Assembly: GCA_037833965.1 (NCBI GenBank)
Contig: AP031356.1
Location: forward strand, 8,702,501 to 8,766,500
From: Marchantia polymorpha subsp. ruderalis
Taxonomy: Eukaryota > Streptophyta > Marchantiopsida > Marchantiales > Marchantiaceae
Length of the DNA stretch: 64,000 nucleotides
Direction: 5' to 3'
The notes beneath the pieces were generated by a model. It saw only the letters and a list, made by a program, of their open reading frames with translations. It searched no databases and was not told where the DNA came from. Numbering within the stretch: position 1 is the stretch's first letter; the number at the start of each line of letters is the position of its first letter. A program made the position numbers and the translations under genes. Positions 1-64,000 of this stretch are shown piece after piece.

Positions 1-419
1 GGCGAGTGCTGTAAGCGCGAGCTGGCGATCGAGTGCTTGAGCTGCGCGACACGGTGCGAGCTGCTGGCGCTTCGCCGCGGCAGCGGGGGGGTTGGGGCTG
101 GGGGCTGGGGCTGTGACTGGGACTGGGACTGCTTGGGGGTTCTCGAAGACGAGTCGTTGGTGGTGCTACGGAATGAGAGGCGGTTGGAGCTCGAGAGGCC
201 CGGCAGGCGGAACGAGGACTGGCGGCTGGACGAGGGCGACGAGGCCAGCGAGAAGAGCGAGGGCGACACCGCCACGCCCTTACATAGCGACGGGCTGCTG
301 AGATTGAGCCACGCTCGGAGCGACGACCTGGGAGACGGCGCCGGGGACGAGTCCGAAGCTCTCATGGGGCCGACGATTGCTGCTCGACTTCGGAGGTTCG
401 CCACGAATGCTGCATCCAT
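1..419 (-). CDS. 5' part of a Ser/Pro-rich protein gene, cut by the left edge
   Basis: Reading leftwards from an ATG at 419, the frame stays open for about 139 codons to the window edge. A second in-frame ATG lies at 365. The N-terminus begins MDAAFVANLRSR and continues into Ser/Pro-rich sequence with a Gln/Pro run (QSQSQSQPQPQP-like) encoded by the CAGTCC/CAGCCC repeats near 95-132, then RRSASSSHRVAQLKHSIASS. I do not recognise the family. Support for a real gene is the unbroken length to the edge, the strongly GC-ending codons and the polypyrimidine-rich sequence upstream, which could be a 5' UTR. Low complexity keeps the call uncertain: a GC-rich island can stay open by chance, and plus-strand frames are also open here. 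Confidence 0.45.
   Translation of the reverse strand, partial: MDAAFVANLRSRAAIVGPMRASDSSPAPSPRSSLRAWLNLSSPSLCKGVAVSPSLFSLASSPSSSRQSSFRLPGLSSSNRLSFRSTTNDSSSRTPKQSQSQSQPQPPAPTPPLPRRSASSSHRVAQLKHSIASSRLQHS
92..133 (+). repeat. GGGGCTG/GGGACTG repeat, G-quadruplex-prone
   Basis: A run of GGGGCTG and GGGACTG units gives more than four closely spaced GGG runs on the plus strand. It lies inside the Ser/Pro-rich frame on the other strand, where it encodes Gln-Ser/Gln-Pro repeats. Confidence 0.7.
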
Positions 420-1575
420 CGAACTCCCGGCATCCACCGGGCCCTGCTCCACGACCTCAATGCGCAGGCGATGGCCGACGAGCGAATCGTCGTCCACTCC
501 ACCGACACCAGCAGCAGCGGCAGCGACAGGCGCTGGAGGATGAGCAGAAGAGCTGGGTCTGGGTCAGGACGCTTCATGTGGAAGGCAAGGCTCCGGGCAT
601 GGCGAGCGATCGCTCGCTGTGGCTCATGTCTGGCAGCGCGCATGGAAATCGCCCATGGCAACCGAAGAGAGAGTCCGCCCGCTCACTCACTCGCTGGCTG
701 TCTAACCTTCTCGCCGAGACGCAGCGCTTTGTACTGTTTAAGGGACCACAACCACAACCTCGACTGCAGGTCCGCGCCCACAGACTCCTCTAGGGGGCTC
801 ACGAATGCATCAGGCGCCCGAAGCTGGCAATTACGTGCCCGTCGCAGCGGGCCAGGACTCTCCTCCTCCTCCTCCTCCTCCTACACGGCCTAGCGGCCTA
901 GCATCTGATTCTGGTCAACACTGTTCCGATCTAGGCTGCATCATGAATGCCGACCCGGGCACGCGAGAGGCGAACAGAACACAAGAGAAGAGACTCGAGG
1001 CCAGCTGATGTGCTGTGATGTGATGTGAGGTGAGGGGAAGGGAGGGGAGTGCATGGGAGCCTTGGATGTCACTGACGGTTCAGATAGCAGAGACATTGGA
1101 GATGCTGGTTGGCTGGCGCGGCGAGTGATCCTTATCGAAAACTCTCGTAAAAGCTGGTAGTGCGAGAACATGAGTCCGCTGGGATGGGACGGCCCCGGCG
1201 GGTGCTCTGGATACCGATCTGCTCGTCTTTATATGAGCGAGTGTGTGTGCAGCAGGAGAGGGAGAGGGAGAAGGAGAAGGAGCAGCGGCAGCGGCGGCAT
1301 ATGGATGTCCGACTGCGCGGGCCGGGGGGTGCACCGCGTAGGCGAGAGAGAGTGGCAACCACGTGAGTGACATTGATTAAAAGCCATGCTGTGCGTGAGT
1401 GAGTGTCGCAGTGAGTGAGTGTCTCGAAGGATTTTGGCCGCGCTCTGCTTTGCTCTGCTCTGCTCTGGTCGTCACGGACGGACGCTCATGATTAATTCCA
1501 AAAGGTGATGGAGAAATGCATGCATTTCTCTTGCATGAAATGAGTGGTGCGAGCCCCGGCCGACATGATGATGAT

Positions 1576-1676
1576 CAGGCCCAAGCCCAAGCCCAAGCCC
1601 AGGCCCAGGACCGCTTGTGGGCCAGGGCCTCACCCCCAGTCCCAGTCCCAGTCCCAGCCCCAGCCCCAAGCCCAGC
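1576..1676 (+). repeat. CCCAAG/CCCAGT/CCCAGC hexamer repeat
   Basis: Tandem hexamers change gradually from CCCAAG through CCCAGG and CCCAGT to CCCAGC. The minus strand is G-rich with regularly spaced GGG runs, so it could fold into quadruplexes. Confidence 0.75.
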
Positions 1677-2089
1677 CATGCGATGCCAGCAGCCGAGCCC
1701 AGGCCAGCCCCCGGGCCGGTCATGACCACCACTCGCAGCACCGGAAGGAAGCACTTGAGAGAAGGTCGCCGGTGTCCGCTTGTCTGAGCAGTGCGAATAC
1801 AACAGACGTTCATTATCCTCACGCCCCGTCCGCTGTGCATCCACCGGATCCTGCCGCCTGGCCTCTAGCTACGCTCGCATCCCCCGGCTTTCGCTCCCAG
1901 CTTCCAGTCCCCTGCTCCCCTGTCCGCGGTGATTCGAACTCTGCGGTTTCGCGCCGTCAGCGTGTTTTGAATGCGCGACCGCTTATAATACAAACGACAG
2001 CCCCAGGGAGGGGCTAATGCGATCACAACATCCTGGCAGCTGTGATATTTTGGGGACCAGCGAAACCGATCCGATGTGCTGCTGCAGCT

Positions 2090-2142
2090 GGGAGGCTGGG
2101 GCTGGGGCTGGGGTTGGGACTGGGACTGGGGCTGGGGCTGGA
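2090..2142 (+). repeat. GGGGCTG/GGGACTG tandem repeat
   Basis: Seven to eight GGG or GGGG runs are separated by two to four bases on the plus strand. The unit is the same as at 92-133 and, on the other strand, as at 4670-4712 and 43999-44035. Confidence 0.75.
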
Positions 2143-5100
2143 CGGGTGGGTGCAGTGAGCAGTCTGAGAATCCGACCGGGGCGAGCGGACAAGCGCTGCA
2201 GGGGTAGCGGCAAACATATGGCCCTGGACCTTTCGCTTTCCGGGGGCTAGAACAGTAACCGGGCACGGGTGGTTTGACTCGCCGAGCATTCGCCGTTCAC
2301 TCAAATCGCTTGCGCGAAGATAGACAGGGGTAGAGATATTGGTTGGTTGCAGCTCTCCGTTCGGTGGCCCGAATGGGCCCCAGCCGAGCAAAGTGGCTCG
2401 CAAGCATGGGCTCGTTCGCTCTGTGTGCCTCGGCGCCGTCTTGGGATTCGGATGATTCACTTCGTCAGACCCTCAGGATTGCTTGCGCTTTCCGGGCTCC
2501 GCTGCTGGCTCATGCATCTGGATGACAGGTTCTCGAATAAGGTTCCATTATCTCCGACCTCCGATCTCCCTTTTACGAGCTCATTTCATACACTCGTTTC
2601 TCCCCCCGCCTACCTACTGCTCACCCCCTGTCCGTTTCCCCGCTCGTGCATGTCGAAATCTGCCTCTCATGTTTCAAACGCTCTCCCTCTCTCTCTCTGC
2701 CTGCGCTTGATCCACATTTCATGCCCTCCGTCCGTCGATCTGGCTTCGGCCTTCGGCCCCAAGAGTCCACCGTCAGGCACCTCCAAAAGTGCAGCGGTTG
2801 CCTCTTGCTTCGGGTGAAATTCGACCCGTGGGCGGCTGGCAATTCCATCGGTAGCTTGTTTTTTCCGCCTTGCGAGCATGATTGCCTTCTGTCGGCTCGG
2901 GCACGCAGATTCCCGTTTGAAAGTTTCTCTTGGCTCTCTCTCGACTGCACACACTTGCGGTGCAGGATCGATCGCACTGTCAGAAGACAGAAGACGATCG
3001 CGGATAATTTCCCGTTGCTCGGTTTTGGATCTGAGTCTCTGATGGAGAACACCTCAGGCTCTGAGTGGGTGATGAGGTGGAGGAGAGAGCATTCTCTCCA
3101 GGGACTGAGTGGTCTATAATTGGATGCACATAAGCTCGAGGAGCTGCAATGACATTTGTGTTATTCGGAATCTGTGAAATTTCTGAATTCGATCCCTCTC
3201 TCTGTGTCTGCGGCATCGGCATCGGCATGGGATGCACCAGCCGTAAATTTGGGCGAATCGCGGCTAGAACGTAGCACATTTTGGAAACCTGTCACATCGT
3301 GAACGCACATCTATCTTGGGAATTTGTATGCATGGAAACAGAAATATCCACCACGCCATGCCATGCTGCCTTTGCTTGCTCACGTTGGAATCGAAACGTG
3401 TGCATTGAAACTGTATGTTGGAAACCACGAACATGTCTAGAATCCTGAGCCTCTGCCAAATTCTGACATGTCCCCGACCCATAGGCTCGATTCGTGGGGA
3501 TCATGAATCTGGCCAATCGAGAGAGCGGCAGAATAATCTCCGCCGAAACAGAAAGTAGTGGCAAAATGTTGAGAGAGAGAGAGAGAGGAAAACATGGCAC
3601 TACGGCGGGACGGGAGGTTTGAGGCTCTCAGATTAGATCGGCCCCTAATACTGTGAACCGAACAAGCTCAAGCTCACACGTGATGGTGTATTCAGCTTCC
3701 ACCTGCCATTACTGCACAGGCAGCTGAGTCCCGATTTCCAGTGGCTGTCAGTGCTCCACTCACATGCAGAATAGCCTGATATGCTCCCCGAGCACGAGGA
3801 GAAGCGTCTGAGTTCTCTTGCTGCCCGATTAGAATATTGTGCACATGCACCAGGTGAGGTGAACAACCTACAGAGTACACATACGGTCCTGCATACATAC
3901 AAAGTCTCTGAGTTTTCGCCACCGCCAGCTGCTCGAGACCTACACTGCATTGTACTGAGTCTCGACAGCAGAGTGAGCCACCCCACCCCAAACTACGCTC
4001 GCGTTCACTTTACTCCATCGCTCTCTGCATCCTGTCCCAGACTTGATCTCACATGCGAAGAAAGTCTGCCAGTCCGAGCTCAGCCCAGGAAGTTAGGAGC
4101 AAGCTTTTGGGGGTATCTGCTGCAACGAGTGAGCGAGATCCTGTCATGTCCAGATCTGGCCGAAGAAGTGAAGAGGAGCAAGAGGTGGCCATCGACATTC
4201 ATCATTCATCCAGCCACCTTACATGAGCTACACGAGGCTGACAGCATCGGTAGCTCGGGGGCTATGTTTAGATCGAATGTACTCGAGGGCAGTGGGTGCG
4301 TGCTCTAAGTGAGGGCTATCTGGGTTAAGCTGTGCCTTTCCTCGGCCTCCCCTCCCCTCCCTCCAGGCGCCCTTCATTGTTGTGTCGGGTGTGCTCCAGA
4401 GGACACGATCCCTTTTTTAGCCCCTTACAGCAGCAGCTCACACAAGGCCTCTCATGGCTCCCTCGTGACTCTGGCTGGGCTCAGACGACATGTTGCGGCG
4501 ACATTAGAGTTGACCTGGACGAGAGCGCGAGCTAGCGAGGCCCAAATTTTTTATTTTAGCCATTGTTTGCTAGTTTCACCCTGTCGTCGAGTTAAACGCC
4601 ACTGACGGCGACAGCATGAAATTCATGGATGGGCTTAAGGTCTCGAGCAAGGGCCTACCAGAGCTCGAGCCCCCAGCCCCACCCCCAACCCCAGCCCCAG
4701 CCCTACCCCCACCCAAACTTAGGTGGGCCTGAAATCGAGCTTTGTAGTGGAAGCTCCAATTCGGGACGTGCAATCGTCCACAATAACGCCGGCCCGCCAG
4801 CATGAGACCTCCATCGCCATCATAATCCGAGCCCGAATCAAAAGCTCCGTACTTGGCGCTCGCCATTCTGGTGCACATCAATCAATCATGAGCATTGGGC
4901 CCTCCCCTCTCCCCCCTGAAACGCTCTCTTCATTTGCTGCTGCTGCCATGGCGCAAGTAAGTATGCCTCGCGAATTAAGGTCTCGAGCCCAGTCGCTTTT
5001 ACGTTCCCGTGTGGCCTCCTGAAGCCACGCGCTTTCGCTCGTGGTTTGTGATTCGTGAACCAGTCTGGCCTTCGATCCTCTGCCGAGCTCGAATCCGATC

Positions 5101-5189
5101 GGGCTCGAATTTTCTGTCACCGAAGAAGCGAGTTCTCGTATGGCAACTTGTATGAGCCCTGACATTCAATTCCGAGTCCAGATGCACAA

Positions 5190-5410
5190 GTTATCGGAAC
5201 AATTGTCATTATTTCTATTTTCCATGTAACGTGAAAAATACATGTATTATCATTGTGATGATACTATCTATATGTATTGCTAGAACTAGGATATCTAAAA
5301 TATCGGAATACTTGTAACTTTTATATTATTTTTGTTTTCCATATACCGTGAAAAATGCATGTGATATCATTGTGATGATACTATATGTATTGCTAGAACT
5401 AGAATATCTC
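5190..5410 (+). repeat. Two tandem copies of a ~107-bp AT-rich unit
   Basis: The segment from about 5195 to 5303 is repeated at about 5304-5410. Shared blocks include CGTGAAAAATRCATGT, ATCATTGTGATGATACTAT and TATTGCTAGAACTAG. It marks the sharp change from the GC-rich island to AT-rich sequence. Confidence 0.7.
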
Positions 5411-6330
5411 TTTTAGGTACTCGAAGGCTAGAAGATATACGAGCGAACTTTATACCAAGCCCTACGCTCGAAGATCTTGATCGCTACACAAGAAGATAAG
5501 TAATTATGCTTCTGAATTTTTATTACGCGTAAAATCAATGTACATCATAATTTCAGATTTATTCCGATACTCTTTATTCAAATTTAAATAAACTCTGTTT
5601 TATTGGACGGGAATCCTTAATAAATACTCACTTTACTCGTTCCTTAAACAACCACCGTGTTATGAGTAGCGGCCATCTGCTTTTAAAATAGAAACAAGTC
5701 TTGTGAACATACTAAGCATATGATGCAATGTTGCACTTACATGTAAGTAACGTACAAGGATTTAGCATCTTAAATATCATTTTTCCTCCAATGTTCAAGT
5801 AAAATATCATTCATCTTAAAATATGTCAATATATAAATATGTGAATAAATATATTTATAAATATTGACCGAATTTTCCAAAAGTATTCAACAAAGATGTG
5901 ATACTGCATGATGTCACCAAAGACTTCACTTCCACCTATGAAAACTTTTAACGGTAATAACAATGTATGTGAAATAAACAAACTTCCAAAACTGTAGATG
6001 TATCTATAAGCAATCATAGAAGAGAAATAACAAATGTCAAGAAAAATGTCTACTATTTGAGTAAGTTGATGGAAATACAATACAAAGTCAAAGTGTGCAG
6101 CGAAAGACGAGAGAGGACAAACGTCCACGTAGAAGAATATGAAAACAACAATATGGTTTCTGCCAAAGTAGAACCAGGAGCTAGATGAGTCCATCCAGAC
6201 TTATGCAAATTCAGCAAGATTGCATGGTATTCTCCTAGTTTAAGAGTAACACCAAATCTCTTGAATTCACATTTTTACTATATACTAACTTAGGTCTTAG
6301 GTCTTCATTAACTCTAGCTAATTTAACCAT
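5411..6330. other. AT-rich intergenic sequence
   Basis: Stop codons are dense. The longest minus-strand ORF (5826-6194) encodes a hydrophobic, low-complexity peptide without a recognisable motif. The stretch 5418-5515, with repeated CGAAG and AGAAGATA words, resembles a decayed LTR end, but no partner copy was found. Confidence 0.35.
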
Positions 6331-9300
6331 GGCTAGTTAGTTCAAGTAGCCCATCACTTTATAGAAGACTCTTGTTTGTAGCTCTTGGTGATACATACTT
6401 GTGTGGCCATGGACGTAGCTTAGCTGGAGTAAGCTGCTTCCATGAACCATGTTTCCTTTTGGTTCCCTTAGTGTCTGCGTGAGTATCTTCACGCTTTCTT
6501 CACTAATTTGAGTTTCTGGATACAATAGAAGGCACATTATGGAGCATGCAGACCGTTAAGTGCTTCATCACAATAAACTGTGAAAGACAGGCAGCTCCGA
6601 TTTTGGCCCGTGTGCTCTGAAGAGGGAGAACTCAGTCTACATTAGACTCCATCTCGAATCTCCAAATCCTTGCACATGAGAACTTCGAGCTTCTCAAAGG
6701 TTCTATTTCCAACAATTGAGTTCGAGAGTTGGAACTACATTGACGCATGACTGTCAAGGGCACTAATGTTACCCTACCTTTTACCACATTGGACTGGTAG
6801 GTCCGCCCAAAGAGCATAAATGTTCGAGTTATTGAACCAAGACAGGAATTCTCACGAAGCAAAGATTGACTCAATTATGAGCTTGGAGTCGTAGAGAGGA
6901 GCAGAGGTTGAAGACCTACGCGCAAGGCTATAAAGAGCAGTTTTCATCGAGGGAACTAACGCTGATGTTGGTTGGGAGGTAGGAGAATATTTCATGTTCT
7001 GCGGATGAGGCCCGGGGGTGTGAGATGCTCTACTTTAGGGGGGTTTTGAATCTTTCAGTTGCTGCTAAGGGAATCGAAACGACTGCAAGTAGGAAAAGCA
7101 GTTCAGCTGCAAAAGGGCACAAAGAATCGCGTTTGTGAGGTTGGAACGCTCGATTGGGACGAGCAAAGAGCTGCCGTGACATGACTGGCGACCCAGGATT
7201 GCCAACATTCTGGAGACAAATGAAAATCAAGTGACCGTAAACCACCACATCATTCATTCCAAGGCTGCGTGAACGAGATGACTGACCGGGAATTTCTGAC
7301 GGTGTGCAAAAGTGGCCGGAATCATTCGACGAGGCGAAGTTAAAGCTCTGCACGAGTGCGTGCAACCCCTTGAATGCTTGCCGATGACCAAATTTAGACT
7401 TCGTCTTGTCACCCGTGTTTGGGAACGCTTGCTCGACTGTAGCCAGCTGAGCCCAGCTCATGTTACTGTCTGAGGTTTCAGCCAGTCATCCTTTTTCCCC
7501 TCCGTGCCATATCTCGCCCTCACCTCGTGCTTCAGACGCCCTTCAAGTTCACTAGACAACAGACATAAGTCTTCGAAGATGGTCAGTTATTTTTGGAAGC
7601 CCCCTGCCTGAATCTTCGAAGATCCTAATTTCGTATACGCAGAATAATGAAGCTCCTATACGCAGCCAATGCCTGGCCTACGTACACATCCATCTCGAGT
7701 CCCAGGTGACCACTCATCTGATGTGGTGTTTTGCCTGATGCTGTTTTTACATGGTTTTAGTCGCCCTTCGTAATCAACCAACGAACTCACAAAGAACAGC
7801 GTGAACGACAACGACCACTCTTCCATTTTCGCCGGCAGTCTTCGATCTGGGAAACGATAGATTTGGGCCATTTTGAGCGTCCTAGGACAGCACTGCAGAC
7901 AGTTCATTGAGTTCATGTTGTCAACCCACTCTAATGATTCAATCGATCGTCTCGGAATGGAATGGAATTGACATCCTCGAGTAACAGCAAGCTGCACATG
8001 AAGAGGAGGCAAGTCAACTTACAATCATATTGACATTAATTGCAGGAACCCTTTCGCGAGCAGTTTCTCAAAGCAAGACCGTGAGCTAAGGAGTTTCCAA
8101 GAGGACCTTCACGCAAAGTCAGTCAGAAAATTATAACGATTTTGAGTCTTTCATAGAGAGCAAGGTCGAAGTGCCGACAGTTGATATAGAGCTTGAGCGC
8201 AAGACTTACAACAATCGGCACTCCTACCTCCACCTCTTGGACCATAAAACACATTGGAAAGGCCAACATGGGACGGCTCGATGGGATCTTCCAATACCCG
8301 TTGCTAAGTATATCTTGGTGACGACATGGGACTAGATGCTGACTGATTTGACTATCCTAAAAGGAGCCATAACTGAACGGAGCATTGACTTTTAATTCAT
8401 GGAGACGACGATATTATTTGACATCAGAAAGAATAACGAACATGATCTATTTCGAAGCAAAACAAGTCTTAAACATGTCGTTTTCAAAAGCCCTAGTGGT
8501 ACTCATCTATTAACCCGGGCTGTTTCTTGTTCTGTTACGCCCCACTGATTACTGTTGTTTGAGCTAGCAATAGTGATCCGAAGTCATTAAGGGAGGTCAT
8601 GCACTGACATGTCGACTATGGGACGTGGAAGCTATGAAGCCACAAGACAGTTGGTTGCTTTACACTCGTTATTGGTACCCGATAGACCAATCAATATCAG
8701 GTGCTTGAACCCAAGTCCAGGTTCATGTAAGATACAAAATCGGTCTGTGATGAAAGAGATGGAGTTTGTCAATAGGAGAGAAAAGGTTAACAGAGAACAT
8801 TCTTTTCAATAAATTAAAGAGATTCTCACCCAAACTACATGTTCTCCTTCACGCCATCTAAGGACCAAAAGCAACAGATGTAATTTGGCTCGTTTAAGCT
8901 TTTGTCAACTCTTATCGAAAATATGAATCTGTAACTTTAAAGTTGACACTAGTGGGACCGCATATTGAAGGCGTATGATAGGAAAGTTATTATGCAAGAA
9001 GCCTCTTGTAAATTCTTAGACTGCGCAAATCGCAGCTGGAAGCTGGAAAGTTGCTTTGACTTTTGACAACTGAAAGGACGGAAGCAAAGTCCATACCTAT
9101 ACGCGGAATCAACGACTGTAAGATATACTGTAAACATGGCTTCGGGTAAAAGGAGGGTTGTGAGAAGAATGGGACTTAGGGGCTTCGAGTAATGATGAGG
9201 CGGTGAATCTGACATCCGAAGGTAGAAAAAGGAGAGACATGCACTCGAATTCCCTACAAAAGGCTGGGGGGCCGACGCTGTACTTCCATCTGGCGAAGAT

Positions 9301-10970
9301 GCGGTCTAGGCCATACAACAAAGAATTGATGAGCACTCAAAATAGGCAAATGACTCAATCCACAAACGGTATTGTTTACCACTTAGTTCAGCAGGACCGC
9401 AGCAGCAGAAGAGAGTTCGATTGACCTGGATAGACACTGCACACCATAAAACCAACATCATCCACAGCATTCTCACCGAGAGTAAAACATCAGACGATGC
9501 CCTCGCCGCGTGTGAGCATCAACAGTTTGCTTTTCCCTCCAGATGAGACCACCCATGGACATTCAAGCGGACACCTGCATAAAAGTCTAAGGGCGAAGGC
9601 TCTGAGCTTCTTCGTCATGGGTCATCCACGGCAGTATTTCGCATACCGTCATCCACACTGTCGACGGTGAGGAATCTCGACAGAGCTTGGACAGAACACA
9701 CAAAGGGATGCAGGCCAGAATCCAGAGCGCAGAGTTCGAACCCACCCTCAAAACCGGTGATAACAGCCCAATACTTACTTAACAAACAAAGCAGAGCTTA
9801 CTGGAGGGAGGATCAGTTACGATACTGTGGGGAACTTGAGCCGTGTATCGCTCACAGCAGCAGCCCTTTCTTGCTGCTGCACTGTCCTGTCTGTCCTGTA
9901 CGTGCTCTGACCGCACAACGAGTGGATGACTGTGGTACAGTCCTGTGAGGAATCAACCGGCTTCGCACTATCCTCCTTCAGCGGAAGTGCTCTCGTTGGC
10001 AGCACTACTCATGAGTCTTGTGTGGAAGCTGACGAGTTCACAACATAATGGTTTCTTGAGACGAGACCGAGATACTGTACCTGGAGTCGTGTCAGAGGTG
10101 TACTTGTCCTCTCTTTCTCTTTCTCCGGTGCTGTGTTTGATCTGGGACCTGGGACGAGGGCAGAGGGGGTTGTGGCAAGAAGACTCTCAGGCCTGATTGG
10201 TAACTGGGGCTGCGTTCTTCGGCCTTTATCGGCCCCCACCGCAAGCAGCGGCTCTCTCCTCCTTGTCACCTTCTGGCGAGACACGGCGATGCTGCTGCTG
10301 CTGCTACTGCTGCCGTTCTGGAACATGGTGTCGATGGAAATTTGTGCAGATGACTTTTTTACTGCACTCAGGCATGTGGCAATTCTTCTGTTGACCTGAG
10401 CTGTCGGACATCTCCAATTCGGAACTGCCACACCGTGCTCTGGGGCTAGGAAGCTGAAGAAGAGACTCTAGATGCTGCTCCTGCTGCTGCTGCTGCTGGT
10501 TGTAGAGCTTGGGGGGAGGGGCCATGGGCAGAGTCCAAGATTGCAGCGTAAAGTCCTCCGCTATCGCCTCGTCGCTGACAGAAGAGGAGCTACGGTACGT
10601 TCACGTCTCATCAGAAAGCCCGAGCGCATCTGCATCTGCAAGCATCTTCGTTGCGCTACGTCCCGAGGAGCAGAATGTGATGCTCCTCAAAAGCTCGCGA
10701 CCCTTGCTGTGCCTCGGTCCAGAAGATCATCAGCCCGATCTTCGTGCCGGTCGTTACAGTCAAACCTTTTCTCATGGCTGAGAATTATATTCAGAGCCTC
10801 CACCCATGCACTCGCACGACCAATCCCTTTTCCCACGTCCGAGGAAGCGATGTCTTCGAGGATCGAGACTCTCGAGAATCGATGGAGGTCAAAAGGGTCA
10901 GACATCAGTTTCACCACAATACAATTCTCTAGTTGTTCATTCTTTCTTGATCCCTGATTGGATCACGCCC
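6331..10970. other. Intergenic sequence, no gene supported
   Basis: Several ORFs of 60-143 codons occur, including 7030-7461 (-), 8949-9215 (-) and 10009-10431 (-). None shows a domain, repeat pattern or splice-consistent continuation that I recognise. CTG/CAG runs at 10290-10312 and 10472-10500 produce short poly-Leu or poly-Gln frames. The right end is presumably promoter for the Sfi1-like gene. Confidence 0.4.
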
Positions 10971-10973
10971 TCG

Positions 10974-10980
10974 TATAAAA
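10974..10980 (+). promoter_or_regulatory. Candidate TATA box of the Sfi1-like gene
   Basis: TATAAAA lies 58 bp upstream of the first in-frame ATG at 11038, a usual distance for a plant core promoter with a short 5' UTR. The assignment rests on motif and position only. Confidence 0.4.
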
Positions 10981-11037
10981 CAGGAATGGGATCTCGATCT
11001 GCGTCTGTGGGTCCTGCTTGAAACTCGTACGATATAC

Positions 11038-14000
11038 ATGGCGCGAGATTTTGACATGGGCCAGAGATATTTCAGTCTCTGGATCCCCTTCTCTCTCCAT
11101 CTCTCTCTTTCTCTCTCATACTCGTCTCCATCACCGTCGCTTCTGACAATGAGCACATCGAGTGTCTGCATATTGAACATCAGCATTGCCCAAACCGCTG
11201 TTTCGATAGACGAATGGCCAGAAAGAATTTCCACGACATTCGTGGATCTCTGGGAGAGACCAACTTCTGGAATTGAATTGCGCTCCAGCATTTCAACATC
11301 GCAGTCCATCAAACGGAAGAAACGGTTTGCTGATTATCAGGAACGCCAGATTGAATCTCTAGGGCACGATCCATCGAAGCCCACGGTAGGTCTTGCTAGA
11401 TCGGAAAATGAGCGGTTGGATGGCGAGGAAGGCACAATGGAGTGCAGTGAGTTTCCTCGTTCGAAATTATAGGACTCCTCTTTGAGAGACTTTGAACCAT
11501 TCCTGTGAAGGTCCAAAGACAGTGAAGAATCACGTTTCTATTGACCGATCGCGATGTCTCACGATACAAGCACTGAGCAGCGTGGAGATTTCTGATTTCA
11601 TAACTTCAATCACTCGCGTGAAGCCTGTGAAATTGGACTCCAACGACGAATTTTGTTGCAAATTGAGATGAAAGACATTCTTTTTCCTGCATAAGCTGCC
11701 TCAAATGCGCGTGCGTGCGTGCATGAAAAAATGAAATTCTGAACGATGGGAAACTCCCGTAGCGGGCTTGCTAGGCCCAAGTGCTTCGATGCCGGCATCA
11801 AACTACAGAAAGTCTCCAAATGCGCGAAGTCCATTAGCTGTCTCCCCGTGAAGGAGCTCACTTGCCGAGAGAGCTCCAGCAACTCCCAAGGGCAAGATTC
11901 TGCACTTCTTCACTTCTTCTTCTGTGCAGATCAAACCCCCACAACGCGAGAGTGCCAGCCAAACTCATTTCTTGATGAACCTTCCATTCCGTGCACTCAC
12001 CCAGAGCGAATTAGGCTTCGCGGTCCTTTCTGCCCAATTGCCCAATTGCCCAATTGCCATGATGTCGTTCGCGACTCACAGGAAACAGTGATGTTCACCT
12101 GCAGGGCTCACCGACACCATCGCAAGAGGTTAGCGAGAATCGTTGCTGATCAGTGGCTGTATGTAGCACGATATGTAAGTTTCTTGCAAAGTTGCTCGAC
12201 CCACTCCATTCCGCTCCTGGAATCAGATTTCCCAAAATTTAAAGAATGTCCATCTCGACCTTCGCCGAACAAGATCAAGATCAAGATTTAAGCGCCTCGT
12301 GTGCCGAGCAACTTGCCGTAGGTCTTGTGCATTCATGGGCTTGTCGGCTTCCACAGAGCCAAGCTAACTGACGTTTCTGCTCCAGAGATTGATTACGCTG
12401 AGGTTCCGCAGGCAGCATGGAGAAAGACTCAAGAGGTGAACTCGCTTCTGCCTTCAAACCTCATAATGCAATCAAATCAACTCTTCGGTAGGTTCGTGCA
12501 ATAGTTAGGAACAGTGACAAATTGAGAACAGTTCGAACACCTCTTTCGACTACAGGGCTCTTGGTTCCGAAACTGATGACGAGAAGAGCACGCACTGTCT
12601 GGACGGGTTCAGGTTTTGCATCGCAGGTTGGAAAACTTTCGTGGAAAGGAGGACGATCATGTCTCAAATCTTGGAACGCGCTGGTGTGCTCCGTCGCTTC
12701 ATACTCGAAAGACGCAGCTTTCGCCTATGGCAGACGGCAGCGCAGACACAGCAGCTAATCCGCCATGCGTTCCAACACACGACTGAGACAAGTAATCTCA
12801 AACACAAAGAAGCCTCCACCTCGAAGCATTCAAAGCACCAAATCTCAATAGTCCGCCGTCGTGAATGTAGAGTCCATGACCAGAAGAGAAACGTAGTGGT
12901 TCACCAGATTTCTGAGTGTATGAAATTTGGACAGAAGAGGGATTCGAATCACAAATTTCGACATCATCATGTGTCGAGAAACCAGATCGAGACGGGCTGG
13001 GATCATGATCGGAATTCGTGGGTGTATTGTTTTCAGTCCAGCGACGTGCAAGAAGGACGGCACTGACTGCACTTCATGCAAATTCGCGAGTGGGAAGATT
13101 GAAACGCGAGCAGCAGCTGAGAGTGAAGGTGTTCTGGACGTTCCAGTTGTTGAGAAGGCATCTACTGAAATGGTATCACTTCATGCATCAAAGGCGCTTT
13201 TTCAAGGCATTGCAGCAAAGAGCCGATCAGATTTGGAAAGACCACCGACTCAGGTCGACACTGCGAGCGTGGAAGCAAGTTCTTACACTTTGGGAGCTGG
13301 ACAACCCAGTTCTCGTCGTCCGGACGTTAACCAAATGGTTCTGGCGCTGGAACTGGTTGGTGTCTCAGAAAAGTGAGTGCCCATGATGGCCAAATGAATG
13401 ACCTGCACTCCTTCGCTCCTTGGCATCTTGTCAGGCAGATTATGGATTCTCGGGTTCGTTGTCAAGCTCAGGACATGAATCTATCTACCTTTCTACAAAT
13501 TAAGAGGATTACTCTACTTATGGCGATAAAAAGCAAGAGGATAAGAATCAATTATGCTTCAATGATCTGGTTCTGTTCGTACCTCAGTGCAATGAATTAC
13601 TACAGCAAGCGCAGAAGTGAATCAGCCAATTAGCACTTACCCTGAGTTCTACTGAACTTGATCTCATCGTGGTGTTGTAGAGGGAAAGATCAACGATCCA
13701 AGGGAGAAGAAACTGATTCTTGCACAGAGGCACTATGAAAGAAAGATGCTGGTAAGATCTAGCATTCCTGTATCTAGGGGGCTAACTGAGTCACTTTAAG
13801 ATCCTAGAAGTGATGAGACCAGACTCAACTGACGGTACAGGAGCTAATGCACATAATGAGCACATGCATTGGTGCAGAGAGCAGTTTATGATCGATGGGA
13901 AAGGGCCCGGTTCAGCAGCGCTCTTGCCAGAGAACTCGCCCAGCACAGTCTTGAAGCATCTCACACGGTAACGTCTCATCCACAAGACCTTAAACTTTGG

Positions 14001-16346
14001 AGAAGGCAATAGAATCTCTCGCAGCGTTTAGCGATCAGGCCATCCTCTTTGGCTACATGACAAGATCGTCGTGGCTTCCACAAAGTACAGTCTTTTGAAT
14101 GATCACACTCAATAGAACTGAAACTCCTGAAAAACGCCTGAATCTCGAGTTGGACTTCAAGCTTCGAAAACTTGCCCCATCAAAGACAGCAAATGAAAAC
14201 GAATCGTGCCATCTCTCCTGGAGGCTAGTAGCATAATCGACAGGACCCGTCCTTCGTCTAACTTAACATTATGGAGTCACAAGTGAGAGTGTGTCAGTCA
14301 GTATATGGAAACCGCGCCCTCAGAGTTGCAAACAAAGGGTGACGTGGGTTCACACATTGCAGGAGCTTGCTGTGTCTTGGTTCGTAAAAGCATTGGTCAA
14401 AAGATTTCTACTTTCCTGGAAAGAGCAAGCGGCCGTGCAGAGAATCTCCAGAAGGAATCACTGGCATGCTGTCGTGCACTTCAAGATGCAGAGTGTAGCT
14501 AAAGGGCTCCGAGGTCTTCGAGAGAATGTGGAGCTGGAATACTTCAAGGAGTCCTTACAAAGGCTGTCGATAAAAAGCTATCAGGAGAGTCTGAAGAGGA
14601 AGGCTGTCACTGGATGTAAGCTCCTCCATCAAAGCAAACGCCTGAAATCGGCTCAGCTTGAGCATGCGACGGCCCAGTGGAAAACGGCCAAGTTGCAGGA
14701 GCGTTTTGACAAATGGTACTTCGCTACTGCCCTTAGGTCTATGAAGAAAAATCAGCTCCTAAAGTCAGTCAATTTTTCCTGCAGACAGTTATGTCTACGT
14801 GGGTTTCGAGCTTGGCGTGAGGTCAGGAATCTAAGCATAAAGGTGAAAAGCTTGAAAGAGGCTCGCTTGATTAGGTTGAGAGAAAGCCTCGGTAAGTTGA
14901 AAAAGATGCATGTCTTGAGGGCATGGAAGTCTCTTCGGAAAGTGATGAACATTTCGAGATTCAATGAGGCTCGGGCAATTCAGTTTTTTCTTGGATTCAA
15001 GGCAGCGGCAGTAGTCAAAGCCTTACATGTTCACATGCAGGAGCAGAAGCTGAAACGTTCACTTCTTGCAAAAGCAACACAGTTTCAGGAAACCAAGTGT
15101 TTACAGAGGGCAGTAAGCACCTGGAATGAGTATGTGTTTTTGAGGCAATTGGGCCGCCTTGCTGCCGATCACAGGAGACGCAGGCAGCTGAAACATTCCC
15201 TACACATCTTAGCGCAGTGGAAAGACCCACAACCTGAATTCAAAAAAACTCAACAACAACAGCAATTCGAAAAGACACAACAAGACAACACACTACGAGA
15301 ATCCCTCAATATGTACAGGTACTAACAGAATCTTGAGAGCAAATCTTACTCATCCACCATGATATAACAGCATCTAAATAAATGTAGAACACGCATTTAC
15401 ATGCACAAAATCGTATATCCAACCTGAAACAGTAGGCCCTCCGGCAGACGATATCAAATTAACACAGTGAACGTTGCCTACTAGAAAAAGAGTACCCTGA
15501 CTACTGATGGCACACCATGCGAAATGGATACATAGGAACCCAATTAACATCGTCCAATGTTGACATTTCACGAGTTGATGTGGTTGCTTCAGATATCCAG
15601 TTATAGCCAGACTCATGGACAGAGATCTCTCTCTAAACAACATCTAACAGTAGACAGGTCTGATAAGAATCTGCAGAAGGCTTCGTGACCTCGAGAACCC
15701 GCAAAGAATAGCACAGCCAGATTCTCCATTCATGAGGGCCGTCTCAAGTTCAAGGGCTCAACCACGTCGGCCTGCATTTCTCTATGATGACGTTGATCAA
15801 ACAAGGACACCTGTGCTGGTGCCCAAAGGAGGAAATGAAAGAAATAACTCCGGAAACGAATCGTCTAAATATCTCAGTCTGGTGGCCAGAGAGGTTGAAT
15901 GGATGGAGCAGATTCTGTTGGACTACGAGGACATAAAAGTCCAGATAGTCAAACTGCGTGCAGAACTGGCAGTTCTACTTGAGACGAGAACATCCGGTAT
16001 TTTTCATACCTTCTAACATAAATTACGTCAACTGGTACGAAAGGGACCAACCAACGAAACAAGTTTACACATGAATCCTCCAGATCAACAACCTGATTCA
16101 AAAAACCAAGGGGCAAAAGTATGCAATAAGAAGTACAATGTCTGATACTTTATTGCTTCCACGGCTGCAGGTGACGTCAACAATTTTGATTCAAAAGAAA
16201 AGATCAAGATGATGCAAAATCCGAAAATTCTCTTACTACAACAGGAAATTCATTCCTTGGAAGCCAAAAAGATGGTGCAGATGCCCTTGATCCAGGCTGT
16301 CTTGTCACGAGTTCAGGATCTTCGGACCAAAAGAGCTCCTAAATGA
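11038..16346 (+). CDS. Sfi1-like centrin-binding repeat protein, ten exons
   Basis: Exons read as 11038-11446, 11930-12174, 12386-12435, 12556-12791, 13037-13372, 13681-13751, 13878-13967, 14363-15318, 15677-15996 and 16171-16346. Every junction has GT/AG and the phases close to 963 codons ending in TGA. The start is the first ATG in frame; Met38 at 11149 is an alternative. From about residue 190 to 790 the protein is basic, helical and rich in spaced Trp/Leu/Phe repeats such as LRAWKQVLTLWE, FRAWREVRNLS, LRAWKSLRKVM and VSTWNEYVFLRQ. That is the pattern of Sfi1 repeats, which bind centrin along a long helix at centrosomes and basal bodies. The C-terminal ~165 residues contain probable coiled-coil segments (EVEWMEQILLDYEDIKVQ; LLLQQEIHSLEAKK). 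Exon 2 contains a triplicated CCCAATTG word near 12033. A role in the sperm basal body is inference. A missed upstream exon is possible. Confidence 0.75.
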
Positions 16347-17046
16347 AATCATATTATCAGATCCTGAGGCATCAGGGATCATTTGAGATGATTTTTCTCG
16401 AACGGGTTTATAAACTAACACTTATGTACAGATCCTCCATAAATAAATCCTTCAGAAGTTAGCTATTGCTGCTGTCTAGGATACATGTATCGCTGTCATT
16501 ATTGTAAAAGTAAAATGATTACTCCCACGTCCGGAAGAAGGAACTAACCTGCACATCTCTCCAAAAGACTGCGTGAGAATGTGCAAATCATGGCGATTCA
16601 ATATGGACCAACACAAAAGAAATTCTGTAGGAAGTAGCTGCTACTTCCGAGCGTAGTTCTCCCAACTCTCTATAGTTCTTCTACGGCCTTTCATGTAAAA
16701 GATGAAATCCACCCAAGATAAAGTATTCTTGTTCTCTGACATTCTTCCAAACCCATATGTAGCTTAAAACACAGGTCTGAATTTTATCCGAGTGAAACAA
16801 AGCCTGTAACACAGCGGAGAAAATCCAGTGTTCACAAAAATCCCGGGACAATTCAAACTTCTATATATGTTACTTTAGCATCCTAAACTTCACTTCCTTA
16901 ACTAGAACATAGAACATTCGGCAATGTCCACAAAGCTTACACAAAGCCATGAGTCAACCAAGAGAAAACCTCAAGGACATTAAAAGTATGAAGCTATAAA
17001 TTCACTTACAAAATGACAATGGGAATCGCGAGCCCACTAGTCGAGA
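16347..17046. other. Intergenic region between two convergent genes
   Basis: AT-rich, with stops in all frames. It must hold the 3' UTRs and polyadenylation signals of the Sfi1-like gene and RPB4, including AATAAA-like words near 16442. No further gene is seen. Confidence 0.5.
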
Positions 17047-19308
17047 TCACTCAAAAGTCTTGATAGTAGCCAAATCCTGGATCATCTGCTCAATTTTTTC
17101 ATCATCCATGCGTCCTTTTTTCTGAATCAGGTTGGCACCAATTACCACAACATACCAATCAGCATTTTTGCGGAATTCAGAGCCCTAGTTCAAACAAATG
17201 TCCCACACATTGTTTATCACGAGAAACAATAACTAGTAGAGAGACCAAAATCTTCATGACTGTCTTACAGCAATAGAGGGCACCAAGGCCTTGGCTTCTT
17301 CAACCGTCTCGGGGCACAGATTCCCTATGACGCAGACCTATACGATCCACCAAGAAGTCCGTCAGTCAAGCTGAATCCCATCCGAAAGTAATTCTCTGGA
17401 TTCTAGTCTCTGATGGCTGAGAGTTTAAGATAACTTTCATCACAAATCAATCTAAGTGAAAAAAATTGCATGCAGTTCAGTCAGAAGCATTTTAACATAG
17501 TTGAGAGCAAAACGAAAAGCTTGCTAAGAGTAACTTCTCACTCCTCTAAAATAAAAATCCATAACCTGGTATTTCAGGTCACGGCTTAAAAGTTCCCCTC
17601 GTGCCCATTTTGTGATCATGAGTTATGGATGAAGGAAGTGTGTGAAGTGTGAAGAGTACCTCAAATTCTGCAAGCTGATTCCTGCTGAGAACACTGAGCA
17701 GAGAGGTCAAGGTGGAACTCAGAGTGTCCATAGGTTGCATTCATAATTGATACTGGTAGAGTTTTCAGAGGATGTCAGATACTATATTTACTCCAAACCT
17801 CTGCTCTTGGGTAAAATGCTCAGCTACAATACTTCGTGACTGAAAAGAATCCCAGAAAAGCAAGAAGATACAGGAGTGTAATGTGACCATTCTCCTCTGC
17901 TAAACTTAGATTATTGGTGTGATTTTTTTCCCATAAATTTCTGGTGTTGGTGATAAAACTTTGCGTTCTGTTAGTTCACTTCTTGCATATCCTTGCTCTT
18001 TCGATAATCATCACTATTACACACTGATGCACAGATGCCATTGCTGACATCTTCTTTGTAACCAGCTTGGTAGAACAAACCTAGTGCAATATAATGAGTG
18101 AAGACTACAAACTGATCACGGAAGATCTGAACGATGAACTTGTGCACAAACAAAAAGCTGGCACTGTGAACTGAACTCCTGCTGCTCATTGACCTAGAAT
18201 AGTCAAAAAAGGATACTCTCGAACTTGCTTTACAGCGTTAGGATTTTGATAATGGCTGAAGCGCTTCACATACTGCAATGACTTCTCGAACACCCTTCAA
18301 AATCACAGCATAACCCTCTGTAAATGCACGGAAAAGGTTACCTCACTTTCATAGTAGCCACTTTATACAAAACAGCTTACTTCAATTCCAGTTTGATCAT
18401 ATCAACATTTAGTCGTGCAATAACGATAGACTAGACCACCAAATTGATTGGTGGTCAGTATCACTAGGAGATGTCAGTAGACTAGGAGAAAATGCACTGC
18501 ATATCGAAACTTTCCCGATTTATGTTAAAGGGCTATGCGACCAAAATCTACTCTTATATCAGATTGTGCAAATTTTGGTGAAATTACGAAAAAACTATGT
18601 GCGTTTGTAAGCTCGATCCCAAGCGGTCGACTGTCAAGCATTTATCAGCGAGCAATATCTGCACAGTAGTCTGATCTCTCACTTCCAGAACAACGCCAAA
18701 GACGAAACTTTTAGTGGCAGGATGACGCCTAGACTAGGACTACAAAAAAGTTCCATCTAATCTCCCAGGTTTGGACTACAAAACATTATCAAGAAGTTCG
18801 AGTGTTGAGGGAAGCTCTTCCAGAAGAAGAGAAATTAAACAAAAAAACAAAAAAACAAGGTGCTTACTGCGAAATTTGGTTGGGGGCATCTTCAGAAAAT
18901 GTCTGTAGCTGCTCGTACTTTCGCTGCAAGATCAGCGCAACCTCAGCGTTCATGAGGCACTTCGCCTTCACGAAATCTATACAACGAAATCCCATGAGCA
19001 ACTTGATTTCCCAAAACCTAGCTAATCTAAATCAGAAAGCAAGCTAGAATCTTGTAAGATCAAAAGCAAGACCTGAATTTTGTGAACAATTTTCAAACTT
19101 GGGGATTTGAAAACGGAAATTTCAACCAACAATACGACACCATGCAGAAAAACAAAACAAAAACAACGAACACTCCACGAGATTTTAGGGAAGGAAAGAA
19201 GCAATTCATTCCAGCAACAACCCAAAAAAAAAGAGCTCGCACACCTTCTCCGAGCTTCAACTCGCGGGCATCTTCCTCCTCGATCGCCTGACCAGGCTTC
19301 CCAGCCAT
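17047..19308 (-). CDS. RPB4: RNA polymerase II subunit RPB4-like protein, six exons
   Basis: Exons on the minus strand are 19308-19245, 18976-18868, 18294-18217, 17693-17660, 17337-17269 and 17121-17047. All junctions are GT/AG, and the phases close to 143 codons, giving 142 residues, the usual RPB4 length. Family hallmarks in order are ARELKLGEDFVKAKCLMN, the helix VALILQRKYEQLQ, VFEKSLQYVKRFSHYQNP, VLSRNQLAEFE, the signature NLCPETVEEAKALVPS and the acidic C-terminus KGRMDDEKIEQMIQDL ending IKTFE. RPB4 pairs with RPB7 to form the stalk of RNA polymerase II in the nucleus. Plants have paralogues serving Pol IV/V, so a subunit-4 role in those enzymes cannot be excluded. Exon 4 is only 34 nt. 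A gene finder could miss it, and the 3' exons carry the whole signature. Confidence 0.9.
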
Positions 19309-21183
19309 AGTGCAAATTCAACGATTCAAACACAAAACGCAAATTTTCTTGCTTCGGCGGCCTTCCGATGTCGTTCTCCAGATCACAGAATATCTTTCTG
19401 CGCGTCCGATGGATGCTCGCATTCGAACTCGAACGCTCGAACGCTCGAACTTCTCGTCCTGACAGCGCCTCCTACTGTCCGACGAACTCGACTGCGACCA
19501 TGGTTGCATGCGCCGTGCTCCGTTGACTAAACGCGGTGCTTTCTCGCAGTCCAAATTGACTGTGGTCCGCATTCGTAGTCACAGTCTTATCTCCACTTAC
19601 ATTTATGCACATGAGCTCCCTATTTTCATCTGTGCTTTCCCATTACTTTTTCGCGTCCCATTTTTTGAGTCGAGAGTTTCATAAACGTGAATAGGTGTTG
19701 TCCGGATTTTAGCATAAAAAATATGACATCTGATACTATGAACAACGTTTGTGAAATATAATGCCACGTGTAATTGTAGTTCATGATTTTTGTTCAAATT
19801 ATGTCCAATGTTTTTTCATTCAATATGCTGTCATCCATATTGAATAACTTCATATCATATACTTAATAATGACTTCGTTTCTTATAAATGTACCACAAAA
19901 TAATTTCACATATATTCCCATCCTCACCATTTAGACTTTGAGATTATAACTGGATGAAAGTACTTCACAAAATCAAACGTTTTTGTTTTTTTAATCTGAA
20001 TAATAAATTCACATCGGTAAAATACGAAATCATTTTTATTCTATAGTTTGATCATTTGGAAATCTTGTGATTTATAATAAATTTACAATACATCAATTTG
20101 AGTTGATAACTTGTAAAGCTGAAATATAATACATACAATTGAGCAATGAACTATTTCTATAAAAACTTGGTAGCAATTTGCAACTTTTACTTCCAGGTTC
20201 AATTTTATACCTTCAAATATCTTATCAAATATCTCTTTTATTGAAAAAATCATCGAGTTTTATCCTTGTTGCATCACATGTCACTTTTAAATTTAGTTTG
20301 ACGAGTCATATGAAAGCATGAATAATCCGTTTAATGATATAAGTCAGAATATGTTATGTTGTATAAAGTTGTGTTGAAATATATGCTCATGACTTATGTG
20401 TATTTATGTGGAGTAAAAATACTTCACATTAGATGTGTATACATTGGATTAAATCTAGCATATTCATCTATTTGAAAACTTGTGTCATAAATGTCAAGTA
20501 ATCATTCATGACTAAATAAAACAAACATGCATAGAATCATAACAATCATAAGTATATATTTTTTCAACATAGTAATTGTTTGATTGATAAAAAAATATAA
20601 ATTATATTGAAAAACAATTATAAATTTAAACTAAAATAATTCTAAACAACTCCTACATAGATTTTTAAAACATGACATTCACTAATGTCATGATAGTAAA
20701 CCTCACAAGAATTTTAGAAAAAGTATGTAACAATAATTCTTTCAAATATAGCTCTAAAACACAATAAAATTTTGTAAGCAATTCAAAGAGTAAAGATTTT
20801 GTTGACCATTTGTTATATGAGGTTATCCATTCCCACAAAGATTTGTAAATACACACTTTTAAAACCAAATTTTGTTCATCTCCATCCTCAAAGAACGTAT
20901 AATATTAATCCATTATTGAGTATATCACTTGATGAAAGCTCATCATAAAACAAATTGTTTGATGGAATCCATCAACTTTCGTTTTACTTGATGGGATACC
21001 ACCGACGACAAATTGTCACAAAGATTTTTTAATACCTTGAGATCATTGTGGATGCAAACACTAGTCCCAACACTAATTCCAGATTGCAGTGGTTGTTGAG
21101 CAAACGACAGCATTCAAGATAACATAGGTTGGAACTATGTATTCTGCTATTTTAGTATAATCGATATCCACATCACCAACCAT
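19309..21183. other. RPB4 upstream region, then AT-rich gene-free sequence
   Basis: The first ~250 bp is mixed in composition, with a repeated CGAACGCT word near 19431, and should hold the RPB4 promoter. From about 19600 to 21180 the sequence is AT-rich with dense stops. ORFs such as 20665-20868 (-) show no known motif. Nothing else is seen. Confidence 0.45.
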
Positions 21184-21478
21184 CTGTCATGTAGTTTTGA
21201 GTCGGCTCATGCATTCTGGGCACTTACTATATTTAGACGTGGAGATAGGGTTCGGGTTACGAGGGGTATACAATCGGGGACGACTCGAAGAACTCGACTC
21301 GACTCGACTCGAGGCTGGAAGCGTTGGGAGCGTAGAGCGACTTTCCCCTTTGCGTCGACCTGGATTCTCCGAGTGTGGAGAGGGTTGGGCTTGACTCATG
21401 TTTGTGACGGTGACGGTTTGTTGCCAGTAGGGTAATCGACCGACGGGAATTCCAGTGGGGAATCTCTCGTACTTTTCA
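21184..21478 (+). repeat. 5'-truncated LTR copy (direct repeat partner of 31846-32131)
   Basis: It begins CTGTCATGTAG and ends CGTACTTTTCA, matching 31846-32131 over nearly its whole length. Long identical blocks include the stretches around 21245-21265, 21340-21375 and 21395-21433. It differs by a (CGACT)n expansion at about 21289-21311. The first ~100 bp of the 3' LTR (TGTGACATTTGAG onward) is missing here. Confidence 0.8.
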
Positions 21479-21859
21479 CTCGAAGAACTGAAGACGTTTT
21501 TTCTCGACTAGAGATTTGAAGATATTGATCGACTGGGAGTGTGGATCATGGGTGACGATCTGGGCCGTCAGTGACAGGAATACTGAGAAAAGTGGTGGAT
21601 TTCGGTCGGTAATCTTCCACGGGGGAGAGGGAAGAATCAGTCCGACCCTTGATTGGTTTAGTTCGTTCGGTTCGCGGGAGGAAGCTGGACTGCTGTGCGG
21701 TGTGGTGGACAGATTGAATCCTTTGAGAATTGGCAATCAGCACACTTTGATTGTCCGAAGATGGAAATCTCAAAAGTATGAGTTTTGGAGATTTCGTGGA
21801 TTGACAGGAACACTCAAGGTGATTAAGATCCGACAAGTACCAAAGCGTCACTTCTTCGC

Positions 21860-22490
21860 ACACATAGGGTTATCAATTGCAGGATCCGCCGATTCCAGCA
21901 GAGAAAACGCTCACATTGGACTGCTTCTTCGCAGCCTCGGGAGTCACCAGAGCAGCGTTGAACGAGTCAATCACCTTGGGGTGGTTGTACTTGTACTGAA
22001 CGCGAGTGTAGGAATTCAGAATAGCAGTGGCAGCGAAATTCACCAACTGCTGCTATATTTTATGAGTTGAGTCTGCGTGGTTGGGGCCAAAATCAGGCTT
22101 GCAATTCGGGAACTTCTGCAGCTCGGGCATGTATTTCAGAGGTCTTTAAGGTCACGAGATTCATGAAGGACTTTTTTCGCTCGACGAATGGAGTGTCGGA
22201 TTCTCGTCGTGCAATAATTCTGTGGCAGCCTTGGCGATTTGTGCTGATAAGTTGCACATATAGTACTGCAATGCTGGTGAGTCGATAGCAACCCTTGTGA
22301 GAGTTTGAGCACAGTAGTAATGAAGGCTATTTTGTCGAAACCTAGCTGCCGCTGCTGCGTATGAAGCTGGAGTAGAATCTCGAAGGTATGGTATAAATTT
22401 ATGAGGTGGTTGCGTTCCTGGATGCTCTTGAGAGAAGAGATCTTCACACCTCGCGATGTGCAATTTGTCAGAAGCTTTTTCTGATGAAGG
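21860..22490 (-). pseudogene. Frameshifted fragment of an unrecognised host-like gene
   Basis: On the minus strand three frames give consecutive protein-like pieces: one with FIPYLRDSTPASYAAAAARF and DSPALQYYMCNLSAQIAK (22463-22161), one with YMPELQKFPNCKPDFGPN, and one with NFAATAILNSYTRVQYKYNH ending FSAGIGGSCN at a stop near 21877. An in-frame stop and at least two frameshifts break it. The composition is coding-like, unlike the flanks, and it runs opposite to the retroelement within whose leader it sits. I do not recognise the family. It may be a captured host transcript or an older gene into which the element inserted. Confidence 0.45.
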
Positions 22491-22825
22491 TTCAAAGCAC
22501 GCTCATATTCTGTTCTCAAGACACAGTGATGACGAGAAATTTATCCGCTCAAATTTTATTGTGTCCTTCCGTGAAGTTTTTCTGATCGATTATCATCGCA
22601 TTTGGACATTCTAAGACCTGGATCGATTGAAGATTAGGTCTAGACGGAAACACGGATAGAATTTGATCTTTGCCCTGAGTCGGTTTCTAGATTACATCTT
22701 ATATTCTCTGTATCGAGTATCAATTAGAATAGAGGATAAGTATCTCTGTAGAAGCCCAGGAAGAGCCCTTAGTGCTCATGAAATCGACTGGAAAGATCCA
22801 CTACAAGTGACTTGTTTAGTTGGCC

Positions 22826-22931
22826 GTGAAAGTTTTGATGTAGAAGTACAGAAAAAATAAAATATAAAACAGACGGGAAGTCGGACGTGAAAGTCTCGGT
22901 GTAGAAGTACAAAAAAAAACAGACGGGAAGT
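22826..22931 (+). repeat. Two tandem ~50-bp direct repeats
   Basis: GTGAAAGT...TGTAGAAGTACA...CAGACGGGAAGT occurs at 22826-22881 and again at 22887-22931. The copies differ mainly in the length of the A-rich middle. Confidence 0.65.
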
Positions 22932-24719
22932 GCAGTAATACGAGTAAGGGTTCATGAATGATCAAAAGCCCACCTGACTGATGTGGCTGAAATCACGTCA
23001 TTCAGGATTTTTAACTGCATGTGATTTTTAACTGAAGATGGTAAAACTTCAAGATCGAGAGAGGAAGGATGAAGAGGCCTTGGTTTAGATGCAGGGGGTG
23101 AATTAGAAAATCAGGTAATCCAAAAGCATTTCTACTAAAAAAGCAAAAGCGAAATGTGAGAACAGTTCAGCGAAAAGAAGTTTCTCATATTCCAACTTTT
23201 CCATTTCTTGATAGTTCCAAATGTGATAAGTTTAGCTTCAGAAGCATTAGTACCGTTGCATGGGACTGTAATTCCATGCTTCTGAGCTTTAGGGGTGATC
23301 TCCGTTGGAAAATACAGGGCCAAAACTCATCGGGTGATATATATCATATCCACACCCGAGTCACCTGCGCTGCATGCAGTTGCCCAGAGCAAACAAGGAC
23401 CTGGTGCACTTTGTCTTCAAAGCTAGTTGGCAGCCACATGGAGTATAATCAGCGCAGTATCATAGTGGACTTGAATTTCAGAAAGTAGTGTGGTGAAAGT
23501 GTACCTTCACTGTACATTGGTGGAGGTAGACATGAAGCTTTTGCAAGTTTACGTATTTGTTTGATTCAGATGTAGACTTGTGGTTCTCTAACATGTCTAG
23601 TTATTCTTAGATAGTGAATAACTTCAGTAAGTGAGTACGTTCAACTTTATCATGTTAGTTTTATAGTCGAAGTTTGCAGTAGGAATCTTTCTAAACTATG
23701 CATTGTCTCAATTTGACAGTGTGAAGATAGTTTACAGGAAGGATAAATATTCACAACTAAGTGAGTTCAGTTGGAGTATAGTGGTAGTGGAGTTAAATTA
23801 CCTCTGTCACTACCCACCATGCTATTAGTATAGTATAAATGGTGAAGGAGTATGTTTCTAGTTGAGTTGCACAAAGGATAGTGAATCATTTAGGTGTTTT
23901 ATTTTAGAGTTAATCTGAGATCTGAACTGTCAGAACCTTTGAAGGCTTCAGTACACATAACTACTTTAGACAAAGTTGATTATATATCAGTCTTCTATAT
24001 TTGTTATTTCTTTCTTGAAAAAAAAAATAGAGAAAGAAAAAAAATTTTGAAAAAAAAAGTAAAGTTTAGAGGTTCAGAATTATAAGAACCTCATCTGAAG
24101 AGGCCGGAAATGTTGCATCCGGTCTCACTTCCTATAGTCTTCAGTTTATGGTGGATTGTGACAGTCCAGCGTGAAGATTCTCTCCGCAACCTGGTGGACG
24201 TGATGTCATTGTAGGCGTTGGAGGCGGAAGGTGACAAGGGCGATGGAGATCGAATCGGGATCGCGAAGCGATGCGATGTTCCGTGTGTTTTGTCTCGTTT
24301 TGTGCTGTGTTTCTTTTAGACTGGAGAGTCGTTGCTAGCTGGTTGCTTGTGTTTGGATACTCTCCAGTCTTGCTTCTTGGAGCGCATCCGTGTAGGGGTG
24401 ACGCTGATTTCCAGAGTAGTTTTACTCCTGTGTGCTGTCGATAGAAGGTTGGACTTGATCATCGGCCGGTCTATCTATGTTTCTCTCACGGTGAGACTGG
24501 AGTGATGACCATTAGACCGTGAAAGTCTTCTTGCTGTGATCCAGGTTAGATTGTCCATACCTCTTAGTTAGTAGGGCTAGAGTAGCTTAGTGCCGCACGA
24601 CGTCAGGTGCACATAGTGTTATTGGATGGAGATCTGGCAGTGGTGTCAGTTGAGGTTTTGTCATCACGGAGCAGTCTAGTGGTCCTGTTGAGGACCGCGG
24701 TGGATTTACGCGGAGTGGG
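22932..24719. other. Retroelement leader, no coding content seen
   Basis: There is no long ORF. The part up to about 24060 is AT-rich. From about 24100 it becomes GC-richer and continuous in style with gag. TGTGACAG at 24157 and a weak initiator-Met-tRNA-like primer site near 24636 (TGGTGTCAG) could mark a second, unrelated 5' LTR, but no matching 3' copy is present. Confidence 0.35.
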
Positions 24720-26190
24720 TTGAGGTATCGGCTACCTTCACCTATCTCGCGAGTTGTTGCGGAGGAGGACCAGAGTATTGCAGACACAGAGTCTTCGCTG
24801 GTGATATCGTCCGGTGTTCCAACCCCATTGATTTGGGACATGGACGAGATGTACGGGGCCGTGAAGGGCCCTCGACGTTATTCTGGTGCAGTAGGCAACA
24901 TCGAGCTCCATGATTTTATTCAGGAGTTTGACACGTGGTGTGATATGCAGTTTCTGCGTAACCCCACATTGTTTACACCCTTCTTTGCGTGGAAGGGGTT
25001 ATTCTAGCATTTGGAGAGGCCTCCCATGGACGATTATCATGAGTTTGGGAGAGATTATGTTGCGGAGATTGATGCATGGAGGCGCCTTTGGTCTCCAAAC
25101 TACTTAATTCATTACTCAAGGTGGGGTGGGTATCAGTGGAGGTGCGAGTAGTAGCATCAGCGAGGGTACCAGTGGAGCAGTTGGCGCATCTGGTACTAGT
25201 ACCAGCAGCGGTACTGTTAGCATTGCCGGTGGCAGCACGAGGGGAGATGCTAGTGGCGTATCTTCGTTTAGCCCCATTCCTGAGTTCTTCCAAAGATTGA
25301 GGAAGAATTATCGGGGGGTGAAGACGGAGAAGTTGAGGAGCCTCCAAGAGTTTGAGCGGAAGACTGGTGAGAGTCTTCGTGAGGCATACACTCGTATGCG
25401 ACGGCTAATCTCGGTTACTCACAGTGTGACTGAGGCACAGGCTATCTAGTACTGGTATCGGATTCTGGACAGAGAGTTGCGGAGGAGAGTGCGTGATGCT
25501 ACTCTCATGAGCGACTCATCACCCACATTAGCCCATGTGTTTGCTCTTTCTAAGAAGATTGAGCTTAACATGGTGGAGGAGAGGGTGATGACGTCTACAT
25601 TTGCGATGGACACGACCACTTCTTCGCGTATCCCACATAGCACAGCACAGTCTCGCCCCATGGGTCGTGGTAGTGGGAGTCGTGGAGGTCATACACGACA
25701 TCTTTCATGTCACGGAGAGCCTAGTGCGCAGCCACCACTGCCTTCATTTTCGGACCAGCCACAGGAACAGCCATGTTGGACATGCGGAGGTAGTCATATG
25801 AGGAAGGATTGTTCCCAGGAGCGAGAGGGACAAACTCCACATGCTAGGCCACAGCCGACACAGGTGACTTGTGATCATTGTCATCGACCGGATCAACCTC
25901 GAGAGCGTTGTTTTGACCTTCATCCTGAGTTGAGATCTGGAGGTAGAGGTCGTGGAGGTGATGCTCCACGAGGCCGAGGTGGTCGAGGTGGCAGAGGCGG
26001 TAGAGGTACCGGTGCCATTGAGCGTACCGCAGCGAGTGCTACTTCCGCCACAGAGAGCGCTATAGCTGCTCGGATTGAGCAGTTGGAGCAGAGGCTTGCT
26101 GCTATGACTGGTCTTGGGGCGAGCACTTCCACATCTTACGAGGGAGAGGATTTCTCCTATTTGGCTAGTGCATCACAGGTTGAGGCATAA
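24720..26190 (+). pseudogene. Gag region with zinc knuckle and RGG-rich tail (gypsy element 1)
   Basis: Three stretches in gypsy-Gag style follow each other, separated by the stops TAG at 25005-25007 and TAG at 25447-25449; both probably were CAG. Helical segments LREAYTRMRRLISVTHSV and LAHVFALSKKIELNMVEE precede a canonical zinc knuckle, CWTCGGSHMRKDC (25774-25812; C-x2-C-x4-H-x4-C). A second one, CDHCHRPDQPRERC, has Gln where His is expected. A Gly/Arg-rich tail (about 25930-26010) and a short coiled coil (RIEQLEQRLAAM) follow. Gag packages element RNA in cytoplasmic particles. The short 26191-26640 gap continues in gag-pol style but is broken by further stops. Confidence 0.8.
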
Positions 26191-26643
26191 GTTGCAGTGA
26201 TTAGAGGTGGTGCTCGCGCTTTAGAGCCACTTGGTGCGACTGTGGAGTTGGATCCTCAAAGGGGTGAGGGTGGACGTCAGTCTAGACTTCCCTAGTCCTT
26301 TTTATTGTCAGAGATGGCTAGCAGTTGATCTATGAGATCTGCACCGCCTAGTGACACTGGAGTGAGAACTGAAGTTCTTACATCATCTGTTGTGGACGCA
26401 AACGTGCCATCTAGTGTAATGATGCGGATGACCACTTAAGTCTTGCGATCTCCATTGTTTTCAGCCACGGAGTTGATGGACTCTGGTATTGATTTGGCTC
26501 AAGTATTTCGGGTAGCAGCCACGTCGTGTGAGCGTGGGAGAGTCGGTGCTACGAGTGCCGAGATACGTGAGGATACGATTGAAGAGCCATCCTCAACGTC
26601 TACATTGTTCGAGGAGATGACTTGACAGGCGGCAGCGGCGAGG

Positions 26644-28701
26644 ATGGAGTCCTTACCAGCTCGCCCAGCCATTGATCGCAAGAATATTGTCCCTAGTGTA
26701 TGTATGGTGGACAACCGAACTGGTCTATTTCGATTAGTGAGTTCTACTGGACATGTGTATGTTCCAGCCAGAGTTTTGCTGGATTCTGGTGCACAGCCCT
26801 TGATGTTGAGCAAGGCTACATGCATTAGTTTGGGTATTCGGAGGTTAGACTTGGAACCTTGTCAATTCCAGATCCAGACATTCCTTGGTGGCGCCAGCGA
26901 TAGGTCGTACTTTATGACCAGAGAGAGCATAGCGGTGCAGTTGAGGCATGTTCATGTTCATGATAGCTCCCAGTTTGAAGTTCGTGCGGTGGTTACATCA
27001 GCAGAGTCATATGATGTGCTTGTTGGTGGAGCTGTATTATATCCGATGGGTTTTCGGATGGACTATTGGTCGGAGACTGCTGTTTATCGTCCAGGTTGGC
27101 AGTCTGGCGATGGACGTCTCAGCGAGCTGCCAGTGAGATTTATTTCTCGAGACCGACCTCTTGGATCTTCATCTGCGGTCTTAGCATCTGTTGCGGGTTT
27201 TAGCGGTGTGCTTACCTGGCCCGATGACTTGTTGGAGGGGAACATGTCTGTCGACGATACCTCAGTCTACGAGGATGTGGAGGAGGTTGTGAGTTTTACA
27301 GCTGCGGTAACTTCACACTTAGATGTTCCACTGTGGAGTTCTTGTCAGACATTACAGTTGGAGGCTGATAGGTTGGTGAAGAAGGCTTGGAGTGAAGCCT
27401 CTTTACCAGCAGAGCCAGAGAAGGCTTCAGTTGATCGGCTAGTTGATGGTTCTAGCGCATTGTCTCCATTAGTTACTACACCTATTGCATGGGAGTATTC
27501 CCCTGAGGGTTTTTGTTTGCTGGATCTTTTTGGTGGGATCAGCACTAGTTTGGCTGCACTGTTGCAGTCAGCTATTCTCGTACGGAGATACTTGTATGTG
27601 AAGAAGGACGAGACTGCACGTCGAGTCTCTTCACGACATGTTGCACAGTTGATGCGGCGTTTCCCTTTGTTATTGCCGCGATCAGCTGTCCGAGGATTCC
27701 AGAAGACGTTGCCTTCATACATTTTGTTGTTGGGGGCGCCAGACCTTGACCGCGTTGGCCATATTGATATGGTGATTGCGGGCTGGCCATATCAAGGACA
27801 CACACGCGCTGGACATGAAACAAGGTTGCATGATCCCAGATCTCGGATGTTTTGGGAGATGATGCGAGTCTTACGTCATCTCCAAATGCAGCAGACACGT
27901 TCTCTAGCGTACATTCTAAAGAACGTACCATTGTTGGGTGTCACTCGGGCCCAGTTGATGGCGAGTGTCCATCAGGTCTAAGCATGGATTGGATCAACAG
28001 TACTGTTGGATGTTGCGAGGGTTGGATCACGGGCTCATCGTGCACGTTTATGGTGGACCAACCTTTTGCCACGTGAAATATTGCGTCATGCCTATGATTC
28101 TGTGCAGCGTGATCCTACACTCACCGTTGACAGTATCTTGGATGTTTTCCGACACTCTAAGGTGGTGAGAGTTGTTGATAGGTCGCCTATGGCGTTGGTG
28201 AACCGCGTAGGTCAATCTCGGATGGCTTCACCTACGTTGTTTAGTTATCCAGCATCACATGCATATCGTGATGGTGGACCTGGACTATTGTGGGATAGTA
28301 CAGTACATCAGTTGATGGAGCCCAACGCTGATGAGAGAGAGCGTGCGATGGGATTTATGACTGGTGCGACCGCAACTGCTTTAGTTTCAGAGGCTTCGCG
28401 TCGTCAAGTTTTGGTTCAAGCTATGAACCTGAACTGCTTGACGTGGATTGTGAGCTTGGGTTTGGCAGAGCAACGCCGTTTGCGCGTTGATTTAGTGATT
28501 AGTACACCACTTGTTAGCTCATTGCATATAGAGACGGTAGTGGCAATGGTTGGGGGCGACAGGCGAGATATTCGTCATCCTTGGAGTTTATGGGACGTGA
28601 CGAAAGGACTTGCCAGAGTTGTAGCCCATGCAGTTGGAGAGGATTCTCATGTGGAGGTGGCTACGAAGGAGGGTACGGGTACCCTTCTTTGCAGTGTGTA
28701 G
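26644..28701 (+). pseudogene. Aspartic protease fused to a DNMT3/DRM-like cytosine-C5 methyltransferase (gypsy element 1)
   Basis: One reading frame runs through, interrupted only by TAA at 27979-27981. The protease comes first: ARVLLDSGAQPLMLSKA, with the D-S-G active site, and SYDVLVGGAVLYPMGF. From about 27511 a C5-methyltransferase fold follows. Motif I is LLDLFGGISTS (SAM binding). Motif IV is IAGWPYQGHTRAG, where Pro-Cys is expected, so the catalytic Cys is Tyr (27790-27792). Motif VI is YILKNVPLLG, with Lys for the ENV Glu (27919-27921). Motif VIII is RAHRARLWWTNLLP, as in the DNMT3 HRARYFWGNLP. The end has EPNADERERAMGF and SEASRRQVLVQAMNLNCLTW, the region of motifs IX-X. The domain spans about 330 residues and is complete in outline. 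An intact relative would methylate cytosines in DNA; this copy cannot. Confidence 0.88.
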
Positions 28702-28718
28702 CGTATCAACCATTGACA

Positions 28719-30240
28719 ATGTCGCCTCCCTCTAGTGTGTCTATGAAGGAGGAATGGGAGCCATTGATTGGTTCCCAGATCACAGGAAAAGAGAGGCGAC
28801 GATTGACACAATTCCTACGAGACAATAGGAGTTGTTTGGCCTTCAGTATGAAGGAGTTGGGTGCGTTGATTGGACCCGGTATACGGATAGAATTGGCTAG
28901 TGATACGCCAATCTTCCGTCGTCCTTATCGATACAGTGAGATGGAGAGATTGTTTGCAAGAGCAAGGAGCGAGCAAGGATTGTTTGTATCAGTGGCGATT
29001 CTTACCCTTTGAGTTGAAAAATGCACCTGCCGAGTTTCAAAGGGTTATGGACGAAATCCTCACGGGGCTAGATTTTGTCAGATGTTACATTGATGATATC
29101 TTGGTGTTTAGTGACACTGTGGAGCAACAACAGATACATTTGCAGATTGTGTTTGAGCGATTTAGGGCTCATGGTTTGAGGTTACATCCTCGGAAGTGTA
29201 AGTTCTTCCAAAAGAAGGTTGAGTACTTGGATCATGTGATATACCCAGGTGGTTTAGGAGTTCAGCAAGCAAAGGTGGAGGCTATTGCACGCATCCCTCC
29301 TCCCACGGATCTGAGTAAAGTTTGTGCATTCATGGGTTTGGCGAACTACTACAGGAGGTATGTGAAGGGATTCAGTGCTATAGCCAAGCCTTTGAACTAG
29401 TTGCTGAAGTCAGATCAGGAGTGGCAATGGGGAGATGAGCAAAAGAGAGCTTTTGTTGAGCTCAAGGCCAGGTAGGTGGCCGCTCCCATCTTGAAGAGAC
29501 CTATCAGAGGTCGTCCATACCAGTTGCACACTGATTGGAGTATGTTGGGACTTGAAGCGGTGTTGACGCAGCGTGAGGATGAGGGCAAGGAGTTTGTGGT
29601 TGCGTACGCTAGTCATTCGAACAATGCAGCGGAGTTGCGGTATAGTTCGTACAAGGGAGAGTGCTTGGCAGCGGAGTCGCGGTATAGTTCGTACAAGGGA
29701 GAGTGCTTGGCAGCGGTGTGGGCTGTGGCACACTTCAGGTGTTACATGTTTGGTACGCAGTTCACCCTTGTTACTGATCATCAACCGCTCAAGTTGTTGA
29801 TGGAGTCCGACAAGCTTAAAGGAAAGCTTGCACGGTGGGCTCTCATCTTACAGGAGTACGATTTTCAGCTAGTGCATAGACCTGAAGTTGCAAACCTGGA
29901 TGCCGATGGTTTGAGTCGAAACCCATGCACTAGCCAGGAGGATGACACTGGAGCTAGATGGCATGATGAGGTTGACAAGGAGATGGTGCCTGGTTGGCAT
30001 GCATCTGCCTTCATGTGTTGGTTATGTGGAAACTCCAGCAGGGAGGATCATCTGACATCTTACTCTAGTCAGAGAGTAGATGGTCGATCTTCAGATCCTG
30101 AGGTTGACGATGGTGGTGTGGATCAGCGTGATGTTCACGATGATGCATTGGTGTTGGAGTTCCTACGGACCATCATGGTGCCATGCACAGTGGGTGCCAA
30201 GGAGCGAGATCGTGTTCTCCAACGGGCGAAGAGATACTGA
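28719..30240 (+). pseudogene. Reverse transcriptase/RNase H with an internal deletion (gypsy element 1)
   Basis: The RT amino end (LASDTPIFRRPYRYSEMER, to about 28946) breaks off and resumes at QWRFLPFELKNAPAEFQRVM (about 29000). The fingers and the motif A aspartate region are missing. Motif C, CYIDDILVFS, is intact (about 29086-29100), as are the thumb and connection (RIPPPTDLSKVCAFMGLANYY). Stops lie at 29398-29400 and near 29473. RNase H follows with LHTDWSMLGLEAVLTQ and LVTDHQPLKLL, and contains a 42-bp tandem duplication. The tail (VPGWHASAFMCWLCGNS) leads to the integrase. Loss of motif A makes the polymerase inactive. Confidence 0.85.
29637..29720 (+). repeat. 42-bp perfect-period tandem duplication in RNase H
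   Basis: The unit starting GCGGTATAGTTCGTACAAG at 29637 repeats at 29679, duplicating RYSSYKGECLAA in frame. It inserts 14 residues into the conserved RNase H segment. Confidence 0.9.
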
Positions 30241-31581
30241 TTGGAGGGATCACATGTTCTCCGAGTCTGGGAGGACGGTAGGGTACAAGTAGTACCACAT
30301 CCAGCTCAGAGAGCACTCATTGTGAGGCATGCTCATGAGGAGTTGGGATATTTTGGAGTGAAGCGTACATATAGCTTACTCCTTGGTCAGTATTGCTGGC
30401 GTGGTATGCATACTCAGGTACGGCAGTTGGTATCACGTTGCATGGTTTGTGATCGGATGAGGGCATCATTCAATGCCCCGACACCAGTGTTACATCCATT
30501 ACCCATCATGGGGTTGAGTTACCGTTGGAGATTGAACTTTGCTGGACCACTACCTTTGATTGTATGACATCATCGGTATGTGTTGGTGATGGTGGAGCAT
30601 TTCTCCAAGTGGATTGAGTTGGTGGCATTACCAGACAAGGCGAGTGAGGGAGTAGCGTATGCTTTACTTGACAGAGTGCTTAGTCACTAAGGTGCACCAG
30701 CTCAGGTGTTGACCGATCAGGGGACGGAGTTTCACGGTGAGTTTCAGGTCTTGTGTGACAAGGCGCTGATTGATCATCGGATCACGTAGCGAGATCATCC
30801 AAAGGCGGATGGTTTGGCTGAACGTGTTGTACATACGATGAAGAGAGTGTTGCGCAAGTATGGCCTACAGAAAGTTCATCTTGGGGACTGGGATATCCAG
30901 CTACCGTGGTTGGCCATGGGATACCGATTCAGTCGTCAAGCATCCTTGGCTTCCTTCTCACCATATTTTCTATTGTACAGCCGAGATCTAGACTTGCCAA
31001 AATCGATTCGTCGTGAGTCTAGCAAGGTGGTGAACCTTGATGACCCGAATATGTGGGTGGGAGTATGTTCTCAGCGTGCAGAGCTCTTTCGGAGAGTTAT
31101 GCCTGCAGCGTTTGAGAATCTTGCGATTGCTCAACATAGAGATACTTTGCGATATGCAACCATTCGGGGAGTAGGTTATCGACCATCGATTCGTAGATTC
31201 CATGTAGGAGAGTACGTCTATCTACAGCAGACTGCACCGACGACATTGGATGTGACGGCGGGACGCACAATCTTGCGAGTGCGAGAGGTGTTACCTTCTG
31301 GAGTTCTCTTGTTGGAGGGTCGTGACGGCGTTGTTTTGAAGGATCATGTGCGCAATTGTGCGCCATGCCACCTCCCAAACATAGATGGTACCATGGACCC
31401 AAGCTTAGCAATAGTACGTGCTGGCTTGAGGTGCATGCTATGTGGGTCCGCTGGTCAGGCGGCCCGTATGTTGGTGTGTGATAGGTGTTCTAGGGGATGG
31501 CACATGTTGTGCATGACTCCACCTATCAATGTTATTCCGGCTGGACGATGGGTTTGTCCTCGATGTACTTCAAAGGGGTAG
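30241..31581 (+). pseudogene. Integrase with C-terminal PHD finger (gypsy element 1)
   Basis: The H2C2 zinc-binding domain is visible (RHAHEELGYFGVKRTY ... SRCMVCDRM). In the catalytic core the first acidic residue is Asn in WRLNFAGPLP (30535-30537), while LTDQGTEFHGEF and GLAERVVHTMKRVLRKYG keep the second Asp and the Glu. Three stops interrupt the core (TGA near 30565, TAA near 30688, TAG near 30787). From 30814 the frame stays open through the GPY/F-like region (FHVGEYVYLQQTAP, VREVLPSGVLLLEG). It ends in a complete C4HC3 PHD finger at about 31432-31575: CMLC, CDRC, HMLC, CPRC with the usual Trp before the last pair. PHD fingers bind histone H3 tails, so it may steer integration; this is inference. 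Confidence 0.87.
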
Positions 31582-31732
31582 ATGACTTGATCTTCACATG
31601 TTATGAATTGCAGATAGGCGACTAACGATGGGGCGACATAGCACCCGGCCTAATAGTTCGCGCACCCACGAAGGTGTATAGCATGTAGTTGTAGATAGGG
31701 CTACCTGGGAGTCAGAGGGATCTGACCGCCAG

Positions 31733-31746
31733 CTAGGGGGGCGAGT
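31733..31746 (+). other. Polypurine tract of gypsy element 1
   Basis: AGGGGGGCGAG lies immediately before the LTR start TGTGACA at 31747, the normal place for the plus-strand priming site. Confidence 0.55.
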
Positions 31747-32131
31747 TGTGACATTTGAGTGTGTACTCTTTCGCGCCTTATATGTGTGTATGTGAGTAAC
31801 ATGTCAACGATGTAGAGTGTATGGCGATATGTATTCGCACAACAGCTGTCATGTAGTTTCGAGTAGGCTCACGCAGTCTAGGCACTTTCTATATTTAGAC
31901 GTAGAAATAGGGTTCGGGTTACGAGGGGTATACAGTCGGGAAAGAACGTTAGTTCTTCGAGTCGAGCCTGGAAGCCTTGGGAGCGTAGAGCAACTTTCCC
32001 CTTTGCGTCGACCTGGATTCTCCGAGTGTGGAGTGGATTGGGCTTGACTCATGTTTGTGACGGTGACGGTTTGTTGCCAGTAGGGTAATAGACCGACGGG
32101 ATTTCCAGTGGAGAATCTCCCGTACTTTTCA
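31747..32131 (+). repeat. 3' LTR of gypsy element 1 (~385 bp)
   Basis: It begins TGTGACATTTGAG just after a polypurine tract and ends CGTACTTTTCA, giving the TG...CA termini of LTRs. Positions 31846-32131 match the copy at 21184-21478. Confidence 0.75.
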
Positions 32132-32132
32132 G

Positions 32133-32246
32133 TTGTGACATTTGAGTGTGTACTCTCTCGCGCCTTATATGTGTGTATGTGTGCGTATGTGTATGTGAGT
32201 AGTATGTCAGCGATGTAGAGTGTATGGCGATATGTATTCGCACGAC
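32133..32246 (+). repeat. Partial second copy of the LTR start, in tandem
   Basis: TTGTGACATTTGAGTGTG through ATGTATTCGCACGAC repeats the first ~100 bp of the LTR (31746-31845), with an extra TGCGTATGTGTATG-type insertion. It abuts the 3' LTR end and stops where the LTR body would begin. Confidence 0.75.
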
Positions 32247-32387
32247 ACATCGGTACTTGAAATCTAAGAGCTGATCTGCGCACTTAATTCTAGTATTCAT
32301 TGATGAGCTTGTTGTTTGTTAAGAAACTTCACGTAGACATTTGCAATCATGTTTGGATAATTCTAGTAATTTGCAAGAAAGAAGTTT

Positions 32388-32885
32388 TTGGTTTTGTGAG
32401 GAGTTGAATTTTGATAGAACTCTTTTTTGTTGCAAACATCTTCTTGTAGTTTGCAATTCAAATAGAATTTGAGCACACCACATCAAAATTCAGTTCAACT
32501 TTAGTTGTGGGATATCACGGTCATACTAGTTGGAATCGTTTGTGAAAAACCACGGTAATTTGCACAACAAAAGTTCTTCGTTTAACAAGGAGTTGAACTA
32601 TGACAAAACTCAGTCTAGAAGCGAACATCTTACTATAGTTTGCAAACTCAAAAAGAATTTGAGCACATCAAATTAAATTTCAGTCATAAAACCCAGTCTA
32701 GAAGCGAACATTTTACTATAGTTTGCAAACTCAAAAAGAATTTGAGCACATCAAATTAAATTCCAGTCCAAAACTCAGTCTAGAGGCGAACATCTTACTA
32801 TAGTTTGCAAACTCAAATAGAATTTGAGCACATCAAATTAAATTCCAGTCCAACGTTAGTGCTGGGATCTCAAGGTCATACTTGC
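32388..32885 (+). repeat. Tandem repeat array, ~83-bp units
   Basis: Three near-identical ~83-bp units start at 32611, 32694 and 32776 (CAGTCTAGA...GCGAACAT...TATAGTTTGCAAACTCAAA...GAATTTGAGCACATCAAATT). A more diverged copy with the same order of words lies at 32388-32500. The flanks also repeat: GGGATATCACGGTCATAC near 32510 and GGGATCTCAAGGTCATAC near 32867. Confidence 0.85.
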
Positions 32886-32889
32886 ACTT

Positions 32890-35800
32890 GGTCACAAATA
32901 TAGGAAATAGATTTAACCAAGTTGGAACTTCCAAGCGAACATTTTTCCACACTATAGACCGAAGCAAATATTTACAAGAATTGTTTTTAAAACTGCGTGA
33001 CAGTGTCTCCTAGTTCTAAAAACTGCCGACGGTAACGATGTCTCGTCGGCAGGGTCCCATCGAGCAAATCAAAACATGATGGAACCCATCAAGCAATTTG
33101 TGTTATAATGAGTTTCCATCAAGTAATTTTTTTTCCATTATTCCAATAACAAAAGCAAAATATGAGTAATTTGTTTATGTAAAATGTACTCCGAAACTCC
33201 ATACATACACTATTGTGAACTCAATCAATAAGCAGGGTTGAATTCTTTGCAACATTTTTCATTATAGACAAATATGTTTACGGTAATAATTTTTGAAACA
33301 TGAAGAAAAAATTCTTTTTTTTCATTTTTTGAAATTTACATACCTTATGAGATTAATATATATATATATATATATATATTGGCAAAAGGATTCATCACTT
33401 ATTGACATTTTGTCACATCAGTGCAAATGATCACAACCGATTTTGTTTCATATCAATTATTAATATGATAAAGATAAGATTGAAATTGATTGATGAAGAT
33501 CAGATTGATATGTAATACAGTATCAAACAAATACTTTATATGTATATATATGAAATTTTACAAGCTAACAATGTCTTCTCATGATGAAATAATTAATAAA
33601 ATATATAAATAAAACGGGTAGGGACAATATCTAGGTATGATTAAATAATGTAGACTTTTTTTTAGCTTGATATTAGAGTCACATTTGGATTAAATTCAAA
33701 TAAAAACTCAATATGTGTCATATTTCATATATTATGTCATTTGAAGAAATAATTGTACATTCTTGATGATTGCAAACAAAACAAATTCAATTTAATTTTT
33801 TGATTTTAGCTTAGTAGATTATAATATTTAAAATTAAATTTATGTGAAATCATTTTATCAAAATATTATACAAAATATCATCTTCAATAATGGTGTAATT
33901 TGGTTATTTATCATCATTATTTCAAGATTCAATTTCAATACATAAGAGTACATTTTATGAATAATAAACAAAATAATATTAAATTGGAATTTGGAATTTA
34001 TTTCTATAATCAGAATTAAATAATTATATAGAAAATCCTTTATACATCAAAAGAAAATATGTATTCATATATATAGAATTAAAGATATATATTTGCAAAA
34101 AAATATAATTTTATGATTTATATTGTAAAAAATGTAGACAAATTTTGACATCATAAAATAAATGTGTTTTTCATATCACAAAAATTTCAATTTTTGACTC
34201 TTTTCTTTGTAATTTCTTTTATTCATGTCATGAAATGTTTTGTAACTCATTATAATCGTAAAGATCTATGTAGCTAAATATTTTCTATCTAACATTAAAA
34301 TTTTAGATTTCTTTAAAATACAATACAAATAAAAATTGAAATTAGCTTATTTTAAAAGTTGGTTTTTAGAAAACTAATAAAGTACAGATCCTAGAGAGGC
34401 ATAAGCTTTTTGAAGAAAGATATAATTAAAATGTTAATCCAATTATTGATGTTCAAGTATATAAAAATCTGTAGACTTTAAATTTAATTCTATTATTTGA
34501 AAAAAAAATTTGAGTATCTTGCATAATTTATATTAATGAATCATGTAAAATATATCTATTTTATATTATTCTATATGTAAAATTGATGTGTACTTATACA
34601 ATAAATAAATTAATAAATATTAAAATTATAGGATTATTTTAATTTTTTTATTAAATAATTTTAATAAAATATTTACAAGTTTAATTAAATCTTAAAAAAC
34701 CATTTCTATAAATTTTTAATACAAATTTTTTATGATAAAATGATAATAAAAATTATATTGAAGAAATTATTATATCTTAAATCTTGTCTTTATTTTTAAT
34801 AAAATCATTTAAATGAGATAATCATTTTTCAAGATGGTATTGACGTTAGAGTGATAAAAAAAAATTCCATGAAATACATAAAGAATCTCACAAATACATT
34901 CACACGATGCTGACATACCTAGTTTGCTCATGCTGGGCTAAGTCTACATGAACCAGAAAGCTTTAACAGACATAATCATGTCCAATTAAAGCTATGGCGC
35001 GCCACCCTAAGTAATGATAGTGTAGATAAATATTAAATATAAAATTTTAAATCATTTTTAAATATAAAGAAATCTAATTTATTCTTGCACTTAGGAGTTA
35101 TTATTATGGATTAGGATTTGAATATTAGCAATTTCAACACGTATTATGATCATTAAATCATAAATCTTCAAAGTTGACTTTGTATCAGTAAATTTTTTTT
35201 AATCAAAAAGTTCAAGCTTAAGTTTTTATCTTTCATAAATATTTTATTCAGTTTTTATTTACAGTAAATATCTGATTGTATTGAATGAATTTGAAATCCA
35301 AAGTTCTTAAACAATAGCTTGAACTTTGTGTATACACACAAACATACGAATTGAGTAACTAAATTGCATTGATTATTGTCTTTTCTATTTATATATTATT
35401 TATATTTAAAAAAAATTTGAGTAATACTTCTAGAATTAAGATTGAAATGATAAAAAATTTTAGAATAAATGAAAAGCGAAATTCACCATCTGTAAATTTT
35501 TTGCATATCATCTTATGATACTATGAACAAATTAAAAGTTTATCTCAAGTGATGGGGAACATAAGCATATAAAAATTTTTAAATAGCAAAACAACTTTCA
35601 AATTTTTTTTAACTTATTTGTGGATTTTGAATAAGACTGCACAATTAAAACATGATACATCTTGAATTCTTTGATCCTTGGAATTGAACACTCTGATGAC
35701 GATTACAAAGTAAAGTAATAGAGGAAAAATAATCTCATAGAGTACGAGAAAATCTACTATAGTACTAAACAACTTGATGTTTTTATTACAACAAAAGTAT

Positions 35801-36110
35801 CCAAAAGTAAAGCTATGTGACGATTACATCTTTTAGGCTACAAGTGAGTTATACTTAATTATGGGTGACAATTTCAATAGGTCTAAAAAGCAATGGTTGA
35901 TAACTATCACACTATAAATGGTAAAAATGATAAATTAAAATTATAGTTCTTAATTATTTGTGTTTATTGTCAAGTTTTAGATTCGATAGACAAGAGAGAA
36001 ATCAAGTAGAAAACATAATACCAGTTCAATGTTGCAGAGACATTGGAGCATAATTGTGTCATCATGATGCCATCAGCCTTGGGGTTAGATTTATTTTTCA
36101 TGGGATACTG
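32890..36110. other. AT-rich gene desert
   Basis: There is no ORF above about 60 codons on either strand, and long A/T runs are frequent. It includes a (TA)12 microsatellite at 33356-33379. Composition changes abruptly at about 36120 on entering the GUN4 island. No coding remnant, TIR pair or LTR could be recognised; decayed repeats are likely. Confidence 0.5.
33356..33379. repeat. (TA)n microsatellite
   Basis: Twelve uninterrupted TA dinucleotides. Confidence 0.95.
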
Positions 36111-36119
36111 ACAAATTAT

Positions 36120-36903
36120 TTTTAATTCACTTGGCCTTTTCTAATGTACCGATTGAGAACAAGGTGGAACCTTCCTGATGCGCCGGAATATTCCCGTGGA
36201 GCGAGAGAAGGCGCCATTGGAGTCCACGCAATATTTCTCTGCGCCGGGACTGGACGAGGGGCGGGGCTAAAATCCGCCGTGAAAAGCCGAGGCCGGGGAA
36301 AAGAGGAGTCGCGGGGGGAAATCCCGACTCGAGGCGCACAGCGAGCCGGCGCAAAAGGCGAGGCGAGCGCAGGCGACTCACCACAGAACAAGTGTCCAAA
36401 AGGGGCTCGCGGCTGGAGTGGGCCTGCGCCGGGGCAAAGCACAGCAGCAGATCTATCGGAAGGCGGAGCCCGGCCAATGGGCTGCCGCAGCTCTAGATAA
36501 CACAGTAAATCCCGGCCGAGCCGATGACGCGTGTGAAAACGGGCCAAGCGCAGTAAAATCGAACTGGTGGTCAGGCCACCACCGACTCGCTCTGCTGCTC
36601 GTCGTCGTCAGACGCACCACTCGAACATTCATTTCACAAGCACTCCGCTCGTCCCGATTAGGCCCAAGCCCAAGACCAGGCAGAGGCCCAAGCTCAAGCC
36701 CACCCACCCACCCACCCCTCGCGGCTTCGAGCACAGGCCCAAGCCCAAAGGAAAAGGATTCCTTCGAGCCCCGACGACGACGCAGCGCTGCCCCCGCCCC
36801 GACATTGCCGATTAGTTCGTGGATGCTGTAGGCAGGAATTTCTGTGCAGAGGTTTTGGTTGCAGGGAGAGAGAGAGAGAGGGAGGGAGAGAGAGCAGGGA
36901 GCG
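36120..36903 (+). promoter_or_regulatory. GUN4 upstream region and probable 5' UTR
   Basis: GC-rich sequence replaces the AT-rich desert. It carries CCCAAGCCC/CCCACC repeats at 36660-36745 and a GA-rich tract at 36869-36898 immediately before the chosen GUN4 start. An ATG at 36844 is in frame but lies before the GA tract, and would add a basic Arg/Glu-rich leader unlike a transit peptide. Confidence 0.4.
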
Positions 36904-37710
36904 ATGGAGGCGGTGATGCTGCTGGGGACAGCAGGAGTGGGAGTGCTGGGGGGGAGTCGGGCGATGCCGCAGAGAGTGCAGTGCGTGCAAATTGCGCAAG
37001 CGAGGTGCTGCAATGTGAGGCTGAGGGTGGTGGCAGCGTCGGCCACAGCGAGGGAGGCGACGGTGGACGTGGCTCTGGAGTCGGAGCTCGGGGTGAGCTA
37101 CGAGCTGCTGAGGGATAAGCTGGCGGCAGGGGAGTGGGAGGCGGCGGACGCGGAGACGAGGCGCTTGCTGTGCGTCATGGCGGGCGAGGGCGCCGTGAAG
37201 CGCAAGTGGGTCTATTTCTCGGAGGTGCAGTTCATTCCGGAAGCGGACCTGAGGACGGTGGATGGGCTATGGAGGGCCTACAGCAACCAGAAATTCGGTT
37301 ACTCGGTGCAGAGGCGGGTATGGAAGAGCGTGAACGAGAGCTGGACGGCTTTCTTCAAGAAGGTGGGCTGGACTCGGCAGCTGGGCGACTCACGCAACGA
37401 CGCCTACAAGAAATTCCCGCTCGAGTTCATGTGGGACGTCGAGGACCCCACTCCTCGCGGGCACTTGCCCCTGACCAACGCCCTGCGCGGCACGCAATTG
37501 ATCGAGAAGCTGCTCCTGCACCCGGCCTTCGCTTTCGCCGACGAGGACGAGAAGCTCATGATGCCCGAGGAGATTGACATGTCGTCCGAGGGCCTGATGC
37601 AAAATCTCAAGCCTAAGTCGCGGGTGCAACAAAATTCGCCGCCCTCGGGCGACTCCCCGGCCAAGAAGGTGCTCCTCCCCGAGGACATGTCCATCGACTA
37701 CGGCTTCTGA
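36904..37710 (+). CDS. GUN4: GUN4, chloroplast tetrapyrrole-binding regulator of Mg-chelatase
   Basis: A single exon of 268 residues, close to the Arabidopsis length, which is also intronless. The N-terminal ~50 residues are Ala/Val/Arg-rich and nearly free of acidic residues, like a chloroplast transit peptide. The GUN4 core follows: YELLRDKLAAGEWEAADAET, RRLLCVMAGEG, VYFSEVQFIPEADLRTVDGL, WRAYSNQKFGYSVQRRVW and the C-terminal FPLEFMWDVEDPTPRGHLPL. GUN4 binds protoporphyrin IX and Mg-protoporphyrin and stimulates Mg-chelatase (with CHLH) at chloroplast membranes; it also affects plastid-to-nucleus signalling. The last ~60 residues (KLMMPEEIDMSSEG to the end) form the acidic tail with a Ser near the terminus that is typical of plant GUN4. 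The start at 36904 is preferred because it gives a normal transit peptide directly after a GA-rich leader. Confidence 0.93.
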   Translation: MEAVMLLGTAGVGVLGGSRAMPQRVQCVQIAQARCCNVRLRVVAASATAREATVDVALESELGVSYELLRDKLAAGEWEAADAETRRLLCVMAGEGAVKRKWVYFSEVQFIPEADLRTVDGLWRAYSNQKFGYSVQRRVWKSVNESWTAFFKKVGWTRQLGDSRNDAYKKFPLEFMWDVEDPTPRGHLPLTNALRGTQLIEKLLLHPAFAFADEDEKLMMPEEIDMSSEGLMQNLKPKSRVQQNSPPSGDSPAKKVLLPEDMSIDYGF

Positions 37711-40700
37711 CCGATCTTTTTGTCCTCGCGCGGTCCCTTGTTATCATCGTAGGAGCTCATTCTTGCCCCCCCTCCTGAATGATCAATCTGTCAATCATTT
37801 AAATTAATCATCAGGTGGTTCGTTTTGGAGGTTTTCTTGCTGTTCTGCACCCAACCGCCCGACTCCTCGCGGCCTTGCCATGGCTGCGCGAGCCGCCATG
37901 TCATGTCTAGAGTAGAATGGGCCACGCACTCTCGTTTCTTCCGCAGAGGTGCTCAGTGTATGTCGACGGTCGGTCGGTTGTGTGTTCGGCAACCCATAGA
38001 TTCTGATCCTCTAGTATTAGTACCCATCCTGTAAATCTAGTTCGTTGGGGATCCCTAGCTTTCGCGTCGCTCTGACACAAACACAAGCGCACATTTCTGT
38101 GCCGGTTTAGGCTCGTGGTGGGGAGAAGCTTATGGATGGAACTGGCCATGGCCGGCTGGTAGCTGGCTCCTCTCTTTCACAGTCCCTGCACTCCTCTGCC
38201 CACCGGAGACCAGAGCACACTGGTGCCTAGACCGAGAAAGTAGTTAAGAATGCCCTCTCGGCCACAGTCAAATGTACTTATGTATTTCCGTTCCGAAAAG
38301 AAATCCTGTGGGTATCAACTTTGATCTCAGCTGGCTTATCTCGAAGCCCGTTTTTGCATGTGCGTTCCTGACTTCGATGTCTCTTCTCCGATTCCGAATT
38401 GAAGTCTCTGTCAGTCTTGCCTGGATCCTGTCCAATTGTTAATCTGGTTGATATTCTTTGCCGCATTCTTCTTCTCGCCAGCGACTGGAGTGATCCAAAA
38501 GCTTTTTGATCTTCGGGATTTACAGAGCTCCACTGGCTGTGACTACTGCCGGGGAGATCTCTTGCTCCTGCATTTGCAATTGCATCTGTTAGTGCAGTTC
38601 CTCGGGGTCTTCGATAAACTTCTAGCAAACTTGGCAACCTCCGCGGAGATGGTCTGGCCAGTCGTCACCTGCCGGGGTCTTGAATTGGATTTGGTCTTAC
38701 TCGATTAGCAAAGGATGCCGAGGATCCTCAATGCTGCAGGTCCTTTCCGAGCAGTCAATTGTTCCGTGTGCCTCACTTCTGTCGCTTCACCCCCTCAGTT
38801 TGTTCCGAAGCAGAAATCGATCTTCAGCATCCTGCTGTTGTTGCCAATGCTGCTGAATCAAAATTCTGCTTCTGTTGGGCTTCTGTTGTTCCGACCTCGT
38901 GTCGGGAGACGGTAAAAGACTCGAGGTGAGCAACCTTTGGGAGTGTTGGTCCTCTCACCCTTGAAGTCCTGACTCGGAAAGGATGTCTGTTAGTCTGTCA
39001 GTCAGGCAGCGTGGCTGTTCAGCTGATCGCCAGCCATCGCTGTGCAGTCTCGGATCGAAATTTCGTGGGAGTTTCAAGCGCTTGTGAAGATGTGGAGGTC
39101 ATTGTCTACCACAAGTCATGACTTATCTCTAATAACCATCGAAGGCACACATTCAGTGTGCCTGTCCCCTCGACTGCTGACGGCCTTATGAAGTGCATTT
39201 CCGCCAGAGGGCACTCACAGTCACACAGTCAGAACATGACTGCAACATGTGCATCCTCCCTCATGCACGCAAGAGGCCCTGATTGCAACTGACATCTCTT
39301 TCGTCTCGTTGCCTGCCTGTGCGACGTAGGCGCTTAGCCGTCTACCGAGTTTTCTATCTAGTTTAATGCGTTCAGCAGACAATGCTCCACGCAAAGAGTA
39401 AGTGGTAGGCCCATTCTGTGCCCAGTGACTGCACCCGTGATGTCCTTAATTCGTCGCTGTCGTCGCCGTGCCCCGAAGCCGCTGCATTATCTGGAGGATA
39501 CTGTTGTTTACAGGCGAGGAAGCAGATGAGGATCATCATCCCTTACTCGCTGGGTCCAGGACGAAGCATCCTGCAAACGTATTCATGTCATCAGTCTAGC
39601 CACACCCGAAGGGATCAAATATAGCACCCCAAGTAATATCCTCGTGATGAGGAATGTCCTGCAAACGGTGCGAGACGAAAGAATGTCCGTGCTTGATGTT
39701 GTCAGGAAGCCTCTGGTGCTAATCTCAGTGCTGAGTTCGAGGCTGAGGCTGAGGCTGAGGCTTCCATTCATTCCAAGCACAAGTTCGTCACACATCGTCT
39801 GACCAGGAATTAGAACTAGAAGCAGGCATTCGAAACCAACATCAAGCACGGAGGATGAGTAACTCGTCTTCATCGTCGTTCGGGTTCAGAATTTGATGCG
39901 GATGAGAATCTGGCTGACCCTCTTGGAGCTGGTTGTGCTTATTCCGATTCCAGTCATCATCGAAAAGCCTGACCTCGTTGTAGATCCTCATTCCAACATT
40001 TTCTGGGAAATCCATCAGAGTAACGACATGAACTGCAAATGCGAGACCTGGATTCAGAAGTCCGGGCCCGGACAAGATTTCAAATTTTCGTTGGACTCTG
40101 CTTTATAAAAGGTGAAGGTCCGCGTACAATACGACAAGGTGCCTATTTCGGAAGCTTGCTATTCTGCTGATCGATCGATTTCCATAAAATGTGCTAATTC
40201 TGCCCTCGTTCAGTTGAAATCCTGATACACGTCCCGTGAGGTGAATGATGCTTCGGGAGGTACGAGCTTTCTCGTTCCCTCCTCGACTGAATATGGTGGT
40301 GGGTCTGGGCCAGCGGCCACCACTTTGGGATCCGTCCTCACCTCGCCTTCTCAGGCACTCGCAAATTTGCTATCTCGCTACATTGTTGCTCCGAACCAAA
40401 ATTGAACGGGAATTGAATCATCGGGCAGACTTAACCAAAAACGTCAAGCTTCTCTGGATCTCCTCATTCCTACACTCGTCGCCTAAACTCTTTCCGTCAC
40501 CTCTCGCGGGAAATAGAATAGCCCCTCTGGCAGCCCCCGCCGCTACTTTATGTATGAGCCAGCCTTGCAGCCAATTATTATCGGAGTCGATCGATTGCCG
40601 GAAGAAAGAAAGGAAGAGTCAATGATCGTCCGCTCTCGCCCGTGGTAGTCTAGGAACTGGCAGGATTGGTTCAGCACGGGGAGCGATTCCTCGATCAAAG

Positions 40701-41016
40701 CAATCTGTCCTCCTCCTCCTCCTCCGCTCCGGCGCATAGGGTTGGAATCATCATGACCACGTGAAGTCCGGAGCGCTTCGACTCCGGCGGCGAAATGCGA
40801 TGGCGAATTTCAGCATGAAAGGGTGAGAATTGGCTGGTGCTGGTGCTAATGCTGGTGCTGCGGGGGGAAGGGAAGGGAAGGGAAGTATGTAATTAAGAAA
40901 AAAACTAGGCCTGATCGAATTTATAAAAAGGCTTCGAGGAACAATCAAAAGGCGAGTTACCAGCCATTCCACGAGGCGGGCTTGCGGAAGTCGATGCGGG
41001 GCCTAGTGTACACCAG
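37711..41016. other. Intergenic region between convergent GUN4 and GS1
   Basis: Mixed composition. The ends should hold both 3' UTRs. ORFs such as 38278-38637 (-) and 40245-40625 (+) show no recognisable domain. GAGGCT repeats lie near 39740-39762 and a GGGAAG run at 40863-40885. Confidence 0.4.
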
Positions 41017-42084
41017 TCATTTCATGACGATGGTGGTCTCGGCGATCATGCCGGTGACGATGTAGGGGTCCATGTTGGAGGCGGGGCGGCGATCCTCGAA
41101 GTAGCCCTTGCCGTCCTTCTCGGTGTCGCGGCCGACGCGGATGGAGGAGCCGCGGTTGGCCACGCCCCACGAGAAGGTGTTCATGTTCGCCGTCTCGTGC
41201 TTGCCCGTGAGGCGCCGCTCGTTGCCCTCGCCGTAGGCGGCAATGTGCTCCTTGTGGCGCTTGCCCAGCTTCTCGATAGCCTCCTTGATGAGCTTGTAGC
41301 CCCCGGGGGCTCGCATGCTCTTGGTGCTAAAGTTGGTGTGGCACCCGGCGCCGTTCCAGTCGCCCTCGATGGGCTTGGGGTCGAGCGATAGCACGACGCC
41401 GGCGATCTCCGTGATGCGCTCGAGAATGTAGCGCGCGGCCCAGAGCTGGTCGCCGGCGGCGATGCCCACCGAGGGTCCGACCTGAAACTCCCACTGCCCG
41501 GGCATGACCTCGCCGTTGATGCCGCCGATCTGGATTCCGGCGTAGAGGCAGGCTTTGTAGTGCGCGTCGACGATGTCTCGCCCCCAGGCCTTGTCAGCCC
41601 CCGTGCCGCAGTAGTAAGGCCCCTGGGGGCCTGGGTAGCCCCCGACGGGCCAGCCCAGCGGCCACTTCACCTCCTTCTGCAACAACGTGTACTCCTGCTC
41701 GAGCCCGTACCAGGGCTCCTCCTTTACCACCTCGGGCTTGCTGAAGATTGCCGCAGCCGCCGCGCGCTTGTTGGTCGGGATCGGCACGCCGGCCGGCGTG
41801 TAGCAGTCGCAGACGACGAGGATGTTGTTGCCCCGGCGGAACGGGTCCCGGAAGATGGCCTGCGGGTACAGGATGACCTCGCTGTCCTTGCCGGGGGCTT
41901 GGCCCGTGCTCGATCCGTCGTAGTTCCACTTGGGCAGCTCCTGGGGGCTAGTGACGGGGCCTGGCAGAGTGCGCGCCTTGCTGCGAATGTCGACCCCCGA
42001 GCCCCCGATCCAGATGTACTCGGCGATGATGCTCGAGGTCACATCCTCGATCTTCATGTTCACGAGTTCCTGAAGGTCCGACAT
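41017..42084 (-). CDS. GLN1: Cytosolic glutamine synthetase (GS1), single exon
   Basis: A 355-residue protein covers the whole eukaryotic GS: the beta-grasp N-domain ([19 protein letters not shown]), [13 protein letters not shown], the metal/glutamate residues in [28 protein letters not shown], the ATP/Glu-binding [18 protein letters not shown] and the C-terminal [13 protein letters not shown] with [13 protein letters not shown]. It makes glutamine from glutamate, ammonium and ATP as a cytosolic oligomer. No transit peptide precedes MSDLQELVN, so it is GS1 rather than plastid GS2. It ends ETTIVMK, where angiosperm GS1 usually ends ETTILWKP. GC-ending codons dominate, as in highly expressed genes. 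The coding region has no intron, unlike most angiosperm GS1 genes; a 5' UTR intron cannot be ruled out. Confidence 0.96.
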
Positions 42085-42360
42085 GATTGCCGAGACGGGT
42101 GATGAGTCGAATTCGAAGAGGGAGGGAGAGTGAGAGAGAGAGTGTGGTGGTGATGGTGGTGGTGCTGCAAAATCAGATTATTTCGAAGCCGAGCGCAACG
42201 CTGATCGTCGTCCTCCGTCCTCCGTCCTCGCCTTTCTCTTGCTCTTGCTCTTGCTCGTCGTCCTCTGCGTCTTCTCTCCCTCTTCGCATTCGACCATGAT
42301 TCTGCGGCCTCGCATCCTGCTATTTGAACCTCTGCCCTCTCCTCGCCCGGGGCCATTCCA
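42085..42360 (-). promoter_or_regulatory. GS1 5' UTR and proximal promoter
   Basis: Read on the minus strand, this carries CACCAC repeats, a CTCTCT pyrimidine tract (plus-strand GAGAGA at about 42129-42143) and GAGCAAGA repeats just upstream of the GS1 start. Such pyrimidine tracts are common in plant 5' UTRs. No clear TATA box was found. Confidence 0.35.
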
Positions 42361-45300
42361 GCGCCTGCTCCTGCTGCTGCCGAGCTTGGCGCCTAGGCTT
42401 GAGCAGCCACCCGTTAGAGGCGCGGGCCAAAGTAGTTCGCACGTGGGTCCAGCCCCCTGTTCCCTACAGGCACTGTCCCTCCTCTCCTCTCCTCTCCTCT
42501 CCGTCCACCGCACCGGTCGTAACCCCAGGACGGGCTTCCAGCCACCCTCCAAGACCGCTACCACTGCTGCCCCCGGGCGACCCTTCAAGCACCTCAAGGC
42601 AATTCTGCTATGTCGAACGTCGATACGCTGTTCTGCACGGGCGCTTGCTTCTAGCACCGCCCCAACCCCGTCGCGTGCTGCTTCTGATGGTTTGGTTATT
42701 CACGAAGAATTACTTCCCGACCCGGTTGGGCTGGTGCCCCCAAGGTTTAGGGGCTGGGGCTGACTCCGAGACCAAGCACAGGGCGGGCTTGGGGCGTAGG
42801 GGCCACGCACAGTGGCCTAAGGACGGGGCTTGTACAATGTCATGAAGATCGGATGAAATGGGCCAATTTCGGGACCCACCCCTTTGCGTCTGGAACTGAA
42901 CCAACATTCGTCTTTCGCTGCGATCGACAAGCGCCAACACTGGTTTGCAGCGTTGGTGCTTGAGCGACGTAACAGTGATGAAAGCAGGGGGGATCTGGAG
43001 GAGGACGAGGTGCTTGCGGGTGGCAGTGGATCGAGAATTGGCAGATTCCTTCTCGATCTAGCCCCCGATGAGATTTGAGGGCTACAGCTACAGTCGGCAG
43101 CCTTGAGAAGATCCACTGGATCCAGCGGGTCTCGGCCAACGGGACAAGACTCCACCAGACGCTAGCACACACTAGCACCCGCAATCCTCTACCCCAGCCA
43201 CCTCCTCTTGCCTCCACAGGGCCGCACACTTTCGACAAAATTCTTGGCCCTTCTCCTGAATTTGGGCCCCTTTGCTGCGCAGCTCCGTGGTTTCAGCATT
43301 TTCAGCACAAGGTCTGGCTCCATACGAACGCTTTTCATGAAGAAGTGCTTGAATTCTGTAGTTCCCAGAATTGGAACCGCCACAGGATAAAATTTAGGAC
43401 TCCATGCTCGAGGATAAAATCATGCTGGGGAGATTTTCAGAGACTGTTGGCATTCATTCGAGTCGTGCGTCAGAATGTTATCCATTCGATGATTTGTTTG
43501 CAGTCGGAATTGAGCACGATCCGTGCGTCCGACGTCCGAGAGTATTTATTACTTCCATGGATCGTGTGCGGGGGAACAGAGACATTCTCCTCGAGCCTAC
43601 CGGGAGGGGAGTGTGCCCCCAACCTTCGACTACTCTTTGGAGGCAAGACGGGGGCTGGGGTAAGGAGGGGTCATATGGCACAGAGTAGAGAATTCTGGAC
43701 CGGGGCGAGTCCGCGGACACGCGCAATGGAAACATGTCGCCCTCCGGTCGCCCATCTCCCCCCTGTCGCAGCTCCACGAGACCGGGGGCTGCAGTGGAGT
43801 AGTCCCATGGCCTGCAGCTTTGTCACCATGAGCTGATGGGCAAAGGGTGCCTGTGTGGCTAGAGGGCGACAGTGAGCGCCTCACCTGCTTCTCGACATGA
43901 TTGGCCTCCCATAGGCTCTCACTCATCTGAGCTCCAGCTCCACAGTTACCCCGTTCGCGAGTCCTCGACTGCACAAGGGCACAGGCACAGAACTACACCC
44001 CCCAGCCCCAGCCCCAGCCCCACCCCCAACCCCCACCGTCTCTGCTCTTCCATTTCCAGGGCTAGGGAGGGCTCAAGCCTGGAGGTGCGCGCTTTCTCGT
44101 ACCCCGATGCCTGATCGCTCAGTGGCGTCACGAGCAGCCGAGGGGGCTCTCATTGTGCTAAGCGCACGAACAAGAAAGAGCACCGTGAGTCCCTTCGCGG
44201 AGCAGCGGCTGCTGACATCTGCCACTGGACGTAGGATCGGCGCTGCAATTTCCGTAATCTTTAGTCGCCGAGTGCAGGGCAAGGTCGATGCGTGGAAGAA
44301 CGAAGAGTGGGGCGGCGATCGACGACAGGACAGGGCGGAGGATTCGGGCTGCGAATCCGGGGAGAAGCAGGCAATGTAGAGGTAGAGGGGCTAGCGATGG
44401 CGGTCTTGGACGATCCTTCTTCGGTGGTGCCTCTTGAGGAGATCTTCTTGCTCGGCACTCGATCGCCGGAGCCCCATCCTCCACTGCCCCTCCAGTCGGC
44501 AGGACCGGGAGCGAAGGCGATGTCGTCAGCGCAGAGGAGGGCCAAGGCGCTTGCGGGGCTGTGGCCGGCGAGGGTCGAGGCGCTTCACAGCCCCCTTGCT
44601 CTTGTAGACGTCGAGGAAGGCGCTCGCGGCATCGAGAGGACGAGAGGAGGATCGGGAAGGGGCAGGTAGTAGTCGGGGATCTCGTAGCTCCTCGTCCAGC
44701 AGGCGGTGCTTGGAGTGCGGGTCGGAGTCGCTTGCGCGAAACCCCCGTAGCTGATAATCTCGGCTCGAAGCACCCACCGGGTCGATAGGCTCCAGCAGCC
44801 CCTTCCTGTCTCCGGCCACCGAGCCCCCAGCTCGAGGTGCGAGTCGGGGTGCTTGCAAGCGCCGCCGCCCTCTGTCTCCACAGCTGCGCCGAGCTTGTCG
44901 AGCTCTCGTGCTTCGGGCAAGCTTACCTCATCAGCCTCACACTGCCCCCTCCGTCATAATTCTGCTGCTTGGCCTTCCTCTCAACTCCGTGCTTTCTGAC
45001 TATCAAACGCTCACGCAAGTCACCGTGCCCTTTGCTCACCGACGAGCAAATCCGAGCACATGCGCTAGGAATGAATTTGATCGAGAGCGGCTGAGCCACC
45101 TACGGCTCGATCGATCTTTCAGCACATGCTGGCAATCCGATCCGAGTGCTTGCCTCAGCTTTCTTCAGGTCGGAGTTCACAGAAGCTCGAGGAGAAGGGG
45201 AGTCGACGAGAGTCTGAGCTGCATGGCCAACGGTCTCCTGATCTGAATATGGCAAGGTTGCATTGCATGGGCCGCGGGGCTTTTCATGGCTGCGACGTAG

Positions 45301-45540
45301 CACCGACGCTGGGGGGTTATGTGCATGAGCTTTCGGCCCCTTAGGTGCGTGGTTTCCCTCGTCTCGGGATTCGAGAGATCTCCCATTTTTTGGGTGACAA
45401 TGTCTGCAATTCTTGGGCCTAAATTTATCCTCGGAACCGTCGTCCTGCCCATATCGACGGACTCGCACGATTTCTCGAACACTTCGAGCTTATGGAATCC
45501 TTGGAAGGAGAGTAAATAATGTCCAGAGCACAATTTGATA
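42361..45540. other. GC-rich intergenic island, no gene identified
   Basis: Many overlapping ORFs occur on both strands (for example 43075-43836 + and 44526-44858 -) without recognisable domains. It includes a (TCCTC)n tract at 42478-42501 and a CCCCAGC repeat at 43999-44035. A host gene in the 44.2-45.0 kb part is possible but unproven. Confidence 0.35.
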
Positions 45541-45566
45541 CAGAGCGCAAGCTGATTCGAGAAGGT

Positions 45567-45749
45567 GTTAGGTTGTGAAGTGAAGTTGAAAAGCATTTTG
45601 AAATAATTAGGTCCAATAACCATTAAAGAAGTAGTCTACCCGCGAGATTACAGATTAATCACTTAGACTCCTTGTTTACCGTGATTTTTGGACTTAGTTA
45701 CTTAAAACTATCATTTCAACTTGTTTTTCAGCTTAATTTCACAACCAAC
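45567..45749. mobile_element. Hairpin MITE-like element, copy 1
   Basis: 183 bp with long imperfect terminal inverted repeats. The left end GTTAGGTTGTGAAG... pairs with the right end ...TTTCACAACCAAC, and the complementarity extends about 40-50 bp inward (TTGAAA..., AGGTCCAA). No coding capacity. Such structure suits a MITE. Confidence 0.6.
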
Positions 45750-45787
45750 AATATTACACTTGAAGTGCGCAAAGTGATCCGAGAAGT

Positions 45788-45970
45788 GTTAGGTTGTGAA
45801 GTACAGCTTAAAAATCATTTTGAAATAGTTAGGTCCAATAATCATTAAATAAGTAGTCTACCCGCGAGATTACGGCGTAAACATGTAGACTACTTGTTTA
45901 AAGTGATTTTGGACTCATTTATTTAAAACTATCATTTCAATTTGATTTTTAGGTTGATTTCACAACCAAC
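45788..45970. mobile_element. Hairpin MITE-like element, copy 2
   Basis: Also 183 bp and closely similar to the copy at 45567-45749. The flank before each (GCGCAAGCTGATTCGAGAAG and GCGCAAAGTGATCCGAGAAG) is shared too. The two are therefore a ~221-bp tandem duplication rather than independent insertions. Confidence 0.65.
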
Positions 45971-46200
45971 AATATTCCTCTTGAAGATACATTGGTAACG
46001 GTTGCATCTCCTCTATTTCAAAAAATCTTCTATGAGTAAGAATAAGTTCCCATTTGATTAGTAATTGAACCTAACTAAGATAATGCATAGACTTAGTTTA
46101 TCCGTGATAATAATATTTCTAAACATGTCTAGAGGATTTAACTCATCTTCTATCTTTCTCAATGACAAGATTCCATAATCTATCAATCATGCATATAATT

Positions 46201-47020
46201 GGGTTTGTCCACGGTCCGATTAATTGGTTAAGAAAAAAAGATTAAACGTTTATTTAATCGTTTAATCTAATCTTTCAAAACTTTTGGAAAAACCGTGATG
46301 CATGCCAAGTTTTATCAAATTTGAGTAACTTGCTTTCTGAATAAGAGGTTTCAGCTTTTCAATTTCATTATCTCGATGTTTTCTTTCGATATTTTTGATA
46401 AATTTAGATGAACAAACCCAACACTTTCCAAAAACGCCAATTCAGATGCTACAGAAGAACCTTGAATCATCAATGTGTTCCTAGCCATCATGGATAAGGA
46501 TTGAGAAGCGATTGCAGTGCTGTTTTCACCACAGTAGTACTTCGGACACGTGACGATCCACTTTGGCCGTGAGCGTGAAGAAGTTGTCGACCTCGTTAGT
46601 GTGTGCAGCGTTCTCAATGACACTGTCTACTCTCCAACAAATCAATCCAATACACCGTAAGTTGGAGATGGCAGCTCCTCCAAACACAAGCTGTAATACA
46701 TGATCAAAATGAATCAAATCAGGTCTTTGAGTTCCATCATTTTAGAGTAGGCATTGCTAGATTGAGGATCAAGAAGCAAAGCAATTTTGACGTCTTGAAG
46801 ATTCAGATTGGCACTATATTTCAGCAACTTGAGCTCCATGGCAGCAACAATTTTTTTGACGTTTTTTGACGAGTGGTGAATCTAATGTTTAATTATTTAG
46901 TAGATTTTTTTGGACAAAATGAGTATCGGCTAGCCGTTCCCAAGAAAAATTAAAATTGGTTAAATTGGACCGACGGTTAATTAATTAACCGCCAGTCCGG
47001 ACCGAATTGTGGCCAAGTCC
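46201..47020 (-). mobile_element. hAT-like DNA transposon remnant
   Basis: The ends are inverted: GGGTTTGTCCACGGTCCG at 46201 against GGACTTGGCCACAATTCGG read inward from 47020. AT-rich near-duplicates (CATATAAT and TATATAAT) flank the ends and could be an 8-bp target duplication. The interior encodes the C-terminal part of a hAT transposase on the minus strand. The element is ~820 bp, so most of the transposase is deleted. It lies at the 3' side of the copia remnant. Confidence 0.6.
46351..46860 (-). pseudogene. hAT transposase C-terminal (dimerisation) fragment
   Basis: Minus-strand pieces in different frames read as AAMELKLLKYSANLNL, KIALLLDPQSSNAYSKM and LLWWKQHCNRFSIL, then SMMARNTLMIQGSSVASELAF and SKISKENIEIM. 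The order and words (LDP, WWK, MARxxLxIxxSSVASExAF) are those of the hAT C-terminal dimerisation domain. Frameshifts and stops separate the pieces, so it is not functional. Confidence 0.65.
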
Positions 47021-47073
47021 ATATATAATGTTCATTCAATCGATATGTTTGATTGTAAAATGAAAAACCAAGA

Positions 47074-50000
47074 TCATTGAAACATATAAAGCACTTTGAT
47101 TGTTGGTGTGAGGTAGTCTACAAACTTTATACTTTTCATTTTACTTCCAAAAATTGAATAGTCAAACCATTTTTTTTCGGCCTTTGGAATTACAGATTTC
47201 TTGTAGTGAAAAGCGCCACACATTTTGGCCATATCGACATTCAAAATACATGAACATCTTCTCATGTAAAAAAGATAGTTAAAAGTGCTTTGCCGACTAT
47301 CAAAATCATCATCAAAGTCCACATCAACAATCCATAATGAATTTTTGAAATGGAATGCCATTCTTGAAGTGCATTTCAAGTTTGTTAGCAACCATTTCAT
47401 CGTCTTCCAATGTGGAATACCGAGATTTGTCATGTAACGGCTCACTACTCTCACTACATGTGCTATGTCAGATCTGGTGCATATTTTGACATACATGAGA
47501 TTGCCAATTGCGAAAAAATATGTCATAGTCGCCATGTAGTTGTGATATGTAAGATCGATTGTTGTATATGTGAAATAATATTAGAAGCAGTCAAGGAGTT
47601 GATCATGGTTAGTTTAGATTTAAATAAATCTAGCTAATTATGATTAAGTCTAGCTAGTTGTAACTAAGTTTAGCTATAGTGTTCATACATGACGGAATGA
47701 TTAAAGAAGTTCTAAAAAGCTTGAGTGTGCACTATTATTTTGTTTTCTATCAAAGTTTAGATTCCAAGTATGAAATACTTTGACTGCATGATTAACTTCG
47801 ATTTATTTGACTAGGTAATGAAATTTTTATTCGGTAGACTAGGTTTAACCTTGATTTAGTGGTAGTTTAAAAATTTGAAAGTCCCAAATAGTATGTTGCC
47901 ATCTCAATCTAAGAATTAATAAACTTATAGAAGGTTTAGGTTTACCAATAAAATGTTATCACATATTGGAAATTAATCAAAGATACCATGATTTATTCTA
48001 GTAAATTAAATTAGAAGCTAACTATCATATGTTACTATGCTAATTTCTCAAGTAGAATATATGAAACGATTGAGAATAAAATCTCAAACAAATTTTGAGA
48101 GTTTAATGTGTGACTACTTGTTTAGTCAATATGAGTTTGAGTTGCATTATTGTTTGGGGTATCTATGAATGTTTGCAATTGAGTGATGAATGGAGAGTAT
48201 GTTTGAAACACGGGCACATTGAGTAATTTTAGCTTCTAAAATCATGATGAGCTATCAAAAAGTCATCTAAGGTAAATTTAAGTGAAAGTCAACTTGGAGT
48301 TTAGAGATACTTCTTTGTATTTGGTGCTTGAATCTTCAACAATTTGACTTGTACTCCCAGTGATGTGATTCTTGGTTTAGCAACTTGCACTGAAAATCTT
48401 TCCAGCACCTTGTTGATGTACTTTTCATGCAACAAAGTTAGGACACATGCCGCTTGATTTCAAAAATGTGCATGCTAAGAATTTGACTTGTTGAACTCAA
48501 ATTCTTGTGTTTATTGCGGCTTTAACATGTTGATTTTCTTCATGTTTGCACCTACAATGACCATGTTATGAACATAAAAGGCACCAAAATCTTTGAAATG
48601 TCAACCATGTTCAATGTTTTATTCTTCGAATTCATGACAGTTCATGATTTTGCCAAACTTTTTGTACCATTGTCTCGGAGCTTGCTTCTTATTATATAAG
48701 CTTTTATTTAACTTGCACACAAGGTCTTTATTTTGTTGACTTTCAAAGTACTCATGCTGCATCATGTAAATTTTTCTATTCCAAATCTACTTGAAATATT
48801 TTTTTCCCACCTAGAACAACTTGATCTGAAAAAAAAAGATGTTCACATCAAGTTGTTCTAGATGCAAATATTTAGCTCTCACAATATCAATAAGCTTCAT
48901 CATAGATGAAAAGAAATTGGTGTAGTCAATAATTTTTTTTGCATTAAACCTATGATCATTTGCTCTTCTTGATCTTTGATTGCATTGAATTGCAATCAAA
49001 GATTGTCATACAATTCAATGATTCTTTCATTTGCTCTTCTTGATCATTGATTCCATCTTTGGCCTCAACATCATCAAATTTATCATTTGTTTCATGATCT
49101 CCTTAGATCGCATAACCTTTGATCATTTTATTGTCGATCATAGCAATTGAAACTTGCAAATCATCCAAATCAATCTTTTTCATTTCATTGAATATGAATA
49201 ACTTTTTATAAAATTCATTTTTGTTTCAGATAAAATCTCTAGATTTAATTATTTTTTGACTTTTTTCATTCAAATATCTATAACCAAAAAATTAGATCCA
49301 TACCAGTAGAATTACATTTTTTGATCTTTGCATCCAACTTGTAACTTTTGTTTGAATCCATATTCATATATGCCGTGCATGGAAAATTTTTCAAATGAGT
49401 TAGAGTTTACCTTTTATCCAACAAATTTTCTTTGAATAACTCAAATTCTTAGATCATTGATGAACTTTCGTTGATGATATAAGCCTCACTCTTAACAAAT
49501 GCATTGTGTTGTGATCGGTTGTAGACTGTTTGCCCTAGCTTGACTCCATGATACTCACAATACATCTTGAAGTTGGCTTCATCATACTCCCCACCATTAT
49601 CTGATCTCAAGCATTCTAGTTTTTGATAGGTATCATTTTTTGATAGTTCTCATTTTTGACCTATGTCTTCCAATTCTTGAAAACTTCAAACACTTCGGAT
49701 TTTTGTTTGAAAAATATGATATATATCTTGCAAGAAAAAATCTCCAATAAACGTGACAAAATATCTCGAGACTTTTTGAGATTAAACTAAAGTTAGATCT
49801 CACTTGTAAATGTGCACAAGTTCTAGCATTGCTTCCTTCTTCTATCACCCGACTTTTGAAAAACTAACTCGTTTCTATTTTTTGAACATGCAATCTTCAT
49901 AAAAATCCAAATTCAACCGTTTGCATAGCCCTAACAACCCTTTTGATGTTAGAATCTTCAACCCTTGACTCATGAGTTCCAACTTGTTGTGCCACAAGAT

Positions 50001-50976
50001 GAATTGGTTTTAGCCTCCGCAACTGGTACCAAATCTACATTCCTGGCAGTTTGATAAAGTGTAACCGTCTTGGTGACTCGTGCTGCAACTATAGCACCTT
50101 TCACTATTTTCCAAGAACCTTGTACAAAGATGGTACTATATACCTCATCATCCAATTGACCCACATATATAAAATTCTTCTTTAACCTGGAAATGTAACG
50201 AATATCATGCAATATCATATATACCGTTGCTAGACTCAATATATCATTATTTCTAAAGTTTTATTATCTCCTAGAAATAATTTTCCATATTCTTGACTCG
50301 CAAAATTTTTCATCAATTGTTTGCAAGAGGCAGAATGAAAAGAAGTTCATGAATCTAGAATCCAAGATTCGATTGGACGGTCGACACATTAGATTAGAGC
50401 ATCATCGAAATCTTCCTTGGTTGTTGCAATCACCAAGTTGGATCCGTCTACTCTCTTCTTTGCCTTTTTAGGGTGCTTATAGTCATGCTTTAGTATAACC
50501 TTTTTGCCACAATTCAAGCACTCCGAACTCACCTTTGCTGCAAAACTTACTCTATATTTTTGACTTGGATCTATTTTGGTTCTCCTCCCTCTGACTCTAC
50601 TACCTCTTTGAATAGTTATGGCCTATCCACTTTTCATATTGATTATTTTTACAAATAACTTCGCTAATGATGCGATTACTAACATAGTAGAGTCAACTTC
50701 TTTCGACCAGAGATCTCCTCTACGGTAGTTGACCACTTCTCTTGCATAGAGATCAAGAAGCAGTATGCGAGCAACTCACCATCCAAGAGGTATGCAATCT
50801 TCTTCAGTTGCTTCACTATATGGCTGTACTCTGCTATATGCTTCATCACATACACACATTCCCTGACATTTGAAGTTGAAGGAGTCTTGATAGGAGATGA
50901 ATCTTGAAATTGTGGAAACACGAGACCGGTGGTAAATAGAAACCCAAATCCGATGGGCTAGGATCGAAGACACCAA
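47074..50976 (-). mobile_element. Highly decayed Ty1/copia retrotransposon
   Basis: Minus-strand fragments occur in copia order. Gag-like: KQLKKIAYLLDGELLAY (near 50800). Gag-pre-integrase: LHDIRYISRLKKNFIYVGQL and GSWKIVKGAIVAARV (50239-49970). Integrase core: LECLRSDNGGEYDEANF followed by CEYHGVKLGQTV (near 49620-49530). RT: IIDYTNFFSSMMKLIDIVR and LHLEQLDVNIFFFQ (48999-48811). RNase H: YFFAIGNLMYVKICTRSDIAH and RQSTFNYLFYM (47535-47074). IN before RT identifies Ty1/copia. Stops and frameshifts are everywhere, and no flanking LTR pair was recognised. It is older than either gypsy element, judging by divergence. Confidence 0.8.
48972..49003. repeat. Perfect 13-bp inverted repeat, 6-bp loop
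   Basis: ATCTTTGATTGCA (48972-48984) and its exact complement (48991-49003) flank TTGAAT. It sits inside the decayed copia RT. A local duplication of TTTGCTCTTCTTGATC lies alongside. Confidence 0.85.
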
Positions 50977-51299
50977 CTCGACTTTTTGTATTCTAGTGTC
51001 TTCGATGATAAACTCATGGTGTGCTAGTATTTTTCTTGGATAATCCAGCGAATTTGAGGTTTTTTTCCCGGCTATCTCAACTTTACCGTTTGTGTTGTGT
51101 TTTCTGTGAGGCTATCACCTCTTTAGAGAAGGTAGTTCCAGCCACTTCTCCACATACGTTCCTCATGCCACTCTAAGAAAACGAGAGACACATGAGGAAC
51201 AAACCAGAACGGACGAGAATGAACCCTATAAAACTGCAATTTAACACACAATTCCCTCAAACATTCCCGCCATCAAATTCATGGAAGATAATTCACTCG
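50977..51299. other. Gap between the copia remnant and the U6-like sequence
   Basis: No ORF of note. If the copia 5' LTR survives it should be here, but no partner copy was found near 46-47 kb. Confidence 0.35.
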
Positions 51300-51319
51300 C
51301 TTGGTGATGAGGTTATTTT

Positions 51320-51349
51320 CTTTGTGCTTGTCATCCTTGCGCAGGGGCC

Positions 51350-51381
<32 letters not shown>

Positions 51382-51401
51382 TCGGATGTTCCCGAAGGGA
51401 C
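51320..51401 (-). ncRNA. U6 snRNA-like sequence, 3' end diverged (probable pseudogene)
   Basis: Reading leftwards from 51401, GTCCCTTCGGGAACATCCGA then AAAATTGGAACGATACAGAG, AAGATTAGCATGGCCCCTGC and GCAAGGATGACAAGCACAAA match plant U6 snRNA nearly base for base over about 80 nt. This includes the ACAGAG box and the AGATTAGC/U4-pairing region. U6 is the spliceosome's catalytic RNA. After that point the expected CGAGAAATGG and T-run terminator are absent. I see no convincing USE element upstream, though a TAATATAT box lies about 10-20 bp before the 5' end. The 3' divergence points to a pseudogene or truncated copy. Confidence 0.8.
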
Positions 51402-54400
51402 ATCCGATATATTATGAGCATAACCGGATGTCAGATTCGATCTGCTCCAATCCGCATCAGAGGTATTTCCTGACATGGCTTTTGTGAGTGAGATTCTCCA
51501 CTGCAATCAGCTACCAGGCGTTATAGAAAGGGGCTTATTTGTTCTCGACATCTCGCGCATAAATCTGACGGAGGGAATGATACCAGAAGGTCTCCTGCCC
51601 TGAAGAACCGAATTGCACACTCACAGAAATGACCTCGATCTCGCCCTTCCAAAAAAAGTCTTCCTCCTTTACACGCTATATCGTTACAGAATCTTATGGA
51701 ACAAAAGCTCGAAGAGAAGTTGCACAATGCGCCTCGGAGGTCAAAAGTATGAAACAGTCAATTGAACTGTACAGGATCCCGCAGATCAGGTCGAATTAAG
51801 AAGGGGGAGGCCAAATATTGTGAGCATTGGTCGTGACATTCGAAAACTACTCATTCTCAATCGCTTCCGAACGCAGCGAATCTCTCGAGCCACGGCCAAT
51901 CGAACCACGTCGCAGAAGCGCCTCAGAATGCCAGTCCAGGCCAGGCACGGATGCTCGGCCACGACTGCGTTCGAGAATTCTCTTGATTTGCTCGTTGGTG
52001 TGTGGATAAAAAGCTCCCTCCCGTCATCCTCCCGAAACTCGGAGCCCGCATTCGCCACCGTGTTTTACCCTGATGCTCGCTCGTGTCGTGCCCTCTTCGT
52101 GGAGGGCGCGAGATCGGCAACTGGTCGCTTTTCGGACACCACGCGTGCACTCGCTACCAGCAATCAATGGGTCCGTCTCCTGCTGATGCCACCCGATGTG
52201 CCCTGTCTTGTTCCTCTGCGACAGCTCGGCCATATCCTTCCCAATTTTGGAGCAACGTCTGAAAGCGAGGCTTAGGCTGGGTATTCCATAGCTCCCCCGA
52301 AGTTCTGCTTCACGGCGACAATTGACAGAGAGACTTCCAATCGTTTGCCTTCTTAAACTTTCTCGTTTAGTCCCAACTCACAGAATTGGATGTGCTGAAT
52401 CACCTCGACATTGTACTTTACCGGACCGTGAATGGTGACTAGCCTTGGAAGAAACCATTTCCGCACAGCTCGAGTAATTAGTTTATGGTAACGGTCTTGT
52501 TTGCAGTCCATCAAATTTGATAGTTTATTTCGTCAAGCTCAAGAGTAGCCCTATATGGGCTACGTGGACCGCGACGACATAGACAGTGGTCACTTCGGAA
52601 GTTGGGTCTATCGTAAACCGAGCAACAGAACGCATACTCTGCCTGATCTAGTCATACGTGCATATGGTTCTTACGCCCAATGTCTTGAACTTTCTCGGTT
52701 TAGAATGTCTTTCCACGCGTCAAACTGCAATCGTCCATCGAGGTCACATTTTAACACGGCTGTCTGAACATGTGCTCTGCGGAAGTGAAACAAGTCTTTC
52801 CAATCTCCAATGATGCTGACATTTATCTCCCCACAACAGCTCATAGACAGCACCTGGAGCAGAAGACACAGTAAGGACAGCTTGTGTCGTGGTAGTTCAA
52901 TGTGAACCCAGTGAGCTTGGAGCAGCTGGAGCTGCACATGGCCTTCATTCCAGTGATCCACAAGTCCTCAGCTTCCATGTCAGGACTCTATTTGCGAAAT
53001 TTAACCTGCATCTTGAACTCCGAGCTGTAGTCCAGTGTCTCTGTCTAGCGTCACAGAATCAGAACACAATGTTTTTGGTCCAGGTGCAGAGTTGGAGATA
53101 TCTCTGGAGTTCTCGCCACCTTACGCTGTGGGTGTGCTCATCACCAGCTTGGAGGCAGACGGTGAATTCAATCACGGAGCGAAGCATTTGGAGAAATAGC
53201 GATGGGAAATAACGATGGCTGCCTCACTCGTAGGCAGCAGCAGCAGCAGCGGTGCGGCGTTCTGAATTGAATTGAAACTGAATTGAAAGAGGCCGTGGAA
53301 GTGCCAGCACAGAAGGCAGAGGAGGAAGAAGAGAATCCAGCCGAGGAGCTCACGGAGCTCCAGCCCCTTCGTGTCCGCTCCCCGATTTCTCCACGAGCGG
53401 GACGCATGTTGCTCTGTTGAATCCTCTCGGATTGCTCCCGGAGTCCATACGGGATGCGAACGAATTTCGCAGGCATTTGCTGCTTTACGTTCCAGGGATG
53501 GATTGCTCTGGGCAGGGAATTAAATCCCAATTGAGTCCACTCTTCGAAGCAGGATTCGTTCGCTTAACATAGCCTCTATGTTCTCACTTATGTTTTGAGG
53601 AGGTCGAATTTGGTTGAATTCCTGCAGACATTATTCATCTCGGGTCCCGTGGCCAAGTAAGGATAGATTGCTCTCAGCTGTTGGGACGAGGTGTGAAGAT
53701 TTTCAATACGACCTTCATTTCAGTGACTCCAGACAGCTTCCAACTTTTTTGTGGCTTGTTGTAAATTAAAGAATTTTTATTTCTGTAAATGCATGCGCGA
53801 ACATGCCAGGTTATGGAGTTAGTTCAGGTTGTTCTTCTCGGACGAGCTTAGGAGATAAATGTTGCCTGCCAGCTAATTTCGTGAAATATAGTTCACCTCA
53901 ACCTGCAATTTGAGGTTTGATACGTACTTGTAAAGGTGGGGGATCTGAGGTTAGTGCTTGTGAGAACCTCGGGCCGTCTAGTCTAAAAATCGGATTAGCC
54001 AGCACGATGTTGGAAAATTTGCATCACCCAAATGTTTGACAAATGTTGGTCACTTTGTATGTCGCGAAGGTAAATAGCATAGCTCTAAACAAGGACTATG
54101 ATGCAACTTTACCAGCTAGTTTCCTTTGACCTACTTAATTCAAAAGTATGCTAATAAACGGAGACAGAGACCCCTGCTACATAAACATGCTAACATCTCT
54201 GACAAGATGGTTGATAATTGGAAGAACATGAGATTTATCTTGAAGTACTTTATCTCGCTTGTAGCAAGAAAGAAGATTATTACCGCAGAATGTGACGTAT
54301 CCATGTGTAATATTGGTACTGGAGACTTCCTGTATGGACGTACTGCGAAGAGATAACCTCATGAACAAACACCTTGAAGGTGAGTTGCTAAATAATCTTC

Positions 54401-57040
54401 TTGTGCAGATATGACATTAGATGTGTATATATACCAAGTAATGATAGGTCAACATGGCAACAACTAGTGGACACAATTCTTCCCTGGGAGAAAGTGTCTT
54501 GACGGCAGAGTCTAACACAATCAGGCCCCCCACTCCTCTTCTTTTTGGACACACATTTGGAGACTACCCTGCATTGCATATTTCAACCCAGAAGCTTCAT
54601 TATTAGTTCACTGCAACAGGAGGAATGTTTACGTTAGAAACCGGTATATACCCTTTCGTCGTTTATCAGTCTGAAAACAGGAAGTGCCAACCACGTTGTC
54701 ACGATGAAATGACAACGTGGTTGTTTCATTCTGTTCATGGAGATTGGTGCGACTGAGTACCACCATTCTCCAAGAAGATCAACGCTTATGAAGTTGCTTC
54801 CCAAGCAATCATGAAGAAGCCTCTCCTCTACGGGTGAGTATTATCAAGCTGCTGGGATACGGGAATAGTGAAAATCAAGCAGAATCGCAAGGATTAGCAC
54901 AAGTATGATATTGTGGGTGATTAATTAAAATGCTATGAAACACGTAACATCTCCAAACTGTGTTCCACCAGCAACTCTACATCTCTGCAATAAGTGACGG
55001 CAGTCTTGATGTTTGTTCTTCTGGAATGCAGCGTCAGAGTCTGAGGAAACATTATTCACCATGTGGGAATAATGACAGCGCTATGACGCTGCTGAGTTCG
55101 ATAGAATTTAATGTCGAAACATGTGTCGTTGTGACATGGAGGAAATAGTTTTACGTACAGCTCCCTCAAAATTCCAGTGACACTATTCAGTGTACGAATA
55201 ACTGTACCACCTTGCGTCACATGGTGCTCAGAGATACCGGCAATGAAAAAAAATCCAGGAACGAGTCTCGATTATTTTCACACATTCTTGTTTTGACTTT
55301 CTCGGAGTCCAAGAGGATCGGATATTGTTAAATTTGCAAACTTAAAATGAATGAACCTGAATACAGAAAAAGCAGATGACAGAATATTCACCAGTTCAAA
55401 CCTCACCACATCATCAATCTTGCCACCAGAAACAGGTCTGCTGCCCTTTCTGCAAGTCGGCACCGCCTAACCAGGCACGACGATTAGAATTGCCTAGAAT
55501 TGTCTAGCTTCAGCGAGCGAAATGTCTCAAATTGTGTACTAAGGAAGACTTTCCCGTACCTGATCTCAGCGTGCGCACATGTAAGAACTTGTGTACCTCA
55601 ACTACTGCAAACTTTAGATCAATTCTTTTGTAATTAACTCCCTTGCGCATAGAATTTACCCTGCTATTGAATGACATATTCTGTCATTCTTGACAGCAGT
55701 TCAAGAAAAAGTAGATAAATTGTAATCATTGTTTCACAAATTGTACCGAGCACCCAGTTCAGACGAAAATCAGCAGAGACGACAGATTGGGCGCAACAAA
55801 TGTAGCTAGCTGCAGTCACATATCTGAGAAGTCATTCGGATTCTTACTTCTTGACTTCTTTCTCACAAACTCTGCACCATACTCAACGTAAAACTGCAAT
55901 GTCTTTCCAATCACAGGCAAAACAATATGACCCAGGAGGTCTGCGCCGCTGGTTTCGTCTCTTCCAGAGCCTGCCCCTTGAATTCATGTCGAGTTTTGCG
56001 AATGCGAGGTGAGGAAAGAACACAACTTGAACACTGCATGTGGTCGGACCATGCAGATATCCGAGATTTAGTTTAACTTCACGTAAACTACAATTGTAGA
56101 TAGAAAAGCACCGTATGCTAAAATGCTAAATTGGCTCATTACAAGTAATCAAGTAATCGGCGTACATATTTGTTTCGTTCGTGAAACTCCTCTAGAACAC
56201 TTTTCTGGATGGCTGGGTTGCACTCATCATGGGATTATGCACAGCTTAATGCAGAAATTCTTCAATGAAACCTTGGACGTTAAGCGAAGAATTAATAGAG
56301 ATATTCCATGAGTAATTAATTTACTGTTAGTTTTTTGGTTGCATCTTTCCATGACGATTTTGTCTCTCGTCTTTATGGTATGTCCCTCACAACTCTCAGT
56401 GAAGAGCCGAGGGAAGCCAAAGCTCGGAATTTCGCATTGGTGCGCAACAGCTCCTTTTGATCGTTAATCAACTAGCCAATGACATGTGTGTAATCGCGGA
56501 TCTTGAGAGACAGCAGTAATAGACTTGTGTCCCTGCTGCAGTTATTCCACATTAAAACGTAAAATCAACACAACCCAGCCAGAGCATCTGCCAGTCTGAA
56601 AATGCTTTGAATAGAAAGTAGCAGAAGTGATGCTTTTACGTGAAAGCGGGTGAAAGCAATCTAGTCTTCGGTTTTCAAAATTGCACTGGAGTTTAAAAAA
56701 TGCCACCAACTCTTAAAAAAACATAACATAACCTTCATTCCTGTCCATTCTACAATTGTTGGAACCTCATCATTCAGTATATGTATTGGAATTCAAGGCG
56801 TACCATCCCACTTGTAAGTGTAGGGATTTCATCATGGTAAGACTTGCAACAAGGCATACTTAAAAGTTTGTACTCGAGGTGAAATTTTGATAGTTTAGCT
56901 AAAATCTGATCTTCTTCATAGCCATAACTGCACGATTGACATGATTGCACATATTATAAAAGACTTGTACAAGTGAAAACTCCAAGGAAGATTTTGCAAA
57001 GGTTCATATTGCATGAGTGTCTAAACATTTGCTTGTCATC
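51402..57040. other. Intergenic region, no gene identified
   Basis: The 51.5-53.6 kb part is moderately GC-rich and has ORFs up to ~150 codons (51820-52275 +, 53168-53530 -) without recognisable motifs. A host gene there is possible. From 53.6 to 57.0 kb only short ORFs occur. Structured sites are the inverted repeat at 54688-54723 and a CAG run near 53237. Confidence 0.35.
54688..54723. repeat. Perfect 14-bp inverted repeat, 8-bp loop
   Basis: CAACCACGTTGTCA (54688-54701) and its exact complement (54710-54723) flank CGATGAAA. There is no T-run after it and no adjacent gene. Confidence 0.9.
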
Positions 57041-57068
57041 AGAATGTCATGATGCATCATGACATTCT
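57041..57068. repeat. 28-bp perfect palindrome
   Basis: AGAATGTCATGATG is followed directly by its exact reverse complement. It overlaps the stop codon of the host pseudogene on the minus strand. Confidence 0.95.
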
Positions 57069-58085
57069 AAGGTCTTAAATTTCCTATCAAAATGCCCGTT
57101 CTAATACCTTTATTCATGCACTCCTCGCACACCCATGCATGCCCACCTAATTCTAGTCTCACGTTTTTCACCTGATACAACTTGAAGAGTTTCGAATAGT
57201 TGTTTCGAAGCTGGGGCTCAAGAATTTGCTGAATACTCAACCATGCTTCTTTGAGCTCCATGCTTTCCCCACCTTTTAAAACTGCAGTACGATCACTATC
57301 GCTAATGCCATCTAGTTTAACAATATCAGATTTTAATTCTGCCAAATCCGGAATCGCTTGGCCCAACCCGAGTGTCACATCTAGTCCAGCCTTCAAAGCA
57401 TAATGCATGATTTTGAGTGAGATTTCAACGGTTTTGCTAATCCACTCGCGATTATCCAGATTCACGCGTATTTTCAAACCTTCTTGATCTTTGACCATGT
57501 GAAACCCAGTTTCCGACTCACACATCAAGTGTAACTGAAATGTTTTCGCAAAATGCAGAATCGCACTCATCCTATAGAAAAATCCAACATCATCTGTTAG
57601 ATATGGTCGTTTGAGGGTTCTGGCCTACTGAAGCGATTGAGGATACTCAATGATCCTGTCCACTTTATACATGAAGACGTTCAACGTTGAGTGCACTTCT
57701 TGTTGCAAAAAGAGTATATGTTCAACCTTGCTATACTCCAATTTCAACGTCTCGTCTAAACCATCAACCTTTCGTACTAGCAGATCAATTTTGTTATCAA
57801 GTCGGGTATAACAATGTTGTACACTTGTGCTCGTCTGACTTAAGCACCTGGATGAAGGTCGATTGGATTTTTTCATATCAGGATAACTCAAAGTGCTAAT
57901 CATGTTCTCATTTTCAGGGTGAGAATGAATCAAATCATTGTTCACCTCAATTAGACCTTGATGCAATGACTCCAATTGTTGCATTCGCTTTTGTCGGATC
58001 TCATTCACAACCACATTCACAACCGCTTTCACCTCGCTCTCCGACAACAAATCCCTAGCTCTTTCAAAAATTACCCGTGTGTGCA
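57067..58085 (-). pseudogene. C-terminal part of an unrecognised host protein, interrupted by a retrotransposon
   Basis: One minus-strand frame runs from the LTR junction at 58086 to a stop at 57067, broken only by TAG at 57627-57625. Its ~340 codons have coding character. The first half (ARDLLSESEVKAVVNVVVNEI, LVRKVDGLDETLKLEY) looks coiled-coil. The second half (YLTDDVGFFYRMSAILHF, LMCESETGFHMVKDQEGL, WLSIQQILEPQL, GGHAWVCEECMNKG) looks globular with a Cys pair. I cannot name the family; it faintly recalls C-terminal regions of large LRR/ROCO-type proteins. The frame stops being protein-like exactly at the 5' LTR. Its upstream exons should therefore lie beyond the element, outside the window. 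Confidence 0.6.
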
Positions 58086-58492
58086 TGTAACCATCTTTAA
58101 TTAGTTAGAACTAAAGTAGAGGTTACTCTAAATATTGATGTAGATACTTTAGTGTGCACTAGTCATAGCTGCCACATCAGCGATCCGCACACTTGGTAGG
58201 TACACAGTGGATGTGTTAGTTGACAGTGCCACGTCAACAATCCGTGTGCTTGTAGGTAAGGATTGAGTGTGTTAGTTAGTGTGTTAGTTGGATGCGCCAC
58301 GTCAGCGATCCGTGTGCTTGTTAGGGTTATCCGCCACTTCATCCATCCATTAGGAGTGAGATGGATGGTGGGGATTAGATCTTATCTCCTTGTTTTTGTT
58401 GGTGAGAGCTATATAAGGGAGAGGAGAACCATTGTTGGTATCTCTCATCTTCAAAGTTTACATTTCTATCTTCGAGTGAGCTTCTCTCTAAA
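58086..58492 (+). repeat. 5' LTR of gypsy element 2
   Basis: Starts TGTAACCATCTTTAA and is repeated from 63677. A TATATAA box at 58410-58416 is the likely LTR promoter. Three copies of a GCCACRTCARCRATCCG motif, spaced about 50-60 bp apart, lie in the U3 part and may be regulatory. The end is placed just before the primer site. Confidence 0.85.
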
Positions 58493-58493
58493 C

Positions 58494-58507
58494 CCGTATC
58501 AGAGCAA
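58494..58507 (+). other. Primer binding site, initiator tRNA-Met type
   Basis: CCGTATCAGAGCAA matches the TGGTATCAGAGC primer site usual in plant LTR elements at 10 of the central positions, directly after the LTR. Confidence 0.75.
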
Positions 58508-59106
58508 CCTTGCTCTTTCCTTGAGTGTGGATTATCCCTCATGGAATAGCAAGTGAGTGATGATGGAGTGCAGTCTTGAGAGTGTATAGAGGCTGGCAGA
58601 GGTCATTCATCTGCATGTAGAGAGAGGTGGAAGGGGGAAATTGTGGTTTTGCAGATATGGACGGGATTGATAGGAATCCAGTATCGCACAGTCCAATTCC
58701 TAACCTATTCGATATTCAACTTGGTTGCATGGAGAAACATCATTTTCAGATGTACCTTGTGGCTTGTTGGGGTGCAGATTTTATGACTAGAGTGATGAAG
58801 TCAAGAGTGCCACTAATTCTTCCAATAGTTACTTATGGAGAGACTTGGGATTGTACTATATACATTCTATACTGAATGTTTCATGGATTTGAATCGCGAA
58901 CCACCTGTCCCGGTTCGATTCAGCACTTATGTAGAGATTAGAACAATATATAGACAGAAGAGTATATGGAGAGATTTTCTTGTGAGGAATTATGGAGAGT
59001 AGTACTATAGAGCTGTGATAGAATCACTTGCACCTTTTGTGACTCCTTTGTTGAGAGGTCACATAGTGATTATACTCACTTTGTATTAGAGGGAGTGTGA
59101 GAAAGC

Positions 59107-60250
59107 ATGAGGACATCAATTGATATGGGTGAGGTTCTCAATGCAATCATGGCGGAGATGAAGGAGTTGAGAAAAGCGATAATAGATGGGCACACCAAGC
59201 AGCAAGCCATGGAAGATAAAATCTTCGCATTGGAGAGTGAGAAAGTAGAGAGAGAGAGAGTTGGAGAGATGGAAGTTGAATCTCAAGTTCGAGCTTCCCA
59301 AGTTCAGCAAGAACCAACTCCTATTGATGCAGTAGAGGCAAATATGAAACGTCTTCAAGAGATTGAAGATCAAACAAATCTTTTGCTTCCAATGGGAAAA
59401 TCTTGTAAGGTGAAAGCTTACAAAGGGAGTAGAGCAATGGGAGTGTTAGAGGGATGGATTATGAGTATGAATATTCATTTATTCCATTTTCATGTTTCTG
59501 ATTATATTGCAGGAATGTTCATGAAATCTTATCTCACGGATAAGTCTCTCACATGGTACACAACATGGAAGAGAATGCTTTCAGAACAAGGTGCTACCAT
59601 TTCGTGGAGTGGAATGCATGAAGAACTTTTGCAAAATTTTCAAGCGGTGGATTCTCTTTAAACGGCAAGAATGAAGTTGTGAGATTTAAAGCAGAAAGGA
59701 TATATTCATGAGTATATTGAAGAATTTTGTGATCTTTAAGTATCTATCATGGATATGAGTGGAGCTGAAGCGTTGGACGTGTTCAAACGAGGCTTGAAGG
59801 ATCGAATTCGAAAGGAGGTGATGGTAAGCAATCCATCTACTGTGAATGAAGCAATCGCAATTGCTCAACAAATTTCAGGTGCTTTTGGTGCCACACATGG
59901 TGAACCAGTGAGCAATTTTTGAGATCAATCTGGTCCAACACCGATGGAGTTGGAAAACCTTCGACGTAGAGAAGGTTTTGCACCAACAAGAGTACCACCA
60001 CCAAGATTGGAGGTGAGATTCGACGACCAGGAGTTCCAAATTTGCAAGAAGGTTATGCAAATAACGGAATGGTTCGAGGAGGAGCTGGAGTTCATGACAA
60101 TCGTCAATGCTATGCATGTGGACGAATAGGTCACATAGCCAAGTTTTGTCGAGTTCGGCCGACACAACAAGGAGGACGGCCCATGCAGCGATGACCGTTC
60201 AACAATATGGAGGGGATAGAGTATGAAGAGATGGAGGAAGCAGTTTCGGG
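59107..60250 (+). pseudogene. Gag with zinc knuckle (gypsy element 2)
   Basis: An N-terminal coiled coil (EVLNAIMAEMKELRKAI, then MEDKIFALESEKVERER) precedes the Gag core (VLEGWIMSMNIHLFHF, MKSYLTDKSLTWYTTWKRML). TAA at 59659-59661 and frameshifts break it. The zinc knuckle CYACGRIGHIAKFC is intact at 60108-60149 in another frame. Confidence 0.85.
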
Positions 60251-60354
60251 AAACGAAGATCACCAATAATCTTGCCTCGCGGCCTTACTAGTTCTACAAA
60301 GCGAAGAAAAGGCGAGGTTGGAAGAAGGCAATGGTTGGGAGCTCATGGAAGGAG

Positions 60355-60856
60355 TAAGAAGCAAGCTCAACTCATTGTCACTGATGGTTTCATGGAAGTA
60401 CACAAGGTGAGAGTTTTAATTGATCCTGGAGTAACTAAGAATTTTCTATGAAGGAGTGTTGCTATGAAGTTAGGTTTGATGTTGATGAAGGACGTGAGTG
60501 AAGAAGTTGAATTGCCAAACGGGCAAAATGAAATGATAGAAACACTATCACAGAGTGTAGAATTATCCATAGATAGATACAAGGAGAGCATTGAATGGAA
60601 AGTAATTCGTTTAGCTCGATATGATGTCATCCTTGGAATGCCATGGATAAAGCAATATAATCCAAAGGTAGATTGGAGAAGAGAAGTGATTACAAGTAGT
60701 GGATGGAAGATCTATGGAGATAGAATTAGATCTCAGAATAGGAATTTACCCCTCTTTGTGATGGGTATAGCATCCATTTCTAGAGATAATGTATGTTTCC
60801 TTGTACTTATAAGAGATATGGGTCCACGGACAAACCTTACATCCCGGAGTCCTTGA
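60355..60856 (+). pseudogene. Aspartic protease (gypsy element 2)
   Basis: VRVLIDPGVTKNFL holds the active-site region, with Pro where Ser or Thr is expected in D-S/T-G. LARYDVILGMPWIKQYNP is the conserved flap-distal segment. A TGA at about 60449-60451 separates the two parts. Confidence 0.8.
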
Positions 60857-60860
60857 ACGA

Positions 60861-62298
60861 CATTTTTATGGAGTATAAAGATGTTTTTCCAGATGATCTA
60901 CCTGCAGGATTACCACCAAAGAGGCGAGTAGATCACAAGATTGAGGTGATACCCGGAAGTACACCAACTTGCAAAGCTCCATATCGTTTATAAGAATGCA
61001 AAGCTCAAGTGGAGGAGATGTTGAGCAAGGGATTCATTCAACCAAGTGTTTCACCTTATGGAGCTCTAGTACTCTTTGTGAAGAAGAAGTATGGATCCAT
61101 GAGACTATGTATCGATTATCGAGGGTTGAATCAGCAAACGGTGAAAAATAAATATCCATTACCTCGTATGGATGATTTGTTTGCTCAACTTCAAGGAGCG
61201 AAGTACTTCACCAACCTAGATTTGAGAAGCGGCTATAATCAAATTCGAATTGCAGATGAAGATGTTCACAAGACAGCTTTTCGTACTAGGTATGGACACT
61301 TTGAGTATCTAGTGATGCCTTTTGCTCTCACTAATGTACCAGCTACATTCATGGGATTGATGAACGATATTTTTCGCCTTTATCTAGATAAATCTGTCAT
61401 TGTTTTTCTAGATGATATATTGGTGTATAGCAAAACTTTGAGTGATCATAGAAGTCATTTACGAGAGGTACTTCAAGTTTTAAGATACAATCAATTGTAT
61501 GTCAAAGCTTCAAGATGTGAATTTGGCAAGTCAGAAGTAGATTACTTGGGTCATAGTGTTACAGCTACAGGAATCCAAGTGATGAGTGAGAAGATAGATG
61601 CCATTCAGAAATGGATAGCACCTGAGTATCAAACTCAATTGAAGAGTTTTCTAGGGCTCATTGGATTCTATCGTAGATTTGTGAAAGGTTTTGCTCGCCT
61701 AGCTCAGGCCTTGACTTCCATGTTAGGGAAAGGTCAAAAATGGATATGGGGAACAGCTCAAGAGTTAGCTTTTCAAGCATTGAAAGATGCTTTGTTACAC
61801 GCACCTATTCTCAAGTGGTATGATCCTAACCGTTCTATCAAGTTGGCCACTAATGCATCAGGTACAACAAGAATGGGAGGATGGATGACATCCAGTTGCT
61901 TTCTATTCTTGAAAGTTGGTGGCGGCGGAACAAAATTATCACACGACAGAACGTGAGGAGTTAGCCATCGTGTTGGCAACCAAACATTGGAAGCATTACT
62001 TGGGTGATAAGAAGTTTGTGGTGGAGACTAATCATAAACCCTTGGTTTATTTGGAAACACAGAAGGATCTGTCCAAACGACAATTCGATGGGCGGAGTGG
62101 CGTCAACGCTTCAACATGAAAATTGTGTATGTGGAGGGAAAGAAGCAACTTGCAGATGCTCTCACACGCATGCCTTGTTTGAATCATGTTGCAGAAGTGA
62201 AAATTCAGGCGGATTGGTGGAGCAAGATGTCACAAGCCACAAAGGAGGATGAAGAGATCACCCGGGCACTACAAACTGGAAAGGCCAAGAAATCTTGA
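60861..62298 (+). pseudogene. Reverse transcriptase and RNase H (gypsy element 2)
   Basis: RT is almost whole: VDHKIEVIPGSTPTCKAPYR, then a TAA at 60991-60993, then [20 protein letters not shown], motif [27 protein letters not shown] and motif [13 protein letters not shown]. The connection has [18 protein letters not shown]. RNase H begins [14 protein letters not shown], with Asn for the catalytic Asp of TDAS. It then passes through two frameshifts (about 61895-61920 and 62085-62115) with [18 protein letters not shown] and VVETNHKPLVYL. The tail YVEGKKQLADALTRMP is recognisable. Confidence 0.9.
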
Positions 62299-62346
62299 GG
62301 TTTGGCGTTTTACAATTAGCGCATATGGATTCCACAAGATCACGAT

Positions 62347-63169
62347 TTGCGCACAATGATTTTGGCAGAAAGTCATGATACAACCATTGCAGGTCATATG
62401 AGATTGGAGAAAACCGTGGAGAGTATACAACGAGTGTACTATTGGCCCAAAATACGTGAGGATGTGGAGTCTTATGTTCAAAGTTGTGTTGCTTGTCAAC
62501 AAAACAACGCAAGTAATAAAAAACCAGCGGGTTTATTACAGCCTCTTCCTATTCCCGAACAACGGTGGGAACATGTCACCATAGATCTTGTATGTGAGTT
62601 ATCAAGAACTTCGTTAGGACATGATTCAGTGATGGTTTTTGTGGACAAATGGAGCAAGATGATTCACATCAGGCCAACTACAAAAAGAGTATCAGCTCCA
62701 CAACTAGCTCAATTGTATCTAGATGCAGTTTTTGTGAATCATGGCTTAAGCAAAGTGTTAATCACAAATAGAGGTACTCACTTCACTAGTTTATTTTGGA
62801 AAACTTTGTTTAGTTTTTTTCAAAACAAAACTAGCAATGTCAACGGCCTATCACCCTCAAACTGATGGACAAACTGAGAGGGCAAATAGAACCATAGAGT
62901 TCATGCTACGAGCATTCACATTAGAAGAGCAAGAAGAGTGGGACAACCTTTTGCCACTTGTGGAATTTGCATATAACAATTCTGTTAATGCATCCACAAA
63001 AGTGTCTCCATTTTTTCTTATGTATGGAGCTCATTCTATAACTCCTTCAAGTTTTATGAGACTTCCCAAAGGAGAGGAGTTTTCGACCAAAGTTGCAGCA
63101 GTCAACGAATTTGTGGAGCATATTCACCGAGGACTACATCAGGTCAACGAAAAGTTGGTGATAGCTTAA
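62347..63169 (+). pseudogene. Integrase (gypsy element 2)
   Basis: The H2C2 domain is seen in HDTTIAGHMRLEKTVESIQ and SCVACQQNN. Core: WEHVTIDLVCEL keeps the first Asp; VLITNRGTHFTSLFW has Asn for the second Asp (62767-62769, GAT to AAT expected); TDGQTERANRTIEFML keeps the Glu after a frameshift near 62830. The C-terminal part continues to VNEKLVIA and a stop at 63167-63169. Confidence 0.9.
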
Positions 63170-63483
63170 AATTGGCAAAAGTAGCATGCCGATGCTCATC
63201 ATAGAGAAATGGTTTTTGAGGCTGAAGATCATGTTTGGTTATCTAAATCGAATTTGTCTCTTGTAGGAACATCAAAGTTGAAACCTACGTTCATTAGTCC
63301 ATTTTGGTTTTGAAGCGTGTTGGTGAAGTGTCATACAAGTTGGAACTTCCGTCACATATGAAAATACATCTAGTATTTTATGTGTCACGAATGTGAAAAC
63401 ATGTACCACGACCAAAACAATTCACCAACCAACCAGCACCACCTCCTCTTCCAACCTTGATAGCAGATCATGAGGAGTTTGAA

Positions 63484-63663
63484 GTAGAATAGATACTCAA
63501 GAAACGTATTCAAGATCATAAATATCCCAAAGTAGAGTATTTGATTCAATGGAAAGGCTATCCATCATATGAATCAATTTGGGAACTAGCTAAAAATTTA
63601 GCAAATGCACCTTTGATAGTTCAGGAGTTTGAACGTATGTGCAACGAGGACGTTGCATCTTAA
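63484..63663 (+). pseudogene. Chromodomain at the integrase C-terminus (gypsy element 2)
   Basis: VEYLIQWKGYPSYESIWEL followed by IVQEFERM is a chromodomain core with its aromatic residues and C-terminal helix. A TAG lies just upstream (about 63490). Chromodomains direct chromovirus integration to methylated-histone chromatin. Confidence 0.85.
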
Positions 63664-63676
63664 AAGGAGGGAGGTT
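63662..63676 (+). other. Polypurine tract of gypsy element 2
   Basis: AAAAGGAGGGAGG directly precedes the 3' LTR. Confidence 0.75.
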
Positions 63677-64000
63677 TGTAACCATCTTTAGTTAGTTAGA
63701 ACTAAAGTAGAGGTTACTCTAAATATTGATGTAGATACTTTAGTGTGCACTAGTCATAGCTGCCACGTCAGCGATCCGTACACTTGGTAGGTACATAGTG
63801 GATGTGTTAGTTGACAGTGCCACGTCAGCAATCCGTGTGCTTGTAGGTAAGGATTGAGTGTGTTAGTTAGTGTGTTAGTTGGGTGCGCCACGTCAACGAT
63901 CCGTGTGCTTGTTAGTGTTATCCGCCACGTCATCCATCCATTAGGAGTGAGATGGATGATGGGGATTAGATCTTATCTCCTTGTACTTGTTGGTGAGAGC
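63677..64000 (+). repeat. 3' LTR of gypsy element 2, truncated by the window end
   Basis: TGTAACCATCTTTAG onward repeats 58086-58409 with about a dozen differences, mostly A/G or C/T. Confidence 0.95.

Follow-up and report, generated by a model that had tools for sequence, protein, structure and literature searches.

Plants silence mobile DNA by methylation, so a mobile element that carries its own methyltransferase is a paradox. Retrotransposon-borne DNMTs have been reported in dinoflagellate and Klebsormidium elements (PMC5890265, main text), and the available text of PMC12344493, citing de Mendoza et al. 2018, locates some DNMT3s of streptophytes and dinoflagellates in retrotransposons. 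According to the main text of PMC5890265, the enzyme of dinoflagellate SymbioDIRS-Dnmt3 methylates CG in yeast, and that of KnitGypsy-Dnmt3 from Klebsormidium nitens showed no activity in yeast, a result the authors call inconclusive; they also point out that elements lacking a DNMT are mobile in those genomes as well, so that carrying the domain brings no obvious gain. The available text of the Marchantia methylome paper lists MpMET, MpCMTa/b and MpDRMa/b (PMC5784723), and the main text of the plant LTR survey PMC6317226 contains none of the words "Marchantia," "PHD," and "methyltransferase." In the open PMC literature, outside which lie most subscription papers, bioRxiv, and supplements, we found no such liverwort, moss, or chlorophyte element described.

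The element described here lies in a 64,000-nucleotide stretch of Marchantia polymorpha subsp. ruderalis DNA (the window). KnitGypsy-Dnmt3, as presented in the main text of PMC5890265, resembles it in combining the gypsy domain set with an unrearranged DNMT3, in its absence of introns, conserved key residues, and purifying selection (Ka/Ks under 0.2 in the Klebsormidium element), and in its DIRS-like repeats on gypsy domains, the liverwort gypsy likewise having split repeats. The Klebsormidium DNMT is placed in the Pol polyprotein ORF, whereas the liverwort DNMT precedes a UAG in front of the reverse transcriptase (RT) and is joined to Pol only via stop read-through; the liverwort element also has a PHD finger and a land-plant host, and neither "PHD" nor "liverwort" occurs in that main text. 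Shared features described in PMC5890265 support a putative kinship between the two. SymbioDIRS-Dnmt3 also carries a DNMT3 domain in a retrotransposon polyprotein but is a DIRS element with a tyrosine recombinase, in contrast to the DDE integrase and target site duplications (TSDs) of the liverwort element (PMC5890265, main text). Tf1/Sushi elements and plant Tcn1 chromoviruses share self-priming by the RNA 5' end, for which the liverwort counterpart is putative, and a chromatin-reading domain after the integrase, a chromodomain there and a PHD finger here; DNMT is not mentioned in the available text of PMC7175516 or PMC6317226. New relative to the known retrotransposon DNMT3s are the land-plant home, the Gag-side position, the PHD finger, and the unusual ends.

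The window copy

The copy in the window is composed of the following features, read on the + strand except for the two strandless target site duplications.

21181-21184: target site duplication, 5' copy (CATC; same letters at 32248-32251)
21185-21477, +: terminal repeat A1, element 5' end (TGTC...; about 88% self-match to A2; end read)
21478-21489, +: putative primer-binding site ACTCGAAGAACT, complement of a 12-mer within repeat A of other copies
21490-24653, +: long mosaic 5' leader (compared with young-copy leaders)
24654-26643, +: gag region, broken by indels (weak Pfam gag match, under cut-off)
25774-25812 and 25870-25911, +: two CCHC-like knuckles in gag (motif reading by eye)
26644-27129, +: aspartic protease, approximate limits (LLDSGAQ at 26776-26796; weak PF13975 match, under cut-off)
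27511-28473, +: DNMT3-type C5 cytosine methyltransferase domain, inactivated (motifs, PF00145, alignment to other copies)
27979-27981, +: in-frame stop within the DNMT domain (sequence reading)
28704-28712, +: leaky-stop site (TAT CAA CCA here, TAG CAA CCA in 26 other copies)
28707-29400, +: reverse transcriptase (Pfam RT E 1e-20; about 100 codons deleted at 28970)
29476-30240, +: RNase H and connection region (PF17917/PF17919; RNase H E 3e-34)
30241-31431, +: integrase with H2C2 zinc finger, core, and C-terminal part (zinc finger E 6e-14; core motifs 30712-30822)
31432-31572, +: C-terminal PHD finger (PF00628 E 6e-11; PHD of an intact copy compared with PDB)
31742-31844, +: repeat B1 (repeat comparison)
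31847-32130, +: repeat A2, joined to B1 via ACA-GC-TGTC (GACA-GC-TGTC in other copies)
32131-32247, +: repeat B2, element 3' end (...GACA; repeat comparison, end read)
32248-32251: target site duplication, 3' copy (CATC), pairing with 21181-21184

The earlier note had read methyltransferase motifs in one frame with the protease, and translation of 26644-28701 bears this out, with DLFGGIST within 27514-27546, GWPYQGH within 27778-27801, KNVPLL within 27913-27936, motif VIII RAHRARLWWTNLLP within 28024-28071, and a IX/X-like tail at 28315-28434. The PF00145 profile matches the window copy with E = 5e-4, at 20 bits, just under the Pfam cut-off of 22; an intact copy of the same element scores 39.6 bits over the whole frame and 43 bits over the domain, so that the resemblance exceeds chance and the earlier observation proves stronger than first stated. 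Motif IV of the window copy reads PYQ, with the catalytic Cys replaced by Tyr, and motif VI reads KNV, with Glu replaced by Lys. Both residues are present in all 32 other copies read, which were picked from the PF00145 list with a resulting bias toward a conserved motif IV; the strings in the earlier note are thus broken forms.

Relative to young copies, gag of the window copy carries a 24-base deletion and one inserted base. Its other lesions are an insertion of 9 bases, the internal DNMT stop, and a 1-base deletion 3' of the DNMT; its RT lacks about 100 codons. Judged from its letters, the window copy is dead. C-to-T and G-to-A together make up 117 of the 216 changes (54%) private to it at sites where nine young copies agree, and 96 of the 176 private changes (55%) in those nine. 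This share would be compatible with methylated DNA, but it does not set the window copy apart. At these shares the copies were not spared that decay, which counts against the explanation favored below.

The leader in front of gag (about 1.6 to more than 3 kb) appears as a mosaic of blocks in the window (21490-24236) and in L016-L034. Alignment of the window leader to five young-copy leaders is limited to the last 400-465 bp. Blocks that some copies share at up to 99.8% are missing from others with about 97% likeness in the DNMT region, as would result from a swapping of leader modules by template switching.

Intact copies and a conserved stop

The protease-DNMT-RT order that the earlier note had envisaged for intact copies was found in the host genome, where other copies look intact. 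Frame 1 of L009 is composed of gag, two CCHC-like knuckles, protease, and DNMT, followed by UAG CAA CCA. Frame 2 follows the stop directly in the same frame and is whole in L012, comprising RT, RNase H, integrase, and PHD. In the sequence of these copies the DNMT is the last domain of frame 1 (gag-protease-DNMT) and the PHD finger the last of frame 2 (RT-RNaseH-integrase-PHD). The order of protease, RT, RNase H, and an rve-type integrase in the polyprotein supports assignment of the element to Ty3/gypsy, and the rve core is above the Pfam cut-off in relatives P0028 and P0029.

The stop is TAG followed by CAACCA in all ten long copies, and the next stop lies 1042-1045 codons further on in seven of them and sooner in three. 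TAGCAACCA is found in 26 of the 32 copies read at the DNMT (five end before the site and one is rearranged there) and is also kept in a subfamily of 90% identity whose neighboring bases differ. Leaky stops of the tobacco mosaic virus type have the form UAG-CAR-YYA. Given that the context of the UAG is conserved across copies and resembles this known type, its read-through is likely. The DNMT, lying before a leaky stop, would therefore be on the abundant Gag side.

Class of the methyltransferase and selection

The presence of a DNMT3-type enzyme within a Ty3/gypsy element of a land plant is supported by sequence profiles, by the predicted structure, by copies that keep the domain in frame, by selection, and by a protein of Sphagnum fallax. 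The earlier designation "DNMT3/DRM-like" holds in its first half, on profile, predicted fold, and motif order, and fails in its second, the motifs not being rearranged. Intact copies have the C5-methyltransferase motif order I, IV (PCQ), VI (ENV), VIII, IX, X. DRM identity was rejected on the order I-IV-VI-VIII-X, since DRM has VI-X before I-IV; the host DRM on L014 is, by reading, rearranged. The element DNMT is nearer DNMT3 than DNMT1, DNMT2, or bacterial enzymes. Profile and predicted fold are nearest the DNA enzymes DNMT3A/B, DNMT2 being lower by profile, and ten divergent members all keep the catalytic Cys, the ENV Glu, and an HRxR motif unchanged. Human DNMT3A and DNMT3B share the predicted fold and motif order at about 19-24% identity, but the stretch between motifs I and IV is longer in the element (by eye), and the PWWP and ADD domains are absent beside its DNMT.

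Among nine young copies dN/dS is 0.256 for the DNMT, 0.269 for gag N, and 0.100 for the protease (PR), the DNMT being hardly below gag N, a point against the explanation favored below, and PR alone clearly lower; for nine copies against L034 it is 0.175-0.207 over DNMT plus tail. Codon comparison of this kind shows purifying selection on the DNMT, with its catalytic residues kept. Between L034 and the nine young copies, synonymous divergence is 0.29 in the DNMT and 0.18 in the tail, against 0.50-0.66 in gag, NC, PR, and linker, and this lower divergence suggests that the DNMT-tail segment was exchanged between subfamilies.

The family in the genome

The genome searched comprises 241 Mb in 9 contigs, one of 5.6 Mb. 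A PF00145 profile search gave at least 123 scored matches among 290 candidates, and 32 of the 34 examined are the element's DNMT by DNA. By reading, the top match lies in a host DNMT3-like gene and the second in a host DRM; most remaining matches have the same profile span as the element's. Open frames 1351-1365 codons long contain 24 of the 123, among which the window copy is absent. Of the named proteins, hypothetical ones from Marchantia polymorpha come closest to an intact copy, at up to 94-95% identity.

DNA searches gave 410 first-look candidates with a DNMT query and 416 with an RT-start query, 40 of each being scored. The earlier note had allowed that other copies might lack the segment. 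A whole or partial DNMT is present in every one of the 40 RT copies listed, out of 416 candidates: 35 have a listed DNMT match upstream, and the other five comprise two with a whole and three with a partial DNMT. Among these 40, no DNMT-less sister family was found in the genome. The DNMT is in the same frame in all ten long copies.

In copy L061 (G000:C5:26522183-26523982) an internal deletion begins in gag and ends late in the DNMT; this is possibly a non-autonomous form. Also frequent in the genome is another gypsy family, to which L056 (G000:C4:15455600-15460200) and many of 150 listed rows belong; its frame has 1157 codons, and some of its copies stand in tandem.

Ends, split repeats, and putative self-priming

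Elements start with TGTC and finish with GACA, and 4-bp target duplications flank all four copies with both ends read (CATC in the window, GATG in L026/L027, TCTT in L055/L017, and TCTT in L034/L035). Tf1/Sushi elements and Tcn1 chromoviruses have ordinary LTRs. Here the repeats are split as A1 ... B1-A2-B2, the 5' end being A and the 3' end B, in departure from classical LTRs. The 3' repeat state among ten copies is B1 only in two, B-A-B in seven (the window copy is B-A-B), and B-A'-B-A-B in one; L029, with B-A-B, has an extra lone B about 720 bp further on. Likeness of A1 to A2 is about 88% in the window, 98.8% (part only) in L020/L021, 100% in L026/L027, and 93.8% in L034/L035. The B/A junction GACA-GC-TGTC is a palindrome. 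GACAGCTGTCATG has 185 matches in the genome on the two strands, against 2 for a reversed control; at least five of the 100 places listed are palindromes counted on both strands and are not B/A junctions.

A simple reading of these sequences is that of a conventional B-A LTR whose B/A junction was the point of opening of one-, two-, or three-LTR circles or concatemers. DIRS/PAT elements also have split repeats, which arise there by another, tyrosine-recombinase mechanism. Such an origin by other means lends some weight to the alternative that circles had no part, A and B being a cut-up conventional LTR whose A-B units vary in number by ordinary deletion or recombination. The liverwort element departs from DIRS/PAT in having integrase domains and 4-bp TSDs in four of four copies, and a Pfam scan of nine window frames gave no tyrosine recombinase. 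We regard the cut-up LTR as rather unlikely, however, in view of the number of extra A-B units (none in two of ten copies, one in seven, and two in one), and of one copy without and one with two extra units that have the same exact ends and matching 4-bp TSDs; deletion would not yield such neatness.

Directly 3' of A1, ACTCGAAGAACT is the complement of AGTTCTTCGAGT in repeat A, which lies about 30 nt past a TATA-like box (by eye, the transcript start being guessed from the box). Complementarity of 11-12 nt is found in three of the four complete A1 copies (L055, L026, and, at 11 nt, L034) and is lost in the window A1, the complement of ACTCGAAGAACT being kept in the window by A2 only (31952); the partial A1 of L020 has one mismatch. 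No tRNA primer site was seen by eye after A1, the window containing no tRNA gene for comparison. In Tf1 the RNA 5' end pairs with a site after the 5' repeat (PMC7175516, available text), and self-priming is predicted for plant Tcn1 and TAR elements (PMC6317226, main text).

Immediately downstream of the element, 32366-32882 contains short direct repeats that match over 68-167 bp.

Proposed cycle and alternatives

The interpretation we favor, with moderate confidence, is that the copy in the window is a dead member of a Ty3/gypsy-type family with a de novo-type cytosine methyltransferase (DNMT3 fold) of its own, and that the enzyme, made on the Gag side, would be packaged and methylate the element's own DNA. 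Occasional UAG read-through would yield a Gag-PR-DNMT-RT-RH-IN-PHD product, and the stop arrangement would supply the methyltransferase at a Gag-like dose, packed in the particle. Reverse transcription is predicted to be primed by the RNA's own 5' end, folded back on the site after A1, and the double-stranded DNA, partly circular or concatenated, would be cut at the palindromic B/A junction. The DDE integrase would then insert the DNA, with the PHD finger guiding it to a histone tail. Either within the particle or soon after insertion, the DNMT may methylate the new DNA, making it resemble resident DNA; this methylation of the element's own DNA is the least certain step.

That a host DNMT3 fragment landed by chance in one copy and plays no role would fit the broken active site of the window copy, but the domain is present in the 32 copies read, in frame in all long copies and at least in part in every listed RT copy, it is under purifying selection, and the S. 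fallax protein has the order DNMT-RT-IN. We reject a passenger insertion as vanishingly improbable on the 32 copies, the shared frame, and selection. An active DNMT might instead be directed at the host, perturbing the host's methylome or its silencing genes as a counter-defence, or slowing the element's own spread and so earning host tolerance. The Gag-side position would predict much enzyme per particle, the near-identical elements are many, and host-methylome effects and slowed transposition are both named as options in the main text of PMC5890265. Fusion into the particle polyprotein points rather to packaged nucleic acid, and we consider a host-directed role unlikely.

DNMT2-type C5 enzymes act on tRNA, and the domain here is fused behind the protease and zinc knuckles, as would suit retention for nucleic-acid binding (RNA chaperoning, RNA or tRNA methylation, or primer placement) in place of DNA methylation; RNA methylation has been raised for the DNMTs of LINEs (PMC5890265, main text). 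The invariant catalytic Cys, ENV Glu, and HRxR, together with the closeness to DNMT3A/B, argue against this role, which we judge quite improbable.

Relatives in the green lineage

A protein search with an intact copy returned 49 proteins, including ones from S. fallax, Chromochloris (from the database tag), and Monoraphidium. Calypogeia fissa, Sphagnum troendelagicum, and Marchantia paleacea are among the best 120 of 250 in a DNMT-profile search, the three proteins checked having the DNMT part alone, and a Chromochloris-DNMT search gave 120 proteins, including Haematococcus, Pleodorina, and Scenedesmus. As all queries were DNMT-based, DNMT-less relatives were unable to appear. No protein named Klebsormidium is in these lists (the 49, the best 120 of 250, and the 120 of the Chromochloris-DNMT search), and a search of IMG/VR found no relatives.

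When 282 proteins (281 found and one translated) were scored with purpose-built profiles, the DNMT came after RT in 97, of which 78 are RT-DNMT-IN-PHD (including Haematococcus, Pleodorina, and Chromochloris), and before RT in nine, from Marchantia, S. fallax, and metagenomes; RT is absent from 31 that have DNMT-IN, 145 show the DNMT alone, and 106 carry a PHD. Both domain orders were confirmed by Pfam in examples. The DNMT tree has 76 rows, with 79 of 170 domains more than 85% complete, near-duplicate Marchantia rows excluded, and a second subfamily and one host gene added. Marchantia groups with Calypogeia and metagenome rows (12 rows, 100/100); a 46-row group holds bryophyte rows (99/96), RT position being visible in few of the 46; and a 24-row group holds RT-DNMT-IN rows (93/97, drawn open). 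P0029, P0043, and P0049, with DNMT before RT, fall outside both of these larger groups. As to an origin from the host DNMT3, a very long branch is all that connects the host-like gene on L015 to the rest.

The RT+IN tree, whose 30 rows comprise one in three of the 63 usable RT-DNMT-IN-PHD rows together with named ones and exclude P0041, places the "before RT" rows deepest with weak support, and the IN-only tree leaves the branching of relatives unresolved; the sole outgroup of the RT and IN trees is one DNMT-less gypsy from the same genome. These trees establish neither one capture followed by a move nor several captures. We tentatively entertain a green-lineage gypsy clade, spanning chlorophytes (volvocine ones included), liverworts, and Sphagnum, that may combine a DNMT3 writer with a PHD reader. 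The bryophyte writer would have been moved to, or kept on, the Gag side of a leaky stop and be made in bulk, and circular or concatenated DNA with its palindromic B/A junction would be the integrase substrate, methylated before chromosome entry. If true, self-methylation would be a long-standing, stable, and widespread strategy of retrotransposons, not one peculiar to two algal lineages. The printed cases found are algal, and the liverwort family is abundant, partly intact, and young. A Marchantia-type liverwort is a genetically workable land plant with known methylomes, in which the self-methylation idea would be directly testable. Enzymes borne by elements may also have entered counts of DNMT3 and studies of the methylome in liverworts and green algae.

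In P0030, P0041, and P0049, 250-300 C-terminal residues past the PHD look conserved, with motifs including DPWC and APPL or SPWF; this region has no Pfam match, and we take it to resemble an adenine methyltransferase. The eukaryotic-type elements P0051 and P0226 occur in metagenome bins named bacterial (Obscuribacterales and Minisyncoccia) and are probably on mis-binned contigs.
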